Below, piece after piece: positions 1 through 64,000 of a DNA stretch of 64,000 bases. The DNA comes from Fuerstiella marisgermanici (GTDB lineage: Bacteria > Planctomycetota > Planctomycetia > Planctomycetales > Planctomycetaceae), in assembly GCF_001983935.1 (NCBI RefSeq), contig NZ_CP017641.1, positions 992,001 through 1,056,000 of the forward strand, written 5' to 3'. Each line of letters begins with the position of its first letter. Positions within the stretch are counted from its first letter, which is position 1. Position numbers and translations under genes: made by a program. The notes under the pieces are model-generated. The model had not been told where the DNA came from. It did not search any database and saw only the letters and a program-made list of their open reading frames with translations.

Positions 1-1058
1 TCGCCTTCATCTGTTGGCTGATCATCGTCGAACAGATTTCTTTGTTGAACTCGAAGCAGAGCGGTGCTGGATGCCTCCATGTGTAGAGCAACCAACCACT
101 CAGGAGTTGGCGTCGTCTCAAGTTTTAAATTCAGCAGAGTCATCACATGGCGGTGCGAATCTGTTGGCTGTGCCAGTCGCACTTCAAGAACCGTCGGGGC
201 ACAGGCTTCACTTTTCAGATTCAGCGTCAGGTGAAGAAGTCCCTCTCCTCGCGTTCTGATGTTACTGAGGATTTCGGACAGCAGGTCTTCGCAGACGTAT
301 CGAATGGCTGCCGGATGACAGATGGGATCTTCCGTGACCCACTCCGCCGAGATAGGTTTGGAACGTGAGACGGGGACAAGCAGTTCTTCGCTGTCTCCGA
401 ACATCTGGTCGAGTCGTTCTGTTAACGCGGTTCCAAAACGCGATGGCAGCGATTCGCGTGGCAGGGCTTTGAGTTGTCGGATTGTTCTTAGATCGAATTC
501 CTGCAGAGAACTAACCAGCTTGTCAGGAATGCGCAGTGCTTCGACGGGCAGTGATCTCAACCGACGATCCGAAGCGGTTCCATGCCCATATCGAGCGATC
601 CCCCATGCCGCCCCGATTGTGTTGGCCACAGCGATATGAGCGAAATAACCAGCCTTAGAAAGGCCTGCGACCAGTTGACGCGCCAGGCCGAATTCATCAC
701 CAAACAGATGTCCACAGCCAGTGATATCAAGCACCAGACAATGCTGATCGTTCGACAGCTCCAGCCCAACAATAGGCGCGTAGCGGTGGCTTAAAAACGC
801 GAGTGACTGTAACTCCAGCAGATCGGCTTCCGGGTCGTGCGGCAAAAATGTGGCGGATTCCAGCAGAGCCTGTGCCTCAGCCAGCGGCATTTCGGAACGA
901 ATGCCATGATCGATGACGTTCCGAGATGACATGACTACCTGAGCGCGGTTTCCGGATTCCTGATACAGAATGCATGAAACGGTTTTAAGCTCCGGCTGCC
1001 TGCAGTGCAGCCGTTGAATCGGAAACCTTGGCAGCCAGACGCAAAGTATTCGTTTCAT
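1..1058 (-). CDS. imuB: ImuB, catalytically inactive Y-family polymerase-like protein (partial, runs off left edge)
   Basis: At least 352 residues are readable from an ATG at 1058; the C-terminus lies outside the window. The N-terminus MKRILCVWLPRFPIQRL matches the start of ImuB proteins, where active Y-family polymerases carry a catalytic Asp. The second catalytic motif (SIDE in DinB) is replaced by LDITGCGHLFGDE, so the usual acidic residues are absent, as is known for ImuB. ImuB is the adaptor of the ImuA-ImuB-DnaE2 mutasome: it binds the beta clamp and recruits DnaE2 for error-prone translesion synthesis. The start lies inside the 3' end of imuA, giving a 74-nt overlap that suggests translational coupling. 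LexA control of the whole cassette is inferred from the upstream box. DnaE2 is not in the window. Confidence 0.85.
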   Translation of the reverse strand, partial: MKRILCVWLPRFPIQRLHCRQPELKTVSCILYQESGNRAQVVMSSRNVIDHGIRSEMPLAEAQALLESATFLPHDPEADLLELQSLAFLSHRYAPIVGLELSNDQHCLVLDITGCGHLFGDEFGLARQLVAGLSKAGYFAHIAVANTIGAAWGIARYGHGTASDRRLRSLPVEALRIPDKLVSSLQEFDLRTIRQLKALPRESLPSRFGTALTERLDQMFGDSEELLVPVSRSKPISAEWVTEDPICHPAAIRYVCEDLLSEILSNIRTRGEGLLHLTLNLKSEACAPTVLEVRLAQPTDSHRHVMTLLNLKLETTPTPEWLVALHMEASSTALLRVQQRNLFDDDQPTDEG

Positions 1059-1800
1059 CACACACTTCCAGTTCAACAGTCTGGTCGGCCATCGCTCCCT
1101 TCGCATACACACACCGCACTTCAAGACGACGGTGGAACACTCGCGGTCTTCCAGCATTTGCTTCGGTCACCTCTGCGTTTGATGCTCGCCTTGTTGTGGA
1201 GCGACCAGCGGAAGCGTTTCCGAGCGTTACTCCGAATCGGCTTGCCGGCCATCCTGCAGAAATGAGCAGTCGCACGTCGGCCCAACCGGATTGTCTGCGT
1301 GCTGACGCTGGACGAATCAACAGGCCAACAGCCGTTCCTGATTCTGCTGCCAGTTGCAGTCGCCGAAACTCCTGAGTTCGCAAACGATCGATCTGACACA
1401 TGACCGCTCCCACGCCCGGACATCGCAATGACTGTTCCACCGCCCACAATTCGTCACCACGCGATTTCGGTCGTACCAGAATCGTATTCCGCAGACAAAC
1501 TCCGACCGCCGGAAAAGCGGGCGCATAAAAACGCCTCGGCCTGTCCACGATGATCAACGGACCTTCGTGCTGAGCCTGCCCGGCGGCTCGCATCGCCAGA
1601 GAGATCGTTCCGCTGCCCGGTTCTGCCGCGATCCATTCGCTGAGTGTGCTTCGCAGCAGTCCCTGATCCGGAAGGATATTGTCCAGCGCAGAAATTCCCG
1701 TCGACACCGCATTCTTTACCCGATCTTTCAATCGCAGTGCATGTTGAAACTGGCACAAGTCGGCTCGCAGATTTTGAATTGCTGTGGAACGATCAGCCAA
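985..1800 (-). CDS. imuA: ImuA, RecA-like SOS mutagenesis accessory protein
   Basis: This 271-residue protein lies between lexA and imuB, the classical position of imuA. It has a RecA/SulA-like core (SEWIAAEPGSGTISLAMRAA, then IIVDRPRRFYAPA) and a C-terminal segment VELEVCDETNTLRLA shared by ImuA proteins. ImuA is known to interact with RecA and ImuB in damage-induced mutagenesis. I chose the TTG at 1800 because AGGAAA lies about 7 nt upstream. The open frame continues upstream to an ATG, but that extension is translated from the palindromic repeat at 1845-1981 and is unlikely to be coding. The 3' end overlaps imuB by 74 nt. Family assignment rests partly on context, since ImuA sequences are divergent. 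Confidence 0.78.
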   Translation of the reverse strand: MADRSTAIQNLRADLCQFQHALRLKDRVKNAVSTGISALDNILPDQGLLRSTLSEWIAAEPGSGTISLAMRAAGQAQHEGPLIIVDRPRRFYAPAFPAVGVCLRNTILVRPKSRGDELWAVEQSLRCPGVGAVMCQIDRLRTQEFRRLQLAAESGTAVGLLIRPASARRQSGWADVRLLISAGWPASRFGVTLGNASAGRSTTRRASNAEVTEANAGRPRVFHRRLEVRCVYAKGAMADQTVELEVCDETNTLRLAAKVSDSTAALQAAGA

Positions 1801-1844
1801 AGTCGTTTCCTGTGAATGAGGACAATTTTTGCGGTGATGGCTAC

Positions 1845-1981
1845 TTAACTGGACAGCGCCATGTTGGTGCCATTGGTAACCCGAAGTGTAAGCGAGGGAT
1901 CGAGTTGCGACGAATCCCTCGCTTACGCATCGGGTTACCCCAAACACGGCCGAATGACCAAAGGTGGCGCTGTCCAGTTAA
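1845..1981. repeat. 137-bp nested palindromic element between lexA and imuA
   Basis: Perfect 17-bp terminal inverted repeats, ttaactggacagcgcca at 1845-1861 and its complement at 1965-1981, enclose a second inverted repeat, 1875-1900 against 1914-1939, with 2 mismatches in 26. As RNA it would fold into one long hairpin. The right end overlaps the lexA stop codon. Its frames read TRSVSEG and SLAYASGYP, peptides that I recall as recurrent in planctomycete annotations, so this is probably one copy of a dispersed REP- or MITE-like family. The ends begin with TTAA, which could be a target-site duplication. I saw no other copy in this window. Confidence 0.85.
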
Positions 1982-2571
1982 GCCATCAACCGAATCACAC
2001 CGACGACGACACCTTCAATCACGACATCACTGGCTTTGCAAAAAATCGGTTTCATGCCTGAGTTGGCTGGTTGTAATCGGATGCGGCTTTTCTGCCGTTC
2101 GCGATAAAAACGTTTCAGTGTTGCTTCGTCTCCGATTCGAGCGACCACCAAGTCTCCGTCGTCACAGGTCGCCTGCTTCCGCACGATGACGTGATCACCG
2201 TCCGCAATGCATTCTTCAATCATCGAATCCCCGCGCACACGCAACGCAAAATGGTTGTCGTCAGAAAAACCACTAACGTCCAGACGCTCGCCTTCTTCCT
2301 CAATGGCCTCAATCGGCGGTCCCGCGGCGACCGTTCCCAGCAGCCTGAGTCCTCGTGATTCCAATAGCTGCAGTCCGCGATGTCCGGGTTCACGACGCAG
2401 ATAACCGGCCTCTATAAGTCGGTTCACATGAAATTGAGGTGTATGCGGCGACTTGTACCCGAACTCCGCCTGAATCTCGCGCACGCTGGGAGCTCGGCCG
2501 GTCGAATGAACCTCCTGACGAATAAATTCCAGAACTCGCGCCTGAATCGCTGTCAAAGCCTGCTGATGCAT
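1978..2571 (-). CDS. lexA: LexA repressor / self-cleaving SOS regulator
   Basis: The protein has 197 residues, close to the usual LexA length. The N-terminal winged-helix domain occupies roughly residues 1-70 (APSVREIQAEFGYKSP is the recognition region). The C-terminal S24 protease domain shows the Ala83-Gly84 cleavage site in TVAAGPP, the catalytic Ser116 in RGDSMIEE and the catalytic Lys153 in ATLKRF. LexA represses SOS genes until RecA filaments on single-stranded DNA stimulate its self-cleavage. It is the first gene of the lexA-imuA-imuB cassette, and the 16-bp palindrome upstream at 2623-2638 implies autoregulation. The stop codon is formed by the end of the adjacent palindromic element. 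Confidence 0.96.
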   Translation of the reverse strand: MHQQALTAIQARVLEFIRQEVHSTGRAPSVREIQAEFGYKSPHTPQFHVNRLIEAGYLRREPGHRGLQLLESRGLRLLGTVAAGPPIEAIEEEGERLDVSGFSDDNHFALRVRGDSMIEECIADGDHVIVRKQATCDDGDLVVARIGDEATLKRFYRERQKSRIRLQPANSGMKPIFCKASDVVIEGVVVGVIRLMA

Positions 2572-2622
2572 TGTCTTTGTTGCCGTGCCCGTAAACTGAA
2601 TCGGCGAAACACTTCAACAGTA

Positions 2623-2638
2623 TAATACAAATGTATTA
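2623..2638. promoter_or_regulatory. Candidate LexA box upstream of lexA
   Basis: The sequence taatacaaatgtatta is a perfect 7+2+7 palindrome 52 bp upstream of the lexA start. Its position and symmetry fit a LexA operator controlling the lexA-imuA-imuB transcript. The sequence differs from the Escherichia coli box, and LexA boxes vary between phyla. Binding is inferred, not shown. Confidence 0.6.
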
Positions 2639-2847
2639 CTTTGGGGCAATTATGGGAACTGAAGTTTCTGACAACGGCAAACAGAGAGGCCTCACGCTTT
2701 GCCGGAACGCTCAGATTCTGGCTCCCAAACTCAAGGCGCACCCGCGCTGAGGTGCGGCGAGATCAAACATGGATTGGCATTGCGACAGCATCTGCAGCGG
2801 CAAGGTGGCAGGGCGGCTTCAGCGAAGTGTTGCCCTGCAGTCGGCAC

Positions 2848-5800
2848 CTACGATGGCTGTTCCGCTTCAATCAGGAGGTGGTCCCATTCTGTGAATGTGG
2901 AGTCGATGAGTTGCTCGTTTGCGAGCGGACTCTTCGTCTTCACGACACCTGTTGCGGCGTGCTTAGATCGTGGCGTCGTATCCGGCACATCGGCCGATGC
3001 GGTTTCGTAAGGTTCGTTAAAGATTTCAGCACGCCGTTGTGTTTTGAAGGTCCTCTGGTCGGAGGCGTCGCTTGTCAGAATGCGGGCGAACACGTTCGGT
3101 AGCACTGAATCTTCGCCGTCTCTACTGTCGCTCGAGGTTGAATCTGCCACAGTGAAACTCACTGCCGCTGACCAGATTCCCGGCGTGCCATCGCTGTGGA
3201 TCGCTCGTACCCACGCTCGGTAATCGCCCGCTGCCAGCGCTGTTGACGGAGTGTATGCGTTGGTTGTCAGGTTAGCGTCATGTATGACTCGGCTGAGTCT
3301 ATTGGTTTCGTTGTCGACCCATAATTCGTAACCAACAGCCCCTTTTGCGGCCGTCCAGTTGAACGTCGGTGTTGAGCCATCGACTGTGCCAACAGGATCC
3401 AGCACGACCGGGCGATCCGGGCTGGTCGTGAACTTGAAGCCGGGGCTCCATTCACCGTTGGTCGCGGCCATGAACGCCATCACCCAGACGGTGTGTTCGG
3501 TGCCTGCCGCCAGTTGACGGGGAATCACAAAGGACGGCCCGGTCGCTCCGGTCGTATGAGCGACTCGGCGACCAGTGTCGTCTTCGACCCACACTCGGTA
3601 CCGCGTGGCGTCTGGCACAGGCTTCCATGTGACGATCGGTGACAGCGAAGTCGTCCCGGTTGGACCGGTAACTGTTGTGCGAGCCAGCGTGTTGAAGCTG
3701 CCAGCGTCGGACCACTTCGACTTAAAGCCGTTCGCTTCTGTCGCCCGCACCCACCATTCGTACTCACCTTCAGCCAGAGGAGTGGTCAGCGAGACCGACG
3801 TTCCTCGTACACCGCTTAGTTCAACAACTCGGTCGACCTGCACTGGTGCCGTTTGCCGGACCCAAAGTTCGTACGTCAGTGACGGTGAACTCTGCGCCCA
3901 TCTTAGCGTAGGAGTTGTGCTAAAGGTGCCTCCAATAGGGTTCAGCAACATCGGCGGACTGTTAAGCCGAATGCTGGTGCTGGCCCATGTGCCGCCGTAG
4001 TTGTCTTCAGAGAACGGTCGCACCCACACGGTGTAGTCACCCAGCGGCAGGTCGGAATCCGGCGTGAAGGAATTCGTGGTGACGTTTGGGTCACGCAGCA
4101 GCAGACCCTGCTCGCCGGTGTCGTACGTGAACATCACGTCATACCGAGTCGCTCCGGCGATTCGCTGCCAATGGATTTCCGGTCGACTATCCAGTTTGAA
4201 CTGACCACGGAAGAACCGTGGCTGCGTCTGGATTTCAAAAGCAACCGGCTCGCTCCATTCGGTCAGATCGCCGCTTTCAAAGTAGCCTCGCACTCGGAAT
4301 TCGTAGCTTCCCAGGGCCAGCGGTTGCTGCGGCTGAAAGGCGTGGACTTCTGTTGACGCCAACGTCACGATTCCGCCCGCCGTCAGGTTGACGATTTCGA
4401 CATCGTAACGCACGACATCAATCACCGGGTTCCATGCCAACTGCGGCAGAGGGTTCTGAATCGGTCCCGGCGGCTGGATGCCCTTCGGGATAGACGGCAG
4501 AACCACGTTCTCGATTTCCACGAAGCTCACTGGCTTCATGCCCGCGATGTCATACCCGCCCGAATCACTGGTCGGCCCCGGAATGCGCGTGACTGTTCCG
4601 GCTGTGGTGGTGATGTTCAGCAGATCGCCGAAACCGATTGGATCGCCGCCGTTCACACGAACAGCAGTCGTCGCTGACGGCGTCACGTTGAAGGTGTCTA
4701 GGCCCGCTCCACCGTCGATGCTGATCGAAGGAATATTGAACAAGCCAACAGTCTTGCTCAAACCAGCGAAGCCAACTTCGGTCGACGTGATGTTGATCGT
4801 GTCATCGAAGACGGTCCCATCGACGTTAACGTGGCGTATTGGACGTTCTGATCCCATTGACGGTGTCACCGACGAAATCGTGATGTTTCCGGTAGTTGTG
4901 AGATCGAAATTGAGATCGTCGCTGCTAATGTTCACGCGGTCGGCTGTGAGTGGAGTCGCAGTCACGGCCCCGGATGCGTCCGCCGCACCACTGACGAGGA
5001 TATTGGTCGCGGTGCCAAATTCGTCGGTCGTGCCCTGCAGCGAAAACTGTTCAACACTGAGGCTTGTGAGCAGTCGTGAGTCCTGTACGACCCCGGGTAG
5101 CATCACCTGAGCGTTTGCGCCGTCGAATTCCTGAATCAGACGGTCGTTGCCGTCAGCGCCGTCGATATGCAGCGAGCCTGCGACTGGGAGGGATCTGGTC
5201 ACTGCAATGACGTCGCTGCCCGCACCGGCAAGCACTGCAAACGATTCGAAGTTGCTATGACTGAACTGCTGATTGTTCACCGCCAAATCGTTGCCCACAA
5301 ACCCAATAGTATCGGAATCCTGCGAACCGAAGATCGTTAGCAGGTCGTCCCCGCCGCGAGGATCGATTCCGACAGCGTTGACGTCCCGCAGGGTCAGTGG
5401 CGTGGCGTCATTGAATCGCAAAATCGACTTTTTGTTGCCCAGCGGAGTGAGTTCGACGACATCGTTTTCGCCCGGCGTCGCTGCGATTGAGCCTTCGCCG
5501 TGCTGGCCCGGTTTAAGGTCGGCTCCGAACGAAGATTGCGAGTCGGTTGAAACGGCGAAGTCGTCATTAACGTCGAAGATTACAAGTTCGTAGGCACCGT
5601 CTCCATTCGGGTTCTCGTTGGAAATTCGAATATAGTACTTTCCTTCCGGAAGCGCATTCGTGACAGCCGCATTTCCGCGTGAGCCAACAATATTCGAGCC
5701 GCTTGCCAGAACGGTTTCGCCGTCCGAGTCCAAAATCTCCAGCACCGAATGCGTCAGCGTTCCGGTCGTCGAATGATCGTTGTTAATGTCAATATGTATC

Positions 5801-8800
5801 GCAGCGATTCGATGGTCGTTATTGATGTCGATTGCAATCAGGTCCGTGTCACCAAATGGGACCGCACCACGGCGAGCGACACGATGGTCGTTGTTGATGT
5901 CGATTGCGACGGTGTTTTCATCGGTGATAGAGTCGTTAGGTTCTGTCTCTTCTATATATTCTTCAGCGGCGACTATTGCCGAGAACAGCTTGAAGTCGGT
6001 GACCGCCTGTCCATCACTGCTTGTAACTTCCCAGAAAAGATTGTCCTGTGCTTCGAGACCGCCGCCGCTGACTGCGATGACCCCGCCATTCTGGTTTGAT
6101 GGGAAGTCCGGATCATTCAGGGGAGTCGATGCGTCGGCACCAAGCAGGCGTACAATAGGAAGGCCCGGCCCGGCACCGGGAGTCACAAACGCAAACGCTC
6201 TGGCCTCCGGATCATTGGTTCCTGCCGTCCGATACGTCACCGACGGCGCAGCGTCGTTGCTGTTTGCGACAAGACTTTGCGCATCCACAATAATTTCATC
6301 GAAGAATCCAGGCTGAAGAACCGCACGGCCGTTAGTAAAGGTGGCATCGGGCTGGTAGCTCAGATCCTGAGCGTAGATCGTGACAGCGTCGTGAGCGTCG
6401 CCGCGTCCGCCGGACAGGTGGATGTCCCAGTCGGACAGAGACGTTGCAAATCGGTCGGCCCCGCCAAGCCCATCGACGATCATCCTCGCGTCTGTCCCCA
6501 GGTCGAACAACTGCAACTGAGTGCGATTATCAACATTCACCACTGGAATACCCGGATGGTCAATCGTGATGTCGTTGTCGTCATCATCGCCGTAGATGAA
6601 AATGACCGCGTCAGAGTTTTCAAAACGCGCATCCAGTGTGTCGACTCCTGAGTAATCGATGGTTCGTTCGCCCTCATTCCGCCGTTGTGTCACGAGTCGC
6701 CCTGCTCGAGAATCCTCAAACGGGATGAATTCAGCGGATGCAGCTCGCCCGACAACTTTCAGCCTGTCATCGTCACCGGCCCCCGCGTCCACGTGCACGT
6801 CGATCAGAATCGGGTTGACGATTTCCACCTGGTCATCGCCGCCACGCGATTCCACTCGAACGGATTCGTGATTGCTTAGCACTACGGCGTCGGCGGAGTC
6901 GATTGTAACCTCGGTCGCTTTGACCTGAACGAAGTCGTCATTGTCGCTGCCTCGCACAATCACCGCATCCACTCCGTGGCCCAAATTCGCATTTAGCGTC
7001 TTGACGGAGTACGCCGTCAACGTGTTTGCGCCGCCGGGAAACGTGAGGTCGGTTTCTGTGTAGTAGGCGTTGTAGCGACTAAACCCCGTCGCCAGCGGGG
7101 TCGCGTCGACGACCTGCTCAAACAATAGCGTCTCGTTGAAGTTCGTGCCGGTGATTTGCAACGTGTCACGGCCTCCTGATTCAGGGATCACGATGTCGGA
7201 TACGTCCTGGATATCGATCTTCAGCCGGTTCGCGAGTGGATCTCCGATGCGATTGAAATACAGATTCGCGAAGTCCGGGTCGGTGGCATGTGGTGCGTAT
7301 TCAAATGATTCCGGGTTCGACGACGCGTGGAACAACACTTCGTTCTGTTCGTTTTCGTCATCAGAAAACTGATTCGATTCGCCTGCCACGGTCAGAAATT
7401 GCAAGTGGTCGACCGGCCCTCGCTGAGGCAACTCGATCACAAAACGATCGCGACCTCCTTCGCCGTACAGAAGCAGTCCGGGGGTTGTCGTGACGTCCTC
7501 GATCTGGAAGAAATACGCTTCCTTGTCATCCACCGTGACTCGACCGAATTGTTTGAATGGAGCCCCGCCGAACACGCCGGTGCCACGCCTCAGTGTGTCG
7601 TACGTGATGTCTTCGCTCAGGTCGGTACCGAAGACGCTGTGGTACTGTCCGACCACGCTGTTGCGAACAGGTTCCAGCCCTGTGAATTCCACCGTCATCA
7701 GACGCTGCTCGTCCGCGTCGTCAAATTCGACCCGCCCGTTGTGAGTGTCCGGGCCCGGTCTGTAAATCATGTTCTCGACAGGAGTCGTCGGATTCCCGAC
7801 AAGCTCGAGCGTGTCAAACCCTCCGTCACCGCCGTCAAAGTAGATCGGCAAAGTGATCACATCCGAACCACGAGATGCGTCGACATCAACCACCAGCGTG
7901 TCGTCACCGCCGCCTGTTTCGATACTTAGACGACCGGCACCAGCCACACGCACGTTCGCTCCGCCCTGAGTGATCTCCACTCCTACGGGATGCCATGCAT
8001 TGCCATAGCGACCAACGATCAAGTTGTCGTCGCCCGCGTTGCTGCCGATAAGTTTGGCGACATCCGTTTGCTTTAGGTTTGCGGTGTAGCTGTTCGCTCC
8101 GGAGAGTGACGGTACATCAAAGCTGACCTCACCGTGGCCGCCGCTTGCGTTCTGAACGACGAGCTGGTCCAGCCCGGATGTCAGCACGGCCCAACTACCA
8201 ATCTTTGCTCCCGTTCCGATGTCTCGTTTCCCAATCAGGTCCTGCCCGCTTCCGATGCCCGCCACGTGTATTGATGAATTCGGTTCGGTAGGCCATTGCA
8301 CGCTGACGATGTCGTCTCCGTCGCCGACCAGCGATGTCCGACTGATCAGGACACCGATAATCTTCGCTTCGCCGCCGAGGCCGTTGACTTCCACTCCGCT
8401 GCCGGATTCCGACGGGCCGACCATGATGTTGCCCGTGATCCCCGATAGATCGACGTTGAGGTCGTCGATCGGCTGAGCGAGAGTTAACGTTCCGTCGTAG
8501 TTGTTGAAGGCGATGATTTCGTTGCCGGACGAGTCTCTTCCGCTGACTCGCACGCCGCCATCGCCGTCGCTGGCCGTGTCGAAGGTTCGCACGTGCGGCC
8601 CGCCGCCGACGCCCGGGCCGACCACGATGTCCGCGTCGTCTGTTCCCGGATTGTCGAGCACAAGGCGTTCGATGTGGTCGTAGCTGATGTGTGTGCTGTC
8701 GATGATGACGCCACCGGAATCGTTTTCGGGGCCGCCCTCAAGCCGCACGTTTTGAGCCGACATCGGAATGACAACTTCAAGCAGGTCTCCCGTCAGGTCG

Positions 8801-11800
8801 CCGATCGGATCGCCGCCGTCGACGAACACTGAGTGGTTAATCGTGGGGGAGATCACGATGCGATCGGCCCCTTCCTGCCCGTTGATGCGGATGGCGGCAT
8901 CACCGTTCAGATTCAGATCAACAGGTTGCAGACCGACGACTTCCACGCGGTTGTTGCTGACGTTGATCGTGTCGTCACCGAGTGTGCCGTTGAATTCGAA
9001 GGTTGTCGGAGCCGGCGAGTCAATCTGAATGTCGGCCGCATTGCCAATGATTGCTCGTTTGTCGGAAACGTTGGTTGTGACCTCGATGGCATCGAGTCCC
9101 GGTGTGATGGAGGCTACCGAATTTGCAAATCCGTGGCTCAGGAACGCGTTGGCGCCGGTGGCGTTCACTGCAACCGTCTCGAAGCCTCGCAGCCGCTGGT
9201 CTCTCAGGATGGCGTTTTCCTGAATCTGGCCGAATGCCTCACCCGTCGAAAGTACCACGGCGCCGCCGTTGCCGTGATATAGCAACACGTCGCCGTGAGA
9301 CTCGCCTGCGTTGATTTCGACGAAGGTATCGTTGAAGCCACGGGTGACTGCGTTGTCGGCGCCATCGCCGAGTTCGGCTGCCAGGTTCTCTGTGTTGCGG
9401 ATGTCGAACGGCTGCTGGTTAAGGAATGCTCGCGGACCGGCGTGCAGATCAAATTCGTCGTCTCCGTCTGTGCCGTTGATGATGACCGTATCCGTGCCGC
9501 GACCTGGATCGATAGTCACGCTTTCGAAGTCGGCCAGAGACAGTGGCGTCGAATTGTTGTACCGGATGTTGGACTCGCGGTTGCCCAACGGATCGACAAC
9601 TACGACGTCGTCGCGACCGTTTTCTGGTGGGTTATTCGGATCGGCGTCCGGCGGTGTTCCGGGGACGTGGCCCTTCCAGTGGTTCGGAATATGAACGCCG
9701 AACGACGTGCCGGGACTCGTCGCATGATTGCCCGAATCGCCGTCGTTCGTTTCGTCTTCAATTAATTCATCGGAGACATCGAAGACCACCATTTCGTAGT
9801 TAGTCGCGTCCGGGCTGCCGTCGCCGCCGTTGGTGACTCGGATAAAATACGTGCCTGCGGGCAGTGGTTGAGTGATGACCGCTCCGGCCGACTCAATGGC
9901 ACTGCCATTCGTGCCGGCCAGCACGGTGGTTCCATCGGTGTCGAGCACTTCGAGCAGTGTGTGAGTGACTTCGGTTGCACCTGCCTGGTTGCTATCGCTA
10001 CCGGCACTTCGGTGATCATTGTTAATGACCACGCCAATGCGATGATCATTGTTGATGACGACCGAGATCATGTCGGCGTCGCCCATCGGCACGGAACCTC
10101 GAATTCCGACACGGTGGTCGTTATTGATTACAACGGCGATGTCGTCCGAGACAAGATTGTTGGGTTCTGCTTCTGTAACGAATTCGTCCGGACCAATTAC
10201 GCCGCCGATCAGTTCCACTTCTCGAGCACCTTCGTTTCCTTGCTTGCGGCCGACCGGGCTGCTCACGGCCAGGTAGACCTGGTCGGCTCCGTCAGGGATC
10301 GGGACGCCAGCCGCTGTGTGAGGACTATGTGTATCGGCGTTGGTACGCAGTTCGGTTTTGCCGTCGGAGCCAAAGACGTTTAAGGACGGCAGCAGGCCAG
10401 CACTTTCTGTGGTTTCGAATGCCGCGCCGAAGTATTTCACGCCGCTGACGGCGGGTGCTGGCGTTGTCTGAATCCACGTTGCTGGCCGACTCAACGGTGT
10501 CTCCTGAGCCGTCAGCGAATCGTTTCCGAGTCCACCGCTCACGGTCGCGTCTTCGACGTTATGAAACTCGACGCTTCGCCCATTGCGGCTAAACTCGCCC
10601 GAGCTAGCCAGTACGGGATTCGGCGTGTACGAGAATAAATCATCGCCCGCCGTTCCCGCCAGAATCAGCGAATCACCGTCAACCGGATCGCCGCCGTCAA
10701 CGATGACGCGACCGCTGAAACCAACGGTCGCGTTCGACACGCCGAACGTATCCTGCCCCGCCCCGCCTTCGAGCCTCACGTCACGTTTGCCGAAGAATTC
10801 GTAACGTTCGAAGCCATCGACTTCGACGCTGCCGAATCCGGGCAGCGCACTCGTTGCAAGGTTGATGCTGTTTGCTGCTGCGTTGGCCACGATTGTGACA
10901 TCGCCAGGAACTGCGTCGAGAATCGGTTCGAGTCCGGTGAAGCGGATGTTCTGAGTCGTGGTGTTGTCACTGTGCCGAATCTGTCCGGACGAAGGATCCG
11001 GACCAACGTTATAGGTCGCCAAAACAGGTTTCGAACCGGCCAAGGCAAGAATGTCGAAACCGTCGCCGCCGTGATACGTGATGCCGGACGGAAGTCCCAA
11101 CAACCCGCCGTTGGACTCGTCGATCGTCAGGCGGTCGTCACCACCCTGGCCTTTGAATGTGAGGTTGTCGATGCCGAAGATGTCGATATCAGCCGAAGTT
11201 CCGTTAGTGACTCGAAAACTTTCCATAGCCGGGTTTGGCTGTCGTTGGGCAACAAAACTGTCGTTTGCCGCCGAGCCAATGATTGTGAGCAGATCTCCGG
11301 GGCCGTATCCCGCGTCGATTCCGACAGACATCGTGGCGTTCGAGCTGCCACTGATTGTGTCTTCGCCCTCCCCGGTACTTAAAATCAGGTGCCCGATATC
11401 TGTCAGTTCCAACGGGTTGCGGCCAACACCATGGCGACGATGTCGCACTGTGCTTTCGCTGAACTCGATGACGTCGTCAGCCTCGCCCGACGTGCTGTAC
11501 AAAATGTAGTCGATGTCGCTAAGCTGCACTCCCGCAGAATTGTTCCGGAAGTCGACGTCGTGCATTTCGACAGAACGAACATCATGAACGTTGAACGGTC
11601 CGACCGGATTTGACACGAACGTCGAATCCCTGATCACGACGTCCAATCCAGTCGATTCAACATCGAATAATGACGTAGACGTGCTGTGGAACAGCGAGTT
11701 ACTGACCGTCAGAGTTCCCGTGAGATTCCGGCCCCGGAAACCACGTTCTTCCCGGATAACGACGTTCTCAAGTGTCGGAGCGACCACGGAATCGGCGACG

Positions 11801-13509
11801 AGATCCGCAGCGATCGTGATGTGCCGAATCGCAACTCCGTCGCCGCCCGAAACGATCGACATCGACGCTGGCGCGAAGAACTCAGCGTCGCCGGCGAAGC
11901 CCGACGTGCCCTGCAGAGTCAGTGGTTTGGAAATCGACACGTCGGCGTTGTACGAGCCACCAACAACATGCACCGTCCCGCCGGACGCGACAGCGCTGAC
12001 TCCATCATCAATTCTTGAAAATACATCTACTCCGAAAGTCCCCGGCTGATTGCCTGCGGCGTCCGGATTAGCGTCAGCGATCGGTGTGCCGTTGGCCGTG
12101 CCAACCAGATCGTCGTCGACGTAGACATCCATCGGGGCAAATACAATAGCTGTGAGGACAACATCATTGCCCGTTCCGCCGGCGTAGCTGATCTCAAAGT
12201 TCTGCCCGTTAACAAGGAATGTGGAGCCTGCCGGCAGACCGGCAAAGGTTCCGGTGACTGCGTCGGTGCCGTCGTTGTCGATCAGCACAATCGTATCGCC
12301 GGGAGTTGTGCCGACGATCGCGCCCGACACATTGAGGGTGGCGTTGCCGAGGTTCACTGTGCCGTTGACCTTGAGCTGATCGTGATCGGCGCCCGCGGTG
12401 GTTCCGTCGACATTGGGCGCAAACGCCGCATTCGCACTGAAGATCGTATTTCCGAAAGTCAGCGTTCCCGATCCGCCGTTGCCCGGTTGGACCGAGCCTT
12501 GCACGATATTAACCGCAGCGTTCACGTTGCCGCCGCCCTGAATGACGCCGCCGGTGTCGATGCTCAGCGATCCCGTCAGCACGACGCTGCCACTAATGTT
12601 CACGACGTCCGTCCCAACGCCGGTAATGATTGCAAGCCCCGTGACGCCGTGAGCATTTGGGCTGCCGCTGATGTTGATCGTGTCGTTGCCGTCGGCGTTG
12701 TTCGTCGTCGTGTTGACCGTAAGAAAATCGGACTGAAACGTCCTCAGCTCTTCAAATGCGACACCCCCGGATGTACCGCTGACGACCAGGTAGTCCGCGC
12801 CCCCAATTGTTGTTCCCGCAACGGAAAGCACGTCATCGGTGTTTGGAAGCAGGATGCCAACACTCTGACCACCGCTGACATACATCGGCTCCAACCCCTC
12901 AAACGTCAAAAGAAGGTTGTCGTCGCCGCGAAATACCTCGCCATCGCCGAACGTAGTGGCACTGGGAATATAGATAAGTTCTTCGGCGTCGTCGCTCAGC
13001 ATCGTCAATAAGTCGTTGCCGCCATCGCCGCCGAAGACGTGGATTCCGCCCGGTAGCGCCAACGTTCCAGCGGTCATGTCGACAATGAATTCGTCGTCGC
13101 CTTCGCCGCCTTCCAGGGTCACGCTGTTCACCCCACCGAAGAGGAATGGATCGATGTTGGAAAGACCAATCACGTTCGGGAAGTCGCCCGCCGCCGTCAC
13201 GTGAATCGTTGTGACCTCTTCGGCAAACAGGACTCCTGTATCGACGTCAGCCCCATTCACTAGCACCTGCCCGGCGGCGGCAGTGATGAAGACATCGTCT
13301 GCTGCGTCGATGTCCACGCTCAACTGCCCTGTCGCGCCGTCAAAGGCGGAGACCACCGTCAACAGCGTTCTGTCTTCCAGCAGCTCAATCTGACGATGTC
13401 GCGCTGCCGTCCGCGGCATTTGGCCCCGATGCCGTAGACGGCGCGACGATGCGAATTGACAATTGCTGCGGATCGTGTGCAGGATCGAACTGACGGTTAC
13501 ACGTAGCAT
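2848..13509 (-). CDS. Giant secreted/surface protein with LEDRTLL N-terminus, beta repeats, two PPC-like modules and fibronectin-like repeats
   Basis: This 3,553-residue protein begins with a basic N-terminus (RRLRHRG, RTAARHR) followed by LEDRTLL at residues 44-50, the signature that precedes many giant exported planctomycete proteins. In order: GGEGDDEF/GGDGGNDLL-type beta repeats; an autotransporter-like beta segment with a GGNVNAAVNIVQGSVQPG motif (about 290-450); a right-handed beta-helix-like region (about 465-720); many further GGxGxDxF-type repeats; two homologous PPC-like modules near residues 1113-1248 and 2519-2649, each holding three INNDHR motifs; and five tandem fibronectin-III-like repeats (about 3005-3460, consensus W-x-P-x-x-x-A-x-R-Y-x-V). 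The C-terminus (about 90 residues) has no recognised domain. Composition is rich in Asp, Gly and Asn, suggesting calcium binding. It is probably an adhesin or cell-envelope scaffold. It is transcribed divergently from the sigma factor at 13757, which may control it. Product function is inferred from architecture only. Confidence 0.85.
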   Translation of the reverse strand: MLRVTVSSILHTIRSNCQFASSRRLRHRGQMPRTAARHRQIELLEDRTLLTVVSAFDGATGQLSVDIDAADDVFITAAAGQVLVNGADVDTGVLFAEEVTTIHVTAAGDFPNVIGLSNIDPFLFGGVNSVTLEGGEGDDEFIVDMTAGTLALPGGIHVFGGDGGNDLLTMLSDDAEELIYIPSATTFGDGEVFRGDDNLLLTFEGLEPMYVSGGQSVGILLPNTDDVLSVAGTTIGGADYLVVSGTSGGVAFEELRTFQSDFLTVNTTTNNADGNDTINISGSPNAHGVTGLAIITGVGTDVVNISGSVVLTGSLSIDTGGVIQGGGNVNAAVNIVQGSVQPGNGGSGTLTFGNTIFSANAAFAPNVDGTTAGADHDQLKVNGTVNLGNATLNVSGAIVGTTPGDTIVLIDNDGTDAVTGTFAGLPAGSTFLVNGQNFEISYAGGTGNDVVLTAIVFAPMDVYVDDDLVGTANGTPIADANPDAAGNQPGTFGVDVFSRIDDGVSAVASGGTVHVVGGSYNADVSISKPLTLQGTSGFAGDAEFFAPASMSIVSGGDGVAIRHITIAADLVADSVVAPTLENVVIREERGFRGRNLTGTLTVSNSLFHSTSTSLFDVESTGLDVVIRDSTFVSNPVGPFNVHDVRSVEMHDVDFRNNSAGVQLSDIDYILYSTSGEADDVIEFSESTVRHRRHGVGRNPLELTDIGHLILSTGEGEDTISGSSNATMSVGIDAGYGPGDLLTIIGSAANDSFVAQRQPNPAMESFRVTNGTSADIDIFGIDNLTFKGQGGDDRLTIDESNGGLLGLPSGITYHGGDGFDILALAGSKPVLATYNVGPDPSSGQIRHSDNTTTQNIRFTGLEPILDAVPGDVTIVANAAANSINLATSALPGFGSVEVDGFERYEFFGKRDVRLEGGAGQDTFGVSNATVGFSGRVIVDGGDPVDGDSLILAGTAGDDLFSYTPNPVLASSGEFSRNGRSVEFHNVEDATVSGGLGNDSLTAQETPLSRPATWIQTTPAPAVSGVKYFGAAFETTESAGLLPSLNVFGSDGKTELRTNADTHSPHTAAGVPIPDGADQVYLAVSSPVGRKQGNEGAREVELIGGVIGPDEFVTEAEPNNLVSDDIAVVINNDHRVGIRGSVPMGDADMISVVINNDHRIGVVINNDHRSAGSDSNQAGATEVTHTLLEVLDTDGTTVLAGTNGSAIESAGAVITQPLPAGTYFIRVTNGGDGSPDATNYEMVVFDVSDELIEDETNDGDSGNHATSPGTSFGVHIPNHWKGHVPGTPPDADPNNPPENGRDDVVVVDPLGNRESNIRYNNSTPLSLADFESVTIDPGRGTDTVIINGTDGDDEFDLHAGPRAFLNQQPFDIRNTENLAAELGDGADNAVTRGFNDTFVEINAGESHGDVLLYHGNGGAVVLSTGEAFGQIQENAILRDQRLRGFETVAVNATGANAFLSHGFANSVASITPGLDAIEVTTNVSDKRAIIGNAADIQIDSPAPTTFEFNGTLGDDTINVSNNRVEVVGLQPVDLNLNGDAAIRINGQEGADRIVISPTINHSVFVDGGDPIGDLTGDLLEVVIPMSAQNVRLEGGPENDSGGVIIDSTHISYDHIERLVLDNPGTDDADIVVGPGVGGGPHVRTFDTASDGDGGVRVSGRDSSGNEIIAFNNYDGTLTLAQPIDDLNVDLSGITGNIMVGPSESGSGVEVNGLGGEAKIIGVLISRTSLVGDGDDIVSVQWPTEPNSSIHVAGIGSGQDLIGKRDIGTGAKIGSWAVLTSGLDQLVVQNASGGHGEVSFDVPSLSGANSYTANLKQTDVAKLIGSNAGDDNLIVGRYGNAWHPVGVEITQGGANVRVAGAGRLSIETGGGDDTLVVDVDASRGSDVITLPIYFDGGDGGFDTLELVGNPTTPVENMIYRPGPDTHNGRVEFDDADEQRLMTVEFTGLEPVRNSVVGQYHSVFGTDLSEDITYDTLRRGTGVFGGAPFKQFGRVTVDDKEAYFFQIEDVTTTPGLLLYGEGGRDRFVIELPQRGPVDHLQFLTVAGESNQFSDDENEQNEVLFHASSNPESFEYAPHATDPDFANLYFNRIGDPLANRLKIDIQDVSDIVIPESGGRDTLQITGTNFNETLLFEQVVDATPLATGFSRYNAYYTETDLTFPGGANTLTAYSVKTLNANLGHGVDAVIVRGSDNDDFVQVKATEVTIDSADAVVLSNHESVRVESRGGDDQVEIVNPILIDVHVDAGAGDDDRLKVVGRAASAEFIPFEDSRAGRLVTQRRNEGERTIDYSGVDTLDARFENSDAVIFIYGDDDDNDITIDHPGIPVVNVDNRTQLQLFDLGTDARMIVDGLGGADRFATSLSDWDIHLSGGRGDAHDAVTIYAQDLSYQPDATFTNGRAVLQPGFFDEIIVDAQSLVANSNDAAPSVTYRTAGTNDPEARAFAFVTPGAGPGLPIVRLLGADASTPLNDPDFPSNQNGGVIAVSGGGLEAQDNLFWEVTSSDGQAVTDFKLFSAIVAAEEYIEETEPNDSITDENTVAIDINNDHRVARRGAVPFGDTDLIAIDINNDHRIAAIHIDINNDHSTTGTLTHSVLEILDSDGETVLASGSNIVGSRGNAAVTNALPEGKYYIRISNENPNGDGAYELVIFDVNDDFAVSTDSQSSFGADLKPGQHGEGSIAATPGENDVVELTPLGNKKSILRFNDATPLTLRDVNAVGIDPRGGDDLLTIFGSQDSDTIGFVGNDLAVNNQQFSHSNFESFAVLAGAGSDVIAVTRSLPVAGSLHIDGADGNDRLIQEFDGANAQVMLPGVVQDSRLLTSLSVEQFSLQGTTDEFGTATNILVSGAADASGAVTATPLTADRVNISSDDLNFDLTTTGNITISSVTPSMGSERPIRHVNVDGTVFDDTINITSTEVGFAGLSKTVGLFNIPSISIDGGAGLDTFNVTPSATTAVRVNGGDPIGFGDLLNITTTAGTVTRIPGPTSDSGGYDIAGMKPVSFVEIENVVLPSIPKGIQPPGPIQNPLPQLAWNPVIDVVRYDVEIVNLTAGGIVTLASTEVHAFQPQQPLALGSYEFRVRGYFESGDLTEWSEPVAFEIQTQPRFFRGQFKLDSRPEIHWQRIAGATRYDVMFTYDTGEQGLLLRDPNVTTNSFTPDSDLPLGDYTVWVRPFSEDNYGGTWASTSIRLNSPPMLLNPIGGTFSTTPTLRWAQSSPSLTYELWVRQTAPVQVDRVVELSGVRGTSVSLTTPLAEGEYEWWVRATEANGFKSKWSDAGSFNTLARTTVTGPTGTTSLSPIVTWKPVPDATRYRVWVEDDTGRRVAHTTGATGPSFVIPRQLAAGTEHTVWVMAFMAATNGEWSPGFKFTTSPDRPVVLDPVGTVDGSTPTFNWTAAKGAVGYELWVDNETNRLSRVIHDANLTTNAYTPSTALAAGDYRAWVRAIHSDGTPGIWSAAVSFTVADSTSSDSRDGEDSVLPNVFARILTSDASDQRTFKTQRRAEIFNEPYETASADVPDTTPRSKHAATGVVKTKSPLANEQLIDSTFTEWDHLLIEAEQPS
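5562..5952 (-). repeat. PPC-like module 2 of the giant protein with three IDINNDH motifs
   Basis: This segment starts with ETEPNDS, as PPC (bacterial pre-peptidase C-terminal) domains do, and ends with YELVIFDVNDDF. Three copies of IDINNDH(R/S) fall near 5881-5905, 5810-5833 and 5771-5794. It is homologous to the module at 9765-10173, and both are followed by a PLGN-(R/K)-(E/K)-S-I-R segment. Synonymous positions differ between the copies while the motif residues stay fixed. Confidence 0.75.
9765..10173 (-). repeat. PPC-like module 1 of the giant protein with three VVINNDHR motifs
   Basis: The module starts with EAEPNN and ends with YEMVVFDVSDEL. Three copies of VVINNDHR lie near 10110-10133, 10041-10061 and 10009-10032, at spacings similar to those in module 2. 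All three copies carry VV before INNDHR, whereas all three in module 2 carry ID. Codons differ among the copies, so the motif is conserved at protein level. Confidence 0.75.
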
Positions 13510-13756
13510 GGTAGTGACCCTTATTCAGAAGAAATCTGCTGCTCGATTGAGCCGTAAACTGGGACTTCTGAATGGACTACTGCGACCACTGGCAGCGTTC
13601 ATACAGAACCGAACCGGAAATTCCGGAGAAAGCCGGTATCCACTCCTCCACAGGCGTTTCGCGTGGCTGAACAGAATGCCACACCCGCGGAAAAATGAAT
13701 TTGTACGTGTACGACTTCTGGTCGCATTCGCAGTACACTTCTTCATGAGGAGTACC

Positions 13757-14371
13757 ATGTCGTTAGACCATTCTGATTTTCACAGCGACAGCGATCAGGC
13801 GGGCCTTGGTGAACTGTTTGCTCAGCACAGAGAACGCTTGCGCCGCATGGTTCAACTACGACTGGACCGGCGGCTGAACGGCCGAGTCGACGCATCCGAT
13901 GTGATTCAGGATGCGTATGTTGAGGCCACTCAAAGACACGCGGAGTATCAGGCAAAGCCGGAGGTGAGCCCATTTGTTTGGCTGCGGTTTCTCACCAGCC
14001 AAAAATTGGCTCAGTTGCATCGCTTCCATCTGGGCGTGCAGGCTCGTGATGCAGGACGAGAAGTTTCAATCGACTGCGGCGGTCGACTGGAAGCGTCGTC
14101 GGCCGCGTTGGCGGCAAAACTGGTGGGCCGTTTTTCTTCTCCCAGCAACGCCGCGAATCGGGCTGAGTTACGACAGCAGATTCAGGATGCGTTGAACGCC
14201 ATGGAAGAATTTGATCGCGAAATTCTGGCGCTGCGACATTTCGAACAGCTCGACAATGCCGAAGCGGCTCAGGTGCTGAGTATAGAGCCTCAAGCCGCTT
14301 ACAAGCGATACGTGCGGGCGATCCGTCGATTGAAGAGTGCCCTGAATGACCTGGAGCAGTCGAATTCATGA
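13757..14371 (+). CDS. ECF-type RNA polymerase sigma factor (planctomycete family)
   Basis: The 204-residue protein has region 2 (LFAQHRERLRRMVQLRLD, VDASDVIQDAYVEA) and region 4 (FDREILALRHFEQLDNAEAA, then the helix-turn-helix VLSIEPQAAYKRYVRAIRR). It matches the planctomycete sigma-70 subfamily linked to Ser/Thr kinases. I chose the ATG at 13757 because GAGGAG lies just upstream; the open frame extends further 5' without family similarity. Its stop overlaps the start of the downstream kinase as ATGA, so the two are probably translationally coupled and the kinase may control sigma activity. The divergent giant-protein gene begins 247 bp away and is a plausible target. Confidence 0.9.
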   Translation: MSLDHSDFHSDSDQAGLGELFAQHRERLRRMVQLRLDRRLNGRVDASDVIQDAYVEATQRHAEYQAKPEVSPFVWLRFLTSQKLAQLHRFHLGVQARDAGREVSIDCGGRLEASSAALAAKLVGRFSSPSNAANRAELRQQIQDALNAMEEFDREILALRHFEQLDNAEAAQVLSIEPQAAYKRYVRAIRRLKSALNDLEQSNS

Positions 14372-17300
14372 CGACGGACGGCGATATCGACGACAAACTC
14401 GGCCCATTAATGGACGAGTTCCTAAGCCGCAAACGTCAGGGCGAATACCCGTCGCTGTCGGAATTTGTCCAGCGGCATCCGGAACTGGAACAGGAAATTC
14501 GAGAACTCTTTCCCGCTGTGGCCATGATGGAACAGGCTGAGGTTTCGGAACCGTTGCACGATGGCGGTGCGGCTGTGACACCTGATGGGACTGAGCTAAA
14601 ACGGTTGGGCGATTTTCGCATCATCCGTGAAATCGGCCGAGGCGGCATGGGCGTCGTGTATGAGGCCATTCAGGAGTCTCTTGGCCGACACGTGGCGCTA
14701 AAGCTGTTGCCGTGGCAGTCTATGGCGGACAGTCGGCAGGTCAAACGGTTTCAACGCGAAGCCCGGATCGCTGCGTCGCTGCATCACAGCAATATTGTGC
14801 CGGTGTATGGCGTGGGCGAAGCTGATGGTCTGCACTTTCTGGCGATGCAGTACATCCATGGTCAAAGCCTCGATTCGGTGCTGCGCGAATTGCAGCAGTT
14901 GCGGAATGACGCTGGTGCTCGCCAACCTTCTTCGGTCTCACCGATCGAAGTAGACGTTGCGCGGCACCCCATGGAAGATGCCAGCGCTCTTTCAGGCGTG
15001 TCATCTTCTTTGCTGCAATCAGCATCTGGCTCCTCATCCCATGCTGACTATTTCCGCCATGCCGCTGAACTCATGGCGAACGTGGCGGACGCTCTCGATT
15101 ACGCACATTCTCAGGGCGTGCTGCATCGTGATATTAAGCCAGCCAACCTTATGCTGGACGTCGAGAAGAATATCTGGATCACCGATTTCGGTCTGGCTCG
15201 TGCCGGTGATACGGCCGAAGCACTTGATACCGACACTCCTCACGAAGCGGACAACCTGACTCAGACCGGCGACCTGATCGGCACGTTGCGCTACCTTGCT
15301 CCCGAACGGTTTCAGGGAACGAATGATTGTCGCAGCGATGTCTACAGTTTGGGGCTGACGCTTTTCGAATTCCTTACCCTGCAGCCGGCATTTCGAGCGG
15401 CTGATCGAGCGACGCTGATTCGGGAGATTACAACCAGTCCGCTGCCATTGCCGCGATCGCTGATTCCAGACATTCCTCGCGATCTGGAAACGATCGTGAT
15501 GAAGGCCTCTCATCCCGACCCACGACTTCGCTATGGGGCGGCTGCCGACATGGCGAAGGATTTGCGCAGGTTTCTTGACGATAAGCCAATCGTAGCCCGT
15601 CGAGCATCACCGTGGAAACGCTGTCAACTCTGGTGCCGCCGCAATCCTGCCGTCGCCGCACTCAGCGGACTGGCGCTAACGTTGCTGGTAATGGTGGCGA
15701 TTGTTTCGAGCGTCGCCGCAGTGAAGCTTAGCAGCCGACAGAATGAATTACTGTTGTCGCTGGACCGAGCGACGAATGCCGAGATTCGCGAACGGGAGGC
15801 GAACGACCAGGCGACAGAGAATCTGTTTGAAGCGTATGCCGCTCGCGCGAAGTCGGGACGGGAAGGTTTCCGGCCTGGGCGAGCGTTTGATGGGCTGGAA
15901 GCGATCGCGAATGCGTCGGCTCTGCGAGATCGATTGCACGTCGACGACCGGCAAATCGAACGCCTCCGCAACGAAGCGATCGCGTGTCTGGGGTTGGTGG
16001 ACGTGAAGCCGGATATTGACCGGCCGGATCCTGGCATTCCTCACTCGTTCGAACGCTGGGGCTTTGATTCTCAAATGGAACGCTACGCTCGCGTATCAAG
16101 TACGGGCGGAATCGATGTGATGACTGTTGAGAAAGGCGATCACGTCGCTCATTTCTCACGCGGCTGGGATCCCCTTTATCCTCCATACACACGGTTCAGT
16201 TCCGATGATCGATATTTAGCGGTTATGGGTTCTCACGATAGCGGGGTCACTCGTCTTGAAATCTGGCACACCGGCGACTGGACGCCTTATCTGCCGAGTG
16301 TGCCTTCGTCCGCTGAGTCCTTCGCGCACGCGTTCGCTTTCAGCGATGATGGTCAGTTGGCCACATGGATTGGCAACAACCAGCTGATCGTATTTGATCT
16401 GAAATCACGCCGTGTGGTGCAGCGGCGAGTGTTCGACTATTCGCCCGACTTTGTAACCTTCTGCCATTCCGGTTGCCACATCGCGATCGGGTGGGGCGCC
16501 GGCGTGGCTGTGTTCGACTGGCGTTCCGATGCGGAGCTGACCGTCATACCGCACCAGGAATATGTCAGAGATGCGGACTTCAGTCACAGCGGTCGGTTTC
16601 TTGCCACCGCCTGCTATGACCACATGGCGTACGTCTGGGACTTGCAAAATCCGGAGAGGCCGATTGCGACCTGTTCGGGACACACCAGCAAGGTGTTGAA
16701 GGCTGAGTTCAGTCCGGATGACTGCGTGCTGATGACCACAGCGTGGGACGACACGACTCGGTTGTGGAACCCCTGGATCGGCAACCAACTGTTGCGGATC
16801 AACCGCTACGCGACTGGTTTTAGCAAGGACGGAAAGTGGCTGGGACTTCAGGAAACTGGTGATTCGGTGGGCCGATTTCAATTCCAACCTGCACCAGCGT
16901 GCCGTGTGTTGAGCTGGGAATCTGATGACGACCGCTATGCAGGTGTTCATGGAATTGCGTTCCATCCCGACGGTTCGTTTCTGGCTCACACAGCCGGCGA
17001 CCAGGTGGTCATTCGAACGTGGCCGGACGCAACGGTGCTGCACGTGCTTCGCTGCCCACGACTTGTACGCAACCTTAGTTTCGATGTCACCGGCGAGTTT
17101 CTGTTCGCGGGCGTTGATGGCTGTATGATTCGGTGGAAAACGGATTCTTTAGCGGCCATTGATACGACCGAATTGGAGGGCACTCGCAGCGAAGTCGCTG
17201 GACAGGCCGATGTTGTTGTCGAAGTTGAGTTGACGCACGCGGCCGATGTTGCCTTCCTGAATATGTCCGGCGGAAAGGCTTATGAATTTGACCCGACGTC

Positions 17301-18642
17301 TTCCGATTTGACGATGGGCACCCCACTTGCTGCGGAATGGACGGATTGGTTTGTCGCGGCGAAACCAGACGGAAGTGTCTACGCCTTGTCGGGGAAATAC
17401 ACCGATTTGGTGCGGGCATTTCGACGTGAGGACCAGTCGGAGGTGTTCCGCTATGAACTGCCGGACGAAACCGCCGCTCGCATCGACTTCTCTCCGACCG
17501 GACATCAGTTGCTGATGTGTGCCCGAAATGCGTTGCACGTCTTTGACGCTCAAACCTGGGAGATCGCTGCCACGATTCCGCTTCGAAATACGGGCTACGC
17601 GCGAGCAGCCTGGTCACCAGACGGACGGTTGCTGGCGGCTCATGATGGCGAGGAAATTCTGCTGTTGGAAGCAGACCACTGGACTCCGTTGGCCCGATTT
17701 CAGAACCCGTACGGCGAATCGTATTCCAAGGCTGGCCCCGAGGCGGTGCTTGGGCTGACGTTTAGTCCGGACCAACGGTACCTGGCATCCGGCACGGGGA
17801 CCAGTGCCCACAGTTTGTATGTATGGGATGTTCACGAAGTGCGTCGCCAGCTTGGGACGATGAAACTCGACTGGGATGCCACGCCGCTACCAGCCAAACG
17901 CAGCGTAGCTGTGCCACCCGCTGACCATTTGGGAAAGTGCTTCTGTGAACTCCCCGTGTCGTCTCAGGACCGGTTAGTTCAAAAGCAAAAGCGGCTCGAA
18001 GAGTTACTGAGCGACGACCCGACCAACAGAGAGTTGTTGTATCAGTATGCGACCCTGTTGAGCGAATCGGGATTAACAGAAGAAGCCATTGCCGCTTACG
18101 ACCGGAGTCTTACCATCAAACCAGACGATGTGCACGTCTTGGGAAAGCGAACCTGGCTATTGCTGAAATCGCGGCGCAACAAGGAAGCAGCGCGCGACTG
18201 TGAACGCATTCTGGAACTCAGTGGCGACGACAACGGACGCTGGTCGTGGGCGAGTCACACTCTGGCATGGCTGATGTTGATTGGCGAGCCAGCATTGCGT
18301 GACGACGATCGAGCACTGCAGTTGATGGAAGAAGCCGTTCGCCGAACTCCCGACGACACCCTCGTTGCAAATACGTACGGCCTGGCTTTGTGCCGTGCGG
18401 GAAGGTTTGAAGAAGCCGTGACGGTGTTAAAAGCCAATCTCGAACGGCCAGCCAACACTTCTGCAGCCACAGACTATCTATGCCTCGCATGGGCACAACA
18501 CGCAGAAGGTGATTCAATTGCTTCCACAGAAGCCTGGAACGCAGCGATGCGAACATGGTTCGCTGACAAGGAAGTAATGCCACTGAACGTGATCGAGTTT
18601 CAGCGGCTAAGTCGCGAAGTGGCGGTTGAAATCGCGCCTTGA
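14368..18642 (+). CDS. Membrane Ser/Thr protein kinase with WD40 and TPR sensor regions
   Basis: The protein has 1,424 residues. A short N-terminal segment (FLSRKRQGEYPSLSEFVQRH) is typical of planctomycete kinases. The kinase domain follows at about 81-405: Gly loop GRGGMGVVYEA, Lys112, HRDIKPAN from residue 253, DFG from residue 273, APERF near 311. It has an extra segment of about 50 residues (roughly 175-225), rich in Ser and Ala, before the catalytic loop. One transmembrane helix lies at about 428-452, so the C-terminal part should be outside the cytoplasm. That part contains WD40-type repeats (about 530-1170, for example FSHSGRFLATACYDHMAYVWD) and a TPR region (about 1205-1400). It is coupled to the upstream ECF sigma gene by an ATGA overlap. 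The likely role is to relay a signal, sensed by protein-protein contact, to the sigma factor. Confidence 0.92.
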   Translation: MTTDGDIDDKLGPLMDEFLSRKRQGEYPSLSEFVQRHPELEQEIRELFPAVAMMEQAEVSEPLHDGGAAVTPDGTELKRLGDFRIIREIGRGGMGVVYEAIQESLGRHVALKLLPWQSMADSRQVKRFQREARIAASLHHSNIVPVYGVGEADGLHFLAMQYIHGQSLDSVLRELQQLRNDAGARQPSSVSPIEVDVARHPMEDASALSGVSSSLLQSASGSSSHADYFRHAAELMANVADALDYAHSQGVLHRDIKPANLMLDVEKNIWITDFGLARAGDTAEALDTDTPHEADNLTQTGDLIGTLRYLAPERFQGTNDCRSDVYSLGLTLFEFLTLQPAFRAADRATLIREITTSPLPLPRSLIPDIPRDLETIVMKASHPDPRLRYGAAADMAKDLRRFLDDKPIVARRASPWKRCQLWCRRNPAVAALSGLALTLLVMVAIVSSVAAVKLSSRQNELLLSLDRATNAEIREREANDQATENLFEAYAARAKSGREGFRPGRAFDGLEAIANASALRDRLHVDDRQIERLRNEAIACLGLVDVKPDIDRPDPGIPHSFERWGFDSQMERYARVSSTGGIDVMTVEKGDHVAHFSRGWDPLYPPYTRFSSDDRYLAVMGSHDSGVTRLEIWHTGDWTPYLPSVPSSAESFAHAFAFSDDGQLATWIGNNQLIVFDLKSRRVVQRRVFDYSPDFVTFCHSGCHIAIGWGAGVAVFDWRSDAELTVIPHQEYVRDADFSHSGRFLATACYDHMAYVWDLQNPERPIATCSGHTSKVLKAEFSPDDCVLMTTAWDDTTRLWNPWIGNQLLRINRYATGFSKDGKWLGLQETGDSVGRFQFQPAPACRVLSWESDDDRYAGVHGIAFHPDGSFLAHTAGDQVVIRTWPDATVLHVLRCPRLVRNLSFDVTGEFLFAGVDGCMIRWKTDSLAAIDTTELEGTRSEVAGQADVVVEVELTHAADVAFLNMSGGKAYEFDPTSSDLTMGTPLAAEWTDWFVAAKPDGSVYALSGKYTDLVRAFRREDQSEVFRYELPDETAARIDFSPTGHQLLMCARNALHVFDAQTWEIAATIPLRNTGYARAAWSPDGRLLAAHDGEEILLLEADHWTPLARFQNPYGESYSKAGPEAVLGLTFSPDQRYLASGTGTSAHSLYVWDVHEVRRQLGTMKLDWDATPLPAKRSVAVPPADHLGKCFCELPVSSQDRLVQKQKRLEELLSDDPTNRELLYQYATLLSESGLTEEAIAAYDRSLTIKPDDVHVLGKRTWLLLKSRRNKEAARDCERILELSGDDNGRWSWASHTLAWLMLIGEPALRDDDRALQLMEEAVRRTPDDTLVANTYGLALCRAGRFEEAVTVLKANLERPANTSAATDYLCLAWAQHAEGDSIASTEAWNAAMRTWFADKEVMPLNVIEFQRLSREVAVEIAP

Positions 18643-18712
18643 ACTGCGTCAGTCTGGCACTCAAGAGAATGAAGTCTGCTATGATCCGCCCGATCCAGAA
18701 CCTGTGATTTGC

Positions 18713-19444
18713 ATGTCCTGGCTCGCAGGTTTCCGCTGTCAGAACTTCACGGATTATTCGGTGCCATCTGTTTCAGTCATCATTCCTACGCTCAACGAAG
18801 AAGCGAATGTTGGGCGGGCGATTGCTAGCGCTATTGAAGCTGGCGCGAGCGAAGTGATTGTTGTGGACGCGGGCAGCGGTGATCAGACGGTGGCGGTGGC
18901 GTCGAGCGCAAAAGCGACCGTGTTGCATTCTGAGCGTGGCCGGGCGGTTCAGCAGAACGTGGGAGCGGACGCGGCGTGCGGCGATGTGCTGTTGTTCTTG
19001 CATGCGGACTGCGAACTTCACGAGGATGCGGTTTCGGAAATCTGTCGCAGGCTGTCCGCCGATCCGACTATGGTTGGCGGCTGTTTTCGACAGCGGATTG
19101 ATGCGGGTGGGATGCGCTATCGAATCGTGGAAGCCGGCAATGCGTTGCGCGTGCGATTGCTGAAGTGGGGCTACGGTGATCAGGCGATCTTCGTGCGGAA
19201 GGATGTGTTTCAGAAGCTTGGCGGCTTCCCAAATCTGCAGTTGATGGAAGACTTGTACTTCATGAAACGGCTCAAGCGTTGCGGCCGGATCGCACTGCTG
19301 CGGAGTCCGCTGACAGTGTCTGCGCGCCGATGGCAGGATCGTGGGCTGGTCACTCAGACTTTACGCAACTGGACGTTGATTACGGCCGCTCATCTGGGAA
19401 TATCGCCGGACCGCCTGGCTCGGTTCTACCCAAACGATCGTTGA
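18713..19444 (+). CDS. Family 2 glycosyltransferase, TIGR04283-like
   Basis: The protein is a GT-A fold transferase: SVIIPTLNEEANVGRAI at the N-terminus, VVDAGSGDQT for the nucleotide-binding region, a DXD-like element in FLHADCELHEDAV, and the acceptor-site ED in QLMEDLYFMKRL. The pattern fits the TIGR04283 family, first named for glycosyltransferases near arsenosugar-type radical SAM genes, but none of those partners is here, so the substrate is unknown. There is no transmembrane helix. The start is uncertain: ATG 18713 is used, an in-frame ATG at 18626 lies inside the preceding kinase gene, and a GTG at 18762 would begin directly at the conserved core. The 3' end overlaps that of the convergent gene by 19 bp. 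Confidence 0.8.
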   Translation: MSWLAGFRCQNFTDYSVPSVSVIIPTLNEEANVGRAIASAIEAGASEVIVVDAGSGDQTVAVASSAKATVLHSERGRAVQQNVGADAACGDVLLFLHADCELHEDAVSEICRRLSADPTMVGGCFRQRIDAGGMRYRIVEAGNALRVRLLKWGYGDQAIFVRKDVFQKLGGFPNLQLMEDLYFMKRLKRCGRIALLRSPLTVSARRWQDRGLVTQTLRNWTLITAAHLGISPDRLARFYPNDR

Positions 19445-20415
19445 TGTTCGGGCGCCGCCGTCCGTACGGTTGCGCCGACGTTTAGTCCTCGCGCGATGTT
19501 GATTCGTAGGGGTTGGCTGGCTTTGTATCGCTGAAGGTGGGCGACAATTTCTGCCGCATGTTCTTCGGACGACGCAGGAATGCAGACGGAAGGCCCCCAC
19601 GACGACTGAACGGGAGTTGGGATGTTGAACTCTGCCATCGAATCCACGAGCCCGCGAATTTCTGCGCTGGAATAGATGCCTCCCTGAGCCGCCGCGTAAT
19701 AGCCGCCGACCAGATTTCCGTACTCCGCTATCGCATCACGGAAATCCGGGAAGTTGGCATCTTGCAAAGCGGGGACGATTCGCGATTCGATCAGCTTTTC
19801 AAACCTGGTAACGACCGCCGCCTCAAGGTAGCGTTCATCGCCAAAGAACGTTTCTTCGGATGCGCCGGACATCCCGACACTTTGTGTTGGTGTCACGATC
19901 ACCATTCGCCATTCATCTGGAAACGCGATTCGCGTGATGGGAAGCTGATCGCCGGAAGCCGATTTTCCGTGATCGACCACAAACCCACCTCGATCGAATC
20001 CAAACGTGCCCACGGCTGATCGGCGACTGCGCCCCAAAATGGCCGCGATGTCTGCAATGCTCGCAGGTCGCGGCGACCCACTTAACAGCAACAGAGCCGT
20101 GGCAGCCGCGAGGGTGAGTTGAGTTCCCGAGCCGAGGCCTGTGTGAAAGTGGACTTCATTTGTGACAGCAATGTGAATCGGTGGAAGGCTTGCGTGCGAA
20201 CGGCGGAACTCCGCGACCAATGTCTTAAGCCGCGTTTGCACCGCCTCCGATGCGTCAAACGAATCCGCAGCCTGTGTCGACCGAGTGACTCGCAGTTGCC
20301 AGGATGGTTGATCGACCATGAGGCCAATTCCACCGTAATGCCAGCCGGAATCGGTGGCACCGCACAGCAGGCCAAAATGCAGCCGCGAGCCCGTGATGAC
20401 TTCGACGTCCGTCAT
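19426..20415 (-). CDS. Beta-ribofuranosylaminobenzene 5'-phosphate synthase (MptG-like, H4MPT biosynthesis)
   Basis: The 329-residue protein belongs to the GHMP-kinase-like beta-RFAP synthase family: N-terminal SRLHFGLL and GIGLMVD, the GHMP loop HTGLGSGTQLTLA, then GTFGFDRGGFVVDHG and a C-terminal VQSSWGPSV segment. The enzyme joins 4-hydroxybenzoate (or 4-aminobenzoate) to phosphoribosyl pyrophosphate in the first committed step of tetrahydromethanopterin synthesis. In planctomycetes, H4MPT serves formaldehyde/C1 oxidation or detoxification. It overlaps the upstream DUF447 gene as ATGA and is last in a bamA-DUF447-mptG run. No other H4MPT genes are in the window. Assignment is by family motifs and by the DUF447 neighbour. 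Confidence 0.88.
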   Translation of the reverse strand: MTDVEVITGSRLHFGLLCGATDSGWHYGGIGLMVDQPSWQLRVTRSTQAADSFDASEAVQTRLKTLVAEFRRSHASLPPIHIAVTNEVHFHTGLGSGTQLTLAAATALLLLSGSPRPASIADIAAILGRSRRSAVGTFGFDRGGFVVDHGKSASGDQLPITRIAFPDEWRMVIVTPTQSVGMSGASEETFFGDERYLEAAVVTRFEKLIESRIVPALQDANFPDFRDAIAEYGNLVGGYYAAAQGGIYSSAEIRGLVDSMAEFNIPTPVQSSWGPSVCIPASSEEHAAEIVAHLQRYKASQPLRINIARGLNVGATVRTAAPEHQRSFG

Positions 20416-20990
20416 GCCACGGCAGCTCCGGCGTAGTGCTGTTGGATGTGTTCGACCAGCATTGTGAACGCAGCGGTTTCCTCTGCACCGCCCGTTTTTT
20501 CGACGGCAGACTGCAGAAAACCAAGCTGCGTCTGCACGTCAGCAGCGGGCAGAAGGTGAACTCGTGTGGCCAGAATCGCGGCTTCGATCACGGCGTGACG
20601 AGCTCGGTTGAAGCCATGAAAGGGCCTGCGGTTTCCCGTGTGAATCACGTTAGCCGTCATGACCGATCGTTGTTCGCTGGTGTCGATGTCGGTGATTTTG
20701 AACTCAAACCAACGGCAGCAGTCTTGCAGAACAAAGCCATTCACTTTGCTGGCAGCCACGGTGGCGGGGATATCTTTTAGCCGACGGATGGCCGCTTCGG
20801 CAATCACGTTCACGCGGTCAACCACATGAAACACGCCACATTTTTGGGCCTGCAGGTTTTCGAACGTAGTGCTGCCGGCGAACGGACGCAGCGTGAACGT
20901 TGTGAAGTCGCCATGCACGATCGGCCCCATTGGAGCCACGTTGATGGTGCCGGCAGAGTCGGTACTGGTGAGAAGGCCTTCGACAATCAT
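20412..20990 (-). CDS. DUF447 family protein, H4MPT-linked flavin-reductase-like
   Basis: The 192-residue protein starts MIVEGLLTSTDSAGTINVAP, a segment like the start of flavin-reductase/split-barrel proteins, and continues with RPFAGSTTFENLQ and GVFHVVDRVNVIAEAA. It ends in a helical region (RARHAVIEAAILATRVHLLP). DUF447 proteins occur in archaea with methanopterin and in planctomycetes and methylotrophs near H4MPT genes, and the next gene here is beta-RFAP synthase, which supports that link. The biochemical role is unknown. It starts 18 nt after the bamA stop, so the three genes are probably co-transcribed. Confidence 0.82.
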   Translation of the reverse strand: MIVEGLLTSTDSAGTINVAPMGPIVHGDFTTFTLRPFAGSTTFENLQAQKCGVFHVVDRVNVIAEAAIRRLKDIPATVAASKVNGFVLQDCCRWFEFKITDIDTSEQRSVMTANVIHTGNRRPFHGFNRARHAVIEAAILATRVHLLPAADVQTQLGFLQSAVEKTGGAEETAAFTMLVEHIQQHYAGAAVA

Positions 20991-21008
20991 GCCCGGCAGT
21001 TTAGCGAC

Positions 21009-23963
21009 TTACCGGTTGATTCCTACGTAAAAGCTGAAGATCCGTTCGTCGTCGTCAGCACTGCTTCGGATCGGAAATCCGAAGTCAAACGCCAGCGGAA
21101 CGGGGCCCATGGCGGGCACGACAACTCGCAGGCCCAAACCGACGGTGACTCGAAAGTTGTCTGCCGTGATTTCCTGTTCGACCGTTCCGAAATCCGAAAA
21201 GGCGACCAGATGAATCATGTCATCAGCGGTAACGGGAACTCGGTATTCAGCCGTGCCAAGCATTTGCCACGTACCACCCGTTGAGATGTTATCGGCCCCG
21301 CGTGGCGTGATGCCTCGGAAAGCAAAACCTCGGAACGACTGAAAGCCGCCCGCGTAGTAGCGTTCAAATACGGGTGTGTCGTCGCCGGACCAGCCCAGAT
21401 TTCCGGCCAGTGTCAGCACATGCTTGCCACTGCCGTCCGGGCGATTGTACATCGTGAAATACTGACGTCCTTCGGCTTCTAGTCGAGGATAGTTGAAGTC
21501 GCCAAAGGCCTGTTCGTAGGCCAGGTCCATGAAGTGACCTTCACCCGGAAGCAGCGTTGAATCTCGCGTGTCGTGAGTCGCGGAGGCTCGGAACGTAGAC
21601 AGGAAGTTGTTACCTCGAACTCGTTCCAATTCGGGGACGGACGTCGTGCCGCCGGTGACGGCTCGAGGGTTTTCGATTTCCACATCTTCCAGACGAATGG
21701 CACCATTCACAGACCATTCGGGCGTAAGCTGCTTGCCGATGGCGACTCTACCGCCAGTACGCGTTTCATCCCAGTCGGGGTAGAAGCGGTTGAAGTAGAA
21801 GCCGCTGACACTCAGGCTGTAGTCGCTGTACATGAAATACGGATCAGTCCAGCTCAACGCATAGCGGCTGACCTGGTCACCAGGAGCAGCCTCCAGACGA
21901 AAACGCTGCCCGCCACCACGCCACGCTCGACCGTCGATGATATCTGCAAACGATGTCGGTGGTCGAAACAGGTTGAAGTTTCGCTCGTCCCATACAAACG
22001 AACCAACGATGCCGGCGTCGCTGTTGACACCTGCACCGAACATCAGACGCCCGGTACGACCTTCCGCAGCGGACACGTTGATATCCACCCAGCCCGGTGG
22101 CAATGCCTGAAACTGATTGTTGTATGGGCTGCCTTCCAGCACGGCGTTACCGCGACCCGGAGGCGGTGGCTGATAGAACGATCCACCCGGGCTTTGTCCG
22201 CGAATGATCACGTCATCGTCGACCGGCGGCAGAGCAGAAACCAGCAACGATTCCTGAGTCTGGCCAAATAACGTAGCCGGTTTCGAAACGGCGTATTGAA
22301 CGATCGACGGAGTCGGTGGCGTTGCAAGAGTGCTGAACTGAGTACTGGCGAGCGGCTCAGCCAGCACTGAGTTAGCCGTCGCGACGGAAGGCATCGTTGG
22401 TGACGCCGTCCCGGTTGCTGTCATGCCGAGCGGTGTTGTATTGAACAGGGAATGACCATGGCGAATCGGTCGAGCGGCTTTCGGCTGAACTGTGCTTGCA
22501 TTGTCGCTGACCGTGTCGCTTACGTTGTCGAACAGCTGCGTCCACGATGGAGAATAACCGGCTCCGCTTTGGCCACGAAAGTTTCGTGATGATGAGGCGT
22601 TCATGACTTCGCCGGGGTCCACCGGCACCACTTCCATCTGTACGTTTTCCAGAATTCCACTGCCTGCCATGCGCGAACGCCCGCGAGAGATCTTCGACGG
22701 GTCGGCAAGGTCGCCTGGTTCAAACTGCAGCAGATTGATCGGGACAATCTCCATCGTGTGAGGGTGCTCGCCCTGCAAATGAGGATTGATGTTCCGCACG
22801 TAGCGAGGTCGGTCTTCGTCAATTTCAAACACAATGTCGACGACGCCGGGCTTTTCTGAAAACTTCGGCACCGGCACAACTTTGGCAAAATAGTGACCTC
22901 GTTCGCCGTATTGCTCCCGCATGGCGATCACGTCTTTGCCCAGCGGCAGTGAGTTGAAATACTGACCTTCGCGGAGTTCGGCGTTTTCCCGTAGCTTCTC
23001 GGTCGGAATGACGTGATTTCCGGTCACCTGGATGCTGTTGATCTTGTACGGAACGCCTTCGCTGACCGTATAGTCGACTCGAACACTAGTGCGGTCCTCA
23101 GAAAACAGGGGTGCCGCAGTGATGTCGATGTCGAAGAAACCGAGGCCGCGGTAGTACTGTTTTAACGCGACGATGTCCTGCTGCATGGTTTCCGGCTTGT
23201 ACAGACCGCCAAAGAACCCAAACAACGCTTCTTTGGTTTCCAGCTTTGTTTTCAATCGAGCGGCTGAGGGCGATAGGCCGTAGCTGCCGTCCTGCGATTG
23301 TCTTTGCAGAAACGAAGTGAGTTGCGGTTTCGCGATGTTGCCAGACTTTGTGCGAAACAGAAAACGACGCTCCTGCACTCGAACTTTCGCGCCTTCATGA
23401 ATTCGAAAGACCACTTCACGGTCAGCCGGGGATCCACCTTTTACCAGTTCCACCTTGGCGAAGAAAAATCCCTTTTCTTTGTATTCCTGTTCGATGCGTC
23501 GTTCTGCTTCTTTGTTGGCCACGTGATCAAACGGAGCACCAACTTTTAGCCCGGTCCAGGATTCGACTTCTTTGAGCTTAACTTTCTTCAATCCTATGAA
23601 CTCAACTCGCCGAACGATGGGACGTTCGTGGACCCGGAAGATTAATGCGACGCCGTCGCCGCGTTGCTCAAAGCGTTCCGTCACGCTGTAGAACCAGCGC
23701 GTGTTCATCAGCAAACGCTTGTCTTCTCGCAACTGACGATTGGTGACAGGGCGGCCCGGTTGAGTGACGATTTTCTGGAGGATGTGCGACGTTGGAATGG
23801 TTTCATTACCTTCGATCACAACGCTGGTGATCGATTCCGGCAAGTCCTCAGCGCGCAGCGGTGTCGTGAGGGCGATGGTTGTGAGCAGCAGGATCAAACT
23901 TCCGGCAAAGCACGTGAAGGCACTGATCCAGCTACTTGTTATTTTCGCTTGTGACGACGACAT
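21009..23963 (-). CDS. bamA: BamA/Omp85 outer membrane assembly factor with a large POTRA-region insert
   Basis: The mature region follows a signal peptide (cleavage likely after Ala38, PLRA). POTRA-like repeats follow: SITSVVIEGNETIPTSHI, VRRVEFIGLKKVKLKEVES, a third before YGLSPSAARL, and INSIQVTGNHVIPTEKL, then a fifth starting RYVRNINPHLQGEHPH. The last POTRA is split by about 170 low-complexity residues (about 453-622, rich in Pro, Ser, Thr, Ala) before VDINVSAAEGRTGRLMFGAG, where the barrel begins. The barrel carries the conserved FRGF element (SFRGFAFRG) and ends FSFYVGINR. At 984 residues it is longer than the usual 800. The protein inserts beta-barrels into an outer membrane. I chose ATG 23963 because the signal peptide follows directly; the in-frame ATG at 24005 has no usable ribosome site. 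Confidence 0.92.
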   Translation of the reverse strand: MSSSQAKITSSWISAFTCFAGSLILLLTTIALTTPLRAEDLPESITSVVIEGNETIPTSHILQKIVTQPGRPVTNRQLREDKRLLMNTRWFYSVTERFEQRGDGVALIFRVHERPIVRRVEFIGLKKVKLKEVESWTGLKVGAPFDHVANKEAERRIEQEYKEKGFFFAKVELVKGGSPADREVVFRIHEGAKVRVQERRFLFRTKSGNIAKPQLTSFLQRQSQDGSYGLSPSAARLKTKLETKEALFGFFGGLYKPETMQQDIVALKQYYRGLGFFDIDITAAPLFSEDRTSVRVDYTVSEGVPYKINSIQVTGNHVIPTEKLRENAELREGQYFNSLPLGKDVIAMREQYGERGHYFAKVVPVPKFSEKPGVVDIVFEIDEDRPRYVRNINPHLQGEHPHTMEIVPINLLQFEPGDLADPSKISRGRSRMAGSGILENVQMEVVPVDPGEVMNASSSRNFRGQSGAGYSPSWTQLFDNVSDTVSDNASTVQPKAARPIRHGHSLFNTTPLGMTATGTASPTMPSVATANSVLAEPLASTQFSTLATPPTPSIVQYAVSKPATLFGQTQESLLVSALPPVDDDVIIRGQSPGGSFYQPPPPGRGNAVLEGSPYNNQFQALPPGWVDINVSAAEGRTGRLMFGAGVNSDAGIVGSFVWDERNFNLFRPPTSFADIIDGRAWRGGGQRFRLEAAPGDQVSRYALSWTDPYFMYSDYSLSVSGFYFNRFYPDWDETRTGGRVAIGKQLTPEWSVNGAIRLEDVEIENPRAVTGGTTSVPELERVRGNNFLSTFRASATHDTRDSTLLPGEGHFMDLAYEQAFGDFNYPRLEAEGRQYFTMYNRPDGSGKHVLTLAGNLGWSGDDTPVFERYYAGGFQSFRGFAFRGITPRGADNISTGGTWQMLGTAEYRVPVTADDMIHLVAFSDFGTVEQEITADNFRVTVGLGLRVVVPAMGPVPLAFDFGFPIRSSADDDERIFSFYVGINR

Positions 23964-24217
23964 ACGACTTCTCGAATTTGAAGCTCGTGCCTGGCAACGC
24001 ACCATCCTTCAGGCAGTTCTGAAGTGTGATGTTTTCCTTGGAATTGAGCAGAGAAAAGAGAGGATTCGAGCGTTGAGAGAGACGTTGCAAAATGCAAATT
24101 TCCGGCAAAATCTCAGTTGAGGGGCCGTAGCAATAACGGATTCCGCAAATCGCCTCAATATGAGTCTGGCCCGGTGCTGGGCTGGCGCGTACGCATCGGC
24201 AATATCCGCCAAATTCG

Positions 24218-24913
24218 CTATTTCGCTCGGCTTTCTTCGAAGCGGCGTAGCAGCGGGGGCAGTTTGTCGCCCAGGCTGATGCGGACCCACTTTTCGAACA
24301 ATTCGTGCTTCTCTGCTTCCGAAATTTTCCAGTCGGTCGCGTTCGCGTTGAGTTGCCCGATCAGATGCTGCAACACCAACGCCACCGAAACGGAAATGTT
24401 GAAGCTTTCGGTGAAGCCAAACATGGGGATGTGGATCAGGTCGTCAGCCTGCGAAATCGCAAAGTCGCTGACGCCCATTTGTTCGGCCCCGAAAATGACG
24501 GCGGTTTTGCCGTCGATGATCACTTCGTCCAGCGGCTTGCTGTTCTGACGAGGTGACGTGGCCAGAATGCGATAGCCATGGTCACGCAGATGTTTAATAC
24601 AGTCGGACGTCGCCGCTGTGTCGTTCTTGTCGTCAGACAGTTTTCTCGAATAGCGGCGAATCGTCAGCCACTTGCTGGCACCTAAAGCAACGCCTTTGTT
24701 GGGCTCGAAGCTGTTATGAGATTCGATCGTATGCACATCCTGCACGCCGAAGCAATCGCATGTTCGAAGGCACGCACTGGCGTTATGAACGTGAAACACG
24801 TTCTCCAGCACAAGGGCGACGTGCCGCGTTCGGTGCGACAGAACGTCGCGAAAGCGTTGCAGACGTTCTTCGGCAATACAACCTTCAAGAAATTGCAGCA
24901 GGGTTTCGGACAT
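24218..24913 (-). CDS. trmH: tRNA (guanosine-2'-O-)-methyltransferase TrmH (SpoU family)
   Basis: The 231-residue protein has the three SPOUT motifs: motif 1 in NASACLRTCDCFGVQDVH, motif 2 FGAEQMGVS, and motif 3 IPMFGFTESFNISVSVALVL, which form the knotted SAM site. TrmH methylates the ribose of G18 in the tRNA D-loop. A C-terminal helical extension follows (residues about 190-231), as in Escherichia coli TrmH. It lies 12 nt downstream of the mscS gene on the same strand, so the two are probably co-transcribed. TrmH versus another SpoU methyltransferase is judged from the RTCDCFGVQDVH and GASKWL segments. Confidence 0.9.
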   Translation of the reverse strand: MSETLLQFLEGCIAEERLQRFRDVLSHRTRHVALVLENVFHVHNASACLRTCDCFGVQDVHTIESHNSFEPNKGVALGASKWLTIRRYSRKLSDDKNDTAATSDCIKHLRDHGYRILATSPRQNSKPLDEVIIDGKTAVIFGAEQMGVSDFAISQADDLIHIPMFGFTESFNISVSVALVLQHLIGQLNANATDWKISEAEKHELFEKWVRISLGDKLPPLLRRFEESRAK

Positions 24914-24925
24914 ACGTGACAGCGA

Positions 24926-25891
24926 CTATGCGGCGCGAGCGGAAATTACGGGCTGACTGACGGTCGCTGCATCGGGGTTGTGGATGAACAAATCCTGAGA
25001 CGGGAATGGAATGGTGAAGCCGCGTTCGTCCATTTCCAGTTTGATTTTCTCCGTCAGAGCAAACCTTACGTTCCAATATTCCCGGCTGGCGACCCACGGT
25101 CGGACGACAAAGTTCACACTGCTGCTACCAAGTTCCGCCACAGCAACAACGGGGGCTGGGGACTTGAGAACTCGTTCATCGGACTCCACAACCTCCAGCA
25201 GCATCGCCTTGACGGCTTTCAAATCGTCGTTGTAACCGCAGCCGATGACGAGGTCGATTCGGCGTTCGCGTTCGGCCGAATAGTTTTCGATGGTGCCTTC
25301 GGTGATTTTCCCGTTGGGGACGATGATCCTCACGTTATCCAGCGTCAGCAGGATAGTGTTGAAGATCTGAATTTCCACAACCGTGCCCTTGCTGCCGCCA
25401 ACTTCGACGACGTCGCCGACTCGAAACGGCTTGAAAAACACGAGCATCACACCGGCCGCTATGTTGCCGAGTGACCCTTGCATCGCCATCCCGATTGCGA
25501 AACCGGCAGCCGCCAGTACGGCGGTTAGCGACGTGACATCAACCCCCAGTTGCTTCAGCGACGCAATACAGACGGCGATCAGCAGCAGCATGTAGATCAG
25601 GTTGTTAAGGAACCCGACCAGAGTTTCGTCAACGCGAGCCTTTCGAGCTCCTCGCACGATCCCCGCCGCCACAACTCGAGCCAGCCAGCGACCGACGACG
25701 AATACCACGATTGCCCCGAGTAACTTCGGCCCGTAGGTGGCGACTTGTGCGACCAGCCAGGGGAATGAAATGTGGCTGAGAATCCAGTCCATTGATGAAG
25801 ACAATACGCTCTGCACGCCGCCCGCTTCCGTTTCGGCGGCTGCCTGAGCCACGATTGCGCCGCGAAGAATATCCATGCTTTCGATTTCCAT
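24926..25891 (-). CDS. mscS: Small-conductance mechanosensitive channel (MscS family)
   Basis: The 321-residue protein has three transmembrane segments; the third, pore-lining helix is seen in AVLAAAGFAIGMAMQGSLGN with its Gly/Ala pattern, followed by FFKPFRVGDVVEVGGSKGTV of the beta domain and the VPNGKI motif. The C-terminal cytoplasmic domain is present to about residue 290. It opens under membrane tension to release solutes on hypo-osmotic shock. It forms a two-gene run with trmH. An N-terminal stretch of about 45 residues before TM1 is slightly longer than in the Escherichia coli protein. Confidence 0.93.
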   Translation of the reverse strand: MEIESMDILRGAIVAQAAAETEAGGVQSVLSSSMDWILSHISFPWLVAQVATYGPKLLGAIVVFVVGRWLARVVAAGIVRGARKARVDETLVGFLNNLIYMLLLIAVCIASLKQLGVDVTSLTAVLAAAGFAIGMAMQGSLGNIAAGVMLVFFKPFRVGDVVEVGGSKGTVVEIQIFNTILLTLDNVRIIVPNGKITEGTIENYSAERERRIDLVIGCGYNDDLKAVKAMLLEVVESDERVLKSPAPVVAVAELGSSSVNFVVRPWVASREYWNVRFALTEKIKLEMDERGFTIPFPSQDLFIHNPDAATVSQPVISARAA

Positions 25892-26235
25892 CCGTTTCGT
25901 TCAGTCCACTTCTCGACCTGTAAAATGCAATTTATGACATCTTCGAATTCGGGTAAACAGGGGTTACAAGACACAGCTTTTCGCTCACGGTGCCGCAGCT
26001 TCGGCTGCCCGGCCGTTGGCTAAGATGCAGAATCTGCAAGCGCTGGGTTCGGCATGCCCCACTCTTCTGCCTAGCCGTCATAATTTGCCATGGCTTCCTC
26101 GCTTGGGGACGAGTCGCGTTCACGACAAATTGTGCGGTCTGGCGGCGGATTGCGGACTTCGCATGAATATTCGCGCCCTGAGGGCAGATAAAAACTGTAT
26201 CGGAGGTCAAAATTACTGTGCGAAAGGATGTCGCC
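25892..26235. other. Intergenic region between mscS and a secreted protein gene
   Basis: The 344 bp between two divergent genes should hold both promoters. An open frame on the minus strand (25932-26414) crosses it but has no recognisable motif. I saw no convincing hairpin, riboswitch or RNA gene. Confidence 0.4.
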
Positions 26236-26847
26236 ATGGAGATCAGAACTCGATTTCCCTCTGCATTTTCTGTGACGGCGTTTGTTGCGATGGCGGCGTC
26301 AAGCGTCGTGCATGCCGAATTGCCCCAGGCATCGACACCGATTTGCAGTGCCATCCAGGCAGTGGCCGCTTCCGGGGACGCATCAACTTCGCCAGCGCGA
26401 GTCGCCGGGCGCAACGTAGAAGCTGAGTCTCGGCTGACGCCACTTAGTTCACCGATCGCACCGGTACCGCCTGCCGCGTTTGGCGATCAAAAACCAGCCG
26501 CGACGAAGTCAGGTGCTACGCCGTCGAATCTCGCACCAGTGTTGCTGGCGTCCGAGCCATCAATGATTAGCCGGTTGACTCGACTTGCCCAAAGGCTGCC
26601 AGAGAGCGTGCCTTTGATGGACAGCACCGACGTGGCCAGTCAGACCGAAACGAATTCACCGCGTCGCCGTCGCACGTTGGATCATGTGATCCGAGCCTCA
26701 GGTTGGGCTGGCTGGTCTGGTGGCGTAATCGGTCGTGCTGTCAGGCCTGTTCGCAAGCCCGGTGATCCCGATCCGGAAGTCGATCCGCTTCCGCCACTGG
26801 CAACACCACCGACAGGTCTGGACGCCGACGCGCCGCTTGAACCCTAA
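26236..26847 (+). CDS. Small secreted hypothetical protein
   Basis: The 203-residue protein begins with a clear signal peptide (basic MEIRTRF, hydrophobic core, SVVHA cleavage site near residue 27). The mature part is rich in Ala, Pro and Ser and likely disordered. It ends in an acidic, Pro-rich tail (GDPDPEVDPLPPL). No domain is recognised. I chose ATG 26236 because AAAGGA lies about 7 nt upstream; a GTG at 26218 with GGAGG upstream is an alternative. It is convergent with the kinase at 26898-28070. An exported planctomycete-specific protein is the best description. Confidence 0.55.
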   Translation: MEIRTRFPSAFSVTAFVAMAASSVVHAELPQASTPICSAIQAVAASGDASTSPARVAGRNVEAESRLTPLSSPIAPVPPAAFGDQKPAATKSGATPSNLAPVLLASEPSMISRLTRLAQRLPESVPLMDSTDVASQTETNSPRRRRTLDHVIRASGWAGWSGGVIGRAVRPVRKPGDPDPEVDPLPPLATPPTGLDADAPLEP

Positions 26848-26897
26848 GAATGCTAACGTCGTCACTCATGCAGGTTGTGTAGGGAGTTCAAAGTCCG

Positions 26898-28070
26898 CTA
26901 GTCGAGCGACAGCAATTCATCGGAATCGTCCGATGCATTCACTGACGAATCGGCTTGCGGTGGCGCTACGACGGGTGCCTTCGCGGCTGCCGCTTTTTTA
27001 GCCGGCTTCTGCTCTGACGACCGCTTCACGCTAGCTTTTGCGGCCGCTGAAACTGGTGCCTTCGCTTTTGCGGCGGGTGCGGCAGGCTTTTCAGGCGCCG
27101 CCTTCTTTAGAGGTGGCGCGGTGCTGGCTGCAGCTTTCTTTTCTGTTTTGGGCCGTTGCTTCCCGCCTGCAGCGGCCTGTTTGCGCAACACGAGTAGTTC
27201 GCGAGTCACCTTCACCAAACGAGCTTCCGCTGTGCGCAGTTCGGTGACCATCTCGTCGATGTTCTGCCAGCGTTCGCCGGGATTGGCTTCCAGTCCCTTC
27301 ATAATGATTCCGGCGATCTGCTGATCCATGCGTGGACACAAATCCAGAATCGGAACCGGCGGTTTGTTGATGTGTTGCATGACGGCGTCAATTGTCATGG
27401 CCGCATCCCACGGATGACGTTTGGCATACATTTCGAAGCACGTCACAGCATACGAAAACACATCGATACGCTGATCGGTGGGTTGGCGCTTGATCAGTTC
27501 AGGAGCCATATAGTTGGCAGTGCCAGTGCGGTTGCCTGGCTTCCGAAAATCGGGCGTGTTGGGCACGGTCAGCCCGAAGTCGATCAGCTTAATGTGATCG
27601 TCTTCCGTCACCATGATATTGCGAGGGCAAATGTCGCGGTGGATCCAGTCCTGTTTGTGGAAGTAAGCGAGGGCGTCGCCGATTTCGATCATGTACCTTG
27701 TGCGGTAACGCTTCATCCGATCGTTTTGCAGGTCGACCAGCAGGCCGAGGCCACAGCCTTCAACGAACGGCATGATCAGATACGTTTCGTTTTCCGTTGT
27801 CTGACCAACCTCCAGCGTCCTGACGATATTCGGATGCTTCAGCGACAACGCGATGTCGGCTTCGCTGGGTTTGTGCAGACCTTTAAAGCGAGCTTCGTAG
27901 CGAAGCGTTTTTTCCTTGTCGAGCACCTTGACCGCGATGGACTGGCCGTTCATCGGGTCTTCGGCTCGCCAAACTTTGGACATGCTGCCCTGGCCAACTC
28001 GGCCAATCAGGTTGTACCGTCTGCTGAGATCGACCGATTCGACCTTGTTTTTCTTATGAAACAGACTCAT
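26898..28070 (-). CDS. Ser/Thr-type protein kinase with histone-H1-like Lys/Ala/Pro tail
   Basis: The 390-residue protein has a kinase domain at about 19-275: Gly loop GRVGQGSMSKVW, Lys48 in SIAVKVL, HRD at 144-146, DFG at 164-166, and APEL. The catalytic loop reads HRDICPRN, so the Lys that Ser/Thr kinases have after HRD-x is Cys148. Residues about 297-372 form a Lys/Ala/Pro-rich tail (KKAAPEKPAAPAAKAKAP) like histone H1 or the C-termini of some bacterial nucleoid proteins; the last 18 residues are acidic (ASDDSDELLSLD). No transmembrane helix is seen, so it should be cytoplasmic. I chose ATG 28070; the TTG 6 nt upstream is less likely. No sigma factor adjoins it. Nucleic-acid binding by the tail is inference. 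Confidence 0.88.
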   Translation of the reverse strand: MSLFHKKNKVESVDLSRRYNLIGRVGQGSMSKVWRAEDPMNGQSIAVKVLDKEKTLRYEARFKGLHKPSEADIALSLKHPNIVRTLEVGQTTENETYLIMPFVEGCGLGLLVDLQNDRMKRYRTRYMIEIGDALAYFHKQDWIHRDICPRNIMVTEDDHIKLIDFGLTVPNTPDFRKPGNRTGTANYMAPELIKRQPTDQRIDVFSYAVTCFEMYAKRHPWDAAMTIDAVMQHINKPPVPILDLCPRMDQQIAGIIMKGLEANPGERWQNIDEMVTELRTAEARLVKVTRELLVLRKQAAAGGKQRPKTEKKAAASTAPPLKKAAPEKPAAPAAKAKAPVSAAAKASVKRSSEQKPAKKAAAAKAPVVAPPQADSSVNASDDSDELLSLD

Positions 28071-28306
28071 TGCCAACCCCGCTGCTGTCCGCTGAAACGG
28101 CGTGAATTTGTAAATCGACGCTATGAGATAGTGTCCACTGCTGCAGGCTGCTGAGTCAACCCTTTCCCGTCGGGCTCGAAAGAACAGCTGCGGGACTCTT
28201 TTCCGGACCAGCGGTGTTCCCTATGGTTCGTTGCTGAACGGAAACAGATTCCCGACTTATTCGAGAACCGATCCGTGCCCGCTAACCACACTAATACGGA
28301 CGCTTC

Positions 28307-29434
28307 ATGCCTGTCACTATTCCCGAAATTGATATCGAATCACTGCAATCGCTGTGCAGCCCGTCGTTGCTGGTCTTTGCGGATCAGGTGGAACGCAATA
28401 TCGACCACATGATCGCCGGCGCAAATGACGTCGACCGCCTGCGACCTCACTGTAAGACTCACAAGATGGCAGACGTTGTCAAAATTCTGCTAAGCAAAGG
28501 AGTGACAAAGCACAAGGCGGCCACCGTTGCCGAAGCCGAGATGCTGGCCAATGCCGGTGCGACGGATGTGGTGCTGGCTTACAACCCGGTTGGGCCGAAC
28601 GTTGGTCGAGTGGTCCAGCTAAAGCAGAAGTATCCCGCTGTGCGATTGGCCGTTACTGCTGACCACCCGGTGCCTCTGCAGCAGCTATCTGAAGCCGCCA
28701 GCACTGCTGGCGTGACGATCGGAGTGATGCTGGACGTGGACGTGGGGCAGCATCGCACGGGGGTTTTGCCGGACAGCGACGAAGCGTTAGCGCTGTATCA
28801 AACGATCAGTAAATCCCCCGGTCTGGAGGCGGCAGGGTTTCACGTTTACGACGGACATCAACATCAGGAATCGCTGGATGAACGTCGCGATGCGGTGCTG
28901 AAGGAATGGCCTGCGGTTCTACGCCTGAAGCAGCGTTGCGAAGCAGCGGGCTGCGACGTTCCGGAATTATTGTGCGGCGGCAGCCCGACGTTTCCGATCT
29001 ACGCCGAACTCGATACACCAGAAATCACGCTCAGCCCCGGCACCAGCATTTTTCACGACGCCGGTTACGGCGGCCATTTTCCGGATTTGGATTTCACGCC
29101 GGCGGCCGTGGTTATTACGCGAGTCATCAGTCGCCCGACTCATGATCGCATTTGTCTCGACCTGGGCAACAAGGCGATCGCGGCAGATCCGCCCAAGGGA
29201 CATCGCGTGTTCTTTCCCGACCTGCCGGATGCTCGGCAAGTCATTCATAACGAAGAACATCTGGTGCTGGAAACCGATGCCGCTCAACGTTATCAGCCGG
29301 GGGACCTGCTGCTTGGCATTCCCACGCACATCTGTCCGACCAGTGCGTTGCATCAGGAAGTTGCGGTGATGAAAGACGGCAAGCTGATTGATCCGTGGCC
29401 CGTGACCGCACGAAACCGCCGTCTTACGGTTTGA
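28307..29434 (+). CDS. D-threonine aldolase-like PLP enzyme (alanine racemase fold)
   Basis: The 375-residue protein has the fold-type III PLP signature RPHCKTHKM; Lys50 should carry PLP. The C-terminal domain holds the HxC metal site (His341, Cys343 in THICPTSALH) of D-threonine aldolase / D-serine dehydratase-like enzymes. Such enzymes cleave D-beta-hydroxy amino acids to glycine and an aldehyde, using a divalent metal. Other conserved pieces are VMLDVDVGQHRTGV and CGGSPTFPIY. It is convergent with the sulfatase gene and overlaps its 3' end by 11 bp. The exact substrate cannot be read from sequence. Confidence 0.85.
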   Translation: MPVTIPEIDIESLQSLCSPSLLVFADQVERNIDHMIAGANDVDRLRPHCKTHKMADVVKILLSKGVTKHKAATVAEAEMLANAGATDVVLAYNPVGPNVGRVVQLKQKYPAVRLAVTADHPVPLQQLSEAASTAGVTIGVMLDVDVGQHRTGVLPDSDEALALYQTISKSPGLEAAGFHVYDGHQHQESLDERRDAVLKEWPAVLRLKQRCEAAGCDVPELLCGGSPTFPIYAELDTPEITLSPGTSIFHDAGYGGHFPDLDFTPAAVVITRVISRPTHDRICLDLGNKAIAADPPKGHRVFFPDLPDARQVIHNEEHLVLETDAAQRYQPGDLLLGIPTHICPTSALHQEVAVMKDGKLIDPWPVTARNRRLTV

Positions 29435-30872
29435 TGTACCGCTTGAACTCAGGCCGATCTCGCCAGGCATCCCGGTATTCGCTGTATTCATCCAGTTCGG
29501 GCCATGAGCGAGGCCCGGGATCGAGCGGGACGACCTTGCCCTCCGGATAATCCAATCCGGCGACGCTGCGTTCAACTGACTCATTCCATTCGGCCAGAGC
29601 CGCTTTCATGCGAGCGGCCACGGCTGGAAGTTCTTCCAGCAGGTTGTGTGTTTCTTTGTGGTCTTTGGTGACGTTGTAGAGTTCGAATGTTGGGCCATCG
29701 GCTTTGCTTTGCTTTCCCTTTTTGGCGGCCGCTGGCGGCAGGCTGAGCAACTTGTAGTCGTTGTCAATTAACGCCATTCGACCCGTGTGCCGTACGCCAA
29801 TGGGTTGAGGCCGCTGCTTGAGATCTATTGATAGCAGTGGCTTCAAGCTGATGCCATCCTGCGGCAGCGGCGACGGGGCTGCGCCGACGATATCAATCAG
29901 CGTGGGAAAGATGTCCAGTGTCGAAGACGGATAAGTTGTGATGCGAGGCGTGTCGATACCGTTGGGCCATTCGATAATCGCGGGAACTCGCAAACCGCCT
30001 TCGTAAACGGTGTTCTTGAAACCTCGCAAACCGCCGACGGTTTCCGGCTTAATTCGTGGCAGGCCCCCGTTGTCGCTGCAAAACCAGAACAGTGTGTCAT
30101 CCGCGATTTTGAGTTCTCGCAGACGTTGCCGCAGCGTGCCGATGCTGCGATCCATGGCCACCAGTTCGCCGTAGTGATTGGCTGACGCATCGTCGAGTTC
30201 CTGGAAGTGCGATCGGTCGTCGCGGTCTGCCACGAACGGACTGTGCGGCGTCCCAAACCACACAACGGTAAACGATGGTTTGCTCTGGTTCGCATTTCTG
30301 CTGATAAACTTCAACGCTTCGTCGATCACGATTTCAGACGAATCGCCTCGGAACTCTTCGAACTCACCCGCGCGGCTAAGGATGGGATCTCTGTCGAAGA
30401 AGTTGGTGACGGACAGCCATTTGTCGAAGCCGAACATGCCCGGACTGCGAATGTCGTCCTTTAAGATTGGAGCACCCGGACCTCGCATGCCGTTCAAATG
30501 CCACTTGCCGAAATGAGCTGTCTCGTAGCCCGCCTTCTGCAATGCCTGAGCAATCGTGAATTCCTGAGGCCGCAGCGGCACGCCATGATTGGTCACGCCC
30601 GTGCGATCGTTGGTCCGCCCGGTCATCACCGTCGCTCGTGTCGGCGAGCAATTCGACGCACCCGCGTAGAAGCGGTCAAACCGCAGCCCGTTTGCCGCCA
30701 TTGCATCCAGATTGGGCGTCTTCAAGACCGGATGGTTGTAGTAACCCGTCTGCCCCCAGCCCATGTCGTCCGCCATCACCAACACGATGTGCGGCGGCAC
30801 AGCAGCAGTGGCGTGCGAAGCGGCAACCAGGCAGAAGAAGACAGTAACGAGGCGCTGCGAAAACGGTGTCAT
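29424..30872 (-). CDS. Secreted sulfatase (arylsulfatase family, formylglycine type)
   Basis: The 482-residue protein starts with a signal peptide (cleavage near residue 24) and then PPHIVLVMADDMGWGQTG, with Asp35 and Asp36 as calcium ligands. The core CSPTR (Cys75) followed by ATVMTGR is the sulfatase signature in which Cys is converted to formylglycine. It hydrolyses sulfate esters, probably of sulfated polysaccharides, outside the cytoplasm. Planctomycetes encode many such enzymes. The converting enzyme is not in the window. The C-terminal subdomain (about residues 370-470, with LYNVTKDHKETHNL) is intact. Confidence 0.92.
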   Translation of the reverse strand: MTPFSQRLVTVFFCLVAASHATAAVPPHIVLVMADDMGWGQTGYYNHPVLKTPNLDAMAANGLRFDRFYAGASNCSPTRATVMTGRTNDRTGVTNHGVPLRPQEFTIAQALQKAGYETAHFGKWHLNGMRGPGAPILKDDIRSPGMFGFDKWLSVTNFFDRDPILSRAGEFEEFRGDSSEIVIDEALKFISRNANQSKPSFTVVWFGTPHSPFVADRDDRSHFQELDDASANHYGELVAMDRSIGTLRQRLRELKIADDTLFWFCSDNGGLPRIKPETVGGLRGFKNTVYEGGLRVPAIIEWPNGIDTPRITTYPSSTLDIFPTLIDIVGAAPSPLPQDGISLKPLLSIDLKQRPQPIGVRHTGRMALIDNDYKLLSLPPAAAKKGKQSKADGPTFELYNVTKDHKETHNLLEELPAVAARMKAALAEWNESVERSVAGLDYPEGKVVPLDPGPRSWPELDEYSEYRDAWRDRPEFKRYIKP

Positions 30873-30931
30873 GGCGCGGCTTCCAGGGTATCGGGGTTGC
30901 TGTTAACGGCGAGCCGCTAATTGTAGCAAGC

Positions 30932-30963
30932 AAAAAGCCCGGCTTTAACAAAAGCCGGGCTTC
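30932..30963 (-). terminator. Rho-independent terminator of the coiled-coil protein gene
   Basis: Read on the minus strand, a perfect 12-bp stem (aagcccggcttt pairing with its complement, 4-nt loop) is followed by TTTTTGCTT. It lies about 30 nt after the stop codon of the gene at 30994-32547. The other side faces the sulfatase start, so it also separates the two genes. Confidence 0.85.
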
Positions 30964-30993
30964 CTTCGTATCGATACCGCTGAACGGCGGCGT

Positions 30994-32547
30994 TTAGTTG
31001 CTGTACTTTTTGCTAACCGCCCCGGAAGAAACGGAATTCGGGCTCTTGCGACCGCCGTAGATTCCGGAGATCGGCGTAAAGCTCTCGCGGGCTCCGACTG
31101 TGCCGTCGACCATGGGGCTGCGAGCTCCATTGGCAAGTCGGGACGGGAATCCATCGCTGGAATCCGGCGTCCACGCTGTGTGGTTGCGGCGATAGCCGAT
31201 GTGTTCAAGGAAAGTGCCAAGACCGACTGGATAAATTCCCTGTGGTTCTGACGCTGCCAACACGGCTTCCGAGTTTCGACGAATGACGTCGAATAGCTTG
31301 ACCAGTGCTGGGTCCTTGGTGTCTCGACCGTAGTCACCCTGCACGACAAAGCGAAGCGTGGAAACGCCATCGTTGATCCGTCGTTTCATCTCCTCTTCTG
31401 TGATCATGTTGCCGCGCCCGTCGGTGATGTTGCCTTCATCATCGATTTCAATCGCTACAGTGACGCCGTGGTCACGCAGCAGGCTGTGGAAGCGATCTCG
31501 CGTCAGGCCTTCGCTCTTCAACTGACCGATGACTGCAATTTCGATCGACTGGCCCGACTGGAAGATTGGAGAAAAGATTGGGTCTTCCGGCGCGATTGGT
31601 TCGCCTGCCTTTTCGCCGACGATGCGAGCTTCCGCTCGGTTTGCTCCGAGCAGTTTCACAATCACGACGCTGCCTTTGATATCTGACGTGGCAAGTTTGC
31701 CGACGCCGGAATTCTTGCGACCATAAACCGAAAACGTCACTCCGACAGTCAAGCCATCGGCGGCTCCAACATTGACGTAAACAAGCTGCTGCTGGTGATC
31801 GACTGATGTGATCATACCGTCGGGCTTGAAGAAGCTGAAGTCTTCAATCTTGCGAAGACGGTCCCGCAGGCTTTCCACTGTCTTCTGGAATTGATCGTTC
31901 CGTTCGTTCGCATCTCGCAGCGAAGTGGACAGGTTTGTGATCTCAAGGTTCAATCGCTGGTCCAGTTCCGCCTTCTCCGCACGCAGGGTGTCGTTGGCCT
32001 GTTCGAGGTTGGCCATCTGCTTGCTGTGTTCAGCTTCCCGCGATACCAGGCTGGTCTCAGCTTCTTCGCGAGCCTGTTTGTGCTTTGCGATTTCTTCATC
32101 TTTGGCAGCGATTGTCTGCTGCAGTTCGCGTGTCTTGGTGTTGTACATCTGGAGGCGGCTGTCGGCTGCAAAGCTGTGGTTATCGCTTTCTGCGGCCGTG
32201 CGAATCAGTGCACCGCTCAAGTTGGGAGGAACGGCGGTTTCGTCACCCGCTTTATCGCTAATCAGCTTCCGGACTTGTGCGTTGATGCTCTCCTCCGCAT
32301 TGGGGTCACCCACGCCAACTTCGTCGCCAGGGCCGTAGTCGCCGACTAGGTCTTTTAGCAACGTGAGTTCGTTGTTTTGCTGCGTGATGGTCGCTTTGAC
32401 ACTTTGCTGTTCGTTATTGGCGGCCGTTAGCTGAGCCGACATCTTCTGGTTTTCACCAGCCATGTAATACAGGAAGCCACCGAGGACTACGGTCAGTAGC
32501 ATAAAGATGGCCATGCCAATGACGGGGCCGTTTTTGTTTTGAGCCAT
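30994..32547 (-). CDS. Membrane-anchored coiled-coil protein, function unknown
   Basis: The 517-residue protein has one N-terminal transmembrane helix (VIGMAIFMLLTVVLGGFLYY) and a long coiled coil (about residues 35-240, with a short proline/glycine-containing break). A beta-rich domain follows (KPDGMITSVDHQQQLVYVNV), then a possible alpha/beta domain (SIEIAVIGQLKSEGLTRDRF) resembling the BRCT-like or flagellar-accessory type. The C-terminal 60 residues are Ser/Gly-rich. The layout resembles envelope-spanning adaptors. AGGAA lies about 7 nt before the ATG, and the gene ends in a strong terminator. No orthologue with known function is recalled. Confidence 0.8.
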   Translation of the reverse strand: MAQNKNGPVIGMAIFMLLTVVLGGFLYYMAGENQKMSAQLTAANNEQQSVKATITQQNNELTLLKDLVGDYGPGDEVGVGDPNAEESINAQVRKLISDKAGDETAVPPNLSGALIRTAAESDNHSFAADSRLQMYNTKTRELQQTIAAKDEEIAKHKQAREEAETSLVSREAEHSKQMANLEQANDTLRAEKAELDQRLNLEITNLSTSLRDANERNDQFQKTVESLRDRLRKIEDFSFFKPDGMITSVDHQQQLVYVNVGAADGLTVGVTFSVYGRKNSGVGKLATSDIKGSVVIVKLLGANRAEARIVGEKAGEPIAPEDPIFSPIFQSGQSIEIAVIGQLKSEGLTRDRFHSLLRDHGVTVAIEIDDEGNITDGRGNMITEEEMKRRINDGVSTLRFVVQGDYGRDTKDPALVKLFDVIRRNSEAVLAASEPQGIYPVGLGTFLEHIGYRRNHTAWTPDSSDGFPSRLANGARSPMVDGTVGARESFTPISGIYGGRKSPNSVSSGAVSKKYSN

Positions 32548-33272
32548 GTTGTGGTTCCTGCTGTGTGTACGGCCGTGATGCCAATACGAGGCAATTGTTG
32601 ATGCCTCGGCGTTTTCAACCTAGCACTATTCTGACCGGATCAGGCCCGGACACAAAAAACTACAAGCGTCCTGCCGGAATTGTTTTGGTGCTGTTGCCGA
32701 TTGTGCCCAAATGTTGCGTTTTTCATTCACGCAAGCTGCACAAAGTTTACCGTCAACTGCATAGATGCCGAATTTTCGATTTGGTCTTCAAGTACATCGT
32801 TACTTGCGGAATGCACTGAGTCAAGAAGATAGCAGGGCGGCCCACGCATCTGTCACCAGCTTTTCCGCAGCCGAACGGCAGCCAGGCGTGAGGGTACCCC
32901 GCACTCTCCTATCGACGACTTAGCAGTAGGGATTCCACCTGACTGAAAAATCAGCGGATTCTGCCGGTTGTGCCGAGCTGTACGAGCCATTGGCCTTTGC
33001 AGTTGGACGCAGCAGCACAGGAACCGCCGCATCGGCTGGCACTGGTTGAACAGATGCCGACGCAGCCGCTTCCGCGCAAAATGGGCTATTTTCAGGTTCC
33101 AATCGGGACAACCCGCACTCTGACCTGACGCTTAGGCGGAAATTTGCTAAACAACGGGCATCGCAAGGCGTGATAGAACAGGAACGCCACCGGTTGATTT
33201 CCTGTCGAGAAATCGCTGAAGAAGAGACTCCTACACCATTCCCCACCTCAGTCGTTGTAGAAAGACGGACGG
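32548..33272. other. Long intergenic region upstream of cysK
   Basis: These 725 bp carry no gene I can support. The left part, nearest the coiled-coil gene, is AT-richer and holds a small hairpin (32587-32608, stem cgaggca). A minus-strand open frame (32920-33318) overlaps the cysK start and looks spurious. Promoters for both divergent genes should lie here. Confidence 0.5.
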
Positions 33273-34208
33273 ATGCCCATCCTTCAGGACAATTCCTATT
33301 CCATCGGCCGCACGCCACTGGTCAGAATCAATCGCCTCACGGAAGGCCTGAAGGCGACCGTTCTGGCAAAGATTGAAGGCCGCAACCCGGCCTACAGCGT
33401 CAAGTGCCGCATCGGCGCGTCGATGATCTGGGACGCAGAAGAACGAGGCGTGTTGAAGCCCGGCATGCAGGTGGTAGAACCGACCAGCGGAAACACCGGC
33501 ATCGCACTGGCGTACGTCTGTGCCGCTCGCGGTTATCAGCTTACGCTGACGATGCCGGATACGATGTCGGTAGAACGCCGCATGATGCTGAAAGCCTTCG
33601 GCGCTCATTTGCACCTGACTCCCGGCGCAGAAGGGATGAAGGGAGCGATCGAAAAGGCAACTGAGATGTCTCAGCAGGACAACTTCTTTATGCCTCAACA
33701 GTTTTCGAATCCTGCAAATCCGGCCATTCACCAGAAGACCACTGGCCCGGAAATCCTGGAAGACACCGAAGGAAATATCGACTACTTCGTCGCCGGCGTG
33801 GGCACGGGGGGCACCATTACAGGCGTCAGTCGTTTTCTGAAACAGGACAAAGGCCTGGACGTAAAATGTATCGCGGTTGAGCCCGCCTCCAGCGCTGTTT
33901 TGTCCGGTGGCCCTCCTGGCAAACACCCGATCCAGGGTTTGGGCGCTGGATTTATTCCGGACAACTGTGACACCAGCATCATTGACGAAATCGTGCAGGT
34001 CACGGGCGACGAATCGCTGGAAATGGCTCCTCGCATTGCTCGTGAAGAAGGCATTATCTGTGGCATTAGCTGCGGAGCTGCGATGGCCGCCGCACTGAAA
34101 GTTGCGGCTCGCCCGGAAGCCGAAGGCAAGACGATTGTCGTGATCCTGCCCGATTCCGGAGAACGTTATCTGTCGACGCCAATGTTCGAATACGCTCGCC
34201 AATCCTAG
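33273..34208 (+). CDS. cysK: Cysteine synthase A
   Basis: The 311-residue protein is close to Escherichia coli Cys[20 protein letters not shown] contains PLP-binding Lys44, TSGNTG (71-76) binds the substrate carboxylate, and GTGGTITGV holds the PLP phosphate. It makes L-cysteine and acetate from O-acetylserine and sulfide. Length matches the family. The next gene, aroC, is 139 bp downstream, so a separate promoter is possible. Start ATG 33273. Confidence 0.96.
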
Positions 34209-34347
34209 ACGGGATGAGGTTGGGTGTTTAGGAACGAGGGGTGAGGCTTGGGGCGTGCATTAACGCGTTCATCGGTGCCGCCCCTTCCTACTGCGATTTT
34301 CCCCATCATTCGAAATTCCTTTTTCAACCCTCGATCCTCACCTGTCT

Positions 34348-35451
34348 ATGCCCGGCAATTCCTTCGGACAGTTCTTCCGCATCACCACAGCTGGCGAAAG
34401 TCATGGGCCGGGGAATGTCGTCATCATAGATGGAGTGCCGCCGGGGATTCCTGTTTCGGTCGACGACCTGATGGTCGACATAAATCGTCGCCGGCCGGGG
34501 CAAAGTAAGCTGACAACGCAGCGTAAGGAAGCCGACGCCCCGGAATTTCTCGCAGGGATCTTCGAAGGTCGTACGACAGGCACCAGCGTCGCCATTCTGA
34601 TCAGAAACACGGATCAGCGCAGCAAAGACTATTCGGACATCAAGGACAAATATCGCCCGGGCCACGCCGACTACACATATGACGCCCGCTACGGATTCCG
34701 CGATTATCGAGGCGGCGGGCGCAGCAGCGCTCGCGAAACGACGGCTCGAGTTGCAGCGGGAGTGCTCGCGAAGAAGCTGATCGAACGTGACTTTGGTGGT
34801 CGCGTAACGGGTTATGTCTGTCAGGTTGGTTCGGTAAAGGCCAATATTCCTTCGCCGCAGGACGTGTCGCTGCAGCAGGTCGAACAACTTCCCGATGGTT
34901 CGCCGAATATCGTGCGGTGTCCTGACTACGATGCGGCGGCGAAGATGATCGACGTGATCGACACCGTCCGGATGGACACGGATTCGATCGGTGGCGTGTC
35001 TGAGATTGTAGCCACCGGCGTGCCAGCCGGTTTGGGCGAACCTGTCTTTGATAAGCTGAAGGCCGATCTGGCGAAGGCGTTGTTTAGTTTGCCGGCTGTG
35101 CTGGGTGTCGAATATGGCATCGGCTTCGGTTGCGCCGAATTGCGGGGCAGTGAGAACAACGACATATTCGAATCTCGTGACGGAACCATCACCACAGCGA
35201 CCAATCGACATGGCGGCATGCTGGGCGGAATCAGTTCCGGGCTGCCTATTGTGCTGCGAGCTGCCATCAAGCCGACCAGCAGTCTGGCCAAAGAACAACC
35301 CACGGTCACTCGCGACGGCACGCCCACGGCAATCAGTACCAAAGGTCGCCACGATCCCTGTCTTCTGCCTCGTTTTGTTCCGATGGGCGAAGCCATGGTG
35401 GCGATCGTGTTGGCCGATCATTGGTTGAGATGGAAAGCGATTGATCGGTGA
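34348..35451 (+). CDS. aroC: Chorismate synthase
   Basis: The 367-residue protein has all the signatures: GNSFGQFFRITTAGESHG at the N-terminus, RPGHADYTYDARYGFRDYRG, GGGRSSARETTARVAAG, and GGISSGLPIVLRAAIKPTSS. It converts 5-enolpyruvylshikimate-3-phosphate to chorismate with reduced FMN, the last common step to aromatic amino acids, folate and menaquinone. The full length and the conserved FMN-site residues indicate an active enzyme. A perfect 26-bp palindrome follows its stop at once. Confidence 0.97.
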   Translation: MPGNSFGQFFRITTAGESHGPGNVVIIDGVPPGIPVSVDDLMVDINRRRPGQSKLTTQRKEADAPEFLAGIFEGRTTGTSVAILIRNTDQRSKDYSDIKDKYRPGHADYTYDARYGFRDYRGGGRSSARETTARVAAGVLAKKLIERDFGGRVTGYVCQVGSVKANIPSPQDVSLQQVEQLPDGSPNIVRCPDYDAAAKMIDVIDTVRMDTDSIGGVSEIVATGVPAGLGEPVFDKLKADLAKALFSLPAVLGVEYGIGFGCAELRGSENNDIFESRDGTITTATNRHGGMLGGISSGLPIVLRAAIKPTSSLAKEQPTVTRDGTPTAISTKGRHDPCLLPRFVPMGEAMVAIVLADHWLRWKAIDR

Positions 35452-35453
35452 AA

Positions 35454-35479
35454 CTGGACTCTGAAATTTCAGAGTCCAG
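35454..35479. repeat. Perfect 26-bp palindrome after aroC
   Basis: The arm ctggactctgaaa is followed directly by its exact complement. It begins 2 nt after the aroC stop and has no long T-run on either side, so it is at most a weak terminator. It could be an RNA-stabilising 3' hairpin or a protein-binding site. Confidence 0.7.
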
Positions 35480-35529
35480 CACCTGCTTACGAAATACCTG
35501 TCGCTGCCCGCCTGCGGAGAATTCAACTC

Positions 35530-36384
35530 GTGCCTGATCATATAGACGAATTCGAATCCATTTTTCGCCGGTCCGAACGCGAACTGTTTCAGTACGTTGA
35601 GATCCCGATTAGGTCCGTGACCATCGTGACGGACGATGATGCTGACAAAGCCAGTCAGACGGAAGCGATGGTCAAAGCCTTCCTGCCGCGACTGGCCGAA
35701 GCTGGCGAATGGCGAACAATTACCGGCAGCGAATATCACACCGTCGCGCAGCTGCTGGAAATACTCGATCAAAAACAGACCGACCTGATCATCACGTACC
35801 GTCACCTGCAGGAAGAATCACTGGTTCCTCAGCACAGCCTCGGTGTGTACCTCGACGTGCTGACGCAGACGACTTCCATACCGGTGCTTGTGCTGCCCGG
35901 AACGGCCGCTCAGCCGGTCAGCGTCCACGACCGCGTTTGTGACCGTGTGATGGTGGTGGCAGACCACATCAGCGGTGACAACCGGCTGATTAACTATGGC
36001 GTGCGAATGTGTCGCAGTGGCGGCTCAATCTGGTTGTGCCACGTCGAAGACGACGTCGCCTTTGAACGCTACATGGCGGTCATTGCCCGCATACCGGAAA
36101 TTGATTCGGACGACGCTCGAGTGCTGATCGAAAACCAGCTTCTGGCGGACGCTCAGGAATTTATCGACAACTGTTCCAAAGTGATTGACGGCGAAGGTCC
36201 AAACATTACCGTCAACAGTTTTGTGGGCCGCGGCCACCACCTGCGTGACTATCAGGCGCTGATTCAGGAACACGACGTCGACTTACTGGTGCTGAATACC
36301 AAAGCGGACGACCAGTTGGCGATGCATGGTCGAGCGTATTCGTTAAGCGTTGAACTCACCGACGTTTCGATGCTGTTGCTGTGA
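35530..36384 (+). CDS. UspA-like tandem universal stress protein
   Basis: The 284-residue protein contains two UspA-like halves (about 25-135 and 150-284) with the alternating strand-helix pattern, for example IPIRSVTIVTDDDADKAS then TTSIPVLVLPGT, and CDRVMVVADHISGDNRL then DVDLLVLNTKADDQ. The usual GxxG(x9)GS ATP motif is not evident. It starts at GTG 35530 with GCGGAGA upstream. It heads a close run with an ion transporter (16 nt on), larB (3 nt) and vsr (5 nt). A regulatory role for the adjacent transporter is possible. Confidence 0.75.
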   Translation: MPDHIDEFESIFRRSERELFQYVEIPIRSVTIVTDDDADKASQTEAMVKAFLPRLAEAGEWRTITGSEYHTVAQLLEILDQKQTDLIITYRHLQEESLVPQHSLGVYLDVLTQTTSIPVLVLPGTAAQPVSVHDRVCDRVMVVADHISGDNRLINYGVRMCRSGGSIWLCHVEDDVAFERYMAVIARIPEIDSDDARVLIENQLLADAQEFIDNCSKVIDGEGPNITVNSFVGRGHHLRDYQALIQEHDVDLLVLNTKADDQLAMHGRAYSLSVELTDVSMLLL

Positions 36385-36400
36385 GGAAACGGAATTCGAA

Positions 36401-37831
36401 ATGATGAATGAGTTCACTCGCTTTTGCTTCGACGGATCGTCGCTTTTGTTGGCAGCCGAGACTGCTGCTCACAACGTGCCTGCATGGGAAACCGTATTAT
36501 TCGGCCTGATCCTGGTCGCCATGATTGCGGCCTTGGCGCTGGAAGAAAAAATTCACGCCAAGAAATCGATCATCGTCGGCAGCTTCGCCGGGCTGTGCTT
36601 GATTCTGGCCACACTGATGAAGCTGCTTAAGTTCGGCCCCGTCGAACTTCCTAACGGCCATGAAATCGATCTGCCGGTCTACATTCCTTCGATCGACTGG
36701 GGCGTCATCACGATCATCCTGGGCGCCAGTCTGTTTGTCGAAGTCACTAGTCGGTCTGGTGTTTTCACATGGATGGCCATCTCGCTGACTCGCAAATCCG
36801 GCGGCGATCCGTGGCGACTGCTGATCTTTTACGGGCTGCTGACGGTCCTGTTTTCGGCCGTTCTGAACAACGTCACGGCAATGATCATTATTGGATCGCT
36901 GACGACGGTATCCCTGAAGAAACTTAACCGTACCGAATTGCTGCTTGGCTTTCTGGTGACCGAAGGTTTGCTCACCAACGTCGGCGGACTACTCACATTG
37001 ATCAGCAGTGTGCCGAACATCATTGTGGGGAAGACGGCGGGCATCAGCTTTGCCAAATTCTTCTTCGTGGCGGCTCCGTATGTGGTCGTGGCAACCGCCG
37101 TGACTCTGCTGATGGCCAAGTGGAAGTTCGGCATCAAAGCTCTGAAGTCTGAAGAAGACAAACTGGAAGCGCGTCGGCTTGTCGATAGTTTCGATCCGAC
37201 AGAGAGCATTCCCACGAAGCGGTTTTTCTGGTTCTCGGTGGGAGCTCTGGTGTGTTTTATCGCCTGCCTTGCCGGACAGTCAGCGCTTCCGTTCGGGCTC
37301 GACAAATTAGAAATGGGCTTTATTGCACTGTTCTTCGCCGGCGTGGTTTTGATCGCTTATAAGAACGAGGTCGATAAGTTTTACTCCGCCGTCGATTGGG
37401 ACCTGCTGGCTTTTTTCGCGTCGTTGTTTGTCGTGATTCACGTCATGGAAAACGCGCGGGTGCTTGACGTGATTGGGCAGGGGATTGCCGCCTTGTTACG
37501 TTTGCCGGACCCTGTGAATTCTGCTGTGCTGTTAAGCAGTTCGGCAGTGGCCAGTTCTGTGACAGACAACATTCCGTTGGCTGCCATGCTGGCTCAAATT
37601 CTGGCCGCGCTTGAAACCGATCCGGCGTCGCCGTTCTGGTGGTGCGTGATTTTTGGTTCCAACCTGGGCGGCAACATCACTCCGATTGGAAGCGCCTCAA
37701 CAGTGGTCGCAATGACCATTATTCATCGACAACAACTGGATCTCACGTTCTTCGGGTTCGTCAAGTTGGCCACCCCATTTGCTGTCGTGCAGATCATTCT
37801 GGCGACCGTTTACGTTCTGATCGCAATCTGA
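36401..37831 (+). CDS. ArsB/NhaD-superfamily (SLC13-like) ion transporter
   Basis: About 476 residues with 10-12 transmembrane helices. Conserved pieces are LFSAVLNNVTAMIIIG, VGGLLTLISSVPNIIVG and FGSNLGGNITPIGSAST near the C-terminus, the Gly-Asn elements of the ion-transporter (IT) superfamily, including NhaD, ArsB and the P protein. The likely activity is Na+/H+ antiport or anion export; the substrate cannot be read. I chose ATG 36401 (the next ATG, 3 nt on, is equally good); the longer open frame would overlap the UspA-like gene. It lies in the four-gene run with larB and vsr. Confidence 0.85.
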   Translation: MMNEFTRFCFDGSSLLLAAETAAHNVPAWETVLFGLILVAMIAALALEEKIHAKKSIIVGSFAGLCLILATLMKLLKFGPVELPNGHEIDLPVYIPSIDWGVITIILGASLFVEVTSRSGVFTWMAISLTRKSGGDPWRLLIFYGLLTVLFSAVLNNVTAMIIIGSLTTVSLKKLNRTELLLGFLVTEGLLTNVGGLLTLISSVPNIIVGKTAGISFAKFFFVAAPYVVVATAVTLLMAKWKFGIKALKSEEDKLEARRLVDSFDPTESIPTKRFFWFSVGALVCFIACLAGQSALPFGLDKLEMGFIALFFAGVVLIAYKNEVDKFYSAVDWDLLAFFASLFVVIHVMENARVLDVIGQGIAALLRLPDPVNSAVLLSSSAVASSVTDNIPLAAMLAQILAALETDPASPFWWCVIFGSNLGGNITPIGSASTVVAMTIIHRQQLDLTFFGFVKLATPFAVVQIILATVYVLIAI

Positions 37832-37834
37832 TTT

Positions 37835-38620
37835 ATGCTGCCAGATTCACGACAACTTCGCGACATTCTGGCAACATTTCTGCCGGACCCCGACGCGTTG
37901 AATTCCGCCGTCAACGCGATCACCAGCGCCACGACCGCGGAAGTCCCCGGCGCAGCTGTGGATATTGATCGAGCGTCCCGGTGCGGATTTCCGGAGGTCG
38001 TGTACGGCGAAGGCAAACCGGCCGAATTGATTGTTGAGATTCTCCAGCGTCAAGCCGCCGCTGGACAAGCCGGATTTGTGACTCGCGTTTCGCCGGAGCA
38101 GGCGGCCGTCGTTCAGCAGGCGTTCCCCAATGTCCACTACAATCACGTCGCCAGAACGCTGACGATGAAGAATGTTTCGGCGCCTGGTGTTTCCGACGCG
38201 GAACCTGCCGTGGCCGTCATCAGCGCCGGAAGTTGCGATGCAGCGGTGGCTCAGGAATCTCTGGAAACCCTGCGCTGGATGGATGTGCCGGCGGTGCTGA
38301 TCGAAGACGTCGGCGTGGCTGGACCTCAACGGCTGATCAAACATGTTCCGCTGCTTCAGCGGATGTCGGCGATCGTTTGCGTGGCGGGAATGGAAGCCGC
38401 GCTGCCATCTGTCGTAGGCGGCTATGTGAGCTGCCCGATTATTGGCGTGCCGACATCGGTGGGCTACGGTGCGTCGTTCGGCGGCGTAACGGCGCTGCTG
38501 TCGATGTTGACCTGTTGCGCATCGAACGTTGTCGCGGTGAATATCGACGGTGGTTTTCGAGGCGGCTATGTGGCAGGAATGATCGCCACGCGCGCTGCCA
38601 GTTCCCGGGACGACGACTGA
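37835..38620 (+). CDS. larB: LarB, pyridinium-3,5-biscarboxylic acid mononucleotide synthase
   Basis: The 261-residue protein has the N-terminal signature LD-x-R-x-x-R-x-GFPEVVYGEGK (here RASRCGFPEVVYGEGKPAEL) and a C-terminal PurE/AIRC-like domain (VAVISAGSCDAAVAQES, IIGVPTSVGYGASFGG). LarB carboxylates and hydrolyses nicotinic acid adenine dinucleotide to begin the nickel-pincer cofactor used by lactate racemase and related enzymes. larC and larE are not in the window. The start is 3 nt after the transporter stop, and vsr follows 5 nt later. Confidence 0.93.
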   Translation: MLPDSRQLRDILATFLPDPDALNSAVNAITSATTAEVPGAAVDIDRASRCGFPEVVYGEGKPAELIVEILQRQAAAGQAGFVTRVSPEQAAVVQQAFPNVHYNHVARTLTMKNVSAPGVSDAEPAVAVISAGSCDAAVAQESLETLRWMDVPAVLIEDVGVAGPQRLIKHVPLLQRMSAIVCVAGMEAALPSVVGGYVSCPIIGVPTSVGYGASFGGVTALLSMLTCCASNVVAVNIDGGFRGGYVAGMIATRAASSRDDD

Positions 38621-38625
38621 GTGCT

Positions 38626-39042
38626 ATGGCGGACGTGCATTCTCAAGAGCAGCGATCCTTCAACATGTCGCGAATCCGCGGGAAGGACACGAAGCCTGAG
38701 ATGATTGTGCGTTCACTCGTGCATCGAATGGGTTTCCGCTTTCGGCTGCACAGAAAAGATCTGCCCGGCAAGCCCGACCTTGTGCTGCCTCGGCTGCAAA
38801 AAGTCATTCAGGTACACGGCTGCTTCTGGCACATGCATCGGTGCAGATACGGTAAGGTCGTTCCGAAAACGAATGCGGAATTCTGGCAGGCAAAGCGCCA
38901 AGGCAACGTTGATCGGGATCGTCGCAATCAACGGCTGCTGAAACGTCAGGGGTGGGATCAGCTGGTGATTTGGGAATGCTGGACTCGCGAACCTGCTTCG
39001 AAAGTGGTTCCGCGGTTAGAAAAATTCCTGCGCTGCGATTGA
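38626..39042 (+). CDS. vsr: Very short patch repair endonuclease (Vsr)
   Basis: The 138-residue protein matches Escherichia coli Vsr in length and in catalytic positions: Glu25, Asp51, His64 and His69, plus zinc ligands His71 and Cys73 (MSRIRGKDTKPE, GKPDLVLP, VHGCFWHMHRC). Vsr nicks next to T:G mismatches made by deamination of 5-methylcytosine. The ATG at 38626 is chosen because it gives this residue numbering; the longer open frame overlaps larB. No cytosine methyltransferase adjoins it, which is unusual. Confidence 0.93.
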   Translation: MADVHSQEQRSFNMSRIRGKDTKPEMIVRSLVHRMGFRFRLHRKDLPGKPDLVLPRLQKVIQVHGCFWHMHRCRYGKVVPKTNAEFWQAKRQGNVDRDRRNQRLLKRQGWDQLVIWECWTREPASKVVPRLEKFLRCD

Positions 39043-39297
39043 AAGTGGGACCGCTGTACGACCTGCAACTGGGGGCTCCCAGGCCGGAAAAATCGCTGCA
39101 ACCTTGCTAATCGGGCAATGTGTAAACTGCAGACGACACTCGCCTTATGTAATTTCTGGCAATCTGAGGCAAGTCTTCCGTCCGGTCACTGGCAGGTTTC
39201 TTTTTCCCCATCGGCATGCATAATACGGCGATGTGCGGCCAATTCTGTGGGTTAGATTTGCATGACAGATGCATGATGTCGCCATCGGGAGAATGAA

Positions 39298-39996
39298 TTG
39301 AGTAACGAATACAACACACCCGACGAAGCCGCGCCGGAAAAAACGGCCGCCGCGAAAATGCGCGAACGCCCTCAGTGCGTCTACGTTATCGATGACGAGA
39401 TTCAGGTGCTGGACGTAATCGCCCTGCAGCTAAACGCGGCCGGCTACAATGTGCGCACGTTCTCACGGGCGATTGAGTTTCTGGAAGCGTTGCACGAACT
39501 GGAATCCGGCGTTGTGCTGTCCGACCAGCGAATGCCTGAGCTTAACGGGTTGCAGGTGCAGCAGCAGTTGCAGCCATTCGGTCACAAGTTCTCTCTGATT
39601 CTGTTGTCAGGCTACCCGGAAACCAGCGTCGCCGTCACCGCCATGAAGCAGGGTGCGGTCACAGTGCTGGATAAGCCGTACAACAAGGACCAGTTGCTGG
39701 CGTCACTGAAAGATGCCTTTGCCGTCCTGAATCGAGCGTCCAGCGATGAACAGGGACTGCCTCCCATGTTGGCCCAAGGCGAACGTTATCTCGACCGACT
39801 TTCGATGCGTGAACGGCAGGTGGTCGATCTGGTTTACGAAGGCGAAACCAATAAGTCGATCGGCATTCGCCTGGGGATCAGCATTAAGACGGTGGAAAAA
39901 CACCGGGGTAAAGCGATGCGGAAAATGGAAGTCTCCAGCCTCGCAGAATTGATCCGCCTGATGGACCGGGAACTCCGCGGGTCAAGTAACCCGTAG
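39298..39996 (+). CDS. FixJ-type response regulator (receiver + LuxR-type HTH)
   Basis: The 232-residue protein has a receiver domain at about 26-145 with Asp76 (VLSDQRMPELNG), the conserved Lys126 (LDKPY) and acidic pair at residues 32-33, then a LuxR-type HTH at about 165-220 (LSMRERQVVDLV, SIKTVEKHRGKAM). It is probably a DNA-binding regulator phosphorylated by an unlinked histidine kinase. I chose TTG 39298 with GGGAG upstream at good spacing. The N-terminal 25 residues are extra and charged. It faces the convergent pyrG. Confidence 0.92.
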   Translation: MSNEYNTPDEAAPEKTAAAKMRERPQCVYVIDDEIQVLDVIALQLNAAGYNVRTFSRAIEFLEALHELESGVVLSDQRMPELNGLQVQQQLQPFGHKFSLILLSGYPETSVAVTAMKQGAVTVLDKPYNKDQLLASLKDAFAVLNRASSDEQGLPPMLAQGERYLDRLSMRERQVVDLVYEGETNKSIGIRLGISIKTVEKHRGKAMRKMEVSSLAELIRLMDRELRGSSNP

Positions 39997-40012
39997 CTGA
40001 TTCGCTGATCCG

Positions 40013-41635
40013 TCAAACCAACTGTTTTGGTCGAGTCTGACGCTGGTGCAGCGCGGCTCCGATAAAGCCGGTAAACAGTGGATGCGGCTTGTTGGGTTGA
40101 GACTTGAATTCCGGATGATATTGCACGGCCACGTACCACGGATGGTCGGTGACTTCAACAATTTCCACAAGGCCGCCATCCGGACTGGTTCCTACTGGCG
40201 CCATGCCCGCGTGGATGTACTGTTCGCGATACTGCGGGTTGAATTCATACCGGTGTCGGTGACGTTCGTTGATTTCCACCGTGCCGTAGGCCTGTAACGA
40301 GTTGGAACCTTCGGCCAGCACGCACGGCTGACTGCCCAGCCGCATGGTGCCTCCTTTTTCGACCATGCCAACCTGTTCTTCCAGCAGGCAAATGACGGGG
40401 TGTTGAGTGTCGCCGTCGAATTCGCTGCTGTTCGCGTCCTGCAGGCCCATCACGTTGCGTGCGAATTCAATCACGGCAACCTGCATGCCCAGGCAAATGC
40501 CAAAGTACGGTACGTTGTTCTCACGAGCGTACCGTGCCGCCTGAATTTTTCCTTCGACGCCTCGCATGCCGAACCCGCCAGGGATCAACACGCCATCCAC
40601 GCCTTTCAGCAAAGCTTCAGCGCCCTGACGTTCCAGGTCTTCCGCTTCGATACGCTTGGCGATGATGCGAGTTGAATGCTGAAATCCGGCATGGTCCAGT
40701 GATTCGTAAATCGATTTGTAGGCGTCGCGGTGCTCGATGTACTTCCCAACGACGGCGATCGTTACTTCGTGCCGCGGGTTGCGAATGCGATGAATCAATT
40801 CGCGATAATCGTCCAGCTGTAGCTGGCCCGCTTCCATGCCCAGCTTCTCGATGATCAATTCGTCCAGCTTGTGTTCGACAAGGCCCATGGGCACTTCGTA
40901 TATGGAATACTCCTTGTCGACTTCTTCGATCACGGCTCGCTTTTCGACATTGCAAAACAAGGCGATCTTGTCGGTATGTTCGCGGCCGATCGGTCGTTCT
41001 GTACGACAGACCAGAATGTCCGGCTGAATGCCGATCGTGCGAAGTTGCTGCACGCTGTGCTGAGTCGGCTTGGTCTTGGCTTCGCGAGCGGCCTTCAGAT
41101 ACGGCACCAGCGTGAGGTGAATGAACAGGCATTTCTCTTTGCCGATGTCCAGCGGGATCTGACGGATGGCTTCCAGAAATGGCAAGCCTTCGATGTCGCC
41201 AATTGTGCCGCCGAGTTCCGTGATCACGACATCGACATCCGGAGCAGCCAGACGACGGATGCTCGCTTTGATTTCGTCCGTGATGTGGGGCACCACCTGT
41301 ACGGTGCGGCCCAGGTATTCGCCGCGGCGTTCTTTTTCGATTACCGTCTGGTAGATCTGACCGGTGGTGTAGTTGGAGTCGCGATTCAGTGGGCTGGACG
41401 TGAATCGTTCGTAATGGCCGAGGTCCAGATCGGTCTCAGAACCATCATCCAGCACATACACTTCGCCGTGCTGATAGGGGCTCATCGTACCTGGATCGAC
41501 GTTAATATACGGGTCCAGCTTCTGCATCCGGACGGTCAGGCCACGACGTTCCAGCAACATGCCGATGGATGCGGACGTCAGTCCTTTTCCAAGCGAACTG
41601 ACAACTCCACCCGTAACAAAAATATGCCGCGTCAT
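40013..41635 (-). CDS. pyrG: CTP synthase
   Basis: The 540-residue protein has the N-terminal synthetase domain ([20 protein letters not shown]) and the C-terminal glutaminase with the nucleophile in GICLGMQ and the VQYHPEF catalytic region. It aminates UTP to CTP with glutamine and ATP. I used ATG 41635, with AAGGA 7 nt upstream; an upstream in-frame start would add 26 residues not seen in the family. A receiver gene lies upstream on the same strand. Confidence 0.97.
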
Positions 41636-41731
41636 TGACGATCCTTCAGTGATAAATAGCGAGGCCGCATTAAAACGGCATCCCCTCCGGACCTCAACAG
41701 GCCCGATTCGCAATCCTTCAGAACTCCGGAA

Positions 41732-42100
41732 TTAATCAGAATTCAAAGCGCGACTGACGGATTCCAGCAGGACCTCCATAGCGAAGGGCTTTCGCAGATA
41801 ATCGACAACGCCCAGCATTTCCGCATATGCCTTGTGCCGACTGCCTTCGTTCGCCGTCATCATGATGACCTTGGGCCGCTTGTCCAGATCGTTGATGAAT
41901 TCCAGAACCGGGAATCCCCCCATGCGAGGCATCATCATGTCGGTCAGCACAAGATCGGGCTCGGAAGACATGATCAATTTACGACCATCGTTGCCATTCG
42001 TTGCGGCAGACACGTCGTACCCGGCTGATTTCAACACGGTCTGCACAGTGTTTGAGATCTCTCGATCATCTTCAATCACCACAATTTTCTTTGCGCTCAC
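41732..42100 (-). CDS. Single-domain response regulator (CheY-like)
   Basis: The 122-residue protein is a receiver domain only: acidic pocket EDD (residues 10-12), phosphoacceptor Asp54 in [11 protein letters not shown], Thr82 and Lys104 (LRKPF). It has no output domain, so it should act by protein-protein contact or in a phosphorelay. It lies between the UbiD-family gene and pyrG on the minus strand, with gaps of 167 and 96 nt. No cognate kinase is in the window. Confidence 0.92.
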
Positions 42101-42267
42101 AAAGCACCTCGGGGTTTACTACGCAATCGGCGGTTAGGCATCAAGTCGGAAGGAGTCCGGCGGGACCAGATACTACTCGATGCCCCAGACGAAGTAAAAG
42201 GTGCGGACCTGCGGGCACATGCCACGGCTCAGCACCGCCTTGATCGTCGGCAATTTTCGTGCCACCG

Positions 42268-44106
42268 TCAGGCAAGACCATGCAACGCCCCGGATTTGCT
42301 AAACAGTCGGTCGACTTTCTCAGTGACCTTAGGGTCGCATTCCAGCGGTGGTGCCATGTGGGATTTCAGTCGAGCATCAATTACAAGGCTGCCGCGAAAG
42401 CCCCAGTGCTTCTGTTCAGTGAAGGCACCAATTCCATAAACGTCGGCTGCTGGGTTAGAACGAGTGAACGTAACCCACAGAAAGTTGCCGAACGATCGCG
42501 CACAGAACTCGGCGTCGTCGACCAGCACCACCAGTGGGAAACGGTTGATCACTGCCTCGACAGAAAGAGCGTCGCAGAACTGCTGCGGGATTGGGTCGCT
42601 GCCAGGCGATGCGGTTGACCATTTCGGGGCGGTAATCGCGAGTACTCCTGGTAAACAGACGCACGGCGAACTGAAGCCCGGCGGCAAAGTCAGGTCTGAC
42701 GGCACTTCCGTTGGCAATGAGCGTATTCGCTCACCTGCCGCTGCCACAATCAGTTTGGAACCTTCGTTCAAACCCGTACCCGTGTAGTCGAGTGTGTCGA
42801 TTGTCGTGCGAGTCTGAAAATGCAGATCACGCGTGAGGTCGATCCGTTCCAGCATGTGGCCGAAGAACGCCGCCACGTCGTTGATGTCCAGGTTGGGGTT
42901 ATCCTGGTGAGCTGCAATGAATAGATATTTGGCCAGCGACAACTGCCCCTGCCCCAGAATCGCGTTGGCGTTTGTGAGTAGCTCCTGAGGTTGCCGTTTG
43001 GTTGCGTAGGGCACGTAGCGTTCGTTGCCGATGGCCAGCAGCAGTGGATGCACGCCGGCTTCGTCCACGGCATGAACGGCCTTCACGCCCGGCAACACAG
43101 TGGGGATTGCGGGGCCGGTGAGTTCATGAATCAGCTCACCGAACACGGTGTCTTCCTGAGGCGGTCGACCGACGACAGTAAACGGCCAAATGGCATCGCT
43201 GCGGTGGTACACCTTATGAACGTCCACGACGGGAAAGTCGTGAACCAAACTGTAGTAGCCCAGATGATCGCCAAACGGGCCTTCGGGAAGTTCTTCGGCC
43301 GCAACTGTTCCCGTGATGCAGAAGTCCGCTTCGGCGCAGATCATGGGAGCGTCTTTCTGCCGAACCATCCGAACGGCGCGACGCGATAATGCGCCGGCAA
43401 AAGCGACTTCCGGAATTCCGTCGGGCAGTGGCATCACGGCGGCCAGTGTCATCGATGGCGGGCCTCCGACAAAGATATTCACCTTCAGTCGTTCGCCCTT
43501 CTCCAGCGCGGCCGAATGATGAAAGCCGATGCTGCGATGAATTTGATAATGCAGTCCGACCTGGCGGTCCTTTTTGTATTGGTTGCCACCGAGTTGCACT
43601 CGATACATACCGAGATTTGAATTCACATACCCGGGTCGATCGGGATGTTCGGTGTAGACCTGCGGCAGAGTGATAAACGCGCCGCCATCGTCGGGCCAGC
43701 ACTTTAACTGGGGAAGCTTGCTGATCGATGTTTCGTTCTGCATGACCGGCCCGGAACGTCGCAGTGCTGGCCGCATCGACAGCAGAGTTCCAGCAACGCC
43801 GGGTGCCTTGAGAGGACTTCGCAGAAGTGTGGTGGGATCCTTTTTTAAGCTGATCAGTGTTTCCACATGCTTCAAGGCGTCACGGAAGATGTAGCGTGCT
43901 CGATCCATGGTGCCGAACAGATTGCTGACCATGGGAAACTGGCAGTCCACAACGTTGTCGAACAGTAACGCCGGCCCGCCAGCCGCATAAACACGACGAT
44001 GAATTTCGGCCGCTTCGAGGTTGGCGTCAACAGGTTCGGCAATGCGAATCAGCTGTCCTGTTTTTTCCAGGTCGGCAACACATTGTTGAAGGTTGGCATA
44101 ACCCAT
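42268..44106 (-). CDS. UbiD-family prenyl-FMN-dependent decarboxylase
   Basis: The protein (612 residues from ATG 44106) begins GYANLQQCVADLEKTGQLIR and shows UbiD motifs EIHRRVYAAGGPALLF, EVAFAGALSRRAV, ADFCITGTVAAEELPEGPFG with the conserved Glu residues, and DHLGYYSLVHDFPVVDV. UbiD enzymes use prenylated FMN from UbiX to decarboxylate aromatic or alpha,beta-unsaturated acids, often in ubiquinone or menaquinone synthesis. At about 610 residues it is longer than UbiD proper (about 490) and closer to the menaquinone-type family. ATG 44133 is a possible alternative start. UbiX is not in the window, so the substrate is uncertain. Confidence 0.88.
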   Translation of the reverse strand: MGYANLQQCVADLEKTGQLIRIAEPVDANLEAAEIHRRVYAAGGPALLFDNVVDCQFPMVSNLFGTMDRARYIFRDALKHVETLISLKKDPTTLLRSPLKAPGVAGTLLSMRPALRRSGPVMQNETSISKLPQLKCWPDDGGAFITLPQVYTEHPDRPGYVNSNLGMYRVQLGGNQYKKDRQVGLHYQIHRSIGFHHSAALEKGERLKVNIFVGGPPSMTLAAVMPLPDGIPEVAFAGALSRRAVRMVRQKDAPMICAEADFCITGTVAAEELPEGPFGDHLGYYSLVHDFPVVDVHKVYHRSDAIWPFTVVGRPPQEDTVFGELIHELTGPAIPTVLPGVKAVHAVDEAGVHPLLLAIGNERYVPYATKRQPQELLTNANAILGQGQLSLAKYLFIAAHQDNPNLDINDVAAFFGHMLERIDLTRDLHFQTRTTIDTLDYTGTGLNEGSKLIVAAAGERIRSLPTEVPSDLTLPPGFSSPCVCLPGVLAITAPKWSTASPGSDPIPQQFCDALSVEAVINRFPLVVLVDDAEFCARSFGNFLWVTFTRSNPAADVYGIGAFTEQKHWGFRGSLVIDARLKSHMAPPLECDPKVTEKVDRLFSKSGALHGLA

Positions 44107-44340
44107 TCGTATGGCTTCATTCTTGCAGGGCATTTTCGTGGGGCGACGGTGTTTGCGCCACGACTGTAGTCCACGCCGGTCCTGCCAGGCAACGCTGCGG
44201 CGGATCGGAATGCTGGAATGCAGCGGTTGGTGGTTTGAGTGTCATTCCTGCAGCTGCGCTGTTCCCAACTGGCGAATTTCAATGGTTCGTCTACACTTCG
44301 GACAGCTCGTACCAATGCCTTGGCCAGTCAGGTAGATCTC

Positions 44341-45297
44341 ATGAAACATCTCACCCGTCGATCCGCAGTCAGTTCCGTTATAGCGGGCGTCGCCGCATCG
44401 GCTATTCCTTTCGGCTCTTCTGCTTCTGCGGCCGATGAACCGAAGAAAACGGAACCAAAACGTCGAACTCGATTCGCCGTTTCAAGCTATTCCTTCTGGC
44501 AATTCAAGAATGAGGATCTGCGGCCAATCGAGACCTGTATCGACCTCGCTGCCGAATGGGGATTCGATGGCGTCGAACTTCTGGAAATGCAGATGGTCAA
44601 TAAAGACAACGCAACGCTGCAAAAGCTTAAGCAGCGAGCGTTCGTCAACGGCATGGACCTGTCTGGCTTTTCGACTCACCAGGGCTGGGTGAATCCGGAC
44701 GCCGACGTGCGGAATAAGAATACTCAGAAGACAATCAATTCGATTGAGATCGCTTACAAGCTCGGCATTCCTACCATGCGCGTGAACACTGGACGTTGGG
44801 GGACGAGCGGTAATTTTGATGAACTGATGGCCAATCGCGGCATCGAACCAACCCTGGAAGGTTACACCGAAGACGACGGTTTCAAATGGGTCATCGACGG
44901 CCTGACAGAATGTCTGCCGACGGCCGAAAAATGCGGCGTCACACTCGGTCTGGAGAACCACTGGGGACTTGGCCGAACTCCGGAAGGTGTGATGAAAATC
45001 GTGCGAGCGATCGATTCTCCATGGTTGAAGACGACGTTGGACACCGGCAACTTTCTGGAAGATCCGTACGATCGACTGGAACTGATGGCCGACGATGCCG
45101 TGCTGGTACAGGCGAAAACGTACTACGGCGGCGGAATGTGGTACACGCTGGACCTCGACTATCCGCGGATCGCTCGCCTGCTGAACAAGCACAGTTACAA
45201 CGGTTACGTGTCGCTGGAGTTTGAAGGTAAAGAGAACCCGAAGACCGCCATTCCCAAAAGCCTGAAGATGTTGCAGGCGGCATTTGAGGCCGCTTAG
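44341..45297 (+). CDS. Tat-exported sugar phosphate isomerase/epimerase-like TIM barrel
   Basis: The 318-residue protein begins with a twin-arginine signal (MKHLTRRSAVSSVIAGVAA, cleavage after SASA). The mature protein is a xylose-isomerase-type TIM barrel (AP endonuclease 2 family): WGFDGVELLEMQM, GVTLGLENHWG with the metal Glu, TLDTGNF and LEFEGKENP. Planctomycetes encode many such exported enzymes for unusual sugars. The substrate is unknown. The metal ligands look complete, unlike the paralogue at 52364. Start ATG 44341 is fixed by the signal peptide. Confidence 0.85.
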   Translation: MKHLTRRSAVSSVIAGVAASAIPFGSSASAADEPKKTEPKRRTRFAVSSYSFWQFKNEDLRPIETCIDLAAEWGFDGVELLEMQMVNKDNATLQKLKQRAFVNGMDLSGFSTHQGWVNPDADVRNKNTQKTINSIEIAYKLGIPTMRVNTGRWGTSGNFDELMANRGIEPTLEGYTEDDGFKWVIDGLTECLPTAEKCGVTLGLENHWGLGRTPEGVMKIVRAIDSPWLKTTLDTGNFLEDPYDRLELMADDAVLVQAKTYYGGGMWYTLDLDYPRIARLLNKHSYNGYVSLEFEGKENPKTAIPKSLKMLQAAFEAA

Positions 45298-45344
45298 CTG
45301 GTTTTTCTACGCCTTCCTTTTTCTGATCCTGAAGTTGCCGTCAC

Positions 45345-46448
45345 GTGCCATTCGAAATTCCGTTTGCCGTTCACTACGTCTCCCTTCTGATCGGGTCCGA
45401 CCCCGCCACAACGATGTGGGGGTTATCGGTGATGATTGCTGTGGGCATGCTGGCCATCACCAAAGGCGGCGATCTGTTCACAGATAGCTCAGTAGAAATT
45501 GCGCGCATGACGCGCATCCCGCCGGTGATTGTGGGCGCGACGATTGTCAGCACGGCGACTTCGTTTCCTGAGTTCATGGTTTCCCTGACAGGGACGCTGG
45601 CCGGTTCTGCAGAGTTCGCTGTCGGCAACGCGATCGGATCGTGTTTGTGCAACATCGGCCTGATCGTCGGCGTATGCGCGGTCACTCGAGGATTTCTGGC
45701 AAAGCGCCGTGGGCTGAAGCCCGGAATTGCGGCTGACCGGTCGATGCTTAAAGGCCCCGGAATGTTCATGCTGGGATCCACCTCGCTGCTGGTTTTGTTC
45801 AGCATGTTTGCCGCCGGAGGAGCCGAGCTGAATGACTCTGCCACGCGATTTGGGCTCGCCCGGTGGCAGGCTGTGATCTTGTTTGCCGGTATGTTTTGGT
45901 ACCTGGCGTATTCTATTCGAGCCGCCCGGTTGGCTCGCTATGAATCGTCGCTGGTTGCAGATGCCGAACCTCACATCGTCACACCGCTGGAAATCGTGAA
46001 AGCGTCCGCCATGTTTCTGCTGGCGACGGCCGTTGTCGTCATCGGCAGCCGCATGCTGGTTTGCAACGGCGAAGCCATTGCGCTGCGAATGGGCGTTCCC
46101 AAACTGGTTTTGGGGCTGACCTTATTTGCGGTTGGCACGTCACTGCCGGAATTCACAATTTCACTGATTGCCGTGTTGAAAGGTCACGAAGCGCTTGGGC
46201 TGGGCAATATCATCGGTTCGAACGTGATGAACATCTGCTGGGTGTTGGCATCATGTGCTTTGGTGACTCCGCTGCCAATTGATATTCAAACCGTCATCGT
46301 CGATCTACCGGTCACTTTGCTGCTAACGGTGCTGTTGCTGGTACTGCCGTGGAAGTCTGAACGGATCAGCACCGCAGCCGGGTGGCTGCTGCTGCTGATT
46401 TATGGAGCTCACCTTGTTGGCGTGACGGTCCATGGCGTCGCGGGTTAG
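45345..46448 (+). CDS. Sodium/calcium exchanger family transporter (YrbG-like)
   Basis: The 367-residue membrane protein has both alpha-repeats of the CaCA superfamily: IVSTATSFPEFMVSLTG and FAVGTSLPEFTISLIAVLKG, each with the ion-binding Glu, and GNAIGSCLCNIGLI / GNIIGSNVMNICWV after them. About 10-11 helices are visible. It should exchange Ca2+ for Na+ or H+ across the inner membrane. It starts at GTG 45345, 47 nt after the preceding stop, and is convergent with the radical SAM gene. Confidence 0.9.
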   Translation: MPFEIPFAVHYVSLLIGSDPATTMWGLSVMIAVGMLAITKGGDLFTDSSVEIARMTRIPPVIVGATIVSTATSFPEFMVSLTGTLAGSAEFAVGNAIGSCLCNIGLIVGVCAVTRGFLAKRRGLKPGIAADRSMLKGPGMFMLGSTSLLVLFSMFAAGGAELNDSATRFGLARWQAVILFAGMFWYLAYSIRAARLARYESSLVADAEPHIVTPLEIVKASAMFLLATAVVVIGSRMLVCNGEAIALRMGVPKLVLGLTLFAVGTSLPEFTISLIAVLKGHEALGLGNIIGSNVMNICWVLASCALVTPLPIDIQTVIVDLPVTLLLTVLLLVLPWKSERISTAAGWLLLLIYGAHLVGVTVHGVAG

Positions 46449-46475
46449 TTGCCATCATATTTCTGGCGGCGTTCT

Positions 46476-47825
46476 TTAGTCGCCACCGGTATTCAGCTGA
46501 ACCACATCGGGCTCGCTACAGCAACCAGTCGAAGAACCTGCTTGTGGCAGAGCGACACCGGAACTGTTTTCAGTGGCTCCCACAATGTACGGCGCCGCTG
46601 TTTTGGAATGGTCGTGGCCGTTGTAGACGCCGAAGTCGTTAAACAGAAACTTCTTCGCGATACGGTAGTACCAATTGCGTTCCGGAATTTCATGCCCCGG
46701 ATGGTACTGCGACGTGCGCGGCAGCATCGACTTCAATTCCTGCAGCGCGGTGCCTCGCGCGGTAGAATCCTTCGCGCTGTGCTTTTCGACTACCTGCTGC
46801 AGTAACTCGGGACGTTCCAGCACAATACAGCCGCGAGTTGTTTCCTGCGCCAGTTGACGGAAATCAGATAGGTACTCTGACTGAGTAAACTTATCGACCA
46901 GCGAACGATCGTCGTCATCTGACGAATGAATGCTTTCCTTCGAAAATTGAACGATTGGACACGGTTCAATATCGCCCCATGGATTGATGTGATGACTGAT
47001 GCCATTGGCGGCCGGGCACAGAGCCTGCCCGTCGCCATCGTAGTAGGCGTCGATAATGATGATGGGTTTTTTCGCTCGCATTTCGACCACGAACTCACGA
47101 GCACGCCGCTGCTGTTCGGGTGTCAGGCATAGTTCCGGCATCGCGTCCGGCCCCATCGGTCGGTAGACGTGGAACCATGTGTAGAGAACTCCCATTTCGA
47201 TCAGCCGATCCACCCACTGTTCCGTCAGCAGGTCGTCAATGTTCGTCTTGCAAAGGCTGGTGCAGACGCCCGTCATCACGTTGGCTTTCAGGCAGTTTTC
47301 AATGCCCGCCAGAGTCTTGTTGTAAACATCCGATCGCCCACGACGCTGGTCACTGATGATTTCGTTGCCTTCGACACTGATCAGCGGCGTGACGTTGCCG
47401 AGTTCCACCAGTCGCTTGGCTTTTTCTTCCGTGATGAATTGACCGTTGGTGAAGATTTGAAAATAGCAGTCGGGATGAGCGGCAAGAATGTCGAACAGTT
47501 CCGGATGCATGAACGGTTCGCCGCCCACAATTCCAAAAAACGTATTGCCCGCTTGTTTGGCTTCCGTGATGAGTTTATTCATCGCCGTCAGGTCGATCGT
47601 TTGCTGCTTGGCCGCGACGTCGACCCAGCAACCCTGACAGCGCAGGTTACAACTGTTGATGATGGACACGTACAGGAACGGTGGAAAGAACTGTCCCTGC
47701 TTCATTCGCTTGCGATGAGCCAGCACCGATCGAGTGCCCTTCACGCCCATGTTCCAGAACAGCTTCCACAAGAGCCGCTTGTTGGTTTCCAGCAGCATGC
47801 GTTTGGCCATGCGCAGTGTGTACAT
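46476..47825 (-). CDS. Radical SAM protein with SPASM-like C-terminal cysteines
   Basis: The 449-residue protein has the CxxxCxxC cluster in CNLRCQGC (Cys59, Cys63, Cys66), then GIVGGEPFMHPELF for SAM binding. A later region ALCPAANGISHHINPWGDIEPCP looks like a partial SPASM/auxiliary cluster motif. The C-terminus has CGCSE-like cysteines (STGCCSEP). It resembles a group of planctomycete radical SAM enzymes without a known product. Start ATG 47825 is uncertain because no clear ribosome site precedes it. The gene diverges from the serine hydrolase at 48034. Confidence 0.88.
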   Translation of the reverse strand: MYTLRMAKRMLLETNKRLLWKLFWNMGVKGTRSVLAHRKRMKQGQFFPPFLYVSIINSCNLRCQGCWVDVAAKQQTIDLTAMNKLITEAKQAGNTFFGIVGGEPFMHPELFDILAAHPDCYFQIFTNGQFITEEKAKRLVELGNVTPLISVEGNEIISDQRRGRSDVYNKTLAGIENCLKANVMTGVCTSLCKTNIDDLLTEQWVDRLIEMGVLYTWFHVYRPMGPDAMPELCLTPEQQRRAREFVVEMRAKKPIIIIDAYYDGDGQALCPAANGISHHINPWGDIEPCPIVQFSKESIHSSDDDDRSLVDKFTQSEYLSDFRQLAQETTRGCIVLERPELLQQVVEKHSAKDSTARGTALQELKSMLPRTSQYHPGHEIPERNWYYRIAKKFLFNDFGVYNGHDHSKTAAPYIVGATENSSGVALPQAGSSTGCCSEPDVVQLNTGGD

Positions 47826-48033
47826 TTTGAAAAAACTTCCGCTGTGTAAGGTGTCTTGGTGGAAGGAGTCGTTGGAAGGCGATGTCCGGCGACGGTAAGC
47901 TGCGTGCGTCGAATGACCTGGAACGCATTATTCACGGCGACGAGCGAAATTCCCACCAGCAAGGCCTCATTTTGCGGCGACTGGTCGGGAGTCACTTCTT
48001 TCTTCGCCGAAGTTTCCCTTACGAGCCACCTAC

Positions 48034-49224
48034 ATGAAACCTACCACCCGCCTTCTGCTGATTGTTTTTCTCGCCGTTCTACCGATCGGTTCTTCCCACG
48101 CCCAATCGGTTCAGGAGCAGGCACACGCCGCTGGTATCCCTGAAGCTTCGCCAGCGGATGTGGGAATGAATGCTGAACGGCTGGCGGTGATCGACGACGT
48201 TGTGGCCGAAGGTTTGGACCGCAACAAGATGCCTGGTTGCGTGGTGCTGGTCGGTCACAAGGGCCGCATCGTGTTTCACAAAGCTTACGGCTATCGCCAA
48301 TTGGTACCCGAAAAGCAGCCCATGGAACTCGACACCGTGTTCGACATGGCGTCCCTGACCAAACCGGTCGCGACAGCCACATCTGTGATGCTGCTGGTAG
48401 AAGCAGGCAAGATTGATTTGCAGGCACCGGTGGCGAAGTACATTCCGGAATTCGGCGCAAATGGAAAGCAGGACATCACCGTCAAGCAGTTGCTGACTCA
48501 TTCCGGCGGACTGATTCCCGATAATTCCATCAAGGATTACGCCGACGGTTCTGAAGTTGCCTTCGAGAAAATTCATGCTTTGAAGCCGTACATTGAACCC
48601 GGTACGAGGTTCGTCTACACCGACGTCGGCTTCATTGTGTTGGCCGAATTGGTCGAACGTCTGAGCGGAAAGAATGTTCACGAGTTTTCGCAGCAGAAGA
48701 TCTTCGGCCCACTTAAAATGACGGAAACGGGCTACCTCCCGTCTGACGATCTCAAGCCGCGAGCGGCCGTGACTCAGGAACGCGACGGCCAGCCAATGAG
48801 AGGCGATGTCCACGATCCTCGCGCGTTCGCGCTGGGCGGAATCGCGGGGCACGCCGGGCTGTTTTCGACGGCAAAGGATCTCAGTCGTTATGCTCAGATG
48901 CTGATCAACGGCGGTTCGCTCGACGGTGTAGCGGTGATGAAGCCGGAAACCGTGAAGCAGATGACCGATCCGGTTGAAGTATCATCGGGGCTGCGAACGC
49001 TGGGTTGGGACATGCGAAGTCCGTATTCGTCGAATCGAGGCGACTTTTTCACCAAGGCGGCATTCGGCCACGGTGGATTCACTGGCACGGCGATGTGGAT
49101 CGATCCACCGCAGGAACTGTTCGTGATCTTTTTAAGTAACCGAGTTCACCCGGACGGCAAAGGATCGGTGAACGCATTGGCTGGACGTATCGGCACAATC
49201 GCGGGAGCGGCAATCGCGGACTGA
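48034..49224 (+). CDS. Secreted serine hydrolase, beta-lactamase/PBP-like
   Basis: The 396-residue protein has a signal peptide (cleavage after SSHA) and the class C/PBP fold: Ser107-x-x-Lys110 in MASLTKPVA, YTD at the Tyr-x-Asn position (YTDVGFIVLAELV), and GHGGFTG at the third motif. The fold covers esterases, D-aminopeptidases and penicillin-binding enzymes; beta-lactamase activity itself should not be assumed. Conserved elements are intact, so an active enzyme is likely. It is exported to the periplasm. Confidence 0.9.
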   Translation: MKPTTRLLLIVFLAVLPIGSSHAQSVQEQAHAAGIPEASPADVGMNAERLAVIDDVVAEGLDRNKMPGCVVLVGHKGRIVFHKAYGYRQLVPEKQPMELDTVFDMASLTKPVATATSVMLLVEAGKIDLQAPVAKYIPEFGANGKQDITVKQLLTHSGGLIPDNSIKDYADGSEVAFEKIHALKPYIEPGTRFVYTDVGFIVLAELVERLSGKNVHEFSQQKIFGPLKMTETGYLPSDDLKPRAAVTQERDGQPMRGDVHDPRAFALGGIAGHAGLFSTAKDLSRYAQMLINGGSLDGVAVMKPETVKQMTDPVEVSSGLRTLGWDMRSPYSSNRGDFFTKAAFGHGGFTGTAMWIDPPQELFVIFLSNRVHPDGKGSVNALAGRIGTIAGAAIAD

Positions 49225-49256
49225 TCACCGGTCAGTCAGCCAATTGCCGCCGCAAG

Positions 49257-49292
49257 AAAAAAAAAATGCCACCGCAGTAAACTGCGGTGGCA
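49257..49292 (-). terminator. Strong Rho-independent terminator of the 49325 kinase gene
   Basis: Read on the minus strand, an 11-bp perfect stem (tgccaccgcag with its complement, 4-nt loop) is followed by ten T residues. It ends the ECF sigma/kinase transcript. In the plus direction the hairpin follows the serine hydrolase stop by about 40 bp but lacks a T-run. Confidence 0.9.
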
Positions 49293-49324
49293 AATTCCAA
49301 CGTGTGCTTTCAGCCGTACATGGA

Positions 49325-51490
49325 TCATTCGGGCACGGCAAGGCACATAGCGATGGCTAGCGAGTACCGGCCGGGTACGAGGTCGATTCGTGTTGCGTAG
49401 ACGGCGTGGTCCTGTTCGTCGACGTATTCACCACGGTCTTTCAGCGTAGGCAAGATTGTTTCCCAGTGGTCCGACATGGAACTCATCGCCTTGCCATCGT
49501 CATCTCGTACGCGACCGTGCTTGCTGTTGATCTGGATCAGAATGCGGCATTCATTGTCCAGCACAAACAAGCGTCCCGGCGAACGCACTCGTTCCCGCAA
49601 CAGAGTTTCGATCAGCCGTTCCAGGCACGCTTCAATCATCACGAAGCCAAACAATTCTTCAGACTTCGCGTCGAAGATTGGGACGGCCGCGGCAAGCCGG
49701 TTGCCGCCATGGCCATCGGCGGGGCGACGACGATCGTCCGGACATTCTGAAGACAACGCTACGTGTACTTCGTCCGGATGACCGCTTAGTGCTTTCTCCA
49801 TGCAGGTCGTCAGCGGGCCGGATCCCAAGCGACTGGCCGGAATCGAACGGATGTTGTACGCATCTGTTCGATGCCGCTCCATCCGGACCAATTCCTGAAA
49901 CTTCCCGTCGCTAACCTTCGCGAACGACACAGAACCGAAGTCGCAATTTGTCTTTAGCAGCCCGCCGAAAATGACGCCAAGTCGTTCACGCCAGACGGTC
50001 AAATCTTCGGGAGGATCGTTCTGAGCAGCATTGATGAGTCCCTGGATCGGTGGCAGGCTGGACATAAACCGCACGTTACGTTCCAGATCGCGCACAGCTC
50101 CCTGCATGGCCGTACGCAATTCGCGGCCTTCTCCTCGGCTGTTGGCATAAGCTTGTCGTCGGTTGCTGCGACCTGCCATCCAACGCTGCACCGAATCGGC
50201 CACTTCGGTGGCCGATTGATAGCGGGAATGTCGCTTCGGGTGCATCGCTTTCTGACAGATGTTCGCCAAATCAGACGGGACTCCGGGCAGGTAGTCGCGG
50301 ACTCGTGGCGAAGGACGTTGAGCCACGCTTTCCAGAAGCTCTGGAATCGGAACGGCAGACCCTTCTTTGACACTACTGTTTTGATGAGGCGCCGACCCTG
50401 TCAGCATCGCAAACAAGATGGCTCCTAATCCATACACGTCCGTACGGTAATCGACCATGTCCAGTTGCCCGGATGCCTGCTCGGGAGCCATATACAGCGG
50501 CGTGCCGATAAATTCGCCTGCCATCGTTTGGCCGAAGCCACTGTCTGACAGTGGTGAATCGCCGGACAGAATGCTTTCGGATTCGAATTCGTCCGAAATC
50601 TTGGCGAGTCCCCAGTCCAGCACAATCACCTGACCAAAGTTATCCAGCGCCACATTTTCGGGTTTCAGGTCACGATGGATAACACCGCGCGAATGAGCGT
50701 AGGCGATTGCCTGGCAAATTCCGATGAAGGCCGATAGCAAGCGATGCAGATCCATCGTCACGTCTTCGCCCATCTCGCGGCGATCGTGATACTCTTCGAT
50801 GGCCTCAACAAGTGTCCGCTTGCCAACGAATCGCATTGCGTAAAACGGCTGGCCGTGTTCGGCATCGTGGCCGAACTGATACATCGGCACGATGTTCGGA
50901 TGTTCCAGGTGGCCGGTGATTTCAGCTTCGCGATGAAAACGCTGCCAGGCGCGAGGATGTTCAGCGGCGGCAGCGTTCATTTCTTTGATGGCGACGGTGC
51001 GTTTAAGCTTTTCATCGCGAGCCAGCCAAACTGTTCCCAACCCGCCTTCGCCCAACTTACGAATCAGCGAAAAACGGCTCGACATTTTGCGCAGGTCGCC
51101 TTCTTTCGGCGACAGGATATCGGCGGGATCGGTGGCCGCACGACGTTTTTCTTCGGCAACGCCCATACCATGGACCGGCGTGTCGGTTCGATCGGGAACC
51201 ATGGTGGCGCTTAGTTGCATCTGACTCAACCTTGCGCTTTCCTTTCGCAGTTTTTGCTTTAGCTTCGATTTGGCGACTGCGGATAGCCCTGCCGTCACAG
51301 ATGTGTCGCCCTGCAGTGTTTTTTCTGCAACATCGGACAGCGAATCCTGGATCAGTTTTGACAGGCGCGCGAAGTTTCGACACTTGGCGTCGCCTGCAAG
51401 GCGTTCGTCGACAGCCTTCTGATCGGTGGAATCGAGATGCCCGGAAAGCGAACGCGAAATCAATTCGGAAACACTTTTGTCATTGAGCAT
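49325..51490 (-). CDS. Ser/Thr protein kinase with N-terminal anti-sigma-like segment and C-terminal dCache-like sensor
   Basis: The 721-residue protein has a short N-terminal region (SELISRSLSGHLDSTDQKAV, about 7-50) that resembles the helical part of anti-sigma factors. The kinase domain lies at about 138-440: Gly loop GEGGLGTVWLA, Lys169, HRDLKPEN from 272, DWG instead of DFG at 292-294, APEQ. Residues about 465-715 resemble the dCache sensor (ERNVRFMSSLPPIQGLINA, VIFGGLLKTNCDFGSVSF) usually found outside the membrane in receptors. No transmembrane helix is visible, so this sensor appears cytoplasmic. I chose ATG 51490, which overlaps the sigma gene by 11 nt; the family-like region starts there. 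The terminator at 49257-49292 ends the pair. Confidence 0.87.
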   Translation of the reverse strand: MLNDKSVSELISRSLSGHLDSTDQKAVDERLAGDAKCRNFARLSKLIQDSLSDVAEKTLQGDTSVTAGLSAVAKSKLKQKLRKESARLSQMQLSATMVPDRTDTPVHGMGVAEEKRRAATDPADILSPKEGDLRKMSSRFSLIRKLGEGGLGTVWLARDEKLKRTVAIKEMNAAAAEHPRAWQRFHREAEITGHLEHPNIVPMYQFGHDAEHGQPFYAMRFVGKRTLVEAIEEYHDRREMGEDVTMDLHRLLSAFIGICQAIAYAHSRGVIHRDLKPENVALDNFGQVIVLDWGLAKISDEFESESILSGDSPLSDSGFGQTMAGEFIGTPLYMAPEQASGQLDMVDYRTDVYGLGAILFAMLTGSAPHQNSSVKEGSAVPIPELLESVAQRPSPRVRDYLPGVPSDLANICQKAMHPKRHSRYQSATEVADSVQRWMAGRSNRRQAYANSRGEGRELRTAMQGAVRDLERNVRFMSSLPPIQGLINAAQNDPPEDLTVWRERLGVIFGGLLKTNCDFGSVSFAKVSDGKFQELVRMERHRTDAYNIRSIPASRLGSGPLTTCMEKALSGHPDEVHVALSSECPDDRRRPADGHGGNRLAAAVPIFDAKSEELFGFVMIEACLERLIETLLRERVRSPGRLFVLDNECRILIQINSKHGRVRDDDGKAMSSMSDHWETILPTLKDRGEYVDEQDHAVYATRIDLVPGRYSLAIAMCLAVPE

Positions 51491-52079
51491 GAGACGGAAT
51501 CTCCTCGCCAGCGTCAGCAAACCATCTCGACCCAACGCACTTGGCCAGCGCTAGTCGAGCTCGATGCAACCGTACCCACAGATTTGTGGCTGTGATGCCC
51601 AGTTCTGAACAAATTTCGTCGGTTTCCATTTCTTCCATCACGCTCAACACAAACACGTCCGCCTGACTTTTGGGGATGTTTTCAAGACAACCCTGCACAA
51701 CCTCCCGAAGTTCGCTGGATTCGACGCCATCCACAGGCGTTGCGGCCGCAAACGCATCGGCCTTCCAGCGGCCTTGTTGATCGAATAGCTGTGCTGAAGG
51801 ATCGTTCGTGTCTTCGTAGGAACTGTCTCGATCGTAGCGGTTTCGCATCCGCACGTAGTCCACGATTTTGCGTTTCAAAATGCCCAGCAACCACGCTCGT
51901 TCCGCGCCTTCGCCGGTAAAACGATCCTGAAAGCGGATACCCGCAAGAAATGTTTCCTGTACGACTTCTTCCGCTGCAGCAACGTGGCGCAGTCGGGATA
52001 GCGCGTAGCGGTATAGATAGTCTCCGTATTCGTCGACCCAGCGGTCCGGATCGACGGGTGAGTTATGCGGCGGATCCAA
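51480..52079 (-). CDS. ECF-type RNA polymerase sigma factor
   Basis: The 199-residue protein has region 2 (YLYRYALSRLRHVAAAEEVV, QETFLAGIRFQDRF, LLGILKRKIVDYVR) and region 4 (IPKSQADVFVLSVMEEMETD, then ICSELGITATNLWVRLHRA). The start TTG 52079 is preceded by GGGAG at 7 nt; the longer open frame from 52097 also starts at TTG. It overlaps the kinase gene by 11 nt, so the two are coupled in translation. The kinase is the likely regulator. Its targets cannot be read from this window. Confidence 0.88.
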   Translation of the reverse strand: MDPPHNSPVDPDRWVDEYGDYLYRYALSRLRHVAAAEEVVQETFLAGIRFQDRFTGEGAERAWLLGILKRKIVDYVRMRNRYDRDSSYEDTNDPSAQLFDQQGRWKADAFAAATPVDGVESSELREVVQGCLENIPKSQADVFVLSVMEEMETDEICSELGITATNLWVRLHRARLALAKCVGSRWFADAGEEIPSHAQ

Positions 52080-52363
52080 GAATACTCTCCCGAGCAAACG
52101 GCTGAACTGCGAGTTTCATGCTGAACTATGTGTTTGTATACGCCACCTGCCGCCTCGGCTGCAGGTACGACGCATTGTACACGTCGAAACTTACACTGCG
52201 ATTGTAGACAACACACAATCAAACGATAGCGACGTGCCAAAAGCAATCGTCGTGCTTTTGTAGAAAACAACGACATCAGTGTTGCGGCGCGCGGCGCAAT
52301 CCTTAACCTTCCCGCCCACATACCTTCCACCCTTGCCATCCAGTTGAGTTTGAGACCGATCCC

Positions 52364-53110
52364 ATGGACGTTGTGTTGGAAGAAAAGCATTCGCATGCTG
52401 GTTTATCAAACGAAAACGAACCACCGCTACTGGGAACGGCTGAGCTGCTGCTCGCGACAGATTTTTCTGAACTGGTCGCTGAAGTGCGGCAATTGCAGCG
52501 AAGGCGTATACGGATGGTCAGCATCCGGCGGCAACGAGCCTGCCGCATCGGCTTACCAAACTTGAAGATGGTTTTGGAAGACGCCGGCCTGCAGATCTGC
52601 ACGGTTGGCTTTGCGGGCGGGTTTACCGGCACTTTAGGTCGTGGATACCGTCAGGCAGTCGACGATACTCGGCGAGCTCTCGACTTTGCAGCAGCTTTGA
52701 ACGCACGCGGTGTCGTGGTAATGTCCGGTAGTCGAGGCAATCATACGTACAATCACGCTGCTCGCACAATTCGCGACGGCCTGTTCGATTGTCTGGACGA
52801 TGCGTTGCGGCTGCGGATCGATATGCTGGTCCCACTGACAACAATGTTTGGCAAACAGACGGACGTGTTTGAGCCCCGATGCGATTCGATGCTGGACTGG
52901 ATCGATGAGTTCGACAATCATCGGATTAAAGGTATGATGATGCTGCGGCGCCGTTCGCCGTTAAAAGGATTACCTGCCTGCTGGGAACGCTGCCTTCGCT
53001 CTGGTGGTGCACTCCGCATTGGCCGTCGCTGTCGCAGAACTCTGGGCAGTCACAACGTGGTTGCCGAAATCGCGTTGCGACTCAGAGACGTGGCGGTTCC
53101 AGTCTCTTAG
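52364..53110 (+). CDS. Degenerate xylose-isomerase-like TIM-barrel protein
   Basis: The 248-residue protein matches the sugar isomerase/AP endonuclease 2 family in its middle: GLQICTVGFAGGFTG, QAVDDTRRALDFAAALNARG and SGSRGNHTYNHAARTIRDGL. After that, the segment normally LxLEPMHPG reads MLVPLTTMFGKQ, so the metal-binding Glu and His are gone. The expected DTYH ligand region is also absent, and the C-terminus is Arg-rich and unlike the family. It is probably a pseudoenzyme or decaying gene; I found no frameshift that restores the family sequence. The Trm112-like gene follows 29 nt later. Start ATG 52364 is weakly supported. Confidence 0.6.
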   Translation: MDVVLEEKHSHAGLSNENEPPLLGTAELLLATDFSELVAEVRQLQRRRIRMVSIRRQRACRIGLPNLKMVLEDAGLQICTVGFAGGFTGTLGRGYRQAVDDTRRALDFAAALNARGVVVMSGSRGNHTYNHAARTIRDGLFDCLDDALRLRIDMLVPLTTMFGKQTDVFEPRCDSMLDWIDEFDNHRIKGMMMLRRRSPLKGLPACWERCLRSGGALRIGRRCRRTLGSHNVVAEIALRLRDVAVPVS

Positions 53111-53139
53111 TCTTCTGATTCACACCAAAGCGACGTGCG

Positions 53140-53364
53140 ATGCCGTTCGAATACGAAAAAGTGAAGGACATTCTGGTCTGTCCCAAAACTCGCTGCGACC
53201 TGGTCCACGACGGGGATTGCCTTGTCAGTACCGATCCGGAGACTCGGCTGAAGTATCCCATTGTGGACGACATTCCTCGACTTCTTGCTGACGAAGCGAC
53301 CGAATTGCCCACCGACGAATGGACGGCCGTCATGCAGCGCCACAACGTCGCAGTCAATAGTTAG
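53140..53364 (+). CDS. Trm112-family protein
   Basis: The 74-residue protein has the Trm112 pattern: ILVCPKTRCDL with two Cys and LKYPIVDDIPRLL, the conserved YPI-x-x-x-IP element. Trm112 proteins in eukaryotes and archaea activate methyltransferases; bacterial homologues often accompany metabolic or tRNA-modification genes. The second zinc-ligand pair found in longer homologues is absent. It follows the degenerate TIM-barrel gene in the same direction and may share its transcript. Confidence 0.88.
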   Translation: MPFEYEKVKDILVCPKTRCDLVHDGDCLVSTDPETRLKYPIVDDIPRLLADEATELPTDEWTAVMQRHNVAVNS

Positions 53365-53467
53365 CGGCTGCAGGACTCGGCACAGCTTGCTCAAATCGCC
53401 GCCCCATTACGGTTCCGGCCTCGAGCAGCAATAATCAGGGGCTGGGCGTCGCCATCCCTCGAAGCCG

Positions 53468-54856
53468 TCAATCCTCAGCACGGCTGCCATCGCCGCACAT
53501 TTTGACGATTTTCGGGTCAAAGCGCGCGACCATTTCGACCAGATCCTGCTGCTCGGCCATCACGCTTTCGATGTTTTTGTACACGCCAGGAACTTCGTCG
53601 GCCCCAGCAGAAAGTACTCGCACGCCGCGTTTTTCGAGCGTCTTCTGGACAGACTTGAAGTTGTACTTGTCCTTCGCCTTTTTCCGCGACATCGCCCGAC
53701 CGGCGCCATGAGCCGCGGACATGAGGCTTTCCGGGTGGCCTTTTCCTCGGACGACAAACGCAGGATCTGCCATTGAACCGGGGATCACCCCCAGCACGCC
53801 TTTGCCCGCGGGCGTCGCGCCTTTGCGATGCACGATCACGTCCTTGCCGTCGTGCTGTTCCTTCCAGGCGAAATTATGGTGGTTTTCGACGTCGATCACG
53901 ACTCGAGCACCAAGCAGTTTGGTCACCAGCCGATGAATCACGTCGTGATTTGCGGCTGCGTAATCGCCCATCAAATTCATCGCAGCCCAGTAGTCTCGAC
54001 CTTCTTCAGAATCCATATCCAGCCACGCCAGACGACCCAGGTTAGCATACTTGCGGGGTAGTTTTCGGCGAGCGGCGTCGGAGTAGGTCGAACAAACGGC
54101 GGCTCCGGTCCCTCGACTTCCGCTGTGACTTAGCAGGGCCACATACTGACCGGGTTCCAAATCCCATTCCGGCGCTTTGTCCGTCAGCGTGAACACGCCG
54201 AACTCCACGAAGTGGTTTCCGGAGCCGGATGTTCCGAGTTGGCGGCGAGCTCGGTCTTTGCTTTCGCGCGTAATTCGGGTCACTGACCAGTCGGCGTCCA
54301 GCACGGGGTGGTCCTGTGGCTTTTCGTGACCGACGCCAACGCCGAAGCGTGTGCCGTTTTCCAATGCGTTGCGATAATGATCGAAGGACTTGCTCATCGA
54401 TTCGACCGGCATGTCCAGCACTGACATTTTCATCCGGCACGCAATGTCGACACCGACCGCGTATGGGACCACCGCGTTGTCCAAACCCAGCACACCACCG
54501 ATCGGCAGTCCGTAACCGATATGAGCATCCGGCATCAGCGCAGCGCCGACGGCATTGGGAATCTGACAGGCATCTTCCATCTGACGGAAGGCACCTTCGT
54601 CGATGTCACTGCCCCATGTGCGATAGCTGATCGCTTCGTGCGGCGTGTCTTCTACGTCGCTGAGCAGATCTTCCGCCAGTGCACCAAGAACTATGTCACC
54701 AACAAAGAGCTTGGGGTCTTCGGCGACCTGCTGAATTCGAGCCTTAATCTGACTCTTGGATAGTTCCTTCTGCGCGGCAAGTTGCTGCACCGCCGCGATG
54801 GCGTGCTTTGCTGAGTACCGAGGAATTCCCAGTTTTTCGAGCTGTCGAACGTTCAT
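53468..54856 (-). CDS. rtcB: RNA-splicing ligase RtcB
   Basis: The 462-residue protein has the full RtcB signature set: LMPDAHIGYGLPIGGVL, VGVDIACRM with a metal Cys, GTSGSGNHFVE, LSHSGSRGTG, and SAAHGAGRAMSR, which contains the His that is guanylylated. RtcB joins 2',3'-cyclic phosphate or 3'-phosphate ends to 5'-OH RNA with GTP and Mn2+, in tRNA repair. I chose ATG 54856 because the family N-terminus MNVRQLEKLGIP starts there; the longer frame adds 81 residues unlike any RtcB. The archease partner is not visible. It diverges from acnA. Confidence 0.96.
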   Translation of the reverse strand: MNVRQLEKLGIPRYSAKHAIAAVQQLAAQKELSKSQIKARIQQVAEDPKLFVGDIVLGALAEDLLSDVEDTPHEAISYRTWGSDIDEGAFRQMEDACQIPNAVGAALMPDAHIGYGLPIGGVLGLDNAVVPYAVGVDIACRMKMSVLDMPVESMSKSFDHYRNALENGTRFGVGVGHEKPQDHPVLDADWSVTRITRESKDRARRQLGTSGSGNHFVEFGVFTLTDKAPEWDLEPGQYVALLSHSGSRGTGAAVCSTYSDAARRKLPRKYANLGRLAWLDMDSEEGRDYWAAMNLMGDYAAANHDVIHRLVTKLLGARVVIDVENHHNFAWKEQHDGKDVIVHRKGATPAGKGVLGVIPGSMADPAFVVRGKGHPESLMSAAHGAGRAMSRKKAKDKYNFKSVQKTLEKRGVRVLSAGADEVPGVYKNIESVMAEQQDLVEMVARFDPKIVKMCGDGSRAED

Positions 54857-55138
54857 GTTTTCGGAGCTTTTGTGATGCTGAATAAGCCACTGTGATCGTA
54901 CGCGCCATCGAATTCCAAACTGGCGACGTTCCGGCCTTCGGCGATGAGTGAATCGATGAGGTGCCGGCAGTTCGACACGCCCCGCCAAAATTGGCTCACC
55001 AAATTCGGGAACGTGCCGTGCGTTTGCGTCGCATTTTCTCCCGTTTGAACCAACGGTCCGCCGCGAATTGAGACTTTCGCTCAGTTGTTTACAATGCACA
55101 AAAATCTACCGGTTCATCACCTTCTAAGCACAACTTCC

Positions 55139-57889
55139 ATGACATCTGCTAGCCCCTTCGGTGCCGAAGCCACGATTTCCTCAGCCGCCGGCGACCTCAA
55201 ATACTTCCGCCTGCAAAAACTTGCCGAAGATGGCATCGGCGATATTAACACACTGCCGTTTTCCATCCGAGTCCTGCTGGAAGCCTGCCTGCGTAACGTG
55301 GACGGCTTTATTGTGAACCCGGACGATGTCAACAATCTTGCCAACTGGAACGCAGAAGCTCCGGCTCAGGTCGAAGTACCGTTTAAGCCCGGTCGAGTCG
55401 TTCTGCAGGACTTCACCGGTGTTCCTGCCGTTGTGGATCTGGCAGCATTGCGAAGTGCGATGGTTCGGATGGGGGGCGATCCGACAAAAATTAACCCACT
55501 TGTCCCGTGTGACCTCGTGGTGGACCACAGCGTACAGGTGGACGAATTCGCCAGCCGGTTTGCCTTGAAGCACAACGTCGAAATCGAATTCGAACGCAAT
55601 GCAGAACGCTATGAGTTTCTGCGTTGGGGGCAGAAGGCATTCAAGAACTTCAGCGTTGTGCCGCCCGCGACGGGCATCGTGCACCAGGTTAATCTGGAAT
55701 ACCTGGCCAAAGTCGTCATGGTGACTGATGGCGTTGCGTACCCGGACAGCCTTGTCGGCACGGACAGCCACACAACAATGATCAACGGGTTGGGCGTGGT
55801 TGGCTGGGGCGTTGGTGGAATCGAAGCCGAAGCCGTCATGTTGGGGCAGCCGATTTACATGCTGACGCCGGAAGTGGTTGGCTTCAAACTGATCGGCGAA
55901 TTGCCTGAAGGTGCGACCGCCACAGACCTCGTGCTGACGGTTACTCAAATGCTGCGAGCTCATGGCTGCGTCGGCAAATTCGTCGAATTCTACGGCAAAG
56001 GCATGGTGAATCTGGGGCTTGCCGACCGAGCGACTCTTGCCAACATGGCTCCGGAATACGGAGCGACCATGGGTTTCTTCCCGGTCGACGGCGAGACCCT
56101 TCGTTATCTGGAACGCACGGGTCGACCTGCTGAGTTGGTCGACCTTGTAGAACGCTACACCAAAGAACAGGGTTTGTTCCGCACCGACGACGCTCCGGAA
56201 CCTCGTTTCAGCAGCACGCTGGAACTGGACATGAATACAGTGGTGCCTTCACTGGCCGGTCCTAAGCGACCGCAGGACCGCATCTTCCTTTCTGCCATGC
56301 AGGACCAGTGGCGACAAGACCTGACAAACGTATTCGGCCGACCGGATACCAGCGGCGATTCCACCACCAGCACGATGGTGGACGAAGGCGGCGCGGCGAC
56401 GGCAACTGCCGTCGCGACAGCAGCGCCCGGACAGAGTGTTGAAGCTGTGATCGATGGCGAAACCGTTGAACTAAGCGATGGCTCCGTTGTGATCGCTGCG
56501 ATTACAAGCTGCACGAACACCAGCAACCCCAGCGTCATGGTCGGAGCGGGGCTTTTGGCTCGCAACGCTGTCGCCAAAGGGCTGAAGCGAAAGCCATGGG
56601 TTAAGAGCAGCCTTGCACCGGGTTCACGAGTTGTCACCGAGTACCTTGAGAAATCGGGACTCGATCAGCCGCTGAACGAACTTGGTTTTCAAACCGTCGG
56701 CTACGGCTGCACCACCTGCATCGGGAACAGCGGTCCTCTGCCCGAACCTGTAGCTGCCGCCGTCACGGAAGGTGACCTGGTTGCGTCTGCCGTGTTGTCC
56801 GGTAATCGAAACTTCGAAGGTCGAGTCAACCCGTTGGTGAAGGCAAACTACCTTGCCAGCCCGCCGCTGGTTGTGGCTTATTCGCTGGTGGGAACAGTGG
56901 ATATCGATCTGGATAACGATCCCATCGGTCAGGACAACGACGGTAAAGATGTCTTCCTGAAGGATATCTGGCCGACTCAAAAGGAAATCGCCAGCACAAT
57001 CGCGTCGTCGATGAGTCCCGGTATGTTTGTTGACCAGTATGCATCTGCGGCTGATGGCCCACCAGAATGGCAGGCGATCAAGAGTTCTGATGGCGACATC
57101 TACGAATGGAATGACGACAGCACCTACGTGCAAGAACCGCCGTTCTTTGTCGATATGCCAGTCGATCCGCTACCGATCACCGCCATTGAGGGAGCTCGGT
57201 GTTTGGTGTCCGTCGGCGATTCCACCACGACGGACCATATTAGTCCGGCCGGAGCGATCAAGCCGGACAGTCCGGCGGGCAAGTACCTGCAGGCTAACGG
57301 CGTCGACATTAAAGACTTCAATAGCTACGGCAGTCGCCGCGGCAACGACCGAGTTATGACGCGGGGCACATTCGCCAACATTCGCCTGAAGAATATGCTG
57401 GCTCCCGGAACTGAAGGCAGTGTTTCCATTCACTACCCATCGGGCGAGCAGACATCGATCTACGATGCCGCGATGAAGTATCAGGAAGAAAAGACGCCTC
57501 TTGTTGTCCTTGCCGGAGCGGAATATGGCACGGGTTCATCCCGTGACTGGGCCGCGAAGGGGACATTTCTGCTGGGGATCAAAGCGGTCATCGCCACCAG
57601 CTTTGAACGCATCCACCGCAGTAACCTGGTCGGTATGGGCGTTCTGCCGTTGCAATTCCGCGACGGTGAAAGCCGTGAAAGTCTCGAGCTGGACGGCACA
57701 GAAGTGTTCGACATCCGACTCGACGATTCATTGGAACCGCGACAGGCTGTGGAAGTCACGGCTCGCAAGGCCAACGGTGACGAAGTTCACTTCGTAACGA
57801 CGTGCCGGATCGATACGCCGGTCGAAGTCCAGTACTACCGCAACGGCGGAATTTTGCACACCGTGTTGCGGCAGTTGGCAAAAGCCTAA
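55139..57889 (+). CDS. acnA: Aconitate hydratase A
   Basis: The 916-residue protein has the 4Fe-4S ligands Cys458 (SCTNTSNPS), Cys524 and Cys527 ([11 protein letters not shown]), plus [20 protein letters not shown] and the C-terminal swivel domain with [10 protein letters not shown]. It isomerises citrate and isocitrate in the TCA cycle. An insertion-like Ala/Thr/Ser-rich stretch (about residues 405-440) follows the DVFGRPDT segment. I chose ATG 55139, where the family-like sequence begins; an ATG at 55085 would add 18 residues. The 3' end overlaps the convergent lipoprotein gene by 4 bp. Confidence 0.96.
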
Positions 57890-58122
57890 TAGCCGTTCTT
57901 CAGCTGTTCCTGTTCCAGTTTGTACTTACGAGCAGCCGCCACCTGATTGGAAAGTTTAAATTCCGGGCCGGCAGGGAAGTACTGCACGTCGTCGTCGAGG
58001 TAGGTGGCGGATGGCAGCGTTTGACCGCCAATTGACGTTTGGCACCCTGTGAACAGGGCACTGGACGCCATCGCTGCCAGCATCGACAACACAATCTGTT
58101 TTCGTCCTGTGGCTGCCTTCAC
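57886..58122 (-). CDS. Small lipoprotein, function unknown
   Basis: The 78-residue protein has a lipobox (LFTGC, Cys27) after a hydrophobic segment, then a short mature region ([24 protein letters not shown]). Such tiny lipoproteins recur in planctomycetes and may sit on a membrane face as accessory factors. It is convergent with acnA and overlaps it by 4 bp. A charged C-terminal part ([13 protein letters not shown]) looks helical. Confidence 0.75.
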
Positions 58123-58376
58123 GAGTTTCTACCTTCAACTGTTGTCGCGATTCAAACGGCGTTTCGACATTCGTCAAAACGATTCGCCGCATGGGCTGCG
58201 GCTTGTATTCAGTTCAGGTATCGTCCGATTACAGCCTGAAGAATTGGCAAAACCGCTTCAATCGGTAAATCTTTTCCAATCGGTGGTGTGGTTGGTGAAG
58301 CCTATCCGGCAGAAGCTGCCGCTTGTTAGCAAGTGGCGCGGTCACCAACGAACCTCGTTTCACAGGAAGCAAGCTG

Positions 58377-59228
58377 ATGCAAATCTCGTGCGTTCAAACA
58401 GACGTCCAAATTGCTGATCCCGTTGCAAACCGAGCTGCCATGGCGAAATTTATTGCCGCCGAAGCACAGCAGGGCAGTCGGTTGGTCGTGTTTCCCGAAT
58501 GCTTCATCACGGGCTACTGCTTTGATTCGTTGGAAGAAGCGATGCAGCAAGCCGAACTGATGGATGGTGACTCCGTCCAGCACGCGACCGAACTGTGCCG
58601 CACGCACGATTGCTTTACAGTCTTCGGCATGTTGGAAAAGGACGGCAGTCGTCTGTTTAACGTTGTCGCACTGGTCGGGCCAAATGGTTTGATCGGAAGC
58701 TACCGGAAGGTGCATCTGCCGTGGCTTGGCGTCGATCGGTTTACCACGCCCGGCGACCGTCCGTTTGAAGTTTTCGAAGCGGACGGCGTCCGCATTGGAA
58801 TGCTGATTTGCTACGACGGAGGATTTCCGGAAGCGTCGCGAGTGCTGGGCATTCGAGGGGCAGACATCATTCTGTTGCCGACCAATTGGCCGCCGGGAGC
58901 CGAATATATGTCGGCGTTTTCGTGCAATTCGCGAGCGATGGAGAACGGCGTGTACTTTGCGGCGGCGAACCGAGTCGGCAAAGAACGAGGCTTCTCATTC
59001 ATTGGCCGCAGCCGCATCTGTGATCCGATCGGAGCGACTCTGGACACGGCCGATCACGCTAGCGAAGCCGTCTTGCGAGCGACCATAGACGTTGAGAAGG
59101 CTCGTAAGAAGCGGTTGGATCGCGTACCTGGCAAGCATTCCATCGACCGCATGGCGGATCGCCGACCGGACATGTACGGCCCCGTCTGTGAGCCGCATTC
59201 CCTGGCTCGCCCCGGCCGTGATGAGTAG
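58377..59228 (+). CDS. Carbon-nitrogen hydrolase (nitrilase superfamily)
   Basis: The 283-residue protein has the Glu-Lys-Cys triad: Glu41 (FPECF), Lys111 (SYRKVHLP) and Cys145 (ICYDGGFPE). It should hydrolyse an amide or nitrile; the substrate is not readable. I chose ATG 58377, with AGGAAG about 7 nt upstream; the longer frame adds 18 residues. The upstream gap holds the promoter of the divergent lipoprotein too. Confidence 0.9.
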   Translation: MQISCVQTDVQIADPVANRAAMAKFIAAEAQQGSRLVVFPECFITGYCFDSLEEAMQQAELMDGDSVQHATELCRTHDCFTVFGMLEKDGSRLFNVVALVGPNGLIGSYRKVHLPWLGVDRFTTPGDRPFEVFEADGVRIGMLICYDGGFPEASRVLGIRGADIILLPTNWPPGAEYMSAFSCNSRAMENGVYFAAANRVGKERGFSFIGRSRICDPIGATLDTADHASEAVLRATIDVEKARKKRLDRVPGKHSIDRMADRRPDMYGPVCEPHSLARPGRDE

Positions 59229-59282
59229 ATTTAATCGACCTATTAGATAGATAGGTGCCTGGAAGCTTCTGTAATTACCGCA

Positions 59283-60245
59283 TCAGGCGTTCGGCTGAAC
59301 CGGGGCTGGATTTTGCTCTGGCTGTTCGGTTCGCAGATTCGGCAGGTATCGGTGCACGAACGGCGGATCGACAAAACGTCGTAGCACCCAGCAAAGAACC
59401 TCGACGGCGCGATCCGGAACTTCAACCGCCAGAGGCGCCGTGACGTTTGGTGATGCGGACTTCGCGACGAACCCATCCAAAGTGAGCTGATTGTCCCACG
59501 ATTCACGCTGCGCAAACTGATTCACTCGATCAACCACTCGCCGCGCCCAGACGATGCCGAACAGGTCACGAAAGTCGATCCAAAGTCGATTTGCGTCGTG
59601 AACCTCGGGCTGTAGTGCTGCTTTCGCTGAAGGCCGAAATCGCCGGCGAACGCGGACAGCGGCCAGCAAAAACAGCGTGGCGGCCAATGGCTCGGGCCAG
59701 TGAGTCGCAGGATCAAACCAATTCGCGCTGCGCGCCAGCATGACGACGATCCCAGTGCCTCCCAACACTGCGGCCAGCGTGTTTAAAGTCCCGAAGTAGT
59801 TGCCTGCTCCCATCACCAATACCAACAGGAATCCGATGGCTGTTGGAGTGGGGACTTCAACGGCGAGGTCTGAGCGGCCGGACATCAGCTGAGACACCGA
59901 TGGCCACTGCAGCACCAGCACCAACGGCAGGACGACGAACCACGGCCATGCTCGCACGCCCGGTCGTCTGGCTCCAAGGATCGCAATCAAGGGAGTGAGC
60001 AGCATGACAGCGGCGAAGTAACTAAGTGCCGAACTGGTTCGTAAATCCGCTTCAACGACGCTCCAGCGACCCAAAATACTGAAAATGAAAGCCATTAGGG
60101 CGGCGATTGCCCACCATCTTGCGGGTTCAGATGTCGTTGCCTGGGAAGTCTTCCTGAGTTTCCCTAATTGCCAGAGCGTGAGCACGAGCAGGACGGTGGA
60201 GATCAAAACGCTAACGTTTTCGCTGGAAACAGGCACGAGATTCAT
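59283..60245 (-). CDS. Multi-pass membrane protein, function unknown
   Basis: The 320-residue protein has about six transmembrane helices in the first 200 residues (VSVLISTVLLVLTLWQLGKL, WWAIAALMAFIFSILG, LSYFAAVMLLTPLIAILGA, WPWFVVLPLVLVLQW, AIGFLLVLVMGAG, LAAVLGGTGIVVML) and a cytoplasmic C-terminus (about 210-320) with a Pro/Glu-rich end. I recognise no family. The nitrilase gene is convergent with it. No nearby gene suggests a role. Confidence 0.7.
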   Translation of the reverse strand: MNLVPVSSENVSVLISTVLLVLTLWQLGKLRKTSQATTSEPARWWAIAALMAFIFSILGRWSVVEADLRTSSALSYFAAVMLLTPLIAILGARRPGVRAWPWFVVLPLVLVLQWPSVSQLMSGRSDLAVEVPTPTAIGFLLVLVMGAGNYFGTLNTLAAVLGGTGIVVMLARSANWFDPATHWPEPLAATLFLLAAVRVRRRFRPSAKAALQPEVHDANRLWIDFRDLFGIVWARRVVDRVNQFAQRESWDNQLTLDGFVAKSASPNVTAPLAVEVPDRAVEVLCWVLRRFVDPPFVHRYLPNLRTEQPEQNPAPVQPNA

Positions 60246-60605
60246 TCAATGGGTGGGTAACAGACTTGAACCGATACGCCTCAGCCCGGCAAGTTTTTGC
60301 ATGTCAAGGTCGGTTTTGTCCGGCAATTCGGTTTTTGCCAAATTCAATGCGTAGTCCGGTCCTGACGAAACCGATCATAAGAACGGACATAGCTGTCGGT
60401 TCGAATTTGCCAGTGCTTCCGTTTAACCGGGCATGGCGAAGAACCGAGCAAGACGACTATGTCGCCGACGGGGGTCGCACGCTACTGCGAAGTTGTACGT
60501 ATCCAATGCGGATTGCGGCAACACAAGATATCAGACTCGAACACCATGATGGTGTTTGAAATTGTAACTGTTGGCAGCTAATGGCTGCTCAGGGGGGATT
60601 GGAAC
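60246..60605. other. Intergenic region upstream of the HEAT-repeat lipoprotein
   Basis: The 360 bp between two divergent genes should hold both promoters. The notable element is the perfect palindrome at 60540-60556; the strong ribosome site GGGGGGA lies before the 60606 start. No RNA gene was recognised. Confidence 0.45.
60540..60556. promoter_or_regulatory. 17-bp perfect palindrome upstream of the HEAT-repeat lipoprotein
   Basis: The sequence aacaccatgatggtgtt is an 8+1+8 perfect palindrome 49 bp upstream of the ATG at 60606, where a repressor or activator site would lie. It could equally be a hairpin. No binding factor can be named. Confidence 0.4.
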
Positions 60606-61952
60606 ATGCATTGGAAACGTTTCGCGCACGCTTTCCTGCTGGGACTTGGCTTTTCTGTATTAGGCGTCGGCTGTGCCGCCGTCAATGCACTGGTCAGTTC
60701 ACCGGCTGGAAGTGGAGCCGATCCAACTTCGCCTCAGCGATTGGCGGCTATCGGTCGCGTCTTCGAAAATCAGGGACGCTACACTCAGGCGACGGCTATG
60801 TACCGTCGGGCCTTGAAGGTCGATCCTGGTAACTCGGTTGCTCAGGACCGCTTGCAATATATTGCATCGCGGCGAGCCGATCGAACGTTTAACGGGACAG
60901 AACAGCAAACTCAGCAGGCGCTGGCCATGGCCGATTCGATCGGCACTCGACAGGCACAGTCTGCAAGGACTCAGCAGGTCGCGCAGCGTCAATCGGTTGC
61001 CCCGCGAGTTCAAGTACCGCCTGTGAATGTCGCTGCCAATCAGCGTTCGGTAGACATTCAAACCGCGCTGAACAACGACTCAGTCATCTCATCGCTTACC
61101 CCGATTGAGATTAAAGACGAAGCCTATCGCGAAGACAGTGGTCGCGTGGAAATCGTGGCCACCGACTTCGAACTTGCTGGGCTGGTTGACGTCGCGGACT
61201 ACAACCCACCCGCACAGGAACTCGGCTTCGCTCCTGCTGATCAGCGGCACCATGCACCGATGATAACAACCGTTGGCTTTGCGGACGACGCTGCTTCTGG
61301 TTCAGCATGGAAATCCACCAGCGGTGCGGTTCGCCTGGAAGCCATCATGGAATGGCTGAATATGCCAGGCGAATTTGAAGGTGAGTTGATTGAAGCGTTA
61401 ACTCAGGGAGAAGACGAAGGCGTTCAGGCACTGGCCGCATCGGCTTTGGCGGAATGCTCTATTGATAGTTCAGTGGTCGACGACGCACTTGAATACGCCT
61501 GTTCGGGCGACTCAGCACTGGTCGCTGTCACGGCATTGGAAAGCCTTGTTCTGCGAGGGACCCTCACGGAAAACGGAGTCGGACAGCTGTTGTCGATGGC
61601 TCAGTCTTCCGACGCGGAGATTCGTTCTCAAGCAGCGGGTAGCCTGCGTCATCTGGCCGGTTCGCAGTGGTCAACCAACTGCGTAATCGGTTTGTGTGAC
61701 CTGCTATCGGACAATGATCCGGCAACAGTGGCGATGGCTGCGAGCACGCTGGGCGACTTCGGGGTGGAAGCGGCAGACTGTCGTAACGACCTGCGAGCCG
61801 CCTTGAACGCAACTGGCAACCCACTGACGCGGGAATCGATCGAGCACGCTTTGAGTCGCATTCCGGCGGGCCTGGGATCGCAGGATCTGACTCAGGATTC
61901 GTCAACGATGGAGCCGGTCGGCACGAGAAAACTTCTGCCGATTGTGGAATAA
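60606..61952 (+). CDS. Lipoprotein with TPR and HEAT-like repeats
   Basis: The 448-residue protein has a lipobox (LGVGC, Cys23), a TPR-like motif (RLAAIGRVFENQGRYTQATA, MYRRALKVDPGN), a Gln/Ala/Thr-rich linker (about 98-145), and HEAT-like repeats at about 240-425 (ALAASALAECSIDSSVV, EIRSQAAGSLRHLAG, VAMAASTLGDFGVEA). It is likely anchored on the outside of the inner membrane or on the outer membrane and acts in protein contacts. A GGGGGGA ribosome site precedes the ATG at good spacing. Two more lipoprotein genes follow in the same direction. Confidence 0.85.
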   Translation: MHWKRFAHAFLLGLGFSVLGVGCAAVNALVSSPAGSGADPTSPQRLAAIGRVFENQGRYTQATAMYRRALKVDPGNSVAQDRLQYIASRRADRTFNGTEQQTQQALAMADSIGTRQAQSARTQQVAQRQSVAPRVQVPPVNVAANQRSVDIQTALNNDSVISSLTPIEIKDEAYREDSGRVEIVATDFELAGLVDVADYNPPAQELGFAPADQRHHAPMITTVGFADDAASGSAWKSTSGAVRLEAIMEWLNMPGEFEGELIEALTQGEDEGVQALAASALAECSIDSSVVDDALEYACSGDSALVAVTALESLVLRGTLTENGVGQLLSMAQSSDAEIRSQAAGSLRHLAGSQWSTNCVIGLCDLLSDNDPATVAMAASTLGDFGVEAADCRNDLRAALNATGNPLTRESIEHALSRIPAGLGSQDLTQDSSTMEPVGTRKLLPIVE

Positions 61953-62057
61953 CAAACAGCCCTCATAACACACGAACACATCCCGTTCTTGTTCAACTGG
62001 ATTTGACGGGTTTGCCTTGCACTAGCGGCCGCAGAGTCGCGAATGGAGTCACGGAAG

Positions 62058-62651
62058 ATGAAACGCCAGGCATTACTTTTACTGGTCACAGCAATCATTG
62101 GTATCAGTGGCTGCACGTCGTTGTGCGACGGTGTCATTGATATCGAAATGGGTTGCCGAAACAAGATTTTGGCTCAGAAAGCATGGGGACACTGGTCCTG
62201 GTGCTACGGTGATCTGGAACATCCCTGGCATTTCGCTCGGGGATTTAAGGCGGGCTACAAAAACGTACTGGAAGGCGGTTCCGGCTGTCAGCCAACGCTG
62301 CCTCCGCAATGTTACTGGAAGCCCGGTTTCCAGACACCGGAAGGCCAGTGCAAGATTCATGCATGGTTCGATGGCTTCTCACACGGAGCACTCGCCGCCA
62401 AGCAGGATGGCTACGGTTCGCTGGGTGAGCTCCCAATCTCACCGACGGCCCGCGCTAATATGGAAATGGCTCGCACGAAACCGACTTCCGAAATGTTCTA
62501 CGGTGATCAAATCGGAAGCGGAGCAGTGGGAATTGGGACACCGATTCCAGACCACGGAAACATCCCTCTGGTGAACCCGCCGATCGGCACGGAAGCCGAT
62601 CCCGGAATTGATCCAATGTCGATTCAGCCGCCCGCTCGTCCGTACGAGTAA
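62058..62651 (+). CDS. Cys-containing lipoprotein, function unknown
   Basis: The 197-residue protein has a lipobox (IIGISGC, Cys19). The mature part contains a conserved-looking Trp/Cys/Gly segment (GHWSWCYGDLEHPWHFARGF, CYWKPGFQTPEGQCKIHAWF) and a Pro-rich C-terminus. It is probably an envelope protein found in planctomycetes. ATG 62058 is chosen because the lipoprotein signal starts there; 62043 would add five residues. It lies between the HEAT lipoprotein and the polysaccharide export gene. Confidence 0.75.
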   Translation: MKRQALLLLVTAIIGISGCTSLCDGVIDIEMGCRNKILAQKAWGHWSWCYGDLEHPWHFARGFKAGYKNVLEGGSGCQPTLPPQCYWKPGFQTPEGQCKIHAWFDGFSHGALAAKQDGYGSLGELPISPTARANMEMARTKPTSEMFYGDQIGSGAVGIGTPIPDHGNIPLVNPPIGTEADPGIDPMSIQPPARPYE

Positions 62652-62774
62652 GCCACTTTTTCGAACAACGGAACCCGTGAGTCAACGGCTGTAGCCGGTT
62701 CTCTCATCACAAAACATCGCACGTTTGCCTTCTTAAGTTTCATCTTCAAGACACAGAAGATGGAGGACGCCTCA

Positions 62775-64000
62775 ATGACGAATAGCACCACAACAACTCA
62801 GCCCGGTCGTCACCAATCGGGCGTGACTCGCAGAACTCACCTTGTGGTGCCGATGCTGGCATTGCTGGGTATGGGCAGCTTTCTGACAGGCTGCTCAACG
62901 ATTACCGGCGTGCCGGTGTCGCGAGTGCCCAAGCAACTGCTGACCAACTATGAGAAGGACGACTTTCAGGACATTTCCATGCTGCGGCTGCGGCAGGATC
63001 CTCCTGAGTTCTATGCGTTAGGTCCTGGCGATGTACTGGGCGTCTTCGTTAAAGGCGTCTTGGGCGACGAAGACAAACTTCCGCCAGTTCATTATCCGGA
63101 GAACTCCAGCCTTCCGCCAGCCGTCGGTTATCCGACACCTGTCCGCGAAGATGGCACTTTGTCGCTGCCGATCATCAAGCCAGTCAACGTTGAAGGTTTG
63201 TCGCTGATCGAAGCCACCGAAAAAGTGCGTCAGGCGTACATCGGCGGACCGGCTCCGATTCTGCCGCCCGACAGTCAGGTTGATCTGACCATGATTCGTC
63301 GCCGAACTGTCCGAGTACTCGTGATTCGTGAAGAATCCGGTGCTGTGGCCGACGTCACCAAGCGAGGAACCGGTCATGTTGTCGACCTGCCTGCTTACGA
63401 GAACGACGTGCTTCACGCTCTTAGCGAAACCGGCGGTATGCCCGGACTGGATGCGGAGAATCAGGTTCTGATCTATCGCGGTATGTTCAAAGACGGCATG
63501 GACTACGATCGAATTCTGAACAGTGCGTGCATTGAAAACTGCCACAACTGCGAAGACAACTGCTTCTGCGATGAACGTCCGATGCCCGATCCTCCCAACG
63601 TGACTCGCATTCCACTGCGATATCACCCTACGGAACCGCCACAGTTCGAACAGAACGACATCCTTCTAAGCGACGGCGACATCATCATCATTCGCAGCCG
63701 TGACAGCGAAACCTTCTTCACCGCCGGCCTGCTTGGTGGTGGCGAACATCTGCTGCCACGCGACAAGGACCTCGACGTTCTGGGAGCCATCGCAATGGCC
63801 GGCGGCCCACTGGGTAACGGCGGAACGGGAATCAGTGCAATTGGTGCAGGAGCACGTGGAGGATTCGGCGGAGGCACCGCCAGCGGCAGTAATTGCCAGC
63901 CATCTCAAGTGATCGTTATCCGCGAACTGCCCTGTGGAAATCAGATTTCCATCAAAATCGACCTGAACCGAGCCCTGCAGAATCCATCAGAACGCATTCT
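62775..64000 (+). CDS. Wza-like polysaccharide export lipoprotein (partial, runs off right edge)
   Basis: At least 408 residues are readable, from ATG 62775 (GGAGG 8 nt upstream). Signal and lipobox end at FLTGC (Cys40). The Poly_export (Wza) domain begins at YALGPGDVLGVFVKG and continues with REDGTLSLPIIKPVNVEGLS and EATEKVRQAYIGG; SLBB-type segments follow (VLIYRGMFK, QVIVIRELPCGNQISI). A Cys cluster, C252-x3-C256-x2-C259-x3-C263-x-C265, is an unusual insert in this family. A Gly-rich stretch lies near residues 335-372. Such proteins form the outer-membrane channel of capsule/EPS export. The partner genes should lie beyond the right edge. Confidence 0.88.
   Translation, partial: MTNSTTTTQPGRHQSGVTRRTHLVVPMLALLGMGSFLTGCSTITGVPVSRVPKQLLTNYEKDDFQDISMLRLRQDPPEFYALGPGDVLGVFVKGVLGDEDKLPPVHYPENSSLPPAVGYPTPVREDGTLSLPIIKPVNVEGLSLIEATEKVRQAYIGGPAPILPPDSQVDLTMIRRRTVRVLVIREESGAVADVTKRGTGHVVDLPAYENDVLHALSETGGMPGLDAENQVLIYRGMFKDGMDYDRILNSACIENCHNCEDNCFCDERPMPDPPNVTRIPLRYHPTEPPQFEQNDILLSDGDIIIIRSRDSETFFTAGLLGGGEHLLPRDKDLDVLGAIAMAGGPLGNGGTGISAIGAGARGGFGGGTASGSNCQPSQVIVIRELPCGNQISIKIDLNRALQNPSERI

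Follow-up and report, generated by a model that had tools for sequence, protein, structure and literature searches.

Matched peptide tracts at two predicted hairpin tips of PPC-type modules in a giant planctomycete protein, and their probable origin by short-tract gene conversion

The stretch of DNA analyzed here (the window; 64,000 nucleotides of the Fuerstiella marisgermanici genome) contains an open reading frame for a giant protein of 3,553 residues (2848..13509, minus strand), which has an N-terminal LEDRTLLT motif and, within it, two homologous modules in which the short peptide INNDHR is found again and again. The locus raises the question of why the same few residues should occupy separate places in one domain, and why the sequence leading into them should be one thing in the first module and another in the second.

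Motif copies, their rarity and the relatives that carry them

The initial annotation had described six copies of INNDH(R/S) in two modules, and all six were found exactly where it had placed them, on the minus strand and within the single 3,553-residue frame. In module 1 (9766..10179) every copy reads VVINNDHR, at 10111..10134 (site 1), 10039..10062 (site 2) and 10009..10032 (site 3). In module 2 (5560..5952) sites 1 and 2 read IDINNDHR (5881..5904 and 5809..5832) and site 3 reads IDINNDHS (5770..5793), so that the two residues preceding the motif are indeed VV throughout the first module and ID throughout the second. Positions are numbered below with the His and Arg of the motif at +4 and +5.

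The motif is rare. Its DNA pattern occurred five times in the 8.92-Mb genome, each time within the giant gene, and seven times in 169 other genomes of the family, one per genome and mostly in short unrelated frames. One of the family occurrences lies in another PPC-like protein (LRLLDSSGRIVAINNDHRGLDALL, L101 near 1501), at the usual NDD loop and not at hairpin tips. In a sample of 316 ORFs, taken from about 400 kb of the same genome, the window and two relatives, a six-residue word present three times within 80 residues was found only in the giant protein and in one plain tandem-repeat protein. A chance origin of the repeated motif was rejected on this repeat density, which is far beyond chance. 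The possibility of a common or linker motif was also rejected, as the motif is rare in the family, confined to the modules and situated in predicted strand-turn-strand elements.

When 84,980 species genomes were scanned with motif-derived patterns, a search that modules with very different tracts would escape, the module was identified in two further genomes only, the Pirellulaceae MAGs SJ586 (L041) and HKST-UBA58 (L042). No further module emerged from profile and protein searches, which covered 170 genomes from the family, 398 from the class and 392 from the phylum. A single-sequence search for the module in seven congeneric genomes was negative, as was the search of plasmid records. The whole comparison consists of three genomes and four modules, and two of the modules have very similar tracts. 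The sequence at sites 1 and 2 is VQIDHNHR in each relative; at site 3 the relatives have VVNNDPA or IVDNDPT, and the third copy of the motif is absent there.

The SJ586 protein has 5,252 residues and is homologous to the giant protein of the window (residues 22-844, 49%; residues 1727-3000, 54%). In the window, the giant gene is preceded by a divergent gene for an ECF-type sigma factor (13463..14371, plus strand), an arrangement shared with SJ586, and by a gene for a Ser/Thr kinase with WD40 and TPR repeats (14368..18642, plus strand), which is 47% identical to its SJ586 counterpart over 462 aligned positions (SJ586 genes at L075:2-2033, minus strand). As the divergent sigma-factor and kinase genes also lie upstream in SJ586, orthology of the two giant genes is very probable. 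The SJ586 gene has a single module, and the place of window module 1 is taken in it by different sequence, in which TolB-like propeller repeats were recognized by eye.

Predicted fold of the modules and placement of the copies

The initial annotation had considered that the modules start like PPC domains and had known of no described domain with their pattern. The Pfam PPC model (PF04151) scored the two modules at 15.4 and 14.2 bits, under its gathering cut-off of 25.9, and a sequence search of solved structures returned no significant match. AlphaFold models, built from four sequences and of moderate confidence (mean pLDDT 58 and 64), were matched by Foldseek to 1nqj (TM-score 0.75, by target length), 5sv5 (0.75) and 4hpk (0.76), and the best match of a 233-residue model was the tandem collagen-binding pair 5iku. 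As judged from these predicted models, the modules are divergent tandem PPC-type beta-sandwiches with the fold of clostridial collagen-binding domains, which are a subclass of PPC domains (PMC4356367). A PPC/collagen-binding-domain-like fold makes the module a domain of a known kind; the PPC-like start was supported and the absence of a described domain was not. Annotation gains by this, in that the modules can be assigned to PPC/collagen-binding-type domains that sequence models had missed. A match of TIGR04183, the T9SS sorting domain, at residues 1182-1229 (window 9823-9966, minus strand; 27 bits against a cut-off of 23) was judged false on account of its place in the middle of module 1, away from the C-terminus of the protein; it probably reflects the PPC-like strand pattern and could mislead annotation.

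The window modules have in common with the ColG s3a and s3b collagen-binding domains (1nqj, 4hpk, 5iku) the predicted fold, an N-terminal EPN(N/D), a GDxD loop and a tandem arrangement. They differ from the ColG domains in scoring below the Pfam PPC cut-off and in carrying the matched INNDHR/IDHNHR tract at hairpin tips. Collagen binding is a property of the ColG domains, to which the window modules are likened by fold and sequence.

An acidic N-terminal linker (E-x-E-P-N-N/D) and a GDxD loop occur in each of the two window modules, all on the minus strand. In module 1 these are EAEPNN (10156..10173) and GDAD (10072..10083), the latter between strands B and C of the model; in module 2 they are ETEPND (5932..5949) and GDTD (5842..5853). 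Linker and loop together form a candidate calcium signature, which we take to resemble the calcium site of collagen-binding domains and which, in the sequence, is separate from the INNDHR copies. Both elements are missing or broken in SJ586 and HKST-UBA58 (FVDIP.., GGND/GGNS). Calcium reshapes the s3a-s3b linker of the clostridial collagen-binding domains (PMC4356367).

The two models agree in placing site 1 at the turn that joins strands 1 and 2 of the module (hairpin A-B) and site 2 at the turn that joins strands 3 and 4 (hairpin C-D), with site 3 in a loop after the fourth strand. A constant 24 residues separate site 1 from site 2 in each of the four modules. Since strand direction alternates, the strand order would leave sites 1 and 2 together at one end of the sandwich, with site 3 opposite them. 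In an alignment by eye, L060, a PPC relative that is more distant, has ordinary turns, ATPGKT and AVAGNR, at the two hairpin places.

This placement bears on the earlier suggestion that all three Asn/Asp/His motifs converge to form a metal- or ligand-binding site. The N/D/H/R content of the tract is polar and the His at +4 is invariant at sites 1 and 2, as such a site might have; however, the predicted topology sets site 3 at the opposite end from the other two, which makes one three-motif site unlikely. Furthermore, the would-be ligands are not conserved in the orthologues, where site 3 reads NNDP or DNDP and NND at sites 1 and 2 has become DHN, so that the order of N, D and H differs between lineages, and the domain already has a separate candidate calcium signature in EPN and GDxD. 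We consider a shared site of this kind very improbable.

Matched tracts and how they may have arisen

A column-by-column comparison showed that, from -2 to +5, site 1 is identical to site 2 in all four modules. Between modules, positions -2, -1, +1, +2 and +3 of this lineage-specific tract vary (VV, ID or VQ; NND or DHN), and the His at +4 and Arg at +5 are invariant at both sites. The edges of the tract are sharp: at position +6 all four copies of site 1 have V and all four of site 2 have I, and beyond it the flanks of the two sites share only +7, with partial upstream matches at -3 and -4. The sequence of the eight-residue tract tracks the module and that of the flanks tracks the site, the pattern expected of gene conversion; at the protein level, sites within a gene were more alike than orthologous sites in all four modules. 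These comparisons also agree with the initial annotation in its reading of protein-level conservation with a sequence tuned to each module.

The DNA comparison confirmed that synonymous codons differ among the copies, and the modules fell into two kinds. In module 1 and in SJ586, 8/10 codons differ between sites 1 and 2 with the amino acids of the tract unchanged; synonymous randomization under an unchanged peptide indicates that selection maintains the peptide there. In contrast, sites 1 and 2 of window module 2 match at 31/36 nt, with differences in 2/10 shared-residue codons, and those of HKST-UBA58 have an identical stretch of 29 nt. The statement that the copies are not a recent DNA duplication thus holds for module 1 but is put in doubt for module 2, and the HKST-UBA58 identity speaks against the view that copying at the DNA level plays no part. 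Relative to a synonymous background of 0.59 codons differing, taken between SJ586 and HKST-UBA58, synonymous differences were below background in the HKST-UBA58 pair (P about 0.002-0.007) and the module 2 pair (P 0.015), values which are modest and come from several comparisons. DNA likeness beyond codon usage was present, then, in two of the four modules and absent in module 1 and SJ586. In addition, HKST-UBA58 site 1 matches SJ586 site 2 at 30/36 nt and SJ586 site 1 at 26/36 nt, which suggests, on small numbers, copying from site 2 to site 1. A diversity-generating retroelement was rejected on the pattern of change, as the copies differ by third-position synonymous changes that are not adenine-targeted.

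We think it probable that the tracts match because gene conversion has intermittently overwritten a short tract at one of two equivalent hairpins with that of the other, and that purifying selection has acted between events; this accounts for all the data with known processes. Beta-hairpins A-B and C-D would be equivalent and share one end of the sandwich, and copies 1 and 2 would form their tips together with the adjoining ends of the strands. Gene conversion or template switching within the gene would occasionally carry a tract of about 24-30 nt from one of these hairpins to its partner. The tract may have a structural, turn-forming role, and purifying selection on the turn would afterwards preserve the peptide, leaving synonymous codons free to drift. 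Copy 3, placed in the loop at the opposite end, would have joined the same sequence only in the lineage of this genome.

The absence of any trace of recent copying in the DNA of module 1 and SJ586 means that, for these two, selection for matching tips alone could suffice. If the tips must match, through mutual contact or joint binding of one repetitive ligand, any copying would be incidental; tracts matched in all four modules despite synonymous randomization in module 1 and SJ586, and a His at +4 and an Arg at +5 that are invariant at both sites, are consistent with this. Such selection would not by itself predict the DNA likeness seen in two modules, however, and the ligand or tip contact is hypothetical. 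We regard this possibility, although more interesting than conversion, as rather unlikely. Still less likely, in our estimation, is that the two non-adjacent tips are a locked pair which can change only by copying one onto the other; if so, they would form a recognition element that matches itself and that, like an identity tag, is specific to the lineage. The constant 24-residue spacing would also suit an old duplication of a strand-hairpin unit of that length (A-B to C-D), strongly constrained since and with no later copying, but this would leave unexplained both the appearance of the same new sequence at the two sites in each lineage and the 29-nt identity in HKST-UBA58, and we disfavor it as improbable.

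Copies that are more alike within a gene than orthologous copies are also found in tandem-repeat proteins under concerted evolution. Unlike the head-to-tail units of such proteins, the copies in the window are short and occupy fixed, non-tandem places in one folded domain. They represent a compact case of peptide segments at distinct sites of a single folded domain evolving in concert, and more relatives, if found, could distinguish sameness imposed by recombination from sameness demanded by function. Literature searches returned no paper on PPC domains of planctomycetes or on the conversion of short repeats within a gene.

The giant protein and its surroundings

The giant protein is taken to be secreted. 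Based on its size, its N-terminal motif and the kinds of domain it contains, it is probably located on the cell surface and adhesive. It resembles other giant planctomycete proteins with an N-terminal LEDRxLL-type motif in its size, that motif, its repeats and a fn3-like C-terminal part, and differs from them in the module with matched tracts, which was seen in three genomes only. Tandem repeats of about 28 residues, rich in YTV and Cys and of the planctomycete YTV type, were observed in a protein at L113:9025-10629.

Beside the giant gene, at 3-2571 on the minus strand, there is a LexA repressor (1978-2571), an ORF without a Pfam match (985-1947) and an ImuB-like Y-family polymerase domain (3-1157), a row which looks like a lexA-imuA-imuB mutagenesis cassette.
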